Shown here one piece after another: positions 1 to 36,907 of a stretch of 36,907 nt of DNA; position 1 is the first letter of the stretch, and the number at the start of each line of letters is the position of its first letter. A program made the translations under genes and the position numbers. The notes below the pieces were generated by a model. It saw only the letters and a list, made by a program, of their open reading frames with translations. It did no database searches and was not told where the DNA came from. Source of the stretch: a virus. The stretch is from IMG/VR virus record IMGVR_UViG_3300010412_000040, positions 1-36,907 of that record, one strand, 5' to 3'.

Positions 1-13
1 GGTTTTTCGCAGG
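1..13. other. cos: left copy of 13-bp terminal repeat (probable cos end)
   Basis: GGTTTTTCGCAGG opens the window and recurs exactly at 36895-36907. It lies 61 bp upstream of the small terminase gene, where lambda-type phages keep cos. A 5' cohesive end filled in at both termini gives exactly such a short direct repeat. An assembly overlap is possible, but 13 bp is an unusual length for one. Confidence 0.7.
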
Positions 14-74
14 CACCCTGCTTCGTTGCTCGGAGAATTTTTCGGACTATAGGGTTTAGACGGACGGAACAAAA

Positions 75-752
75 ATGAATGAAGACACAGAGTTTGATGA
101 CCTACTAGATGTGTCAGATGGCGCACTAAGTAGCTCACCGCAATTGGTTTCTCTCACGGAATTGGGACGCGCATTGGTTGTATCGCGCCCAACTGTCATG
201 AATCTGATTCAGCAGGGAATGCCGTATGTAACGAAAGCGGACAGAGCAAAGGGAGTCGCGTGGGAATTTGATTTGGAAGAAGTGAAGGAATGGATTGCTG
301 AAAGAGATTTCGGAAAACAGGCTGCGAAGAAAATGGAACAGCAGGAAGCATCCGAAATTATTGCTGCAAGAGTCGCGAAGTTACAGGTTGAGACTGATCG
401 GCTGCAACTTCGGTTAGCAAGAGAAAGGGGAGAAGTGGTCCCGATTGACAGCGTAGCTGAATTGGTGGAAGGGCAACTCACCACACTCCGCACTCATTTG
501 CTTGCCTTGCCGATAAAGATTGCACCAGTAGTAGCAGGACACACGGATGTTGAAGAAATAAAGCAAACCATCACTTCATACATTCGCGAAGCACTACAGG
601 AATTGTGTGAAGACAAGATCATGGAAGGGTTGGTTCCAGAAGTGAATGAGGATGTTGTTATGCCACCAAATGAACATAGTCACTTAGATGAAATGTTGGG
701 AATAGTAAATGAGTCTGACGGTCAAACAGCAACAGAAGAACCTATTAGTTGA
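75..752 (+). CDS. terS: terminase small subunit, Nu1-like
   Basis: DNA-recognition subunit of the packaging terminase, expected to bind cos DNA and recruit the large subunit. The 225-aa product has a winged helix-turn-helix-like region at about residues 26-77 (SLTELGRALVVSRPTVMNLI, then EFDLEEVKEWI), as in the lambda Nu1/TerS family. A long charged helix follows (about 80-120) and then an acidic C-terminus that would contact gpA. Lambda Nu1 is 181 aa, so this one is somewhat longer. The ATG follows a purine-rich GGACGGA. The 3' end overlaps the large subunit gene by 44 nt, indicating translational coupling. The position beside the terminal repeat fits the role. No TAAATA-type promoter is visible upstream, unlike most modules here. 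Confidence 0.85.
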   Translation: MNEDTEFDDLLDVSDGALSSSPQLVSLTELGRALVVSRPTVMNLIQQGMPYVTKADRAKGVAWEFDLEEVKEWIAERDFGKQAAKKMEQQEASEIIAARVAKLQVETDRLQLRLARERGEVVPIDSVAELVEGQLTTLRTHLLALPIKIAPVVAGHTDVEEIKQTITSYIREALQELCEDKIMEGLVPEVNEDVVMPPNEHSHLDEMLGIVNESDGQTATEEPIS

Positions 753-2622
753 AAGGCTGATCAAGGCTCAATCAAGAGCGTTACAGCCACCACCTGATCT
801 ATCTCTTTCTCAGTGGGCAGAGGAATACTTTCACCTGTCTCCTGAGTCTTCGTCATTGCCGGGACGCTTTAGGTTTGACAGAGCCGCTTTTCAGCGTGAA
901 GTTTTTGACACGCTGAGTGATCCCAATATCAAGAAAGTGGTGGTCTGTAGTGCGTCACAGCTACTAAAAACACAATCAATGCTGTGCTTCATTGGCTACG
1001 CGATTCACCTTGATCCCGGTCCTATGCTTGTGGTACAGCCAACTTCCAAGATGGCACAGTCATTCTCTAAGGATCGTGTGGACACCATGCTTCGGGATGT
1101 GCCAATTCTGAAAGGCAGGGTGAAGGACAAGCGGCAGAGAGACAGCGAAAACACCATCTTCCACAAGCGGTTCCCGGCTGGTCATCTAACCATTGCAACG
1201 GCTGGCTCACCTTCTGATCTAGCTTCGCGTCCAATTAGATATTTGCTGTTGGACGAAGTAGACAGATACGGACCATGCGCTGATGAAGGTGATCCGGTTT
1301 CCATAGCGCGAGCAAGAACAAGCACTTTCTGGAATTCAAAGGAAGTGATGGTGTCCAGTCCAACCTTTGAAGACACCAGCCGCATATGGAATGAATATAA
1401 GGACTCGGACAGGCGCATCTACACCGTTCCTTGTAATGAATGCGGTGTGATGCAGCAACTTGTGTGGGCTGGTGTGAAGTGGAATGACAATGATCCACGT
1501 ACCGCACACTATGAATGCCAACACTGTCACGCGAAATGGGACGATAACCAGAAGAATCTGAATGTGCGCCACGGTAAATGGGTGGTCACTAATCCCGATT
1601 CACCTGTTGCTGGCTTTCATATCTCCGCAATCTATTCCAGTTTCAAGAGTCTGTCTGATCTTGTCTTCCAGTTCCTACGCTCAAAGGAAGACCCTGAACA
1701 GCTAAAAGCATTCACAAACACCATGCTTGCGGAAGTGTGGCGCACGAACGCACACACCGTGAAGGACATTACTTGGTTGAATCGGCTGGAAACCTACGAT
1801 GCCAACACGGTTCCTAATCAGGTTGGACTCATTACCGCTGGTGTAGATACGCAGCAAGACCGATTAGAAGTAGAGATTGTTGGTTGGGGTGTGGGTGATG
1901 AATCGTGGTCGCTGGACTACATCGTGATTCACGGTAACACCAACAATCCCGCACCATGGGAACAACTCGCGCAGCTATTGGAAAAGCCGTATACGCGAAA
2001 AGACGGACTCAAGATGCGGATCAACGCAATGTGTATAGACGCGGGTGGAACAGCACCAGCCGAAGTCTTCTCATTTGCTCGCCGCTATGCCAATCGGAAC
2101 ATCTTCGCTATCAAGGGTATGGCAGGGGAAGGACGCATGATCTTCCCCAAGAGATACAGCCGGTGGAAAGGTGGTCAACGCTACTGGCAGATTGGCGTGG
2201 ATGTGGCTAAGGAACGAATTTACAACCACCTAGCGATTCAAGAGCATGGTCCCGGCTACTGTCACTTCCCAACGGATAGGGATGACCTCTACTTTCAGGG
2301 ATTAGTGTCAGAGCAATATGAAATTAAATATAGACGCGGCAGACCCTACCGAGTCTGGACGCTGAAATCTGGTGTCCGTAATGAGCCGTTGGACTGCCGT
2401 TGCTATGCTGTCGCGGCACGGTTTTCATTCAATTTAGATATGAAGAAGAGGCTTGAGTCATTGGACAAGAAAGCCCAACAGATTGCTTTAGAGACTCCGC
2501 AACAGGAAGAAGAACCACAGCCGGAAGTCTCTACCACCCCACCGAAGACCCTAGTCAAATCACAGCCAATTCGTCCACCCCGTAGGCATGGTGGAATGAG
2601 CGATTTTATCAACAGCCTGTAA
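709..2622 (+). CDS. terL: terminase large subunit, lambda gpA family
   Basis: Packaging motor ATPase and cos-cutting nuclease. Its 637 aa are close to the 641 aa of lambda gpA. The ATPase core is at residues 75-190: a Walker A-like VVCSASQLLKTQS near 78-90 and a Walker B stretch RYLLLDEVDRY at 177-187. A zinc-finger-like set of Cys pairs (CNEC at 242-245, CQHC at 270-273) separates it from the nuclease half. That half begins with GVDTQQDRLEVEIVGWG, where Asp380 is the likely metal ligand. The C-terminal tail is proline/glutamine-rich and probably docks to the portal. The start at 709 overlaps terS. A gpA-type large subunit normally goes with defined cos ends, agreeing with the terminal repeat. 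Two TAAATA motifs follow before the next gene. Confidence 0.95.
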   Translation: MSLTVKQQQKNLLVERLIKAQSRALQPPPDLSLSQWAEEYFHLSPESSSLPGRFRFDRAAFQREVFDTLSDPNIKKVVVCSASQLLKTQSMLCFIGYAIHLDPGPMLVVQPTSKMAQSFSKDRVDTMLRDVPILKGRVKDKRQRDSENTIFHKRFPAGHLTIATAGSPSDLASRPIRYLLLDEVDRYGPCADEGDPVSIARARTSTFWNSKEVMVSSPTFEDTSRIWNEYKDSDRRIYTVPCNECGVMQQLVWAGVKWNDNDPRTAHYECQHCHAKWDDNQKNLNVRHGKWVVTNPDSPVAGFHISAIYSSFKSLSDLVFQFLRSKEDPEQLKAFTNTMLAEVWRTNAHTVKDITWLNRLETYDANTVPNQVGLITAGVDTQQDRLEVEIVGWGVGDESWSLDYIVIHGNTNNPAPWEQLAQLLEKPYTRKDGLKMRINAMCIDAGGTAPAEVFSFARRYANRNIFAIKGMAGEGRMIFPKRYSRWKGGQRYWQIGVDVAKERIYNHLAIQEHGPGYCHFPTDRDDLYFQGLVSEQYEIKYRRGRPYRVWTLKSGVRNEPLDCRCYAVAARFSFNLDMKKRLESLDKKAQQIALETPQQEEEPQPEVSTTPPKTLVKSQPIRPPRRHGGMSDFINSL

Positions 2623-2634
2623 GTTTCAAAGTTA

Positions 2635-2641
2635 CTAAATA
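2635..2641 (+). promoter_or_regulatory. TAAATA-type late-like promoter
   Basis: ACTAAATAC lies in the gap after terL, 31 bp before a second copy. It matches the T4 late core TAAATA. The predicted start is near 2647. Confidence 0.45.
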
Positions 2642-2665
2642 CATAAGCGGAAGAGTCGGTTACTG

Positions 2666-2672
2666 CTAAATA
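2666..2672 (+). promoter_or_regulatory. TAAATA-type late-like promoter
   Basis: TGCTAAATAAAG lies 32 bp upstream of the ATG at 2698. The predicted start near 2678 gives a 20-nt leader containing the ACAAGG ribosome site. It would serve the connector/portal genes. Confidence 0.6.
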
Positions 2673-2697
2673 AAGCACCGAGATACAAGGTTCCATA

Positions 2698-3255
2698 ATG
2701 GCAAGACAAATCATTCAAACCCTACTCGCTGGCGACACCTATAAGCGTGTCTTCAATGCGAGTCCTTATAGTTCGGGTGACGGCTACAGCCTCTATTTGA
2801 AGCTGAACGGTCCATCCGGCTCCCCTCAGAAATCGTCATACACGGCTAACGCTAATACAACTTCAAGCACCCTGTTTGATGTTCGTATTGGACCGGATGC
2901 TAGTGCAAATCTGGCAGCGGGTCTTTACTCCTATGCCGTGGTTGTGGATGACGGCACGGATCAATACACGATTGAATCCGGCACTCTCACGGTAGAAGCT
3001 CGCGCAGACCTGTCTACAGCAAGTGACCTCAGAAGTCACAACCAGAAGGTCTACGAAGCTATCTGTGCCGTGATTGAAGGTAGAGCGTCACAGGATCAGC
3101 AGTCCTATACCGTGGCTGGTAGGACGCTACAACGCACTCCACTTCGTGATCTTCTTGACCTCAAGAAGTATTACCAGCAGTTGGTATTGGAAGAATCGGG
3201 TGACATTAGTGCTGGTCCCAAGAAGCTGTTTGTCCGGTTCAGTAATCCATCGTGA
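2698..3255 (+). CDS. head-tail connector protein with C-terminal gpW-like domain
   Basis: Probable head-completion protein that stops DNA leaking and creates the tail-docking surface. Residues about 115-165 (AICAVIEGRASQ, YTVAGRTLQRTPLRDLLDLKKYY) follow the lambda gpW pattern of two helices around a beta hairpin. The gene sits between terL and portal exactly as W does in lambda. Lambda gpW is only 68 aa. Here an N-terminal 100-aa beta-rich, Ig-like segment precedes it (EGRASQ lies well after residue 100), so this is a domain fusion. The ATG follows ACAAGG and a TAAATA motif. The gpW assignment rests on pattern and synteny. The N-terminal domain's job is unknown; it could decorate the capsid or stabilise the neck. 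Confidence 0.7.
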   Translation: MARQIIQTLLAGDTYKRVFNASPYSSGDGYSLYLKLNGPSGSPQKSSYTANANTTSSTLFDVRIGPDASANLAAGLYSYAVVVDDGTDQYTIESGTLTVEARADLSTASDLRSHNQKVYEAICAVIEGRASQDQQSYTVAGRTLQRTPLRDLLDLKKYYQQLVLEESGDISAGPKKLFVRFSNPS

Positions 3256-3265
3256 GATATAGCTA

Positions 3266-4795
3266 ATGCCAAGAACAACTAAGAAGAAGACGGCAGAAAC
3301 GAATGCCGCACCAATTACACCAAGGGTTAGAAGGTTTGAAGCTGCTAAGTTCCAGCCAACCCTTGGATTTCTACCTAGCTTATATGCGAGCTTCAACGAT
3401 GAATTGAAGCAGGACTTGCCATCACTCCGCGCACGAAGCAGGGATGCGTCTATCAATAACCCGTTCGCTCGCCGCTATCTCAAGGCAATAACAACGAATG
3501 TTATTGGTCCGCATGGGATTCAGTTGAAGATGGGTGCCAAGCTGCCCAACGGTAAGCCAGATGACATGGCGAATTACATGATTGAACAGCGTTGGCTACA
3601 GTTCCAGAAATCAGTAACTACAGACGGAAAGAATCTTAGGGAAGCACTTAAGCTCGCATTAGAAACGGTTGCAAGGGATGGAGAAATCTTTGCAGTCATT
3701 AGAAAGGGAACTCAGTTTGGTAACTATCTTGTCAATCTACAGTTCTACGAAGCCGAATATGTTGATATCAACCACAACGAACTTGCAGAAAACGGAAACG
3801 AAATCCGGCAGGGCATTGAATACGATGCCTACGGGAAGCCCGTTGCTTATCACATCTGGCGTTACCATCCAAATTCCACATCGGTTAAGGCAACAGGCAC
3901 GAATATTCGTGTCCGCATTCCAGCCGAAGAAGTAATCCACATCTACAATCGCGAGCGTGTGACACAGGGAAGGGGATTCCCATGGTTGTCTGCGGCACTC
4001 ATTCCGCTATCACACATCCACGAATATACGAAGTCAGAACTCATTGCTTCGCGGGTAGCCAGCCAGAAGATGGGCTTCTTCGTGAAGCCAAATACAACAG
4101 AAGAGAATGTTGGCGACTATCACGATGATGTTGATCCAAATGCGTTCATCCAAGAAAGTCAGGCTGGTAGCTTTGATGTGCTACCGCAGGGATGGCAGCT
4201 ACAGACATTTGATCCAGATAATCCTAATACCAACTACAGCCAGTTCATCAAGACCGTTCTTGAGGGTGTGGCATCCGCGCTAGGTGTGTCTTATCACACG
4301 CTGTCTTCTGATCTATCCAGTGCTAACTATTCGTCCTTGAGACAGGGTGCATTGGAAGAGCGCGAGACTTACAAGGAATGCCAGCAACTTCTAATTGAAC
4401 AGTTGCTAACCCCACTGTTCAACCAGTGGCTAACGAATCTGATTGCCTTCCAGCTTGAAGGCATTCGTCTACCAATGAGCAAGTTTGATCAGTTCAATGC
4501 ACCTGTCTGGCGCACTCGCGTATGGGCAGCGGTGGACCCAAGCAAGGACGCTATCGCATGGCAGATTCAGCTTGATCAAAACCTACGAAGCCGCACGGAT
4601 GTTTGCCGTTCCTTTGGTCTGGACTATGTAGATGTGCTGAACGAAATCGCACAGGAACAGGCACTAGCCAAGGAACTTGGTGTGGTGATTGAGCCGACTG
4701 CGGAAGGCTCTCTGAACCAAGCAGTCATTGATGCAATCGTGAATTCGGAAGGTAAGCCAAACACTGATGATGGTGCTAACCCACCACTTCAATAA
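3266..4795 (+). CDS. portal protein, lambda gpB family
   Basis: Dodecameric portal at the special capsid vertex: the DNA entry channel, terminase dock and head-tail joint. The 509 aa are near the 533 aa of lambda gpB. Family-like features seen are SRDASINNPFARRYLKAI near residue 55, the long alpha/beta wing with the NYLVNLQFYEAEYVD segment, and SSDLSSANYSSLRQG near residue 350, typical of lambda-type portals. The gene starts 10 bp after the gpW-domain gene, so the two are cotranscribed. There is no internal gpC-like protease here. The protease is instead fused to the capsid protein in the next gene. Confidence 0.93.
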   Translation: MPRTTKKKTAETNAAPITPRVRRFEAAKFQPTLGFLPSLYASFNDELKQDLPSLRARSRDASINNPFARRYLKAITTNVIGPHGIQLKMGAKLPNGKPDDMANYMIEQRWLQFQKSVTTDGKNLREALKLALETVARDGEIFAVIRKGTQFGNYLVNLQFYEAEYVDINHNELAENGNEIRQGIEYDAYGKPVAYHIWRYHPNSTSVKATGTNIRVRIPAEEVIHIYNRERVTQGRGFPWLSAALIPLSHIHEYTKSELIASRVASQKMGFFVKPNTTEENVGDYHDDVDPNAFIQESQAGSFDVLPQGWQLQTFDPDNPNTNYSQFIKTVLEGVASALGVSYHTLSSDLSSANYSSLRQGALEERETYKECQQLLIEQLLTPLFNQWLTNLIAFQLEGIRLPMSKFDQFNAPVWRTRVWAAVDPSKDAIAWQIQLDQNLRSRTDVCRSFGLDYVDVLNEIAQEQALAKELGVVIEPTAEGSLNQAVIDAIVNSEGKPNTDDGANPPLQ

Positions 4796-4804
4796 TCATT
4801 TTAG

Positions 4805-4811
4805 CTAAATA
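4805..4811 (+). promoter_or_regulatory. TAAATA-type late-like promoter of the capsid module
   Basis: AGCTAAATAGAAC lies between portal and capsid genes. The predicted start near 4817 leaves a 20-nt leader with CAAGGG before the ATG at 4837. Confidence 0.65.
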
Positions 4812-4836
4812 GAACAATAACAAGGGCGTCACCAAA

Positions 4837-6615
4837 ATGGCAAAGAAGAATAAGACTCTCTATAGAAGCGCAATGATTGATCTTGAGGATATGGATGAAG
4901 AATCCCGCGAGATTGATTTGGCTTTTAGTTCAGAAGAACCATACGAGCGTTATAGCTCAAGGTATGGACAGTATTACGAAGTCTTAGGTCACAACTTTGA
5001 TGAAGTAGACCTAAGTTTTCTTTCTAGTGGTCGCGCACCCCTGTTGCGTGATCACGACCCTCTCAAACAGATTGGAGTTGTCCTATCTACAGAGATATCG
5101 GAAGGACGCGGCAGAGCCAAGGTAAAGCTCAGTCAGAATTCCGATGGTAGTGCGGAGCTTCGGGATATCAAAGATGGTATCCGACTGAATGTTTCTGTGG
5201 GGTATCTAATCACAGGGGAAAAGGTGGTTGGTGAGAAGGACGGCAAAAAGGTAGTCCGTTCTACTTGGCGACCAGTGGAAGTCTCAACCGTGGCAATACC
5301 CGCCGACGAAACTGTTGGTATCGGAAGGGCTGCGGAAGATGAAGATGAAACAACTCCAATCAAAGAAAAAGAAGAGGTAACTCAAATGGAAACTGAAAAG
5401 ACCCTCAATGTTGAGGAAATTACTCGCGAAGCGAAGAAGGCTGAACAGGCTCGCGTTCGTGAAATCGGCGCATTGGGCGCAAAGTATGGCATGAGCAAGG
5501 CTGCTGATGAATTTGTCCGTAGCGACAAGTCCGCAGAAGATTTCCGCGCTTATGTTCTGGAAAATCTTGACCTGTCCGCTAAGGCAACGGCTGTGAAGTC
5601 CGAGCCAGTGGTTGATATGTCCAAGAAGGAAGAGAAGGCTTATAGCTTCATGAAGGTCATTCGCGCACAGGTTGACCCACGCTATGTGAAGGAAGCTGGT
5701 CTTGAGCTTGAAGTCAGCCGTGCAATGGCTGATGCAATGGGCATTGAAGCGAAGGGAATCATGGTTCCTCACGCAATGCTGGTTCGTGCGCCTATTTCGG
5801 CTGGTGGCTCGTCCAATGGTGCCAACATCGTGCAAACCGATGTGGGTGGCTTCGTTGATCTGCTTCGTAACAAGATGGTCACGGCTGCTGCTGGTGCAAC
5901 GATTCTCGGTGGGCTGCGTGGAAACCTCGCAATTCCTGTCGCGAACGTCGGCGCAACGGCTTATTGGGTAACGGAAGGCAATGCTCCTACGGCATCTGAT
6001 CCGAAGATGACGCAGCGCAGCCTGTCTCCTAAGACTGTCGGCACCTATGTTGACGCAACCCGTCAGCTTGTCCTACAGGGTTCGCTGGATGTTGAAGCCT
6101 ATCTCCGTAACGAGCTAGTCAAAACGCTGTCAATCGAGCTAGATCGGGTCGGCTTATACGGAAATACAGCACTGAATCAGCCGGGTGGTATTTCTCTGGC
6201 AACTGGCGTTGACACTTCTGTTGCGTTCGCAACGAGTGGCACCCCAACTTGGGCAAATGTCTGGTCAATGATTACGGCTGTTGAAGCTGACAACGCTCTG
6301 GAAGGTTCGCTGGCGTTCATCGCAAGCCCATCCGTCCGTGGCGCAATGGCAACCACTTCCGTTGATACCGGTGCTGGTGTGTTCGTCTATAGCAACGGTG
6401 CCGTCGCTGGCTATCGCTGCCTGTCGAGCAATCAGGTAACGGCTGGTGATCTGTTCTTCGGTGACTTTAGCTCGCTGATTTACGGTCTGTGGGGTGGTCT
6501 GGATGTTGTGGTTGATACCGCTGCTCTGGCTACTTCTGGTGGCATCCGCGTGATCGCGCTGCAAAGTGCAGATTGCGCAGTCAAGCACGGTGAGTCCTTC
6601 GCATTTGCTCAGTAA
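4837..6615 (+). CDS. prohead protease-major capsid protein fusion
   Basis: One 592-aa polypeptide carries the head maturation protease and the HK97-fold major capsid protein. Residues 1-165 are a U35/S78-type protease with candidate catalytic His73 (LLRDHDP) and Ser120 (LNVSVGYL). Residues about 170-265 are charged and helical (KKAEQARVREIGALGAKYG), matching a scaffolding delta domain. From about residue 300 the capsid fold follows (TDVGGFVDLLRNKM, LAIPVANVGATAYWVTEG, LSIELDRVGLYGN). Self-cleavage should release capsid subunits, as in other protease-capsid fusions. No separate lambda gpD-like decoration gene is present. The capsid half is GC-richer and strongly codon-biased (GCT, CGT, CTG), as expected for the most abundant virion protein. 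Confidence 0.93.
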   Translation: MAKKNKTLYRSAMIDLEDMDEESREIDLAFSSEEPYERYSSRYGQYYEVLGHNFDEVDLSFLSSGRAPLLRDHDPLKQIGVVLSTEISEGRGRAKVKLSQNSDGSAELRDIKDGIRLNVSVGYLITGEKVVGEKDGKKVVRSTWRPVEVSTVAIPADETVGIGRAAEDEDETTPIKEKEEVTQMETEKTLNVEEITREAKKAEQARVREIGALGAKYGMSKAADEFVRSDKSAEDFRAYVLENLDLSAKATAVKSEPVVDMSKKEEKAYSFMKVIRAQVDPRYVKEAGLELEVSRAMADAMGIEAKGIMVPHAMLVRAPISAGGSSNGANIVQTDVGGFVDLLRNKMVTAAAGATILGGLRGNLAIPVANVGATAYWVTEGNAPTASDPKMTQRSLSPKTVGTYVDATRQLVLQGSLDVEAYLRNELVKTLSIELDRVGLYGNTALNQPGGISLATGVDTSVAFATSGTPTWANVWSMITAVEADNALEGSLAFIASPSVRGAMATTSVDTGAGVFVYSNGAVAGYRCLSSNQVTAGDLFFGDFSSLIYGLWGGLDVVVDTAALATSGGIRVIALQSADCAVKHGESFAFAQ

Positions 6616-6641
6616 TTGAGTAAAGACATTCAGGACTGATC

Positions 6642-6950
6642 ATGATTGAAAGTAATGCAGACAGATTAGCATTCTTCAACCCCGAAGAGTTTGGTGTGAC
6701 GGCAACGATCACATCATCCTCTTCGGGGAGTGAGTCTGATGTTGTAGGAATCTTTGATTCAAATTATTTGAATCTGGATTTGGGCAGTAGTTCGGTAACG
6801 ACAAGTGACCTTCAATTCATGTGCCGCACGATGGATGTTTCGGCATTCACTCAAGGTGACACGCTGGTATTAAACGGAACCACTTACGAGATTACCGATG
6901 TTCAGGAAGATGGAACTGGTGTGACCGTTCTTAAACTTCACAAGGTGTAA
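6642..6950 (+). CDS. head-tail joining protein, gpFII-like
   Basis: A 102-aa beta-rich protein in the position of lambda FII, directly after the capsid gene. The C-terminal half, with GDTLVLNGTTYEITDVQEDGTGVTVLKLHKV, matches the small beta-barrel pattern of FII/head-tail joining proteins (interface protein on the connector that receives the tail). The ATG has a weak site (CAGGACTGATC upstream). It ends 3 bp before the next gene. The assignment rests on size, order and the C-terminal pattern. Confidence 0.65.
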   Translation: MIESNADRLAFFNPEEFGVTATITSSSSGSESDVVGIFDSNYLNLDLGSSSVTTSDLQFMCRTMDVSAFTQGDTLVLNGTTYEITDVQEDGTGVTVLKLHKV

Positions 6951-6953
6951 GGG

Positions 6954-7388
6954 ATGTTAAACAACAAAACCATTCGCCTGAACACACTGAACGCTTTGAA
7001 GACAAACACAGCAGTAACAACGCTGGTCGCTAATTCAAAGATTCACAATGCCAAGGTGACACCACATCTGTATGGGAATCTCCCTGCGATTGGTATCTAC
7101 CTACAGAGTTCCGCAAGTGCCGGTATGAATCATGTAACACCGGGATTTACAAGGACTGTGGACATTGTGCTGGAAGTGGCTGTAGCTGGAAATTCGGCTA
7201 CATACATGGACACGACGGATGATATTTTCTTTGCTATCAAGAGTGCGCTGTTTGCAAACACTAGCTGGTCTGGTCAGTTTGAAAATGTCGCGGGGTATTC
7301 AGAAACAATAACTATTGATGACACAGGGGAAAGTCCGATTGCTCTAGGCACTTTGACGATCAACTGTGAAATCGTAGAGCCACAATAA
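6954..7388 (+). CDS. tail terminator protein, gpU-like
   Basis: A 144-aa protein between the joining protein and the tail tube protein, where lambda has Z then U. The alpha/beta layout (KTIRLNTLNALKTNTAVTTLVA helix, LPAIGIYLQSS strand, long strands ending LGTLTINCEIVEPQ) fits minor tail protein U, the ring that caps tail tube growth. The ATG follows TAAGGG at the preceding stop. The expected gpZ gene is missing next to it and appears to be at 33819. Confidence 0.65.
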   Translation: MLNNKTIRLNTLNALKTNTAVTTLVANSKIHNAKVTPHLYGNLPAIGIYLQSSASAGMNHVTPGFTRTVDIVLEVAVAGNSATYMDTTDDIFFAIKSALFANTSWSGQFENVAGYSETITIDDTGESPIALGTLTINCEIVEPQ

Positions 7389-7402
7389 CGAGGTACAAAA
7401 CG

Positions 7403-7831
7403 ATGGCTACTGCATACAAGGGAAGATTAGTTCTTCTAAAGGTCTTTGCAGCGGGTGCAAATACCGCGAACTCAGCCGAGGCAAACACCGTTTTCAGCGC
7501 AAGGTCAACTTCACTACAGCTTAACAGCGAGAGTGTTGATATCACCGACAAGTCGCAGAACGGATGGCGCATCCTTGGTGAAGACATGGGACTCAAGTCC
7601 ATGTCTATCAGTCTTGATGGCGTGTTTACGAACACCGCTGTTGAGAATGTGATTCGCGGCTACGCAACTAGCGGCAATGTGTTTCAAGCAATCGTAAGCA
7701 CCGAAAACGGTGATGCATGGCAGGGAGACTTCTACATTCCTTCCTACAGCCGCGCTGGTGTTTACAACGGAGAGGAAACTTTCTCTATCACGCTGGAAAG
7801 CGCGGGAGAGATTAGCTACTCCAATCCGTAA
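7403..7831 (+). CDS. major tail (tube) protein, TP901-1/gpV-like
   Basis: Tail-tube subunit of 142 aa. It shows the TP901-1-family layout: a short N-terminal strand (GRLVLLKV), STSLQLNSESVDITDKSQNGWRIL, then KSMSISLDGVF and ETFSITLESAGEISYSNP, which build the hexameric beta barrel. The ribosome site is CGAGG before ATG 7403. A strong hairpin (7850-7869) lies immediately downstream and may lower readthrough into the chaperone genes. Confidence 0.85.
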   Translation: MATAYKGRLVLLKVFAAGANTANSAEANTVFSARSTSLQLNSESVDITDKSQNGWRILGEDMGLKSMSISLDGVFTNTAVENVIRGYATSGNVFQAIVSTENGDAWQGDFYIPSYSRAGVYNGEETFSITLESAGEISYSNP

Positions 7832-7849
7832 TTGATGAGTAATGGCATC

Positions 7850-7869
7850 GGTGGGGAGCAATCCCCACC
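7850..7869 (+). terminator. hairpin after major tail protein gene (attenuator)
   Basis: GGTGGGGA-gcaa-TCCCCACC is an 8-bp perfect stem with a 4-base loop, followed only by TTT. The short T tract suggests partial termination or mRNA 3'-end protection between an abundant tube protein and low-dose chaperones. Confidence 0.6.
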
Positions 7870-7905
7870 TTTGCCACGATCATTGGAAATGTAGGAAGGC
7901 ATGAC

Positions 7906-8277
7906 ATGTCAGATGCAAATCTTAAGAATGAAGTAACGATCAAAGGAAGTAATGACACGGAATATACGCTGCGTCCTACTTTCATGTGTTTAATGGAGAT
8001 TGAACGCAAGTCGGGCAAGTCCATTTTGAAGATGATTGATGAGTTCACTACCGGTCAGGGTAGCTTGAAGGACATGACGGTTATTCTGAAAGAAGGAACT
8101 CGCGCAGCCGGTAAACCAATCAGGGAAGCAGAGATTGAAGCACTGATTGAAGATATCGGTCTGATGACAGTTTCAACACAGCTAATCGGTTTTTTCGTCA
8201 AGTCACTTTACGGTGGCAAGGCGATTGAGGCACTAGAAAAAAAAAGTCAGGACCAACCCATCGTCCTAAATTCATAA
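7906..8277 (+). CDS. tail assembly chaperone, short form (gpG analogue)
   Basis: A 123-aa protein between tube and tape-measure genes, the fixed position of tail assembly chaperones. Residues about 15-100 (YTLRPTFMCLMEIERKSGKSI, then IEDIGLMTVSTQLIGFFVKSLYGG) resemble the GTA gp10/phage TAC family. AGGAAGG precedes ATG 7906. Near the 3' end the coding strand holds nine A residues. A -1 slip there bypasses the stop and adds the downstream frame (see the next entry). The unslipped product ends in QPIVLNS. Confidence 0.8.
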   Translation: MSDANLKNEVTIKGSNDTEYTLRPTFMCLMEIERKSGKSILKMIDEFTTGQGSLKDMTVILKEGTRAAGKPIREAEIEALIEDIGLMTVSTQLIGFFVKSLYGGKAIEALEKKSQDQPIVLNS

Positions 8278-8480
8278 ATTGGGACGAATATTTCGGGATT
8301 GCGGTTGGTCAGTTGAACATCCGTCCCGATGACTTTTATGCAATGAGTCTGCGTGAATTCTTCGCGGCACTGGCTGCAAAGGCACCACCGGAAGATCGTG
8401 AGACTATATTTGAATCTGATGATCCATTCTTCACGCAGGAAGAATTAGAAAAACTGGAAGAAATGAAAACATATCACTGA
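7906..8480 (+). CDS. tail assembly chaperone, -1 frameshifted long form (gpGT analogue)
   Basis: If ribosomes slip back one base on the A9 run at 8237-8245, the frame of the short chaperone continues as AAG TCA GGA CCA and stays open to TGA at 8478-8480, giving about 191 aa. The added tail contains WDEYFGIAVGQLNIRP, then DDFYAMSLREFFAALAAK. This matches the pattern of small phage/GTA tail chaperones (FW/FY..M(S/T)..E...AL), so the second frame is real coding sequence. It has no good start of its own. In lambda, the G and GT proteins in a fixed ratio coat the tape measure protein during tail assembly. The slip itself is inferred. Confidence 0.8.
8237..8245 (+). promoter_or_regulatory. A9 slippery site for -1 frameshift
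   Basis: Nine consecutive A residues span GAA-AAA-AAA-AGT in the zero frame. Slippage by -1 joins the two chaperone frames. The zero-frame stop lies at 8275-8277. Confidence 0.75.
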
Positions 8481-8516
8481 TCTTCCAAACAAGAACAATA
8501 AGAGGCTAACACCCAC

Positions 8517-10826
8517 ATGAATCTATCAGACCTAGCCATTAGGGTCGCACTTGACCTAAAGGACTTGAAGAAGGGTGTTGGTGACGCTGGCAGAGAAATA
8601 GAGAAGATTTCTAAGTCGGCAGAATCGGCATCAAACAAAATCCAAGGCGATTTCGGCAAGCTTAAGTCCGCAATGAAAGTAGGTGCGGCTGTAGGTGCCG
8701 TTGCGCTCGCAGTTGGTGCCGCAGCAAAGGCAATGGCTGAATTCACCATGGAATCCCTCAAGATGGCAGATGCTATCGGGGATACAGCCGCAGCACTTGA
8801 TCTAACCGCAGAACAATTCCAAGCAATGCGATTCGCGGCTGGACTTTCTGGCGTTGAAGCCGAGAAGTTCACATCAGCCATGGCGAAGATGAATGACATG
8901 GTTGGTAGGGCATTGGCTGGTGACACTACTGCGGTCAATTACTTCAAGGAGATTGGAATCTCCATTGAAGACCTCAAAGGTAAGAATCCACAGCAAGTAT
9001 TTGAACTACTGATTGATGCCATCGGTGGGCTTGGACACGCACAGTCACAAGCAGCCGCAGCCGCAGAAATCTTTGGTGTCAAGAATCTCGGAATGCTCAC
9101 CATCATGAGGGAAGGTAAGCAAGCATTCATAGATAACACCGCTGCCGCGAAGGAATATGGTGCGGTGATGAGTAACGAACTTGTCAAATCCGCAGGAGAA
9201 ACCGTAGATAAATTTGAGGCAATGAAGACCGCACTTGGCACGAATGCAAGAGTGGTGTTCATCAACATCTTCAAGGACGCAGTAGACCAAGCAACTAACG
9301 CAATGGCTGCTCTTAATGTGCAAATGGCTGAGTGGGCAAAGAATACTGCGAAACCATCCAATCTTGCAGAGTCAGATCAAGAAGCACAATTAGAGCGTAG
9401 ACGCAAAAAGTTAGAGCAAGCCAAGAAGGAATTGGAGCTTTATCAAGAGAATCCAATGATGCTTGCCAGTGGGCAGGGTCCAGAAGCAGGGTTGCGGAGA
9501 ATGAACCAACTCTACAAGGACATTGCGAAGTATGCCAAGGATGTAGCGGAACTAGAGGCTCTCATATCTGCAAAGAACGCGAAGCCAGCCGAAACAGAAG
9601 AAAATAAAGTTCTAACTCCCGGTGAGATTTCAGAGCGTGATAAGTATGCACAGGGTAATAAGTCTGCGCTGAACAAGAAGGACGATGAACTAAAGAAGCT
9701 TGAAGAAGACAGAAAACGGCTGGAAATGTCGGATGAATTGTATAACGCAACGAAAGCCCGACTACTTGCAGAACGCGCAAAGATTATCGCTGATGCAAAT
9801 AAGAAAGAACAAGATGACATGGATCGTTTCATTCAGGCGAAGCGCGAGGGTGCGAAGACTGAATACGATCTATATGTAGAGGCTGTCAATAAAATTCAGC
9901 AAGCCGCAGATGAAAAGCGCATCAGTCAGGAAGAAGCAAACAGGCTGATTGCTATTGAGGGACAGAAATATGCAGATAAGGTAATCAAGGCATCCGAGAA
10001 GGAAGCGGAAGCAGTCCAGAAGGTTACGGATGCTCGTAATGCAATGATTGCATCGTATGTGGAGATTCTTGATCCATATCAGGCACTACTGGATAAGCAG
10101 GAAGAGGAACGCCAGAAGCTAGAAGAATTGTTGAAGGCAGAGACAGACCTTGCAAAAGCCGAAGCAGACCGTGCAGCCCAAGCAGCCGCTCACGCGAAGC
10201 AGCGCGAGGAATACAAGGAAAAGGAAGCGGAAGATAAGAAGACTGAGCTAGACAAGATGATGGAAGAGTGGGGTGACATTGGTGGTCAGATTGAAGACAC
10301 CATGATCAGTGCTTTTGAAGGTGGCGTTGATGCCATGACTGATGCGCTGATGAGTGGTAAAGCCAACTTCAAGGATTTCGCACGAAGCATTCTGGCAGAC
10401 CTCACCAAGATAATCCTCAAGTGGCTCATTCTCCGTGCGGTGTCTTCATTCATGGGTGGAATGGGTGGTGCAGCCGGTGGAACTGGCGCGGGTGGTGGTG
10501 TGATGCCTATGGCTGGTGGACCGATGTATGCCGCGAGCGGTGGTGTCATCAACGGACCTACGATTGTGGGTGAGCGTGGACCGGAGCTAGTCATTCCTAA
10601 CAACCCTGCGCGTGTTCTAAATAATCATGCAACGAATCAGGCAATGGCACCACAGAGTGTCAAGGTGGAAGTGGTGAATCGTGGAACTCCACAGAAGGCA
10701 GTCAATAGTGATGTTCGGTTTGATCCGAAGGGAATGGTTGTTCAAGTCATTCTTGAAGACATTCAGAAGAACGGACCAATTGCTTCCGGTCTAACTGGCG
10801 CATATGGAATGAGGCGTAAGGTGTAA
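8517..10826 (+). CDS. tail tape measure protein
   Basis: A 769-aa ruler and DNA-ejection protein. It starts with a coiled region (IRVALDLKDLKKGVGDAGREIEKI), then an Ala/Val/Gly hydrophobic stretch near residues 55-75 that could span a membrane. Next is a TMP-like globular core (LDLTAEQFQAMRFAAGLSG), long charged coiled coils at about 290-350 and 385-590, and a Gly-rich hydrophobic segment near 645-675. It ends with the signature-like PMYAASGGVINGPTIVGERG. By lambda's length-to-tail relation the tail should be of ordinary siphovirus length, slightly shorter than lambda's. The site AAGAGG precedes ATG 8517. Confidence 0.92.
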   Translation: MNLSDLAIRVALDLKDLKKGVGDAGREIEKISKSAESASNKIQGDFGKLKSAMKVGAAVGAVALAVGAAAKAMAEFTMESLKMADAIGDTAAALDLTAEQFQAMRFAAGLSGVEAEKFTSAMAKMNDMVGRALAGDTTAVNYFKEIGISIEDLKGKNPQQVFELLIDAIGGLGHAQSQAAAAAEIFGVKNLGMLTIMREGKQAFIDNTAAAKEYGAVMSNELVKSAGETVDKFEAMKTALGTNARVVFINIFKDAVDQATNAMAALNVQMAEWAKNTAKPSNLAESDQEAQLERRRKKLEQAKKELELYQENPMMLASGQGPEAGLRRMNQLYKDIAKYAKDVAELEALISAKNAKPAETEENKVLTPGEISERDKYAQGNKSALNKKDDELKKLEEDRKRLEMSDELYNATKARLLAERAKIIADANKKEQDDMDRFIQAKREGAKTEYDLYVEAVNKIQQAADEKRISQEEANRLIAIEGQKYADKVIKASEKEAEAVQKVTDARNAMIASYVEILDPYQALLDKQEEERQKLEELLKAETDLAKAEADRAAQAAAHAKQREEYKEKEAEDKKTELDKMMEEWGDIGGQIEDTMISAFEGGVDAMTDALMSGKANFKDFARSILADLTKIILKWLILRAVSSFMGGMGGAAGGTGAGGGVMPMAGGPMYAASGGVINGPTIVGERGPELVIPNNPARVLNNHATNQAMAPQSVKVEVVNRGTPQKAVNSDVRFDPKGMVVQVILEDIQKNGPIASGLTGAYGMRRKV

Positions 10827-10829
10827 TAG

Positions 10830-11204
10830 ATGGCAAATACAGCAACATCCAGCATCAATTTCTATTCAGGTGGAAATGTGATGCATGGGCAATACACAGA
10901 GTCAGTAGAGTCAAATCTGTTCCGCACTCAGATGGAAGGTGGAATAGCAAAGACTGCACCGAAGTCAGGCAAGCAACAGGTGAATCATGGTGTGGTCTAT
11001 CTCATGTCCACATCGGAATTGGCTTCATTCAGGACTTGGTTTCATGACACTGCATTGGACGGCAGCAAGTTCTTCAATTGGGTTCATCCAATAACGGGTG
11101 ACACCATTGATGCACGAATTAGTGACGGCACCTACTCCGTCAATCCTGTCAATGCTCGCGCCAACTATTTCTATGTAACTTTAAATCTTGAGTCATATCG
11201 CTAA
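10830..11204 (+). CDS. minor tail protein in gpM position
   Basis: A 124-aa protein immediately after the tape measure gene (3-bp gap) and overlapping the next start by 1 nt. Near residues 65-100 it has STSELASFRTWF...GSKFFNWVHPITG...ARI, a pattern common in small tail-tip proteins that follow the tape measure gene in lambda-like phages. It probably forms part of the distal tail ring. No catalytic motif is seen. The family name is inferred mainly from position. Confidence 0.6.
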   Translation: MANTATSSINFYSGGNVMHGQYTESVESNLFRTQMEGGIAKTAPKSGKQQVNHGVVYLMSTSELASFRTWFHDTALDGSKFFNWVHPITGDTIDARISDGTYSVNPVNARANYFYVTLNLESYR

Positions 11205-11680
11205 TGTCTAAGTCATATTCAGACAATTTTAAGAAGACCGTTCACGCTGTTGATGCGGACGAATCACCAATCATTCTTATAGAGATTGACCGTGATGACT
11301 TGTCGGTACCGATTCGTCTTGTAAACGATAGCGCGAACGTAACCCACCAAAGCAACACCTTCATTGCTTGCCCATTTCGTGTGTCTATTCCAGATGAGCC
11401 AGAGCAAGGACTACCAACAGCATCCCTCGCGATTGACAATGTTGGTAAGGAATTGAGCTATTGGGTTGACCAGTGTGATTGGACGCTTCCGACTACTTGC
11501 AAACTAATTCAGATTATGCGGTCTGATCCCAATGTTGCTGAGTGGTCAATTACCATGGACATGACCGATGTAGCTATGGACTCGCTACAGATTACGGCTA
11601 AGTTAGGATTTGAAGACTTGTTTTCGGCACCGGGAGTGAACTTCAAATACACGCCTGTCAATGCGCCGGGAATTTTCTAA
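11204..11680 (+). CDS. minor tail protein, DUF1833-like (gpL position)
   Basis: A 158-aa protein whose start overlaps the preceding stop (TAATG). Features: ILIEIDRDDLSVPIRLVND near the N-terminus, CPFRVSIPDEPEQGLPTASLAIDNVGKEL in the middle and DPNVAEWSITMDMTDVAMDSLQITAKLG. This layout matches phage DUF1833 proteins, which sit before the NlpC/P60 gene in many siphoviruses. It likely belongs to the tail tip. It lacks the Cys cluster of lambda gpL, so it is not a direct gpL sequence match. Confidence 0.7.
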   Translation: MSKSYSDNFKKTVHAVDADESPIILIEIDRDDLSVPIRLVNDSANVTHQSNTFIACPFRVSIPDEPEQGLPTASLAIDNVGKELSYWVDQCDWTLPTTCKLIQIMRSDPNVAEWSITMDMTDVAMDSLQITAKLGFEDLFSAPGVNFKYTPVNAPGIF

Positions 11681-11684
11681 TGCC

Positions 11685-12104
11685 ATGGCACACTGGACAG
11701 ACAAATACATTGGCAGACCATATTCGTCGGACTATGACTGCGCACATTTGCTTGTGGATGTAAACCGCGAGACTTTTCACCGAAATGTGGATATTCCGGT
11801 AGAGCGAACGGACCACATCTTCAAACTCTCAGCACAGATTGACGAAAACAAGACGCACTTTCTTGAGCCTGTGGAAGAGTCAGAGGCGAAAGACGGTGAC
11901 GCAATCTTGATGATTTGCCTTGGACGGCTGAACCACATTGGAATTCTAGCCATCATCAATGGTGTCAAATATGTTCTTCACAATGTCAAAAGCACCGGCA
12001 ATGTGACACTCCATAGGCTGAAAGACCTAGAGCGTTACAACCTACAGATTGAAGGGTTCTACCGTGTGAAAGAGCAAGATGAACTGAGACTAAATACAGG
12101 GTAG
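11685..12104 (+). CDS. NlpC/P60-like tail peptidase (gpK-like)
   Basis: Putative tail-associated cell-wall peptidase that opens the murein during DNA entry. With the start at 11685 (140 aa) Cys19 lies in SDYDCAHLLVD, His84 in RLNHIGILA and a polar third residue near H99-N100: the Cys-His order of NlpC/P60 enzymes. The reading frame is open to an ATG at 11661, but that would overlap the previous gene by 20 nt and add residues (MRREFSNA) with no ribosome site. The chosen start gives the usual short run before the catalytic Cys. The last codons contain the TAAATA motif used for the next gene. Only this tail-type peptidase is seen; there is no separate endolysin. Confidence 0.75.
   Translation: MAHWTDKYIGRPYSSDYDCAHLLVDVNRETFHRNVDIPVERTDHIFKLSAQIDENKTHFLEPVEESEAKDGDAILMICLGRLNHIGILAIINGVKYVLHNVKSTGNVTLHRLKDLERYNLQIEGFYRVKEQDELRLNTG
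12090..12096 (+). promoter_or_regulatory. TAAATA-type late-like promoter of the tail-tip gene
   Basis: GACTAAATACAGGG lies inside the last codons of the peptidase gene, 37 bp before ATG 12127. The predicted start is near 12102. Confidence 0.5.
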
Positions 12105-12126
12105 CACCCTATAGAAAGAGCGCGAA

Positions 12127-15100
12127 ATGACGCAAAAGAACAATAACAACATGCGCATTCACACCGTCGTAAGTCCACATCCAATCCTTCCTCAGAAGGG
12201 TAGGCAGGAACTAGAACTTACGGTCAAAGAGAAGACGGTTCTAGGACTTGTCAATAGCCTTCCTGCGTCCTTAAACCTACATCGGCTAGACATTCATGTG
12301 TTCGTGAATGACAGGCTGGTTCCTCGCGCCGAATGGTCAACTCACACACTGAATGAAGGTGATACGGTCTGCGTCAAACAGGCTGTCCATGGTGGTAACA
12401 ACGGCAAGTCAAACCCACTTCAAATCATTCTGATGATTGTGATTATCGTAATCGCAGTCTACACAGGACAATACTATCTCGCGAACTATGCTGGTGCGAC
12501 GGAAATGGGTGCGTATGCCATTTCGTCCGCAATCATGATGGCTGGCTCGCTGGTTCTATCCGCGCTGTTCCCCGTCCAGCTACCGAAGCCACAGAATACC
12601 GTTGAAAACTACAACATCACTTCCATTCGGAATTCCATTCGTCCATACGAGCCGCTTCCGTTGGTGGTTGGTACGGTTAGATTCTTCCCTGATCTTGGTT
12701 CAAAGCCATTCGTAGACCAAGACAGAAATGATTCATATCTCTCATCTATCTTCAACTATGGATTCGGTGAACTGGAAATTGCCAACACAAAGATTGGCGA
12801 CACGGAAATTACCGAATATCAGGAAGTGGCGTATCAGTGGGCTAACTCCACCAATTCCGTTATCTCGCTTGTGCCGGGAAATCTGGATTCGGTAGAGGGT
12901 GGTGAACTCAAGAAAGAATACGGCTGGATCACTCGCACCACTCCCGCTAACACCACTTGTATTGCTCTTGATGTAAGTGGCGCACTATATAAGACCGATA
13001 GTGATGGAGACTTACAGGTTCTTTCGGTTCAAATTGAAGTGCAGATTTCGCCAGCAGGACAAAATAATTGGGTGCCATTTACCGGAACCAACACATCCAA
13101 TAACACCATCTGGCAAACATCACAGCAACAGATTCTTGGAAGACTAATTCGCACGATGGTTGTAGGTAGTAACTACAGTGCGAATGGTCTGATGACGCTT
13201 GCAAGTGGACAGACAAAGCCTTATCGCTGGACTGCGACACAGTTTGTTGATGATGGACAATATGATGTTCGTATGCGCAGGAACACGGAAGATTTCACAA
13301 AACAGAACAAGGTTGCACAGCTTCAATGGGGTCAGATGCGTTGCTATCAGACGGACCCTGCAACCTACGAATATCAGACAAGACTTGGTGTGCGTATCCG
13401 TGCAACCGGTCAGCTAAATGGTGCTATTGAAACCCTGAACTCCATTGTGTCGTCCAAGATTCCGGTGTGGAACGGTAGCGCGTGGAATGTGGAAACAAGT
13501 TCTAATCCAGCGTGGATTTATCTATACATCGCTAGGGGTCAAAGGGACTCCGTAGGTAGAAGGTTGTGGGGTGGTGGTATAGCCGACTCACGCATTGATG
13601 TTGAAGGATTGAAGACTTGGGGTGCGTGGTGTGATGCACACGGACTTGAATGTAACTACGCATTCCAGTCCAAGGTAAGCATTGCGGACATGCTCTCGCT
13701 GGTAGCGCGTTGTGGTCGCGGAACCATGACATGGCAGAAAGGTGTTCTTGGTGTTGTTTACGATGCCGAAGACCTACCAATTACTCAGGTCTTTGGTCCC
13801 GGCAACATCGTTGCTGGTTCGTTCGCAGTCAACTACATCACGAAGAATCTAGCCGACGAAATTATTATCAAGTTCCGCAATAAGGACTTGGAATATCAGG
13901 AAGATGAAGTTCGCGTCACCGTTGCGAACACAGCATCACCAGCAAACCCTGTTGAATTGACTGTGGAAGGTGTGACTTCGGTAGCACAAGCAACGAAGGA
14001 AGCCAACCTAACCGCAGCGAGACAGTTTTACCACAGGCGTAGAGTAAGTTTTGAGACTGATGTAGAAGGATTGATGGTGTCGCGTGGTGATGTAATTGCA
14101 CTTAGCCACGATTTAACAAGTTGGGGTGCTGGTGGTCGCTTGGTTGGCGCAAACACTGGTAGCACCACACAGTTATTCCTTGATCGTGACATTACATTCA
14201 CTTCATCTAACACGGCTTACATGGGTATTCGTGCGCCAGATGGAACCTATGAAATCAAGCAAGTCAATAATCCATATGTTTCGTCTAATGTCACTGTAAG
14301 TAATGTGACGCTATCAAGTGCGCTGTCATTCAATCCATACAGTGATCCAGATAATCATCCACGCGATTATCTCTTTATATTTGATTTTTCTGCGACTCCC
14401 GGCAGGAAGTTAAAGGTCATATCCGTAGAGCCGACTCAGGAAAATAGAGTTCGGTTGTCTTGCGTTGATGAAGTGCCTGAATACTACGCAGCCGAAGACA
14501 ACGCGACCACCTATGTTCCACCTACATTACTCAACACTTCAAACATTGCAATTTCCAATATTGAAGTCACCGAGGAATTCCAAGGCTACAACCAACCATT
14601 GAAGATTTGGATTAGTTGGGATGGAACACAGCTAGTTGGTGCGCGTGTTCAGATGAGCGTCAACGATAGTCCATATATTGACTTTGGATTCATTGAAGGA
14701 AATGCGTATGACATAGACCTTACTTCGTGGAAGGTTGATGACAAGTTGGTGTTCTTGCTGACACCGGTTGGTGTTGATAGTCGCAAGTCAGTCACGCTTT
14801 CGTCCTACACCTATTACATCAAGGGTCTACCAACTATTACGGAAGGTATTAATCTACCGCGTATCTCAGGTCTTGAGCTATTCGGACAGGGCAATGACAC
14901 CGAATGGCTAGGCAAGAATCCTGTATTCGTGTGGCGTAAGGCTGCATCTAATCCACAGGAAATCGGTAGTGAAGAACTCGGTGCGGACTCTCCACCTGAT
15001 CCTTACTTCCAAGACTATCAGGTAGAAATTTACGATTGGGCTGGAAACTTGAGGCGCACTGAATGGGTGACTTCGGAAACCTATTCCTACACTTGGGAAA

Positions 15101-18042
15101 TGAACACTGAGGATGGTGCAGGAACACCAAGCCGCTACATTGAAGTTCGTGTCTACTATCGCTCTAAGACAAATCAGATTGGACTGCCAGCCGTATTGCG
15201 CGTAAGTAACTCGGCACCAGAAGCACCAACCGGTGTGCGTGTAAGTTCAATTCTAAAGAACCTGTATGTTCAGGCTGATCGTCCATCGGATATGGACTTC
15301 CAAGGTATGGAAGTTCATGTAAGCCAGAACTCAGGCTACACACCAAATGCGAACACTCTTGTCTACACCGGTCCTGATACAGCCGTCACTCTATCGGTGT
15401 CGGATCAGGACTACGGCAACACTCTATATGTTCGTCTTGGATTCTATGACGGATTTGATTCAACACCATCCGCATACTCAACAGCCAATTCAGTAACACT
15501 GGCTGCGCTCAGTGATCAGGATGCACAAATTGAACTGAATGAGCGTCCCGGTCTAATTGATATTGCTGATTGGGTTGATCCACCAACTGATCCAATGGGT
15601 GGATGGGATTTATTCGCTGGAAGCATCGCGAACACAAGCATGGAAATGGCGAACACCGGTCCATTCGGTGTCATGTCGCCACAGATGATTCTTCATGGTT
15701 CCAACCCACCAGCCGGAACCAACTGGTTCTCTTCGTGGAGACACTACTTTGATGTGAATGTAGATCGCAGTTATGTGTTGATGACTTGGGTGAAGAAGCT
15801 AAGTTCGGACACTAATCGCGGCTTGTATATCGGTTGGACGAATGCGGCTGGCTACATCAACACCATGGCAGATGTTGAAAGCACGAATCCATATGGCATC
15901 AGCAATGCGGGTGCCACGATGACTGTAGACAAGTGGTATCTCGCTGTTCAGGTTCTACAGGCTGCAAATGGAACCACCACTACCGGTCTATCAGGTCTAT
16001 ACGATCCTGATGATGGGTCTATTCTTGTGGCTGGCACTGACTTCAAGCATCAGCCGGGAGTCACGCAGCAATATTTCAGAATCGGCTTCTATTCCAACAC
16101 CACTGTATTTGATGAAGCTGATGGATTTGCTATCGCGGCACCACAGCTACATGTCATGGATGGTGCAGAACCTTCAATTGACTCGCTACTTCGCCGCTCG
16201 TATCAGCAAGGCGCACTAGCGAAACTTGATCAAATTGACTACGCACAATTCGCAACGGGCATTGAACCTGTTGAAGTGATCGCTGCGAAGCCGGGTTCAT
16301 TCTCTAATTCCAATACGATCTTCGTAACTGGCGAAGGCAAGCTATATCGCTGGAACGGTTCGGCTTACACGGCATCCGTAGCAAATACGGACATGACCGG
16401 CACCATCATCACTACACAGATTGCAGATGATGCAATTAGCACTCCTAAGCTGCAAGCGAATGCGGTGACGGCTGGAATCATTTCGTCCAATGCAATTGAG
16501 TCACGGCACATCACAGCCGACTCTATCACGGCTGGCATGATTCAGGCGGGTGCTATCGGTGCTGATGAAATTGCAGCAAATGAAATTACTGCAAGGCACT
16601 TGAAGATCACGAACCTTGGCATGGCACTGAACAAGAATCCTACTACGGACGATCTACAGGCATGGTTTGCGAATGCTGACCAAAGTGCAAATGTGGATGC
16701 CTATGCAGAATGGTCGGTAGCTGCGAACACAACCGCAAATACCGGAACCACTACGCTGCAATATTCGGGAACTACTTCAAGGCAACTGTTCACCGAGAAG
16801 ATGCCACTGGATCAGAACAAGGTTTATCGCATCAGCCTGAATGCAAGACAGGAAGGATCGGGAACGAACTATTTGACAGTGGTGTTCTATGACAGTAGCA
16901 ACACTGCTATTTCCGGTGGCACTTCCGGCTGGTCAACGGGAACCTATCACTATTGGGGTCGCGTCAACCAAGCATTCCCTACAACTTGGACTCCATACAC
17001 AGTGACATTCGGCAAGAGTCAGTCTTACACAGTGCCGTCTAATGCTAAGTGGTTCGCAATTGGCTGTCTTACTAACTATTCAGGCACGGCAGGAACCACC
17101 ATCAACTTCAATAACTATCGTGTGGAAGAAGTGCTTGGTGGTGAACTGATCGTGGATGGTGGTATTACAGCCGCTAAGATCAATGTGTCCTATCTCTCAG
17201 CCATCAATGCGAATGTGGGTGCTATCACGGCTGGAACGATTGCACTGGATACCACCGGATGGATTCGTTCGGGTGCAACTGGCTATGGATCAGGCACCGG
17301 TATTTGGTTAGGTAAGGATGCATCTACTTCCAAGCTATACATCGGAAGCAGCACGAAGCATATCAAGTGGGATGGCAGCAATATGAACATTGCTGGCACC
17401 ATTCAGTCCACTAACTATTCCGCAAATACGGCTGGCTGGCGCATTCTGGATAGTGGCACGGCTGAATTCAATAATGTGACAGTTCGCGGTGATGGCTACT
17501 TCACGGACGGCAACACCAGCAACACACGCATTGAAATCGTCCCATCCAACACCTTCATTATGTGGGCTGGAACGAACACGAAGGATGCCAACACCGCGAA
17601 TGCCATCATGTATGTCCGAGCAAATGGACAAGCCTACTTCGGCGGCAGCATTCTTGAATCGTATCGTCCTAGAGCGTGGGCAAGGTTCTATGGCACCACA
17701 TCAGCCTACTTCACGCGCCAATACAACATGTCAGCAATTACGAAGGGTGGAACGGGCATCTACATATTCACCTTTGAAACCCCGCTGCCTAACAAGTTCT
17801 ACACAGTCCTAGCAACGGCTGTTAAATGGGGAAGTCAACTTACACCATTGATTCCCGGTCCATATAATTTCACTACCAATAGCTTCTATATCCGATTCAA
17901 GGACGCTGGTGGAACGGCGCGTGATACGGAACTTGGATCGGTGGTTGTCTTTGGATCGGATGAAGTTTGGACTGATCCACCACCTAGCTACGATTGGGAA
18001 ACGGACCCTTACTATCCAAACTATCCATACGATATCCCATAA
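12127..18042 (+). CDS. tail tip attachment protein, gpI-gpJ-like fusion
   Basis: A 1971-aa central tail-tip/host-specificity protein. Residues 1-90 look like a ubiquitin-like gpI domain (LNLHRLDIHVFVNDRLVPR, then HTLNEGDTVCVKQAVHGG). Two hydrophobic segments follow at about 100-150 (IILMIVIIVIAVY; AISSAIMMAGSLVLSALFP). From there the gpJ-type core runs (NSIRPYEPLPLVVGTVRFFPDLG, later SIADMLSLVARCGRGTMTW). Fibronectin-like repeats come near 850-1150, then a jelly-roll-like domain, helical ITADSITAGMIQAGAIGADEI repeats, and a C-terminal portion with AGWRILDSGTAEFNNVTVRG typical of the end of J-like proteins. Lambda gpJ is 1132 aa, so this one is much enlarged. A gpI domain fused to gpJ is unusual. 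Confidence 0.85.
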   Translation: MTQKNNNNMRIHTVVSPHPILPQKGRQELELTVKEKTVLGLVNSLPASLNLHRLDIHVFVNDRLVPRAEWSTHTLNEGDTVCVKQAVHGGNNGKSNPLQIILMIVIIVIAVYTGQYYLANYAGATEMGAYAISSAIMMAGSLVLSALFPVQLPKPQNTVENYNITSIRNSIRPYEPLPLVVGTVRFFPDLGSKPFVDQDRNDSYLSSIFNYGFGELEIANTKIGDTEITEYQEVAYQWANSTNSVISLVPGNLDSVEGGELKKEYGWITRTTPANTTCIALDVSGALYKTDSDGDLQVLSVQIEVQISPAGQNNWVPFTGTNTSNNTIWQTSQQQILGRLIRTMVVGSNYSANGLMTLASGQTKPYRWTATQFVDDGQYDVRMRRNTEDFTKQNKVAQLQWGQMRCYQTDPATYEYQTRLGVRIRATGQLNGAIETLNSIVSSKIPVWNGSAWNVETSSNPAWIYLYIARGQRDSVGRRLWGGGIADSRIDVEGLKTWGAWCDAHGLECNYAFQSKVSIADMLSLVARCGRGTMTWQKGVLGVVYDAEDLPITQVFGPGNIVAGSFAVNYITKNLADEIIIKFRNKDLEYQEDEVRVTVANTASPANPVELTVEGVTSVAQATKEANLTAARQFYHRRRVSFETDVEGLMVSRGDVIALSHDLTSWGAGGRLVGANTGSTTQLFLDRDITFTSSNTAYMGIRAPDGTYEIKQVNNPYVSSNVTVSNVTLSSALSFNPYSDPDNHPRDYLFIFDFSATPGRKLKVISVEPTQENRVRLSCVDEVPEYYAAEDNATTYVPPTLLNTSNIAISNIEVTEEFQGYNQPLKIWISWDGTQLVGARVQMSVNDSPYIDFGFIEGNAYDIDLTSWKVDDKLVFLLTPVGVDSRKSVTLSSYTYYIKGLPTITEGINLPRISGLELFGQGNDTEWLGKNPVFVWRKAASNPQEIGSEELGADSPPDPYFQDYQVEIYDWAGNLRRTEWVTSETYSYTWEMNTEDGAGTPSRYIEVRVYYRSKTNQIGLPAVLRVSNSAPEAPTGVRVSSILKNLYVQADRPSDMDFQGMEVHVSQNSGYTPNANTLVYTGPDTAVTLSVSDQDYGNTLYVRLGFYDGFDSTPSAYSTANSVTLAALSDQDAQIELNERPGLIDIADWVDPPTDPMGGWDLFAGSIANTSMEMANTGPFGVMSPQMILHGSNPPAGTNWFSSWRHYFDVNVDRSYVLMTWVKKLSSDTNRGLYIGWTNAAGYINTMADVESTNPYGISNAGATMTVDKWYLAVQVLQAANGTTTTGLSGLYDPDDGSILVAGTDFKHQPGVTQQYFRIGFYSNTTVFDEADGFAIAAPQLHVMDGAEPSIDSLLRRSYQQGALAKLDQIDYAQFATGIEPVEVIAAKPGSFSNSNTIFVTGEGKLYRWNGSAYTASVANTDMTGTIITTQIADDAISTPKLQANAVTAGIISSNAIESRHITADSITAGMIQAGAIGADEIAANEITARHLKITNLGMALNKNPTTDDLQAWFANADQSANVDAYAEWSVAANTTANTGTTTLQYSGTTSRQLFTEKMPLDQNKVYRISLNARQEGSGTNYLTVVFYDSSNTAISGGTSGWSTGTYHYWGRVNQAFPTTWTPYTVTFGKSQSYTVPSNAKWFAIGCLTNYSGTAGTTINFNNYRVEEVLGGELIVDGGITAAKINVSYLSAINANVGAITAGTIALDTTGWIRSGATGYGSGTGIWLGKDASTSKLYIGSSTKHIKWDGSNMNIAGTIQSTNYSANTAGWRILDSGTAEFNNVTVRGDGYFTDGNTSNTRIEIVPSNTFIMWAGTNTKDANTANAIMYVRANGQAYFGGSILESYRPRAWARFYGTTSAYFTRQYNMSAITKGGTGIYIFTFETPLPNKFYTVLATAVKWGSQLTPLIPGPYNFTTNSFYIRFKDAGGTARDTELGSVVVFGSDEVWTDPPPSYDWETDPYYPNYPYDIP

Positions 18043-18061
18043 CGGTGCGGTATTGGATTGC

Positions 18062-18068
18062 CTAAATA
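18062..18068 (+). promoter_or_regulatory. TAAATA-type late-like promoter of the first fibre module
   Basis: GCCTAAATAGAACGAAG follows the tail-tip gene. The predicted start near 18074 gives a 23-nt leader with ACAAGG before ATG 18097. Confidence 0.65.
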
Positions 18069-18096
18069 GAACGAAGAATTACAAGGATTTCACTCA

Positions 18097-18423
18097 ATGT
18101 CGCAATACACAACTGGCACCGCAAATGTCGCAAATGGCTCCGCTACGGTAAATGGGGTTGGCACCATTTGGTCATCAAATGTAGCCGCTGGTGATCTATT
18201 CATTGTGGTGGGTGATTCGGTGGTCTACGAAGTCTCTTCCGTAACATCCAATACCCAACTGACACTCTCGGCACCCTACGCAAATACATCCGCGAATGGT
18301 GCTGACTATGTGATTTCGCGGGACTTCACCCCACTGAATAACATCCCTTACATCAATAAGGGAGATATTGAGACTGCGCTAATCCTCAAGAAAGCACTCA
18401 CCATCATTGATGGTCTACTCTAA
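18097..18423 (+). CDS. small tail-fibre head-domain protein
   Basis: A 108-aa beta-rich protein: ANGSATVNGVGTIWSSNVAAGDLFIVVGDSVVYEVSSV..., ending in a helix. It is clearly paralogous to residues 1-108 of the second collagen-like fibre (22863), which has VGVGTLWTSNVAAGSMFTIED and the same helical end (KKALTIIDGLL versus SRAMTRVDDLL). It therefore represents a free-standing version of a fibre base domain that elsewhere is fused to a collagen stalk. It probably attaches to the tail tip. It heads the first fibre operon. Confidence 0.65.
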   Translation: MSQYTTGTANVANGSATVNGVGTIWSSNVAAGDLFIVVGDSVVYEVSSVTSNTQLTLSAPYANTSANGADYVISRDFTPLNNIPYINKGDIETALILKKALTIIDGLL

Positions 18424-18435
18424 GAGAATAAGAAC

Positions 18436-18783
18436 ATGGCTAACACAGTAAATATTGTCATTGATCAGGGAGCCGACTATTCACTGTCTCTGACTTGGAA
18501 GGACAGCACCGGCAATGCAATTAATTTGACCGGCTACACGGCTCGTTCAATGGTGCGGCACAGCTATCACTCACCGCAGCCTCTAATTTCACTTACAACC
18601 GAGAATGGTGGTATTGAAATTGATGGTGCCAATGGTGTGATCAATGTGTCTATGACCGCAGCACAGACAGCCAACTTGCCAGCGTCTAATTGTGTTTATG
18701 ACCTTGAGGTAGTGAATGGAACCAGCGTGACACGGCTGATTGAAGGCGCAGCCAGAATTACGCCAGAAGTAACGCGAGGATAA
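18436..18783 (+). CDS. baseplate/fibre-associated beta-sandwich protein
   Basis: A 115-aa protein: NIVIDQGADYSLSLTWKDSTGNAINLTGYTARSMVR... and GVINVSMTAAQTANLP...YDLEVVNGTSVTRLIEG. The pattern of a polar linear strand followed by 'TWKD..G..(I/V)nLTGYTAR' recurs in small phage proteins next to fibre genes and in the N-terminal domain of upper baseplate proteins such as BppU. It probably joins the fibre to the tail tip. It starts 12 bp after its neighbour and ends 3 bp before the fibre gene. Confidence 0.6.
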   Translation: MANTVNIVIDQGADYSLSLTWKDSTGNAINLTGYTARSMVRHSYHSPQPLISLTTENGGIEIDGANGVINVSMTAAQTANLPASNCVYDLEVVNGTSVTRLIEGAARITPEVTRG

Positions 18784-18786
18784 AAA

Positions 18787-21714
18787 ATGTCTAATACATC
18801 AATTCACATCACTCGCGTCACTCCAAGCGTCATCGTATCAACCGGTGGTGCTGGTCCGCGTGGTGTTCAAGGCGTACAGGGTCCAGCCGGTGGTGGTGGC
18901 GGTGGTGATGTATCGGCTGAACAACTGCTAGGACTCAAGAAGCGCACCGGATTCCCATATGACGGAACGAACGGCTACGAAGTCACGATTGCCTACAATG
19001 AATCCACTCGCGAAGTAACGATCACACCAACAGGCGCATCTTTCAATGTCTATATTGAGGGAACACGCCACGAATTCACTGGTGCGCAGACCTCAGTAGC
19101 ACACGCGGATACCACTGGAAATTACTTTATCTACTATGATGAAACCGGAACACTGACTACATCCGGCAGCGCATGGAACCTTCTAAAACACGCGCCAGTG
19201 TGTTCGGTTGTCTACGATGCGGACTTAAATGTAGCTCCATTCGCTCTGATGGAACTTCACACCGCAGACCGTGATCCTGAACTTCACAACAGAATGCATT
19301 TCGGTGATGGCACGAAGCTGTCATCCAAGCCCGGTGTGCCTGTCTTTACCGGATACACAGCCAACACTTCCACTACGGATGCTGTCACTTACGCTGTCTC
19401 GTCAATTCGTATTCTTGATGAAGATATTGAGCTAGACACTGGCGTACTAGCGGATGGTGTGAACTATCGTGTTGCGTATCGTGAAGGCGCAACCGGTGTC
19501 ATCAAGATTCAAGAATCAACCTTTGGTGATGGCAAGGGTGTTCCATTCCTAACCGATGGAACCACTGTTTGCTACAACCAGTGGACAGGCGCGACATGGC
19601 AGAAGACACCACTGACAACGGCTGGTGCTGGAACCTATGTGAACATGTGGCTCTGCGCGACTACTGACATTACTCAGGCGCGTAGATACTTCATCATGGC
19701 TGGTCAGACGCTACACACCACACATGAAGCGGCTCTTAGTGCATCGCCATCAACTATTTCGTGGGGAGCTATCACGCCAGAAGAACTGATTGTGGTGGGC
19801 AAGATCACTGTCCGCGCAAGGGATATCTTTAGTGCAGCCGCACACTACGCAGCCATTGCATCCATTCAGAATGTATTTGCTAACTTCGGTGTGTCTAATG
19901 TCGGCAGCGGTCTACAGGGTATTCAAGGCATACAAGGCGTACAAGGCTCACTCGGATTGCAGGGCAGCGTGGGTCCACAGGGTATCACTGGTGCTGACAG
20001 CACGGTTCAGGGACCACAAGGTGTCCAAGGCTTGACCGGTGCTGGTGTTCAAGGCGCAACTGGAACACAAGGTGCAACTGGCACTCAAGGTGTGCAGGGA
20101 ACGACTGGCACACAAGGCACTACTGGCGCACAAGGTGTTCAGGGAACTACTGGTGTTCAGGGTGTGCAAGGAACCACTGGCGTACAGGGATCAACTGGCG
20201 CACAAGGCATACAAGGTACTACTGGATCACAAGGCGTACAGGGAACGACTGGTACTCAAGGTTCTACAGGTGCGCAAGGTGTACAGGGAACCACTGGAAC
20301 ACAAGGTGCAACAGGCACACAGGGTGTACAGGGTGTTACCGGATCACAAGGCACTACCGGATCACAAGGCGTACAAGGAACCACTGGTGTTCAGGGCATT
20401 CAGGGAACTACTGGCGCACAGGGTGTACAGGGATTGCAGGGTGTTGATGGACTCGCTGGTGACAAATACAGCACTACATCTTCATCGTCAGTAGCACTCG
20501 GCACTGGCAGCAAGACTTTCACTGTTGAAACAGGACTCGCATATTCACCGGGACAGCTAGTTATTATATTTAACGATGCCTCTCACTACATGGAAGGTAG
20601 CGTGACTTCGTACAACTCTGGCACTGGCGAATTGATAGTCAATGTCACGAATGCTGTTGGCACTGGAACACTGGCTACATGGGCAATTGCTCTCGCTGGA
20701 ACTCCCGGCGCAGACGGTCCTCAAGGCGTACAAGGTGCTACGGGTGCGCAAGGCGTACAGGGAACCACCGGCACTCAAGGTGCAACTGGCGCACAAGGCG
20801 TACAAGGAACGACTGGTACTCAAGGTGTGCAGGGAACCGATGGCATACAAGGTACTACAGGTGCGCAAGGTATTCAGGGAACGACTGGTACTCAAGGTGT
20901 TCAGGGAACCACCGGAACACAAGGTACTACAGGTGCGCAAGGTATTCAGGGAACGACTGGTACACAAGGCGTACAAGGAACCACTGGCACTCAAGGCACT
21001 ACCGGCGCACAGGGTGTCCAAGGCACTACTGGATCACAGGGTGTTCAAGGCACTACCGGTGCGGATTCCGTAGTCGCCGGTCCACAGGGCGCAACTGGTG
21101 TTCAAGGTGTGCAGGGATCAACTGGCGCACAAGGTATTCAGGGTGTCCAAGGAACCACTGGTGTTCAGGGCATTCAGGGAACTACTGGCGCACAAGGTAT
21201 TCAGGGAGTCCAAGGCACAACTGGTATTCAGGGTGTTCAAGGCACTACTGGTGTTCAGGGTGTGCAGGGAACGACTGGTATTCAGGGAGTCCAAGGCACA
21301 ACTGGTATTCAGGGTGTTCAGGGTATCCAAGGTGTAAGTGGTGCCAAGAGACTGAATGTAGTCATTGATGGTGGTGGTCAAGCAATTACCACTGGCGCAG
21401 ACGAAGCCGCACAGTCCAAGGGTTATTTGATTACTTCGGAAGCACTGAGCGTCACCGGATGGCAAATCCTCGCGAACACATCCGGTAGCGTGAAGGTGGA
21501 TGTTTACACCGGAACCTACTCAGCATTCCCAACGATGGTTCTAGCCTCTGGCACGAATCCACCGCAGCTATCTTCGGCACAGAAGAATACGAGCGCAACG
21601 AATGCCGGTTGGGGTGTGACTACGATTGCTGCGGGTAATGTGGTTCAGTTCCGCGTCAACTCTTCGCCAACTGTCTCGGTGGATCGTGTGACTGTATCCC
21701 TCAACATCGGATAA
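18787..21714 (+). CDS. collagen-like tail fibre 1
   Basis: A 975-aa fibre. A short N-terminus with [14 protein letters not shown] leads to a 330-aa beta-rich shaft domain ([37 protein letters not shown]). A first Gly-X-Y array follows (about 376-555, mainly QGVQGTTG and TQGATG triplets). Then comes an 80-aa interruption ([31 protein letters not shown]), a second Gly-X-Y array (about 637-853), and a 120-aa C-terminal beta domain likely to bind receptor. The interruption has a near-copy in fibre 2 (DRYATTSATSLTIGTGTKNFTV), so the two fibres share modules. Collagen triplets should form a long trimeric stalk. The DNA is internally repetitive and open in other frames, which are shadows. Confidence 0.85.
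19912..20451 (+). repeat. Gly-X-Y coding repeat array 1
   Basis: Tandem 9- and 18-bp units such as CAAGGNGTNCAGGGAACNAC encode collagen-like triplets of fibre 1. Unit order is irregular, suggesting growth by slippage and unequal exchange. Confidence 0.85.
20700..21342 (+). repeat. Gly-X-Y coding repeat array 2
   Basis: Second collagen-type array of fibre 1, rich in ACTGGTGTTCAGGG and ACTGGCGCACAAGG units, with long near-identical stretches to array 1. Confidence 0.85.
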
Positions 21715-21725
21715 GGGGAATAGTC

Positions 21726-22001
21726 ATGTTGCCTATCAAGTCATGGCGAATTTACTACGCGGATGGAAGCACCTTTGATTCAACTCAAGGGTCATGGGCA
21801 GACGCACCAGCCTTCGGTGTGCAGTGCGTTGTCTATTATCACGAACCACCATTCAAGGACATTCATGTAGAGGCTAATGATGAAGCCGTCTATACCTATC
21901 AGGGTAAAGGCGACAACTCGGATGTGAAGATGGGTTTGTGGATGGACGATGAAGGCTTCTATCGCATCATTGAAATTGCAAGAAAGAGTAGTGCGCCATG
22001 A
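21726..22001 (+). CDS. small fibre-operon protein, unknown
   Basis: A 91-aa protein with no family I recognise. It begins PIKSWRIYYADGSTFDSTQGSWADAPAFGVQCVVYYH, a Trp/Tyr-rich pattern seen in small proteins beside phage fibre genes. The end overlaps the next start by 4 nt (ATGA). It may be an accessory virion protein or a fibre chaperone. No membrane helix or signal peptide is visible. Confidence 0.5.
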   Translation: MLPIKSWRIYYADGSTFDSTQGSWADAPAFGVQCVVYYHEPPFKDIHVEANDEAVYTYQGKGDNSDVKMGLWMDDEGFYRIIEIARKSSAP

Positions 22002-22540
22002 GTAGAACTTTCTATCTCACTAACTCTGCCTCAGACCTATCCAGTGGTGGTGCTGACTTTGATAACAAGATGGTGGAAACAACTGGAACGGCTGGAACAC
22101 TGACCGTATCCGTCGCGAAGGGTGCAACGGAAGTGTCCTATTTCTTCACGGAACCGGGAATACCGGGAACCTATGGAGTGGAGAATTCAACCGGCTATGA
22201 ACTGACTCTGGTGGTTCCAACAGGTTCGTCATCAATGAACTGTATGCCTGCCCTATGGCGCGTCAATTCATCAGGCACCCCGCAATTAGGTGGTGCGGAA
22301 CCATATCCGAATCCTGTAACACTGACTAGCGGAACTCATGTATTTACTTGGTCATCACCTGTCTCGTTTGACCCTTGGAATGCGGGTGACAGGTTGCGAG
22401 TCACAATGACCTTCACCAACCTCGCAACACACGCAGTCACCAGCATAGATATCACGGTCAACGATTCGTCAAGCAAGATGGTGACACCATTCAATGTACC
22501 AGCCGCACTGATCGTTCCAACGCAATTCGTATGGCTCTAA
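21998..22540 (+). CDS. probable virion surface beta-sandwich protein
   Basis: A 180-aa beta-rich protein: MSRTFYLTNSASDLSSGGADFDNKM, EVSYFFTEPGIPGTYGVENSTGYEL and HVFTWSSPVSFDPWNAGDRLRVTMTFTN. It looks like small phage structural proteins encoded among tail fibre genes. A carbohydrate-binding or fibre-tip role is possible but unproven. Its ATG overlaps the stop of the 91-aa gene, so the two are coupled. Confidence 0.5.
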   Translation: MSRTFYLTNSASDLSSGGADFDNKMVETTGTAGTLTVSVAKGATEVSYFFTEPGIPGTYGVENSTGYELTLVVPTGSSSMNCMPALWRVNSSGTPQLGGAEPYPNPVTLTSGTHVFTWSSPVSFDPWNAGDRLRVTMTFTNLATHAVTSIDITVNDSSSKMVTPFNVPAALIVPTQFVWL

Positions 22541-22552
22541 GGAAAATAAGAA

Positions 22553-22819
22553 ATGAGCGAAATTAGAAAAACAGAAATTTACAACTTCCTGATCAAATTG
22601 GTTGGGCAATACGAGCAACTAGAAGCCGAGCGTCTTTATCTAATCAACGAAGGCACGGCAAGGGTGACTGCGATTCAGGCTGAAAAGCAGGAACTAATCA
22701 CGGAAGCACAAGAGCAATTGGACAAGCTGAATCAAATGCGGCTGGTGGATGGACAGGACAACATCACTCTTCAAGACCTTCGCGCACTGGTAGGGAATAG
22801 ATCGGGTCCACGCGGCTAA
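22553..22819 (+). CDS. small coiled-coil protein in fibre operon
   Basis: An 88-aa protein, mostly one helix: IRKTEIYNFLIKLVGQYEQLEAERLYLINEGTARVTAI and EAQEQLDKLNQMR. It ends with DLRALVGNRSGPRG. It may trimerise as a fibre base or act as a fibre-folding chaperone. The family is unknown. GGAAAATAAGAA precedes the ATG. Confidence 0.5.
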   Translation: MSEIRKTEIYNFLIKLVGQYEQLEAERLYLINEGTARVTAIQAEKQELITEAQEQLDKLNQMRLVDGQDNITLQDLRALVGNRSGPRG

Positions 22820-22831
22820 TTCCTGATCCCC

Positions 22832-22838
22832 ATAAATA
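22832..22838 (+). promoter_or_regulatory. TAAATA-type late-like promoter of fibre 2
   Basis: CCATAAATAGAAGAAC has an A in place of C, closer to the T4 late consensus. The predicted start near 22844 leaves 19 nt with GCGGGA before ATG 22863. Confidence 0.65.
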
Positions 22839-22862
22839 GAAGAACAACACGCGGGATCACCA

Positions 22863-25800
22863 ATGGCTCAATATCGTATCGGCTATGTCAATGTAGAAAA
22901 CGCTAACGCTAATGTGGTTGGTGTTGGAACTCTGTGGACTTCAAATGTCGCAGCCGGTTCCATGTTCACCATTGAAGACAGTGGTGTGACATACGAAGTA
23001 GCTTCCGTAACCTCTGACACGCTGCTAGTTCTTACCGGTCCTTATCTCGGTGACACAGCCAATGGTGAATCCTATGTGATTCATCAGGACTTCACCGCAT
23101 CCTACGATCTGCCATTGCTCAAGGCTGGTGATCGCGAAACTTCTACGGTCTTTAGTCGCGCAATGACTCGCGTGGACGATCTGTTGACTCAAGCAACGGC
23201 TGGTCTACAGGGTGTTGCTGGTCCGCAGGGTGTTCAAGGTTTGACTGGTAGTGGCGCACAAGGAATTCAGGGACCACAGGGAACTCAAGGACTACAAGGC
23301 TTGACTGGTAGTGGCGCACAGGGCGTTCAAGGCACACAAGGCGTTCAGGGAAGGCAGGGTGTGCAAGGTGGATTAGGTTACGGTGCGCAGGGTCCGCAGG
23401 GAACCATGGGCATTCAGGGACCAACCGGTGAAGTAGGTACCACTGGTGTACAGGGACCGGAAGGCGCACAAGGATTCTATGGCTCTCAAGGTATTCAGGG
23501 TGTCATTGGTCCGCAGGGACTAGATGGTGTTGCGGCTGCACAGGGTGCTACGGGTGCGCAGGGAGCGACGGGTGTTCAGGGTCCGGTTTCGTCCATCGGA
23601 TTCAGCGGCAACACGCAAATCGTATTCAATGACGATGGTGGCGCAAATGGTTCGCCGCGATTGCTGTTCAATAAGACTACCTATGATATGAGCCTTGATG
23701 GTCGGCTGTTGATGAATGACGGCAATGAAATCACACCATCATATTCTTTCATCAATGAGACAGGCACAGGATTCAGCCGCGACTCATCCAACACCGTCAT
23801 CGTCGCTACAGGTGGACAAGTGGTGTGGAAGTGGGTTGGTGTAGAGACAAGCAATGCAGCGTGTTATTGGACTGCCAATAATTATGCATCAGATGACGCT
23901 ATAGACGCGGGACCAGACCTGATTGCTACCGGTCCATCAGCCAATGTTGCAGGATGGATTGGTACGCAGGGTCGCGGATATCTATGGTTGACGGGTGGCG
24001 ACAATATAATTCTAAGCACAAGGCTATCAGGAACTACTTACTCAGCCGCATGGTTCTATCACGGTGATGCTGCTAGTGGTGCGTGGAACTTTCAGGGCGG
24101 TAGCACACCTAAATTGTTTGTATGGTCAGGCACATCATATCGTCCAATTACTACTTATGGTGCGTGGACATTTGCGAACACAACTTATCATTCTGGTTCA
24201 GTCTTTATTGAGAACAACACTGGTGCGACTCTGTGGTTGCGAGACACCGTTTCTAGTGGTGACAGCAATGACATGGGTGGTGTTGGCTTTTGGGATGGTC
24301 AGCTTCGTATATTTGGAGCAGACGATTCAGCCGGTGTTACACGATATTTCGCTAATGGAAATGTCACCACCGGCAACGTAACGAGTTCCGCTAATTGGGA
24401 TTTCACTGGTGGACTAACGGCTAATGGTGCGCCAATCGGTGCTGGTGATGCATCGGCTGCATATGCCAAGGCAAACTCAGCCGCTAACACAGTAAGAGTC
24501 TCAGCAAACAGCGGTAGCACACTGGTTGCTGCAAACGGACTCAACTTTATCAACACCGCAACTGTCACGGTCAGTGTTGTAAGCGGAATTGATGGTAATG
24601 CGAATGTCGCCTTTGAGTCATCGTCCGGTCCACAGGGTCCACAGGGAATACAAGGCATCACTGGAACTCAAGGTGCTACGGGAACGCAAGGTATTCAGGG
24701 TATTCAAGGACGGCAGGGAACCACAGGTAGTCAAGGCACCACTGGTTCACAAGGAACTACTGGCACACAAGGCACTACAGGCGCACAGGGTGTGCAAGGT
24801 ATTCAGGGACGCCAAGGAACAACCGGCTCGCAAGGAACTACAGGCGCACAAGGTGTCCAAGGTACTACTGGTACACAGGGCGCAACTGGATCACAAGGTG
24901 TGCAGGGTATTCAGGGACGCCAAGGAACAACTGGAACACAAGGTGCAACTGGAACGCAAGGTGCTACTGGAACTCAAGGTGTACAAGGAACACAAGGTAC
25001 ACAGGGAACACAGGGTATACAGGGAACACAGGGTGATCGTTATGCAACCACTTCTGCAACCTCTCTTACGATTGGTACTGGCACAAAGAATTTTACCGTA
25101 GCAACTGGACTCGCATATTCCACTGGTCAATCGCTCGTTATTGCTAATAGCGTTTCAACCTTCATGGAAGGTACGGTATCCCAATACTACACCGCAAACG
25201 GAACCATGGTGGCAGACATTGCTTCTACCACCGGTTCTGGCACATATAACGTTTGGAATGTAAACCTTGGTGGCGCTGCGGGTGCCGATGGTGCGCAGGG
25301 TATTCAGGGTATTCAAGGTCTACAAGGTACCACTGGTACACAAGGTGCAACTGGTACTCAGGGTGCGACAGGCGTTCAAGGTATTCAGGGTATTCAAGGT
25401 CGCCAAGGTACGACTGGTACACAAGGTGCAACAGGCACACAAGGTATTCAGGGTACAACTGGTGCGCAGGGTATTCAGGGAACGACTGGTGTACAAGGTA
25501 CACAGGGTATTCAGGGACGGCAGGGAACCACTGGCTCGCAAGGAACGCAGGGTATTCAAGGTCGGCAGGGAACGACAGGCACTCAGGGTACAACTGGAAC
25601 GCAAGGTATTCAAGGAACCACTGGTACGCAAGGCGTACAGGGTATTAGTGGTCCTTCTACTACCATCAATGCTGCACAAGATTCGTCAACATCTTCACTC
25701 TACCCTGTCATGGTTGGTGGAGTTGGTACAAATCAGACAGCAAAAGCCAACTCAGCAAATCTTTCGTTTGATGCTAGTAATGGAACATTGAAAGTCGGTG

Positions 25801-26468
25801 CGCTCAGTTTAGTTGAGAAAAGTGCTGCTAGTGCAAACGTTGACGGTAGAGGAGAGTTCTGGATAAAGAATGACTCACCAAACATACCAATGTTCACAGA
25901 TGATGTTGATACTGACTTAGAACTACGCAGCGACTATGTATTACTTGCAAGTGGTTCAGTATCAAACGTAGCAACACTAGAAGTTACAGACTTATCCTCT
26001 AAATATTATGCATACGACATTATTCTAACGAACGTTGCACCAGTAACAGACACAAATGACTTTACATTACAAGTTAGCACAGATAATGGCAGCACATGGA
26101 AGACGGGTGCCAGTGATTATAAGTGGGCTATGGTATATGGATATGTAAATGGGAGTAATGCAACTGGAACAGGAGCATATGGTGATAAGGATGACCCGTC
26201 ACTATTGCTAATGAAGTTCATGGGAGCAAACGCTGGTGAGAATGGAGCTATTAGAATACGTGTTTATAACCCATCATCTACTAGTGAATACTTCCGAGTC
26301 TCAACAGAATTCTCATATTTTGATTTCGGGACAGGACCATCACAGATAAGCGGCACAGGTGGTGGTGCATATCAAATAGCAACGGATGCTGTTGATGCGG
26401 TGAGGTTTATATTTGATAGTGACAACATTGCTACATGTGTTTACCGCATCTATGGAATAAGGGCATAA
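22863..26468 (+). CDS. collagen-like tail fibre 2
   Basis: A 1201-aa fibre. Residues 1-108 are a paralogue of the free protein at 18097. Next come a first Gly-X-Y array (about 113-243), a 340-aa beta-rich domain with ATGGQVVWKWVGVETSNAACYW, a second array (about 588-725), an 80-aa interruption matching that of fibre 1, and a third array (about 805-930). A 270-aa C-terminal domain with YYAYDIILTNVAPVTDTNDFTLQVSTDNGSTW is likely the receptor-binding tip. That last domain is AT-richer and uses AGA, ATA and TTA codons more than the rest of the fibre, so it may have been acquired separately. It has its own upstream TAAATA motif. Confidence 0.85.
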   Translation: MAQYRIGYVNVENANANVVGVGTLWTSNVAAGSMFTIEDSGVTYEVASVTSDTLLVLTGPYLGDTANGESYVIHQDFTASYDLPLLKAGDRETSTVFSRAMTRVDDLLTQATAGLQGVAGPQGVQGLTGSGAQGIQGPQGTQGLQGLTGSGAQGVQGTQGVQGRQGVQGGLGYGAQGPQGTMGIQGPTGEVGTTGVQGPEGAQGFYGSQGIQGVIGPQGLDGVAAAQGATGAQGATGVQGPVSSIGFSGNTQIVFNDDGGANGSPRLLFNKTTYDMSLDGRLLMNDGNEITPSYSFINETGTGFSRDSSNTVIVATGGQVVWKWVGVETSNAACYWTANNYASDDAIDAGPDLIATGPSANVAGWIGTQGRGYLWLTGGDNIILSTRLSGTTYSAAWFYHGDAASGAWNFQGGSTPKLFVWSGTSYRPITTYGAWTFANTTYHSGSVFIENNTGATLWLRDTVSSGDSNDMGGVGFWDGQLRIFGADDSAGVTRYFANGNVTTGNVTSSANWDFTGGLTANGAPIGAGDASAAYAKANSAANTVRVSANSGSTLVAANGLNFINTATVTVSVVSGIDGNANVAFESSSGPQGPQGIQGITGTQGATGTQGIQGIQGRQGTTGSQGTTGSQGTTGTQGTTGAQGVQGIQGRQGTTGSQGTTGAQGVQGTTGTQGATGSQGVQGIQGRQGTTGTQGATGTQGATGTQGVQGTQGTQGTQGIQGTQGDRYATTSATSLTIGTGTKNFTVATGLAYSTGQSLVIANSVSTFMEGTVSQYYTANGTMVADIASTTGSGTYNVWNVNLGGAAGADGAQGIQGIQGLQGTTGTQGATGTQGATGVQGIQGIQGRQGTTGTQGATGTQGIQGTTGAQGIQGTTGVQGTQGIQGRQGTTGSQGTQGIQGRQGTTGTQGTTGTQGIQGTTGTQGVQGISGPSTTINAAQDSSTSSLYPVMVGGVGTNQTAKANSANLSFDASNGTLKVGALSLVEKSAASANVDGRGEFWIKNDSPNIPMFTDDVDTDLELRSDYVLLASGSVSNVATLEVTDLSSKYYAYDIILTNVAPVTDTNDFTLQVSTDNGSTWKTGASDYKWAMVYGYVNGSNATGTGAYGDKDDPSLLLMKFMGANAGENGAIRIRVYNPSSTSEYFRVSTEFSYFDFGTGPSQISGTGGGAYQIATDAVDAVRFIFDSDNIATCVYRIYGIRA
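23202..23589 (+). repeat. Gly-X-Y coding repeat array of fibre 2 (first)
   Basis: Collagen triplets such as [15 protein letters not shown]. Less regular than the other arrays, with more varied third positions. Confidence 0.8.
24628..25038 (+). repeat. Gly-X-Y coding repeat array of fibre 2 (second)
   Basis: Repeating [15 protein letters not shown]-type units; the nucleotide unit GTATTCAGGGACGCCAAGG recurs. Confidence 0.85.
25275..25656 (+). repeat. Gly-X-Y coding repeat array of fibre 2 (third)
   Basis: GTQGIQGRQGTTG-type units near-identical to the second array, ending just before the compositionally distinct C-terminal domain. Confidence 0.85.
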
Positions 26469-26470
26469 CA

Positions 26471-26764
26471 ATGAAGAAACATACTGTCAGTCTTTCTCAG
26501 CGACAAGGTAATGAAGCAGTTCTTTCAGATCAAGAACAATCTGAGTTGCTGAATTATAGGTCACAAAAGGCTAAAACGCCGGAAGAAATTGAGTCCGATA
26601 TTTCCAAGATTGAATTGGAGATTAGTGACAAAAGAATGGCGCGGGTGAGTGAAGATATTATTGATCTACTCTTGAATAAAGGACTAATAACTGACACCGA
26701 ATTACCAGCCGAAACATTAGAGTTGATCATGCTGCGTAAGGCTCTACGAAATAAGTTGATCTAA
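26471..26764 (+). CDS. small protein after fibre 2, unknown
   Basis: A 97-aa protein starting at ATG 26471, 2 bp after the fibre stop. The frame is open further upstream but would overlap the fibre. It is helical and acidic-basic: SDQEQSELLNYRSQKAKTPEEIESDISKIELEISDKR, then EDIIDLLLNKGLI. No family is recognised. By position it may be a fibre assembly factor. Like the fibre tip it is relatively AT-rich, so the two may have been acquired together. Confidence 0.55.
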   Translation: MKKHTVSLSQRQGNEAVLSDQEQSELLNYRSQKAKTPEEIESDISKIELEISDKRMARVSEDIIDLLLNKGLITDTELPAETLELIMLRKALRNKLI

Positions 26765-26838
26765 GAAACCTCAATAATAAAAGTCACAACAAACACGATC
26801 ACACGAATGGGTGATACGGATGTTTAGTTTGATCAAAA

Positions 26839-26846
26839 TATAAATA
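26839..26846 (+). promoter_or_regulatory. exact T4 late promoter octamer TATAAATA
   Basis: AAAATATAAATATAG contains the full T4 late consensus. The predicted start near 26852 leaves a 54-nt leader before ATG 26906. Confidence 0.65.
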
Positions 26847-26905
26847 TAGAATTGGTGGGGATATCTCCCCTCGGTCAACAACAAGAAGAAAAGGGAGATA
26901 CCCTA

Positions 26906-27325
26906 ATGTTTGAATTTGAATTTCTAGGTCAATACAAGGATGCTGGCGAAACTTTACTGGTGTTCGCCAGCTTAGGTGGTGTGTTGTGGGTGATTCTGCG
27001 CAATGCCTACAAGCTGATTCGCAATGTAGAGAAGTTAGTAGAGTCATCCGAGAAAAACGAGAAAGCCCACGAATCCATCACCACCGAATTGCGTGGTCAT
27101 ATCAAGATGGAAGAAGACAGGGACGCAATTCGTGATGAACAAATGAAGACCATCGTGACTGAAATGCGTCCGAATGGTGGAAGCTCAATGAAGGATGTTG
27201 TCAACGCCACGGCTCATAAGATTGATGAAGTTCATACTCGCGTGGCTGTCCTAGAACAGTGGAAAGAAGACAGAAAGGAGATTGACGAAGCGAAGAACAG
27301 TAGAAGGCGAAAATCTACTAAATAA
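26906..27325 (+). CDS. small membrane-anchored coiled-coil protein
   Basis: A 139-aa protein starting at ATG 26906 behind AAAAGGGAGA. The frame opens earlier (26852) but without a ribosome site. One membrane helix at about 13-33 (AGETLLVFASLGGVLWVILRNA) follows an acidic N-terminus. A long charged helix then runs through KLIRNVEKLVESSEKNEKAHESITTEL. The end is very basic (KNSRRRKSTK). It could be a holin-like or membrane-anchored accessory protein; the single helix and long cytoplasmic coil are not diagnostic. Its last codons contain the next TAAATA motif. Confidence 0.55.
   Translation: MFEFEFLGQYKDAGETLLVFASLGGVLWVILRNAYKLIRNVEKLVESSEKNEKAHESITTELRGHIKMEEDRDAIRDEQMKTIVTEMRPNGGSSMKDVVNATAHKIDEVHTRVAVLEQWKEDRKEIDEAKNSRRRKSTK
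27318..27324 (+). promoter_or_regulatory. TAAATA-type late-like promoter with structured leader
   Basis: TACTAAATAAGAATG overlaps the stop codon of the membrane protein gene. The predicted start is G27330, the first base of the GCCGGT hairpin stem. Confidence 0.65.
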
Positions 27326-27329
27326 GAAT

Positions 27330-27393
27330 GCCGGTCACGATGCTGCCAACATCTACCGGCTCTAACGACAACAATTATAAGGGAGTCGCCAGC
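27330..27393 (+). promoter_or_regulatory. conserved structured 5' leader of GIY-YIG gene (copy A)
   Basis: Stem GCCGGT/ACCGGC encloses GATG/CATC around a 7-base loop. A second stem CGAC/GTCG encloses the ribosome site AAGGGAG. Almost the same sequence precedes the gene at 34492. The one change in the first hairpin (CTG versus CTA) falls in the loop. It could hide the ribosome site. It is not a riboswitch class I recognise. Confidence 0.6.
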
Positions 27394-28038
27394 ATGGATA
27401 TTTATCTAACCCAAAACCTCAATGCGAACTCATTCAATAGAGTCGCACCCTATGTCTATGCCCTAGAGTGGCAAGATGGCAGCATCTACATTGGCGCACG
27501 GTCTGCTAACACCAAGAAGCCTAAATCAGACCTCTTCAATCACTACTTCACTTCTTCCAAGTATGTCCACGAACGCTTGGACGCTAATAACTATCCAACC
27601 GAACTAATCATCTTTGACACATTTGACTGTCAGAAACACGCGCACGATACGGAACAAGAAATCCTAGAATCCATTAGGGAATTAGGATTGTGGAATCGTG
27701 TGTTGAATAGAAACATTCGTGGACACTTCTATGAAAGGGTAAAGACGAAAGAAGAACTAAAGGCTACAGAGAAGGCGTGGAATGAGTCAGAAGCAGGAAA
27801 GGCTTCAAAGAAAAGGTGGAGAGAATCATCTAAAGGAAAGAATTACAGAAGGTCACTAAAAAACAGGGTGTATATGGAGAATTACAATCGCACCCAAGAA
27901 TGCAAGAATGTGAAGAAAGAGTGGAGACAATCACCAGAGGGTAGGGATTACACTAGAAATTATGATAGAGCCTATAGACAGACTCCTAAGCGCGTGGCTT
28001 ACATGAAGGCTTATCGCCTAAAGATGAAGAACAAGTAA
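27394..28038 (+). CDS. GIY-YIG homing endonuclease-like protein 1
   Basis: A 214-aa protein. The N-terminal domain has YVYALEWQDGSIYIGARSA (residues 20-38), a GIY-YIG signature with the following Arg, then FDTFDCQKHAHDTEQEIL with the likely catalytic Glu. The C-terminal half is basic with degenerate repeats (RQTPKRVAYMKAYRLKMK), probably DNA-binding. Its start was set at 27394 by the paralogue at 31927, which begins at the matching residue. The frame is open to 27328 through the conserved leader. The expected role is a DNA-nicking, self-spreading mobile nuclease. Its target is unknown. Confidence 0.75.
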   Translation: MDIYLTQNLNANSFNRVAPYVYALEWQDGSIYIGARSANTKKPKSDLFNHYFTSSKYVHERLDANNYPTELIIFDTFDCQKHAHDTEQEILESIRELGLWNRVLNRNIRGHFYERVKTKEELKATEKAWNESEAGKASKKRWRESSKGKNYRRSLKNRVYMENYNRTQECKNVKKEWRQSPEGRDYTRNYDRAYRQTPKRVAYMKAYRLKMKNK

Positions 28039-28248
28039 CTTACCCGTTTACGTCCCGACAGTTGTAAGTCCTTGATTCACAAGGCACACAACTTACGGTG
28101 TAGATGAATTGAGCCATGTTCTAGTTGTGCCTATATTCTCTTATAAAACAAGAACTTGTGATTCTATAAATCTAATCTGAAAACTTACCCGTTTCTTACC
28201 CGTCATCAATAACTTACACTACGGTTCTGCCCGAAAACTTACCCGTTT
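28039..28248 (+). repeat. direct repeats upstream of integrase (CTTACCCGT)
   Basis: CTTACCCGTTT occurs at 28039-28049, 28184-28194 and 28238-28248. A tandem CTTACCCGTC lies at 28195-28204 and weaker copies at 28092 and 28213. All have the same orientation, as expected of integrase arm-type sites or operator/iteron sites. One further CTTACCCGTC is at 32835-32844. Confidence 0.6.
28064..28096. promoter_or_regulatory. attP: dyad between the integrase-upstream repeats
   Basis: GTAAGT-CCTTG-ATTCA-CAAGG-cacaca-ACTTAC: two nested inverted pairs around a 5-base centre. The outer halves contain the CTTAC core of the direct repeats. It might be the recombination core of attP or a regulator site; no host sequence is available to test this. 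Confidence 0.3.
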
Positions 28249-28261
28249 CTAGGGGTGCCGT

Positions 28262-29485
28262 ATGGTGAAACTCAGCAAGCATGTGGTCAAGTTCGGACGC
28301 GCCAAGGGACTGATCTACAGGCGCGAAGACCTTGAATCCAATTCTTGGTATTTCCGCATGTATCTCAAGGACGAAGGTAGATACATCCGCAAATCACTTG
28401 GCACCACAGACATTCGCGAAGCCCAAGAATTCGCGGAAGCTGAACTGGTGGATATCCTCGCCAAGAAGAAAGCTGGCGCACCCATCATTTCACCCACGTT
28501 CACCGAGATATGCCGCGATTTCATGCTAGACGATGAAAAAGAATTAGCGGCTGGCATGATCAGCAAAAGCACTCAAGAGCATCACACTCACTATATCCGG
28601 TGGGTGAGTAAGTATGTGGCTGAGAAATTCCCGGCTGGCATACGAACGCGCCTATCCGACATTGACGCTAAGAAGGACTTCGCGGACTACCTCACATGGC
28701 GCATGGCGCAAGGCAAGGTTCGCCGCGACACCATTCGTGCCGAGTTAGTAGGTATTCGGATGGTCTTCAAGTTGGCTGTGAAGAATGGCAAGGCACTCCC
28801 CAATTCCATACCTGAGTGGGACTTTGAAGTAGAAGACTCACCACAACGCGAAAGAATCAACGTGGATACTGATTATCCAAAGGTTCTGACCGTGTTGAAG
28901 GCATGGGTGAAGAAGGCGAAGAGGGATGTGGAAATCTATGACCGTGAACTTCTACACCATGTCTTTTTGATAATGGCTCAGTGCGGCATGAGAACTGGTG
29001 AATGTCTGCAACTCAAGTGGTCGGACATTCAGAGCATAGAGAATGGGGATGTGACTGTTCGGGTCCGCAAGGAAACATCCAAGGTGCGCAAGGATAGGGA
29101 TGTTCTAATTCCAGCCTCTACTGGTGGCAAGAAGTCCGGTAAGCCCATCAACTACCTGATTCGGTGGCGTGACCAGTTCGCACGGCACAAGGGCGAAAAT
29201 GACTTCATCTTTGCCCTATTCACGAAGCCAGACCAATACGGCAAGGAACCGTTCTACAGGGGCTATATGAGCCTCAGAGAAGACCTGAAAGAAATCGGTA
29301 TGGAGTGGTGGGATGCCTATCACAACCGCCATCTGTTCGCGTCTAAGGCTGTGATAGCGGGTGTGCCACTGGCTGTTGTCGCCAATGCTCTCGGTAACTC
29401 ACCAGCCGTTGTCAGCAAGCACTATTCACACCTGTTGTCGGCACAGAGCGCGAAGACCATCCACGAAATGCGACGAATGCGGTAG
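28262..29485 (+). CDS. int: tyrosine-family phage integrase
   Basis: A 407-aa site-specific recombinase. The N-terminal part (about 1-70) is the arm-binding region; a SAM-like core-binding domain lies at about 80-185 and the catalytic domain at about 200-400. Catalytic residues seen: Arg244 in CGMRTGE, Lys near 274-277, Arg356 in YHNRHLFAS and Tyr388 in SKHYSHL. The usual first His of the HxxR box is Tyr353, and the later His/Trp position (LGHS) is Asn379 (LGNS). AGGGG sits 7 bp before the ATG. The gene is followed by a strong terminator and preceded by CTTACCCGT repeats. Function is probable, but the altered box residues deserve testing. It shows the element can integrate. Confidence 0.93.
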   Translation: MVKLSKHVVKFGRAKGLIYRREDLESNSWYFRMYLKDEGRYIRKSLGTTDIREAQEFAEAELVDILAKKKAGAPIISPTFTEICRDFMLDDEKELAAGMISKSTQEHHTHYIRWVSKYVAEKFPAGIRTRLSDIDAKKDFADYLTWRMAQGKVRRDTIRAELVGIRMVFKLAVKNGKALPNSIPEWDFEVEDSPQRERINVDTDYPKVLTVLKAWVKKAKRDVEIYDRELLHHVFLIMAQCGMRTGECLQLKWSDIQSIENGDVTVRVRKETSKVRKDRDVLIPASTGGKKSGKPINYLIRWRDQFARHKGENDFIFALFTKPDQYGKEPFYRGYMSLREDLKEIGMEWWDAYHNRHLFASKAVIAGVPLAVVANALGNSPAVVSKHYSHLLSAQSAKTIHEMRRMR

Positions 29486-29520
29486 GCAATATACGAACTA
29501 GAATTCCGGTATGGTTATAC

Positions 29521-29546
29521 AGGGGTGCTTCGGCACCCCTTTTTTT
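29521..29546 (+). terminator. terminator after integrase
   Basis: AGGGGTGC-ttcg-GCACCCCT is an 8-bp stem with a UUCG loop, followed by six more T. It is nearly identical to the terminator at 34969-34992. Confidence 0.9.
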
Positions 29547-29624
29547 GCCTATTTCTAATTAATTACGGAAAGTCCCTATACAAAAGAGTCCAAAAACATG
29601 CTAGTCGGCAATCTTCGTTTGCTA

Positions 29625-29630
29625 TATAAT
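29625..29630 (+). promoter_or_regulatory. possible sigma-70 -10 element
   Basis: GCTATATAAT contains a perfect TATAAT downstream of the integrase terminator and upstream of the small-gene block. No good -35 is visible at the proper spacing, so support is weak. Confidence 0.35.
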
Positions 29631-29675
29631 ATATGTAGGAAGCAGAAAGATTGTTCTAATAACGGGAGTAAACCA

Positions 29676-29876
29676 ATGGATGAAAAAGAACTAAAAAAAG
29701 CGGCACACGAATATCTGTCTAAGAAGGCTAAGTCTCGGTGGGCAGACCCCGCTTACCGCGCAAAGCAGATGGCAGCACGAAAGAAGCTATGGGAAGACCC
29801 TGAATTTCTTGAGAGACACAGGCAGGGACAAATCAAGAGGGGTCAGAAGAGGATTAGAAAAGGAGAAAGGAAATGA
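29676..29876 (+). CDS. small NUMOD3-like DNA-binding protein
   Basis: A 66-aa protein starting at ATG 29676 after AACGGGAG. Two tandem units, KSRWADPAYRAKQMA and KKLWEDPEFLERHRQ, resemble the NUMOD3-type W-DP-R repeats found in homing endonucleases. The protein has no nuclease domain, so it may be a remnant or a free DNA-binding module. It ends in a basic tail and overlaps the next gene by 4 nt. It starts the small-gene block 29676-31134, possibly from the TATAAT at 29625. Confidence 0.55.
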   Translation: MDEKELKKAAHEYLSKKAKSRWADPAYRAKQMAARKKLWEDPEFLERHRQGQIKRGQKRIRKGERK

Positions 29877-30103
29877 AAAAGTTAGTTGAATTAGAAGTAG
29901 GTCAGTGGCTTCGTAATGACAGTGGAAACATGGTGATGATTGAGCGTCTATCCGATAAGAAGGCATGGGTCATTCCTGCGAATGCCACGAACAGCACGAA
30001 GCCAGTGATGATGACTCGCCGCGCATACAAGGGTGAGGAATACCTGAGTCTCGGCAGTCACTACGCAACGATGATCACTTACCGTCCAATTCGGCAGGAG
30101 TAA
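29873..30103 (+). CDS. small protein, unknown
   Basis: A 76-aa protein with no recognised family: VELEVGQWLRNDSGNMVMIERLSDKKAWVIPAN..., a compact beta-type layout. Its start overlaps the preceding stop (ATGA), and AGGAAAGGAA is its ribosome site. It is part of a close-packed block with a membrane protein, lipoprotein and secreted protein. Confidence 0.5.
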   Translation: MKKLVELEVGQWLRNDSGNMVMIERLSDKKAWVIPANATNSTKPVMMTRRAYKGEEYLSLGSHYATMITYRPIRQE

Positions 30104-30107
30104 TCAC

Positions 30108-30302
30108 ATGAACAAATTCGGCAACAACCTATTCGCGTTCCTTGGATTGGCATGGGCAGCTTTCGGTGTGTGGGATGTTGCTCTGTCAGATGAATCAGTC
30201 AGAGCCTTATCGTTCCTACTTCATGCACCAACCTTCATCATTCCCGGCGTGTTTGTATTTGCTTATTTCATCAGCCGGAAGCCAGAGACAGGAGAACAAT
30301 AA
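30108..30302 (+). CDS. two-helix small membrane protein (holin candidate)
   Basis: A 64-aa protein with two hydrophobic segments: NLFAFLGLAWAAFGVWDVAL (about 7-26) and SFLLHAPTFIIPGVFVFAYF (about 35-54). A short polar turn lies between them and the tail is charged (SRKPETGEQ). Two-helix size and layout fit class II holins, and this is the best lysis candidate here. No endolysin gene is beside it, and many small phage membrane proteins look similar. CAGGAGT precedes the ATG. Its stop overlaps the next start. Confidence 0.5.
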   Translation: MNKFGNNLFAFLGLAWAAFGVWDVALSDESVRALSFLLHAPTFIIPGVFVFAYFISRKPETGEQ

Positions 30303-30595
30303 TGAAGAAGCTAATCACACTTGCAGCAATGGTCATGTTGAGTGGATGTGCGGCTACTTACGGAAACGGAGTAGTTCCCGATATGCCGCCGATCAATTAC
30401 AAGAACGATCCACAAGTAAGAGCCTGCACTAACGAAGCGACTAAGAGAGTTAGTAAGACACCAAATTTCTACTGTCACTCAACAGGCTATGGACAGTATT
30501 CGGGTGTCTCCTGCCGTGAAGGTCGCAGCTACAGGAATGTGTTCAGTGCGGAAGTCTATTACCGCTGCATGTCAAAAGAGGGAGCAATCAAATGA
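30302..30595 (+). CDS. small lipoprotein
   Basis: A 97-aa protein with a lipoprotein signal: KKLITLAAMVMLSGCAATYG, with lipobox LSGC and predicted acylated Cys near residue 16. The mature part has several Cys (ACTNEATKR, YCHSTGYG, SCREGRS, YRCMSKEG), suggesting disulfides in the periplasm. It could be a superinfection-exclusion or envelope protein. It does not look like an outer-membrane spanin, being too Cys-rich and lacking a coiled or proline-rich layout. Its start overlaps the preceding stop by 1 nt and its end overlaps the next gene by 4 nt. Confidence 0.6.
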   Translation: MKKLITLAAMVMLSGCAATYGNGVVPDMPPINYKNDPQVRACTNEATKRVSKTPNFYCHSTGYGQYSGVSCREGRSYRNVFSAEVYYRCMSKEGAIK

Positions 30596-31134
30596 ACAAA
30601 CTAATTACAGCAATCGCAATCGCACTTTTTGCAACATCAGCACACGCATACAACATCAAGGGTCTTGAGCCGGGAATGGTTATCAAGACTAGGGGTGATT
30701 TAGCACGAATTCTTGGTATATCACCGCTCTTCGTGAATTGCGGTCCTTCCAAGGCGGGTGGAACCACCTGTTATTCCCGCGAGACTGCTGGTGTCACACT
30801 GGCTGGTCAAAAGGTAGGTGGTGTTCTAATCACAACCAATGATCAGGGTGTGGTTGACTCGCTCTTATTTGTGTTCAGTTCAAGTGACTTTCAATATATC
30901 GCTGACGGAGCGAAGGAAAAGTTTGGTGAACCAGAAAGTATGAATGAAGAAACAGTTCAGAACCGTATGGGTGCAAGCTTTCACAATGTAAAACTTTGCT
31001 GGTCGAGTGAAGACCAGAAAATGTGTGTTGAACGATATGGCAGCAAGATCACAGAAGGTGCCTTGCGTGTATGGACACCGGGATACATTTCGCGAGTGGA
31101 AGCATCAAACGAACAAGCTAAGAAAGACATGTAA
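30592..31134 (+). CDS. secreted periplasmic protein, unknown
   Basis: A 180-aa protein with a clear Sec signal peptide: NKLITAIAIALFATSAHAYN, with cleavage after SAHA (about residue 19). The mature part includes LEPGMVIKTRGDLARILG, VNCGPSKAGGTTCYSRETAGV and VVDSLLFVFSSSDFQYI, with Cys residues that could pair. The family is unknown. It is coupled to the lipoprotein gene, so the two may act together in the envelope. A lysogenic-conversion (moron) role is a fair guess. Confidence 0.6.
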   Translation: MNKLITAIAIALFATSAHAYNIKGLEPGMVIKTRGDLARILGISPLFVNCGPSKAGGTTCYSRETAGVTLAGQKVGGVLITTNDQGVVDSLLFVFSSSDFQYIADGAKEKFGEPESMNEETVQNRMGASFHNVKLCWSSEDQKMCVERYGSKITEGALRVWTPGYISRVEASNEQAKKDM

Positions 31135-31185
31135 CAACTAATTCAACTCTCTTTTTACGATGAATCATGTGAGGCAACAGAGAGG

Positions 31186-31192
31186 ATAAATA
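31186..31192 (+). promoter_or_regulatory. TAAATA-type late-like promoter
   Basis: GGATAAATATGAAG lies 30 bp before ATG 31216. The predicted start near 31198 gives an 18-nt leader carrying AAAGGAG. Confidence 0.65.
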
Positions 31193-31215
31193 TGAAGTAG
31201 AAAAGGAGAAAACAA

Positions 31216-31608
31216 ATGAAATTACAGACTCACGCGGTTTCGGGCTACCCACGCGGAACGAAAATGGAGTTCCGCATCAAGATCACCCGACAAGAAGAAA
31301 ACGAGCGTCTATACAAGCTCGCGGAACTCACCCCATCTAAGCGAGAAGAAATCATCCTGTTAGCTACCACTCAGGATGTTGGACTTCGTGCGTTCCTGAT
31401 GTTCAACGATTTCAACAATGACTGCCGCTACTTTGAAATGGCAAGCGACGAAAGCGAAACACCAGACCATTTGATTTGGTTCGTAGTGCTGGAATCAAGA
31501 AAAGCAAAGAAAGCCAGCAAGGAAGTTTTAGACCTTGGTGACTTGGATGCTGATGAACTTACGGAATTGGCAAAAGAACTGGATTTAATAGGTGGCAATT
31601 TTCACTGA
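31216..31608 (+). CDS. small acidic protein, unknown
   Basis: A 130-aa protein with no recognised family. It has a helical beginning (KITRQEENERLYKLAEL, SKREEIILLATTQDVGLRAF), an aromatic middle (DHLIWFVVLESRK) and an acidic C-terminus (DLGDLDADELTELAKELDLIGG). It does not show sigma-factor or coactivator motifs that I can recognise. The ribosome site is AAAGGAG. It heads a unit that continues into the basic protein at 31623 and the GIY-YIG paralogue at 31927. Confidence 0.5.
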   Translation: MKLQTHAVSGYPRGTKMEFRIKITRQEENERLYKLAELTPSKREEIILLATTQDVGLRAFLMFNDFNNDCRYFEMASDESETPDHLIWFVVLESRKAKKASKEVLDLGDLDADELTELAKELDLIGGNFH

Positions 31609-31622
31609 GGTCTACGGTTGTT

Positions 31623-31916
31623 ATGAGAATCACCAGCCCACGCAAGAAGAGATACATGGAAGAACTGTTGAAACTTCCCCATATGCCAGAAAGACACAAT
31701 CGCGTCTTTACGAATGGTCTTGCTCAAATGGAAAAGGGAAAGCCAATTACGCCAGAAGCGAAATTTCTTCTAATCCAATATGAGCATGTATTGAAGAGAA
31801 TTGGAGTTTGGAACAATGGTCGCACGAAAGAACAAATTGAAGAGCGCAAAAGGAAAGCGCGTGAAAAGAGGGAAGCGGAAAAGAAGGCTTCTATGCGCAA
31901 TAAGAAAAGGAAGTAG
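31623..31916 (+). CDS. small basic protein, unknown
   Basis: A 97-aa protein. RKKRYMEELLKLPHM at the start and a long Lys/Arg/Glu helix at the end (KEQIEERKRKAREKREAEKKAS) suggest nucleic-acid contact. The family is unknown. It starts 14 bp after its neighbour and ends 10 bp before the second GIY-YIG gene. Confidence 0.5.
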   Translation: MRITSPRKKRYMEELLKLPHMPERHNRVFTNGLAQMEKGKPITPEAKFLLIQYEHVLKRIGVWNNGRTKEQIEERKRKAREKREAEKKASMRNKKRK

Positions 31917-31926
31917 GTTGTAGAAA

Positions 31927-32637
31927 ATGAACATAGAACTGACACCGAATTATTCCGCTAACTCATTCAATCGCGTAGCACCCTATGTCTATGCGCTTGA
32001 GTGGCAGGACGGTTCTATCTACATCGGTGTCAGGTCAGCCAATAGCAGAAAGCCGAAATCAGACCTCTTCAAGCAATATTTCACTAGCTCAAAGTATGTC
32101 CGTGAAAGGCTGGATGCTAACGATTACCCAACTGAAATAGTGATCTTTGACACCTTTGACTGTCAGGAACATGCACACGAAGTAGAAACCGAATTACTCA
32201 CCGCACTTAGAGAATTCGGCTTATGGGAAAAGACTCTAAATCGTGCAATCAACGGCAAATGTTTCACGCCAGCACTGAATCTCACGGAAGAGGAACGCAA
32301 AGCCTATCGCAGAGCCTATTGGAAGTTCTTTAGGCAGACAGAGAAGCGAAAGGAATACATGCGAGCCTACAACCAGACACCCGAAGTCAAGGAATATCTG
32401 CGGAACTACTTTAAGGAATACGCGCAGACACCCCAACACAAGGAACGCATGAGGGAATTTAGAAGAAAGCCGGAACAGAAGGAACGAATGAGGAATTACA
32501 TGCGAGCCTACAAGCAGACGGACAAATACAAGGCTTACATGAAGGCTCTTAGACAGACTCCCAAGGTCAAGGAATACAACAGGGAGTACATGAGGAAATA
32601 CAACGCACAAAGGAAATTGAAAAAATTAGAAATATAA
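31927..32637 (+). CDS. GIY-YIG homing endonuclease-like protein 2
   Basis: A 236-aa paralogue of the protein at 27394. The first 110 residues are close to identical in pattern (NSFNRVAPYVYALEWQDGS, IYIGVRSAN). The C-terminal 130 residues are tandem units of about 14-15 aa built on R-Y-x-QTPE-x-KEYMR (for example YMRAYNQTPEVKEYLRN, FRRKPEQKERMRN). These are longer and more regular than in copy 1 and probably act as a basic DNA-binding array. It lacks the structured leader of copies at 27394 and 34492 and is reached from the 31216 unit. Confidence 0.75.
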   Translation: MNIELTPNYSANSFNRVAPYVYALEWQDGSIYIGVRSANSRKPKSDLFKQYFTSSKYVRERLDANDYPTEIVIFDTFDCQEHAHEVETELLTALREFGLWEKTLNRAINGKCFTPALNLTEEERKAYRRAYWKFFRQTEKRKEYMRAYNQTPEVKEYLRNYFKEYAQTPQHKERMREFRRKPEQKERMRNYMRAYKQTDKYKAYMKALRQTPKVKEYNREYMRKYNAQRKLKKLEI

Positions 32638-32738
32638 GAAAACTTAGCGTGTATTCCCTACTAGATGTTGTGGTGCATACAATTTGTAAGACCAACATCT
32701 TGTGGTATTGGGCTTAAGAGGGTCAAAAACTATCCGCG

Positions 32739-32750
32739 CATATATACATG
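32739..32750 (+). promoter_or_regulatory. CATATATACATG element, copy 1
   Basis: An identical 12-mer occurs at 33387-33398, each following a GGGTCA...AAAA stretch. It may be a variant late-like or -10 promoter. Downstream lies the hairpin array from 32820. Confidence 0.4.
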
Positions 32751-32819
32751 ACATAGGGAACACAAAAAGGAAGAACCCGATCACGATCAAATTAGAAATA
32801 TAAAAGCATTGCAGGGTGT

Positions 32820-33015
32820 GTCTTAGGCGGAACTCTTACCCGTCCATCCGCGCAATCCTCTCACCAGCCGAAAAGGTGAGTTACTTAAGAAAAGGCTGTC
32901 TCAGTGGGTCTGGACGGTTATTGCCTACGAAATAGGCACGGACACAAATGCGCGAAACCGGCGTCAAATCCAGTCCGGTAAGTCGCTTGAGGCGCGAAAC
33001 GTGGATGGGGAGAGG
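32820..33015 (+). ncRNA. possible structured RNA (hairpin array)
   Basis: Consecutive hairpins: CTCACC/GGTGAG (32860-32880), GCCTA/TAGGC (32923-32937), ACCGG/CCGGT (32957-32979) and CGC/GCG near 32984. GCGCGAAAC is repeated at 32950-32958 and 32992-33000. CCATCC and GGATGG could close the set. It matches no RNA class I recognise (not tmRNA, RNase P or a tRNA). Confidence 0.35.
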
Positions 33016-33042
33016 CGTGGAAATCTAACTTCTTAAGACGCA

Positions 33043-33056
33043 CATGTGATCACATG
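33043..33056. promoter_or_regulatory. 14-bp perfect palindrome CATGTGATCACATG
   Basis: A perfect dyad, like a dimeric regulator operator. The half CATGTGAT recurs at 33257. No repressor gene is visible in the window, so the binder would be a host or helper protein. Confidence 0.45.
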
Positions 33057-33109
33057 AAGTCTCTAGGCAGTGATAGTTTAGTTCTTAAAGTCGCCTATAA
33101 ATCTAAAAG

Positions 33110-33332
33110 AGTCCAGCGAGCGCGTAGCGCGAGCAGCGAGCGAAGCGAGCTAGGAAGTGAAGATTAGTTTTTCTAGCGACCTAAAAATCCCAAGGCGACC
33201 TATAACGCGCAATTAGCTCGCTTCGCTCGCTGCGAGCCTTCGGCTCGCTAGACTCCATGTGATATCTAAAGATTTAAATCAAGAGTCGCTAGAAAGTTTC
33301 AAGGACACTCCTCGCGCTTCGCGCTCGGAGTA
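33110..33332. repeat. palindrome/cruciform block
   Basis: A 20-bp perfect inverted repeat (33133-33152 with 33214-33233, core AGCGAGCGAAGCGAGCT) spans 61 bp. Inside and around it: TCTAGCGAC (33172) with GTCGCTAGA (33285), hairpin GCGAGCC-ttc-GGCTCGC, and ACTCC..GCGC-ttc-GCGC..GGAGT (33307-33332). CGACCTATAA-like repeats accompany it. This resembles REP-like elements or an origin. Confidence 0.6.
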
Positions 33333-33386
33333 GACCCCGAATGATGCATTGGAATTGCGTCTAAAATTTATGGGTCACAAAAAGAT

Positions 33387-33398
33387 CATATATACATG
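33387..33398 (+). promoter_or_regulatory. CATATATACATG element, copy 2
   Basis: Identical to 32739-32750. Counting 6 nt from ATATATA puts the start at 33400, one base from the closing stem of the next RNA (33399). Confidence 0.4.
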
Positions 33399-33519
33399 TG
33401 GAGCCACTAGAATTTCATCAACAGCTTTTGCTTTTTTGTATTCCCAAGAGCCGTTGATACGCACATTAGTCATGCCGCGTCTTTTATCTTCCAATCGCAA
33501 AGGGTTTCTAGTGGCTCCA
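33399..33519 (+). ncRNA. closed-stem RNA 1
   Basis: The ends are perfectly complementary over 14 bp (TGGAGCCACTAGAA with TTCTAGTGGCTCCA). Inner stems are ATCAAC/GTTGAT (33417/33453) and ACGC/GCGT. No T-run terminator follows. A 63-aa open frame crosses it but needs a TTG start and no ribosome site is seen. Confidence 0.5.
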
Positions 33520-33536
33520 TTGAATTCTTGTAGATG

Positions 33537-33543
33537 CTAAATA
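33537..33543 (+). promoter_or_regulatory. TAAATA-type late-like promoter of RNA 2
   Basis: TGCTAAATAGTTTTTG. The predicted start at 33549 is one base before the closing stem of RNA 2, and no protein gene follows. Confidence 0.65.
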
Positions 33544-33549
33544 GTTTTT

Positions 33550-33663
33550 GAATCTTCTGTTGGGTTTCTAGCGTTCAGTTCCTATTCCTATCAGAGTAAA
33601 ACGTCCGATCTTCTTGGGTATCTCCTTTCCCACTTCGGACACCCCAACAGAAGATTCCTTTTT
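33550..33663 (+). ncRNA. closed-stem RNA 2, promoter- and terminator-bounded
   Basis: GAATCTTCTGTTGGG (33550-33564) pairs perfectly with CCCAACAGAAGATTC (33643-33657), followed by CTTTTT. Inner helix GTCCGA/TCGGAC encloses TGGG/CCCA. It sits between two TAAATA motifs, so it looks like an independent small RNA of about 110 nt. It has no open frame of note. It could act as an antisense, protein-titrating or packaging RNA; the function is unknown. Confidence 0.65.
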
Positions 33664-33664
33664 G

Positions 33665-33671
33665 CTAAATA
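33665..33671 (+). promoter_or_regulatory. TAAATA-type late-like promoter of RNA 3 / gpZ-like gene
   Basis: TGCTAAATAAAATTGCC. The predicted start G33677 is the first base of the RNA 3 closing stem. Confidence 0.65.
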
Positions 33672-33676
33672 AAATT

Positions 33677-33801
33677 GCCGGGGTGCCTGTAAGACGCGAC
33701 CACCGAGACAACAACATAGAAAAGTAAGTCTGTTGGGCAAGGCACATAAAAACAAACTATAAGCCGCTAAAACTGCGCATTGTCACCCCGGCGTTCTTTT
33801 T
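33677..33801 (+). ncRNA. closed-stem RNA 3 or leader of gpZ-like gene
   Basis: GCCGGGGTG (33677-33685) pairs with CACCCCGGC (33784-33792), then GTTCTTTTT. Inner pairs are GTGCC/GGCAC and AGAC/GTCT. It could be a free small RNA ending at the T tract, or an attenuator in front of the gpZ-like gene, whose ATG is 18 bp further on. Confidence 0.55.
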
Positions 33802-33818
33802 CCTCAGAGCAACGCGCA

Positions 33819-34415
33819 ATGCTAAAAATCGCAGCCGTCATTGGTCCCGTCATGAAGTCGCTGGAAAAGGCAGAGAAACAGATTGCCTACGGAACGTCTG
33901 TGGCACTGAACAAGGCAGCGTTTTCAGCAAGGACAGCCGCGCAATATCATCTGGAAAAGCGTCTGATCCTTCGCAATAAATTCCTCAAAAATTCTGTCAT
34001 CTATAAGCGAGCATCCAAGACTAAGTTGGAAGCGTGGGTAGGTGTGCTGGAACGGGCATCGTGGGCAGAGCGACTAGAGAAGGGTGGAACACGCAGACCG
34101 AAATCCTCAAAGAACATCGTCATTCCTCAAGGTGTTCGTTCAGACCCCAAGAAGCTAATTCCAAAGCGGCTCCGTCCAAGTCAGCTATTGGCTCGTAAGG
34201 ATGTGTTCTATAGCGACCAGATATCACCGGGGATCAAGGGAATCTGGCAGCGACTTCCTAACAATCGCCTGAAACTCTTATATGACTTAGAACCAACTAC
34301 CAGCTATGACAACAATCAGATTGAATTGAAGAAGACCATGAGCATTGCTGCGCTGAAATCCTTGGAAAGAAACTTGGATAAGTGCGTGGCTGATGCCTTT
34401 AGGTCAGCAAAATAG
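33819..34415 (+). CDS. minor tail protein Z-like (displaced)
   Basis: A 198-aa protein with the start at ATG 33819. A TTG at 33780 is in frame but would lie inside the RNA 3 stem. Residues 12-80 (SLEKAEKQIAYGTSVALNKAAFSARTAAQYHLEKR) have the amphipathic Ala-rich pattern of lambda gpZ/tail completion proteins, followed by a basic middle (RRPKSSKNIVIPQGVR). In lambda Z lies between FII and U. Here that site is empty and this gene is near the right end, under its own TAAATA motif. Its role would be finishing the tail end that meets the head. Family call by pattern and absence of another candidate. Confidence 0.6.
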   Translation: MLKIAAVIGPVMKSLEKAEKQIAYGTSVALNKAAFSARTAAQYHLEKRLILRNKFLKNSVIYKRASKTKLEAWVGVLERASWAERLEKGGTRRPKSSKNIVIPQGVRSDPKKLIPKRLRPSQLLARKDVFYSDQISPGIKGIWQRLPNNRLKLLYDLEPTTSYDNNQIELKKTMSIAALKSLERNLDKCVADAFRSAK

Positions 34416-34422
34416 ATAAATA
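34416..34422 (+). promoter_or_regulatory. TAAATA-type late-like promoter with structured leader
   Basis: AGATAAATAAAAATGCC overlaps the end of the gpZ-like gene's tail. The predicted start is G34428, the first base of the GCCGGT stem, as in copy A (27330). Confidence 0.65.
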
Positions 34423-34427
34423 AAAAT

Positions 34428-34491
34428 GCCGGTCACGATGCTACCAACATCTACCGGCTCTAACGACAACAGTTAAGGAAGGTCGCCAGCA
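34428..34491 (+). promoter_or_regulatory. conserved structured 5' leader of GIY-YIG-like gene (copy B)
   Basis: Shares about 47 of the first 48 bases with copy A at 27330, including GCCGGT/ACCGGC and CGAC/GTCG. The loop between the latter differs (GTTAAGGAAG versus ATTATAAGGGA). An ATG just before it would encode a 16-aa peptide ending in TAA in this copy only. Confidence 0.6.
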
Positions 34492-34938
34492 ATGATTATT
34501 TATCCCAACCCTACTTGGCTCTATCTAAAGAGACACCGAGTTACCAACAAATTCTATTTTGGTAAGACAAAACACGATCCATTCAAATATCTAGGGTCTG
34601 GAACTTATTGGAAAAGGCATATCAAGAGGCATGGTGTTGAACATGTTGAAACTGTGTGGGCAATGCCTTATTGGGATTTGGAAGAAGCTAAGAATGTCGC
34701 ATTAGAAATATCAAGGCAGGCGAATATTGTGGAATCCCCGCTATTTGCAAATCTAATGTTTGAAACTGCCGTTGGTGGGGTGGCACAGGGAACGGTGTTT
34801 AGTGAGGAACACCGTAGGAAAATCTGGTTGGCTGGTATGAGAAAACGCAGATACACCCACGAAGAGTTGGATGCTGTATTGAAGGAACGAAGAAGAGTGC
34901 GTTATCTAAGAATGAAGCATAAAAAATCCGTCTTATAA
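34492..34938 (+). CDS. Seg-like GIY-YIG/NUMOD3 homing endonuclease-like protein 3
   Basis: A 148-aa protein unlike the other two GIY-YIG paralogues. YLKRHRVTNKFYFGKT (11-26) is a divergent GIY-YIG motif. It is followed by KYLGSGTYWKRHIKRHG, the signature seen in T4-type Seg-related phage nucleases, and by FSEEHRRKIWLAGM, a NUMOD3 element. Its basic tail ends KHKKSVL. It shares the GCCGGT leader with the gene at 27394, though the proteins differ, so the leader travels independently. The start was fixed by AGGAAGG and the end by an overlapping terminator hairpin. Confidence 0.7.
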   Translation: MIIYPNPTWLYLKRHRVTNKFYFGKTKHDPFKYLGSGTYWKRHIKRHGVEHVETVWAMPYWDLEEAKNVALEISRQANIVESPLFANLMFETAVGGVAQGTVFSEEHRRKIWLAGMRKRRYTHEELDAVLKERRRVRYLRMKHKKSVL

Positions 34939-34959
34939 GTATAAGACGCAAGGTTTTTT
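34929..34959 (+). terminator. terminator overlapping the stop of the GIY-YIG-like gene
   Basis: CGTCTTAT-aagt-ATAAGACG stem, then CAAGG and six T (34954-34959). The 5-base spacer before the T tract makes it weaker. Confidence 0.55.
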
Positions 34960-34968
34960 GTTGATTTT

Positions 34969-34992
34969 GGGGTGCGAAAGCACCCCTTTTTT
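34969..34992 (+). terminator. strong terminator
   Basis: GGGGTGC-gaaa-GCACCCC followed by six T. Same stem as the integrase terminator at 29521. Confidence 0.9.
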
Positions 34993-35014
34993 ATCTTTCT
35001 GGAACTTGCCGATG

Positions 35015-35021
35015 CTAAATA
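35015..35021 (+). promoter_or_regulatory. TAAATA-type late-like promoter
   Basis: GATGCTAAATAACC follows the terminator at 34969. The predicted start near 35027 gives a 76-nt leader with tiny overlapping frames (MKMMKEVTNQ and MKEVMPMN) before ATG 35103. Confidence 0.6.
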
Positions 35022-35102
35022 ACCTATGAAGATGATGAAAGAAGTGACTAACCAATGAAGGAAGTGATGCCTATGAACTGAACGCAAGTTAGGAGAAAAA
35101 CA

Positions 35103-35666
35103 ATGAACACTAAGCAAGCCGTCGCACTACTGTCACAAGACAAGTCCATTCGTCGCCGCTTTATAGAACAAAAGAGCAACGCAAAGCGGAGAAAGATTGA
35201 ATGGCGAATGACCCTCAATGAGTGGGTTGCCATCTGGTGGGAATCGGGACACCTATTCAATCGTGGCAAGCGGGGTGATGAATACCAGCTATGCCGCTTC
35301 GGGGATACCGGACCTTACTCGGCTGATAACTGCTATGTGGATACAGCCAGCAACAATGTTTCCGCAGCCCACAAGGGTAAGCCAAAGTCAGAGAAACACG
35401 CTGAATTCCTTCGCAGAATGCTCAATCGTGTATCACCAAGAAAGCGTGTCTATGTGAACACGAACTACTACCCATCAATTACTGACGCAGCCAAGGCACA
35501 TGGAATTCCATATAGCACCATGGCAGCGCGTATTAATTCCAAGTCACCAGTGTTTGATTCCTATGTTTACGCTGGTGATGATTGGGAAGAGTTGAAGGCA
35601 TGGATTCACTTCGTTGAAAACTGGAAGCCAGACGCACGAATGCAAGCCATGCTGAATCATTTCTAA
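35103..35666 (+). CDS. HNH/NUMOD1-like homing endonuclease-related protein
   Basis: A 187-aa protein. Residues about 50-95 (GDEYQLCRFGDTGPYSADNCYVDTASNNVSAA) match the 'D-G-Y-NV' segment common in phage HNH-type proteins. A second unit, KRVYVNTNYYPSITDAAKAHGIPYSTMAARI (about 114-144), matches NUMOD1, a helix-turn-helix used by homing endonucleases to bind DNA. No clear HNH catalytic trio is visible, so nuclease activity is uncertain. TTAGGAG precedes the ATG. The gene continues into small genes at 35680 and 35822. Confidence 0.6.
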   Translation: MNTKQAVALLSQDKSIRRRFIEQKSNAKRRKIEWRMTLNEWVAIWWESGHLFNRGKRGDEYQLCRFGDTGPYSADNCYVDTASNNVSAAHKGKPKSEKHAEFLRRMLNRVSPRKRVYVNTNYYPSITDAAKAHGIPYSTMAARINSKSPVFDSYVYAGDDWEELKAWIHFVENWKPDARMQAMLNHF

Positions 35667-35679
35667 AAGGAGAATAAAA

Positions 35680-35817
35680 ATGAACGCACAACTAGAAAAT
35701 AAACTGAATCGCTGCCTAGACAAGCAGATTGAAAAAGAGAAGACCACATCATTGTTTATCTGGACTCTCGCTATCTTTCTGTGGGGAGCATGTTTCGGAA
35801 TCTGGATTGGGAGTTAA
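35680..35817 (+). CDS. 45-aa single-helix membrane protein
   Basis: Short frame from ATG 35680 behind AAAAGGAGAA. An amphipathic, charged N-terminus (NAQLENKLNRCLDKQIEKEKT) leads into SLFIWTLAIFLWGACFGIWI (about 24-43), one membrane helix, ending GS. Size and layout suit a tiny phage membrane effector or pinholin-like protein. The function is unknown. Confidence 0.65.
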   Translation: MNAQLENKLNRCLDKQIEKEKTTSLFIWTLAIFLWGACFGIWIGS

Positions 35818-35821
35818 GAAA

Positions 35822-36109
35822 ATGGGTGGTCGCACAAACAATTATCACAGCAATACGGACTGGCGTAATCGCGAAGAACCTAATTGGGTCAAGCGCAAGC
35901 GTTGGGAAAGAGAAATGGCGAGTGTTCAGGCGCATGAAGCTAAGAGCGCAGATGAAAAGGTCGCTGAGTGGAATGATCAAATAAACAGTCATATGACCAT
36001 ACCAATGACCTCAGACGAGTTCTTTGAAAAGATGGAACGCGAATACGAGGAAAAGAAGAAAGCCAAGTTAAACAAGGCAGTTGATGTTGAATCGCTGGCT
36101 TGGAAGTAA
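35822..36109 (+). CDS. small charged protein, unknown
   Basis: A 95-aa protein with the start at ATG 35822, 4 bp after the membrane protein stop. The frame opens earlier (35729) but would overlap that gene. Trp/Arg-rich N-terminus (HSNTDWRNREEPNWVKRKRW), an acidic helical middle and a Lys-rich end. No family is recognised. Confidence 0.5.
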   Translation: MGGRTNNYHSNTDWRNREEPNWVKRKRWEREMASVQAHEAKSADEKVAEWNDQINSHMTIPMTSDEFFEKMEREYEEKKKAKLNKAVDVESLAWK

Positions 36110-36141
36110 TTCATCCGGTTAGAGGGATGATGTGTCGGGAG

Positions 36142-36173
36142 AAGGCAACCTCACAGTGTAGGTTGCCTTTTTC
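36142..36173 (+). terminator. terminator before last gene
   Basis: AAGGCAACCT pairs with AGGTTGCCTT around an 8-base loop, then TTTC. It ends 7 bp before the next TAAATA motif. Confidence 0.75.
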
Positions 36174-36179
36174 TTGGTG

Positions 36180-36186
36180 CTAAATA
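36180..36186 (+). promoter_or_regulatory. TAAATA-type late-like promoter, leaderless arrangement
   Basis: GTGCTAAATAAAGCAATG. By T4 spacing the start would be A36192, the first base of the ATG itself. Confidence 0.6.
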
Positions 36187-36191
36187 AAGCA

Positions 36192-36839
36192 ATGAGAACA
36201 GCTATTTGCATTTCAGGAAAGATGGAAGAGGTAGAGAAAGACCTACCCTTCACTAAGCTGCACCTAATAGATAAGTATCAGGCTGATGTATTCGTTAGCA
36301 CATGGGACGATGAGACTGACTACTTTGGTGCAGTCAGGTTGGAGTCAGAACAATTAGAAGGATCAGTGCCGCTAACAGAGTTCAAGCAGCATGTGGGAGA
36401 AGGCGAGAGATTCCGTGCATACAACAATCAACTATCAATGGGAACAGAGCGCGAGAACGTGGTGTGTATGCTCTACAAACTATGGCGTTGCAATGAACTA
36501 AGAAGGCAATACGAATTAGAGAATGGATTCACTTATGACTGTGTGATTCGTTTCAGGTGTCGCATCACTCTTTACAAGTTTCCACTCATCCAGCCGAAGC
36601 CCAACACTATCTACATACCAGAGGGCAATGACTACATGGGTGGATGGAATGATCAGATAGCGTTGGGTGATAGCGCAGCAATGAATGAACACTCATCACT
36701 CTATCCTCACCTGTGGGAATACAGAGAGAAGAGATATCCACTACATCCTGAGTCAATCTATCGGAAGCATCTGGAAGAAAGGAAGCTGAACGTTGAGAGA
36801 TTCCCTTCCAAGTATGTGCTGCGACTCAGGAAGCGATAG
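36192..36839 (+). CDS. glycosyltransferase-like protein, possibly leaderless
   Basis: A 215-aa protein starting at ATG 36192. It begins RTAICISGKMEEVEKD and continues KYQADVFVSTWDD, the N-terminal pattern of a family of small phage and bacterial glycan-modifying proteins. Near the end, GGWNDQIALGDSAAMNEHSSLYPHLWEYREK and HPESIYRKHL match their second conserved block. The region that normally contains a DxD-type metal site reads RFRCRITLYKF, without the expected Asp, so activity is uncertain. It may modify virion or host glycans. It is last in the genome, next to cos. Confidence 0.65.
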   Translation: MRTAICISGKMEEVEKDLPFTKLHLIDKYQADVFVSTWDDETDYFGAVRLESEQLEGSVPLTEFKQHVGEGERFRAYNNQLSMGTERENVVCMLYKLWRCNELRRQYELENGFTYDCVIRFRCRITLYKFPLIQPKPNTIYIPEGNDYMGGWNDQIALGDSAAMNEHSSLYPHLWEYREKRYPLHPESIYRKHLEERKLNVERFPSKYVLRLRKR

Positions 36840-36842
36840 AAA

Positions 36843-36887
36843 AGCCTATAAAACAAGGGGTTTTTGTAGGTTCTTCCCCAAGGGGAA
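36843..36887. other. right-end hairpins next to cos
   Basis: CCTATAAAA can pair with TTTTGTAGG, and TTCCCCAAGGGGAA (36874-36887) is a perfect 14-bp palindrome, 8 bp before the terminal repeat. It could be a terminase binding site (cosB/cosQ-like) or a transcript end. Confidence 0.5.
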
Positions 36888-36894
36888 AAAAGTG

Positions 36895-36907
36895 GGTTTT
36901 TCGCAGG
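36895..36907. other. cos: right copy of 13-bp terminal repeat (probable cos end)
   Basis: GGTTTTTCGCAGG, identical to 1-13. Joining the ends gives a continuous TGGGTTTTTCGCAGGCACCC junction with GGGT/CACCC flanks. Confidence 0.7.

Follow-up and report, generated by a model that had tools for sequence, protein, structure and literature searches.

Candidate noncoding RNAs with helix-sealed ends beside predicted T4-superfamily late promoters in a lambda-like phage genome

Small RNAs of phages are already known, as are late promoters of the CTAAATA type. In the phi29 pRNA, a phage RNA domain of ~120 nt is closed by an end helix. The late promoter of phage Aeh1 was determined in an analysis of T4-like phages as CTAAATA starting at -12 (PMC1524935). 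In phiM12, a T4-superfamily phage of an alphaproteobacterium, we found the same motif before gp23 (as GCTAAATA), gp22, gp19 and gp18. Here we analyzed IMG/VR record IMGVR_UViG_3300010412_000040 along its whole length of 36,907 nucleotides (the window), in which three consecutive segments, referred to as RNAs 1-3, are each bounded by complementary ends. From the letters of this record we tentatively propose, at slightly below even confidence, that this lambda-like siphophage uses T4-superfamily late promoters to make noncoding RNAs late in infection, namely RNAs 2 and 3 and probably RNA 1.

Genome organization and the noncoding gap

The phage genome is lambda-like, with a lambda-type terminase (phrog_15) by PHROG scan of the ORFs. 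Genes of lambda type (terminase, portal, capsid, tail and fibre) take up positions 75-26468, followed by a holin-like ORF, homing endonucleases, an integrase and small ORFs. Among the window ORFs scanned against PHROG, no replication, repressor, sigma or clamp genes were recognized and none belonged to a PHROG for gp55, gp33 or the sliding clamp (gp45); the window also contained no tRNA or tmRNA. The record begins and ends with the same 13 bases (GGTTTTTCGCAGG, 1-13 = 36895-36907), located 61 bases 5' of the TerS start, which suggests a linear genome with filled-in cohesive ends that is likely complete. The lowest value in the fold scan of the genome (z -8.8) was obtained for an imperfect 20-bp hairpin within the head-closure gene (6680-6728).

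RNAs 1-3 occupy the right end of the largest noncoding gap in a genome that is otherwise packed (Table 1). The gene at 33819 is the first in a late block that continues to cos and the terminase, and in CRP-406 the terminase is adjoined by a minor tail protein gene. The minor tail gene downstream and the CRP-406 arrangement indicate that the gap heads a late block running through the genome end into the terminase. The original prediction of a cassette of three units was correct as to the three segments but not as to their number, because the same gap contains further structured segments (A and B). The stretch containing segment B (33043-33398) had a fold z of -6.4. Across 32740-33390, the noncoding DNA gave z -7.3 overall, had no match in Rfam and includes a multibranched segment of 240 nt as well as a 20-bp stem that carries GCTCGCTTCGCTCGC repeats. 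A closed hairpin (AGATGTTG...CAACATCT, 32663-32702; z -5.0 in a 120-nt window) lies directly 3' of the GIY-YIG ORF.

Table 1. Coordinates of the noncoding gap, candidate RNAs, predicted promoters and neighboring features
Feature	Position	Strand	Details
Leader copy before another homing-endonuclease-like ORF	27319..27380	+	Near-identical to the leader at 34417; hairpin at predicted +1 27330; box and hairpin in 27319..27360
Largest noncoding gap	32638..33818	+	1,181 bp, next largest 223 bp; ORF and gap analysis
Upstream structured segment A	32815..33050	+	Closed by GTGTGTCTTA/TTAAGACGCAC; z -2.5
Upstream structured segment B	33133..33300	+	20-bp stem 33133-33152/33214-33233 overlapping 11-bp stem 33170-33180/33285-33295
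CATATATACATG, possible weak promoter of RNA 1	33387..33398	+	Predicted +1 33400
RNA 1 (candidate)	33399..33519	+	121 nt; stem 33399-33412/33506-33519, 14 bp (15 with G-U pair); internal hairpins
TGCTAAATA, predicted T4-superfamily late promoter of RNA 2	33535..33543	+	Predicted +1 33549
RNA 2 (candidate)	33550..33657	+	108 nt; stem 33550-33564/33643-33657, 15 bp; inner GTCCGA/TCGGAC helix
T5 tract	33659..33663	+	One base 3' of RNA 2 stem
TGCTAAATA, predicted T4-superfamily late promoter of RNA 3	33663..33671	+	Predicted +1 33677
RNA 3 (candidate)	33677..33792	+	116 nt; GC-rich stem 33677-33685/33784-33792, 9 bp
T-rich tail GTTCTTTTT (including T5)	33793..33801	+	3' of RNA 3 stem
Minor tail / tail-completion (gpZ-like) protein	33819..34415	+	phrog_1924 9.7e-17; tblastn to minor tail proteins
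TAAATA plus hairpin GCCGGT/ACCGGC, leader of GIY-YIG homing-endonuclease ORF	34417..34478	+	Hairpin at predicted +1 34428; box and hairpin in 34417..34458

Closing stems, late-type boxes and predicted starts

Perfectly complementary ends of 14, 15 and 9 bp had been claimed for the three segments, and all three stems proved perfect. The 36.9-kb window contains four inverted repeats of this kind (perfect, at least 11 bp, loops of 40-200 nt), each of them located within 33133-33657. In 20 shuffles of the genome the total was 0-3, and the longest repeat usually measured 11-13 bp, reaching 14 bp in one case. Against dinucleotide shuffles, RNA 1 folded with z -6.4 (-6.1 in a second run) and RNA 2 with z -5.2, and in both cases no shuffle did as well. 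RNA 3 was no better than its shuffles (z -1.1) and has little internal structure beyond the closing stem. Downstream T tracts and upstream TAAATA motifs (33538 and 33666) are present for RNAs 2 and 3, as originally described, and no T tract follows RNA 1.

The decamer GGGTTTCTAG is indeed present in RNA 1 (33502) and RNA 2 (33562), at a level near chance. It had been taken as a hint of relationship, a suggestion that we do not retain: the local alignment of RNAs 1 and 2 reached p = 0.045 as the best of 20 comparisons, uncorrected, and single-sequence covariance models of RNAs 1-3 each found only itself and none of the others (the RNA 2 model also found the reverse strand of RNA 2, which is unsurprising given its palindromic stem). 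By these comparisons, RNAs 1, 2 and 3 are not homologous. This lack of mutual homology also argues against a MITE reading, in which the segments would be inverted repeats that matter only as DNA, either recombination sites or what is left of small mobile elements, and would have no function as RNA. Homing endonucleases flank the locus on both sides and several inverted repeats fall within 600 bp, as such a DNA origin might leave; no target-site duplications were seen by eye, and two stems are in register with a late-promoter +1, which a DNA element does not require. We regard this origin as very unlikely.

The boxes of RNAs 2 and 3 read GCTAAATA, and the CTAAATA core occurs as TGCTAAATA at 33535, 33663 and three further sites, all on the + strand. 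TAAATA was found 18 times on the + strand of the window versus 4 times on the reverse strand, and 12 of the 18 forward copies lie at least partly in noncoding DNA, which accounts for only 7.6% of the window (1.8 expected under a dinucleotide model). In 17 records with related terminases, GCTAAATA was rare and had no consistent strand bias. The strand bias, the noncoding enrichment and this rarity elsewhere argue that the motif acts as a promoter class of this genome. The virion genes preceded by its boxes include those for head-tail, capsid and tail-fibre proteins, and we infer from the sequence that the class is of the T4 late type. At 36178-36194, a late box (GCTAAATA) stops 6 bases before the ATG at 36192, which places the predicted start on the ATG itself and gives a possible leaderless mRNA.

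An Aeh1-type late promoter goes with gp55, gp33 and a clamp in the same genome, a combination not found here. If the late class is right, these proteins must come from elsewhere or be too divergent to recognize. T4-type late boxes in a lambda-like genome lacking a recognizable late sigma would require a T4-type phage in the same cell; we infer this helper from an absence, and the argument could fail for a partial record or for genes diverged beyond recognition. The genome may thus be a satellite of a T4-type phage. A more specific version, which we consider unlikely, is a cos-type lambda-like satellite that lacks replication genes and relies on the late sigma of a T4-superfamily helper to be switched on, with the same switch making tandem end-sealed RNAs (natural paired-termini RNAs) that would influence gene expression in the helper or the host.

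For RNAs 2 and 3 there is good support for the original statement that each RNA has a promoter of its own, here a T4-superfamily late promoter of the CTAAATA type; the case is only suggestive for RNA 1. There, no clean CTAAATA box precedes the segment. The element CATATATACATG is present immediately upstream, as had been reported, and has a single other exact copy (at 32739); within it, CATATATA is identical to the T4 late TATAAATA at 6 of 8 positions. The start was said to lie one base off the stem, and the predicted +1 (33400) is the second base of the perfect stem, which begins at 33399. The RNA 1 promoter is weak and its assignment remains a guess.

Transcription starts were placed by the published Aeh1 rule, with the C of CTAAATA at -12. 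The starts predicted in this way lie no more than one base from the first base of the closing stem, in agreement with the original prediction: 33549 versus a stem start of 33550 for RNA 2, and 33677 coinciding with the stem start for RNA 3. The register was assessed by determining the longest perfect stem starting within ±1 base at 3,000 random positions. The 15-bp stem of RNA 2 was reached at 0 of 3,000 positions (P < 1/3000; <0.0004), and the RNA 3 stem was reached by 0.2% of positions by length and 0.03% by hydrogen-bond weight. Taken singly, neither the 9-bp stem of RNA 3 nor the decamer stands out, as would be expected if chance inverted repeats lay beside chance TAAATA boxes; stem lengths, clustering, +1 register and the strand and position bias of TAAATA already make such a coincidence unlikely, and overall we rate it as extremely improbable.

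The strongest rival to independent RNAs is that the structures are 5' ends of late mRNAs. The boxes at 33535 and 33663 would then be the promoters of the gpZ-terminase block, whose mRNAs would carry the +1 stems as 5'-terminal stabilizers or attenuators, in the role of cis-acting leaders and insulators of this late operon. The main support comes from the two other late-type promoters before homing-endonuclease ORFs, which also start on a hairpin (27330 and 34428) and have the start TAAATA-N5-GCCGG in common with RNA 3. In addition, the minor tail gene at 33819 starts 27 nt past RNA 3 with no other late box preceding it, and RNA 3 might just as well be a 5' leader belonging to that gene. However, a leader has no need of three units in series or of 15-bp stems that close 108 nt end to end. 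RNA 2 has a T tract of its own and a further promoter behind it, and the majority of late promoters in this genome have no stem at +1. We consider this explanation possible, if somewhat unlikely. Both copies of the homing-endonuclease leader could also encode MPVTMLPTSTGSNDNN, and a search with the leader found no match.

Searches for related RNAs and targets

No Rfam family matched the window at the gathering cut-off, and a permissive scan of 32600-33900 returned only spurious sub-threshold matches, in line with the original remark that no known RNA class fits. DNA similarity searches against phages returned nothing for 1.25 kb (distant mode) or for the virion half of the genome (near mode). 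The best TerL relatives were 45-47% identical and, where named, largely alphaproteobacterial; closer relatives are possibly absent from the collections. None of these TerL relatives carried late boxes or long closed stems in register, and covariance models of RNAs 1-3 gave zero matches on ~95 of their loci. For the combinations of model and target that were run, the models gave nothing convincing in the first 50 kb of Aeh1, in phiM12 or in the T4 region with rnaC and rnaD. Use of GIY-YIG paralogues as bait led to no confirmed relatives.

Three further searches were performed at the level of short sequences. A 26/31-nt match of RNA 2 to phiM12 (E = 0.02) lay on the sense strand of a gene start, with a 12-bit model match at the same spot, and was judged to be chance. 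Exact 14-nt arms matched IMG/VR too frequently to be informative. The promoter-plus-arm pattern of RNA 3 had 15 chance-like matches in IMG/VR, one of them with CCCCGG downstream in a different context.

Targets were considered under the proposal that the segments are natural paired-termini antisense RNAs, in which the sealed stem would display a stretch complementary to the site where translation of a gene from a competing or helper phage begins. Their layout is similar to that of engineered paired-termini antisense RNAs. The minus strand of RNA 1 resembles an overlapping-gene junction (...KIKDAA stop overlapping ATGACTAAT, MTNVRINGSWEYKKAKAVDEI...), and its codon score falls between the 95th and 99th percentile of shuffles, a weak hint. 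Yet the sole tblastn match in phages (E = 2) fell on the opposite strand from the annotated gene, target searches in PHROGs, IMG/VR and phiM12 returned nothing convincing, and no coding-like signal was detected in RNA 2 or RNA 3. We hold an antisense role of this kind to be quite improbable.

Proposed explanation and comparison with described systems

The reading of RNAs 2 and 3 as independent late transcripts can be set out as a sequence of steps. The GCTAAATA late box, as the sequence supports, would set +1 at the start of the closing stem, either on its first base or on the base preceding it. A late RNA polymerase composed of the host core and a gp55-type sigma (the latter probably from a co-resident T4-type phage) would start there. 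As the 3' arm emerges it would zip onto the 5' arm, and the U tract would free the polymerase, so that the closing stem would serve as a long-loop terminator for RNAs 2 and 3. The expected product is an RNA of ~110-120 nt with both ends sealed in a helix, which would confer exonuclease resistance and allow it to accumulate. Action in trans on an mRNA or protein in the late phase is the least certain step and is a guess.

Termination of this type fits the stem and U-tract pattern of intrinsic terminators, with a GC-rich stem and T-rich tail in RNA 3 and a stem with 7 of 15 GC pairs followed by T5 in RNA 2. The loops (78 nt for RNA 2 and 98 nt for RNA 3) are far longer than those of ordinary intrinsic terminators, and a standard terminator scan made no call at either site. 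On sequence grounds, discrete small RNAs are plausible.

If the RNAs are real, they would be undescribed phage noncoding RNAs in which one helix sets both starts and ends, driven by a promoter class unexpected in a lambda-like phage. The promoter finding leads to a testable claim, namely that virion genes and RNAs depend on the late-transcription machinery of another phage, and such dependence would be an unusual form of phage parasitism. None of the families searched contains RNAs with sealed ends that are in register with promoters of this class in a lambda-like genome.

The CTAAATA late promoters of Aeh1 and phiM12 agree with those predicted here in the identical heptamer, the lack of a -35 requirement, the predicted spacing to the start and the placement before virion genes; they differ in that the box class here sits in a lambda-like siphophage without recognized gp55, gp33 or gp45. 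T4 RNAs C and D (species 1 and 2; 139 and 119 nt) are likewise a tandem pair of similar size beside a GIY-YIG endonuclease gene. However, they lie in a tRNA cluster, whereas this window has no tRNA, they lack a long closing stem, and the ends of rnaD are unpaired; models of RNA 1 and RNA 3 did not match T4 rnaC or rnaD. The phi29 pRNA differs from the RNAs proposed here, which have no Rfam match and accompany a lambda-type terminase (phrog_15), not a phi29-type packaging motor. In engineered paired-termini antisense RNAs, as in the RNAs proposed here, long paired ends (perfect over 14 and 15 bp here) hold the interior, and these RNAs are transcribed as a unit, as predicted here, but they are artificial, and no target was found for the RNAs of this locus. 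The 5'-terminal stem-loops of phage and bacterial mRNAs begin at +1, as predicted for the stems of this locus, but they are short local hairpins, whereas the stem here closes more than 100 nt.
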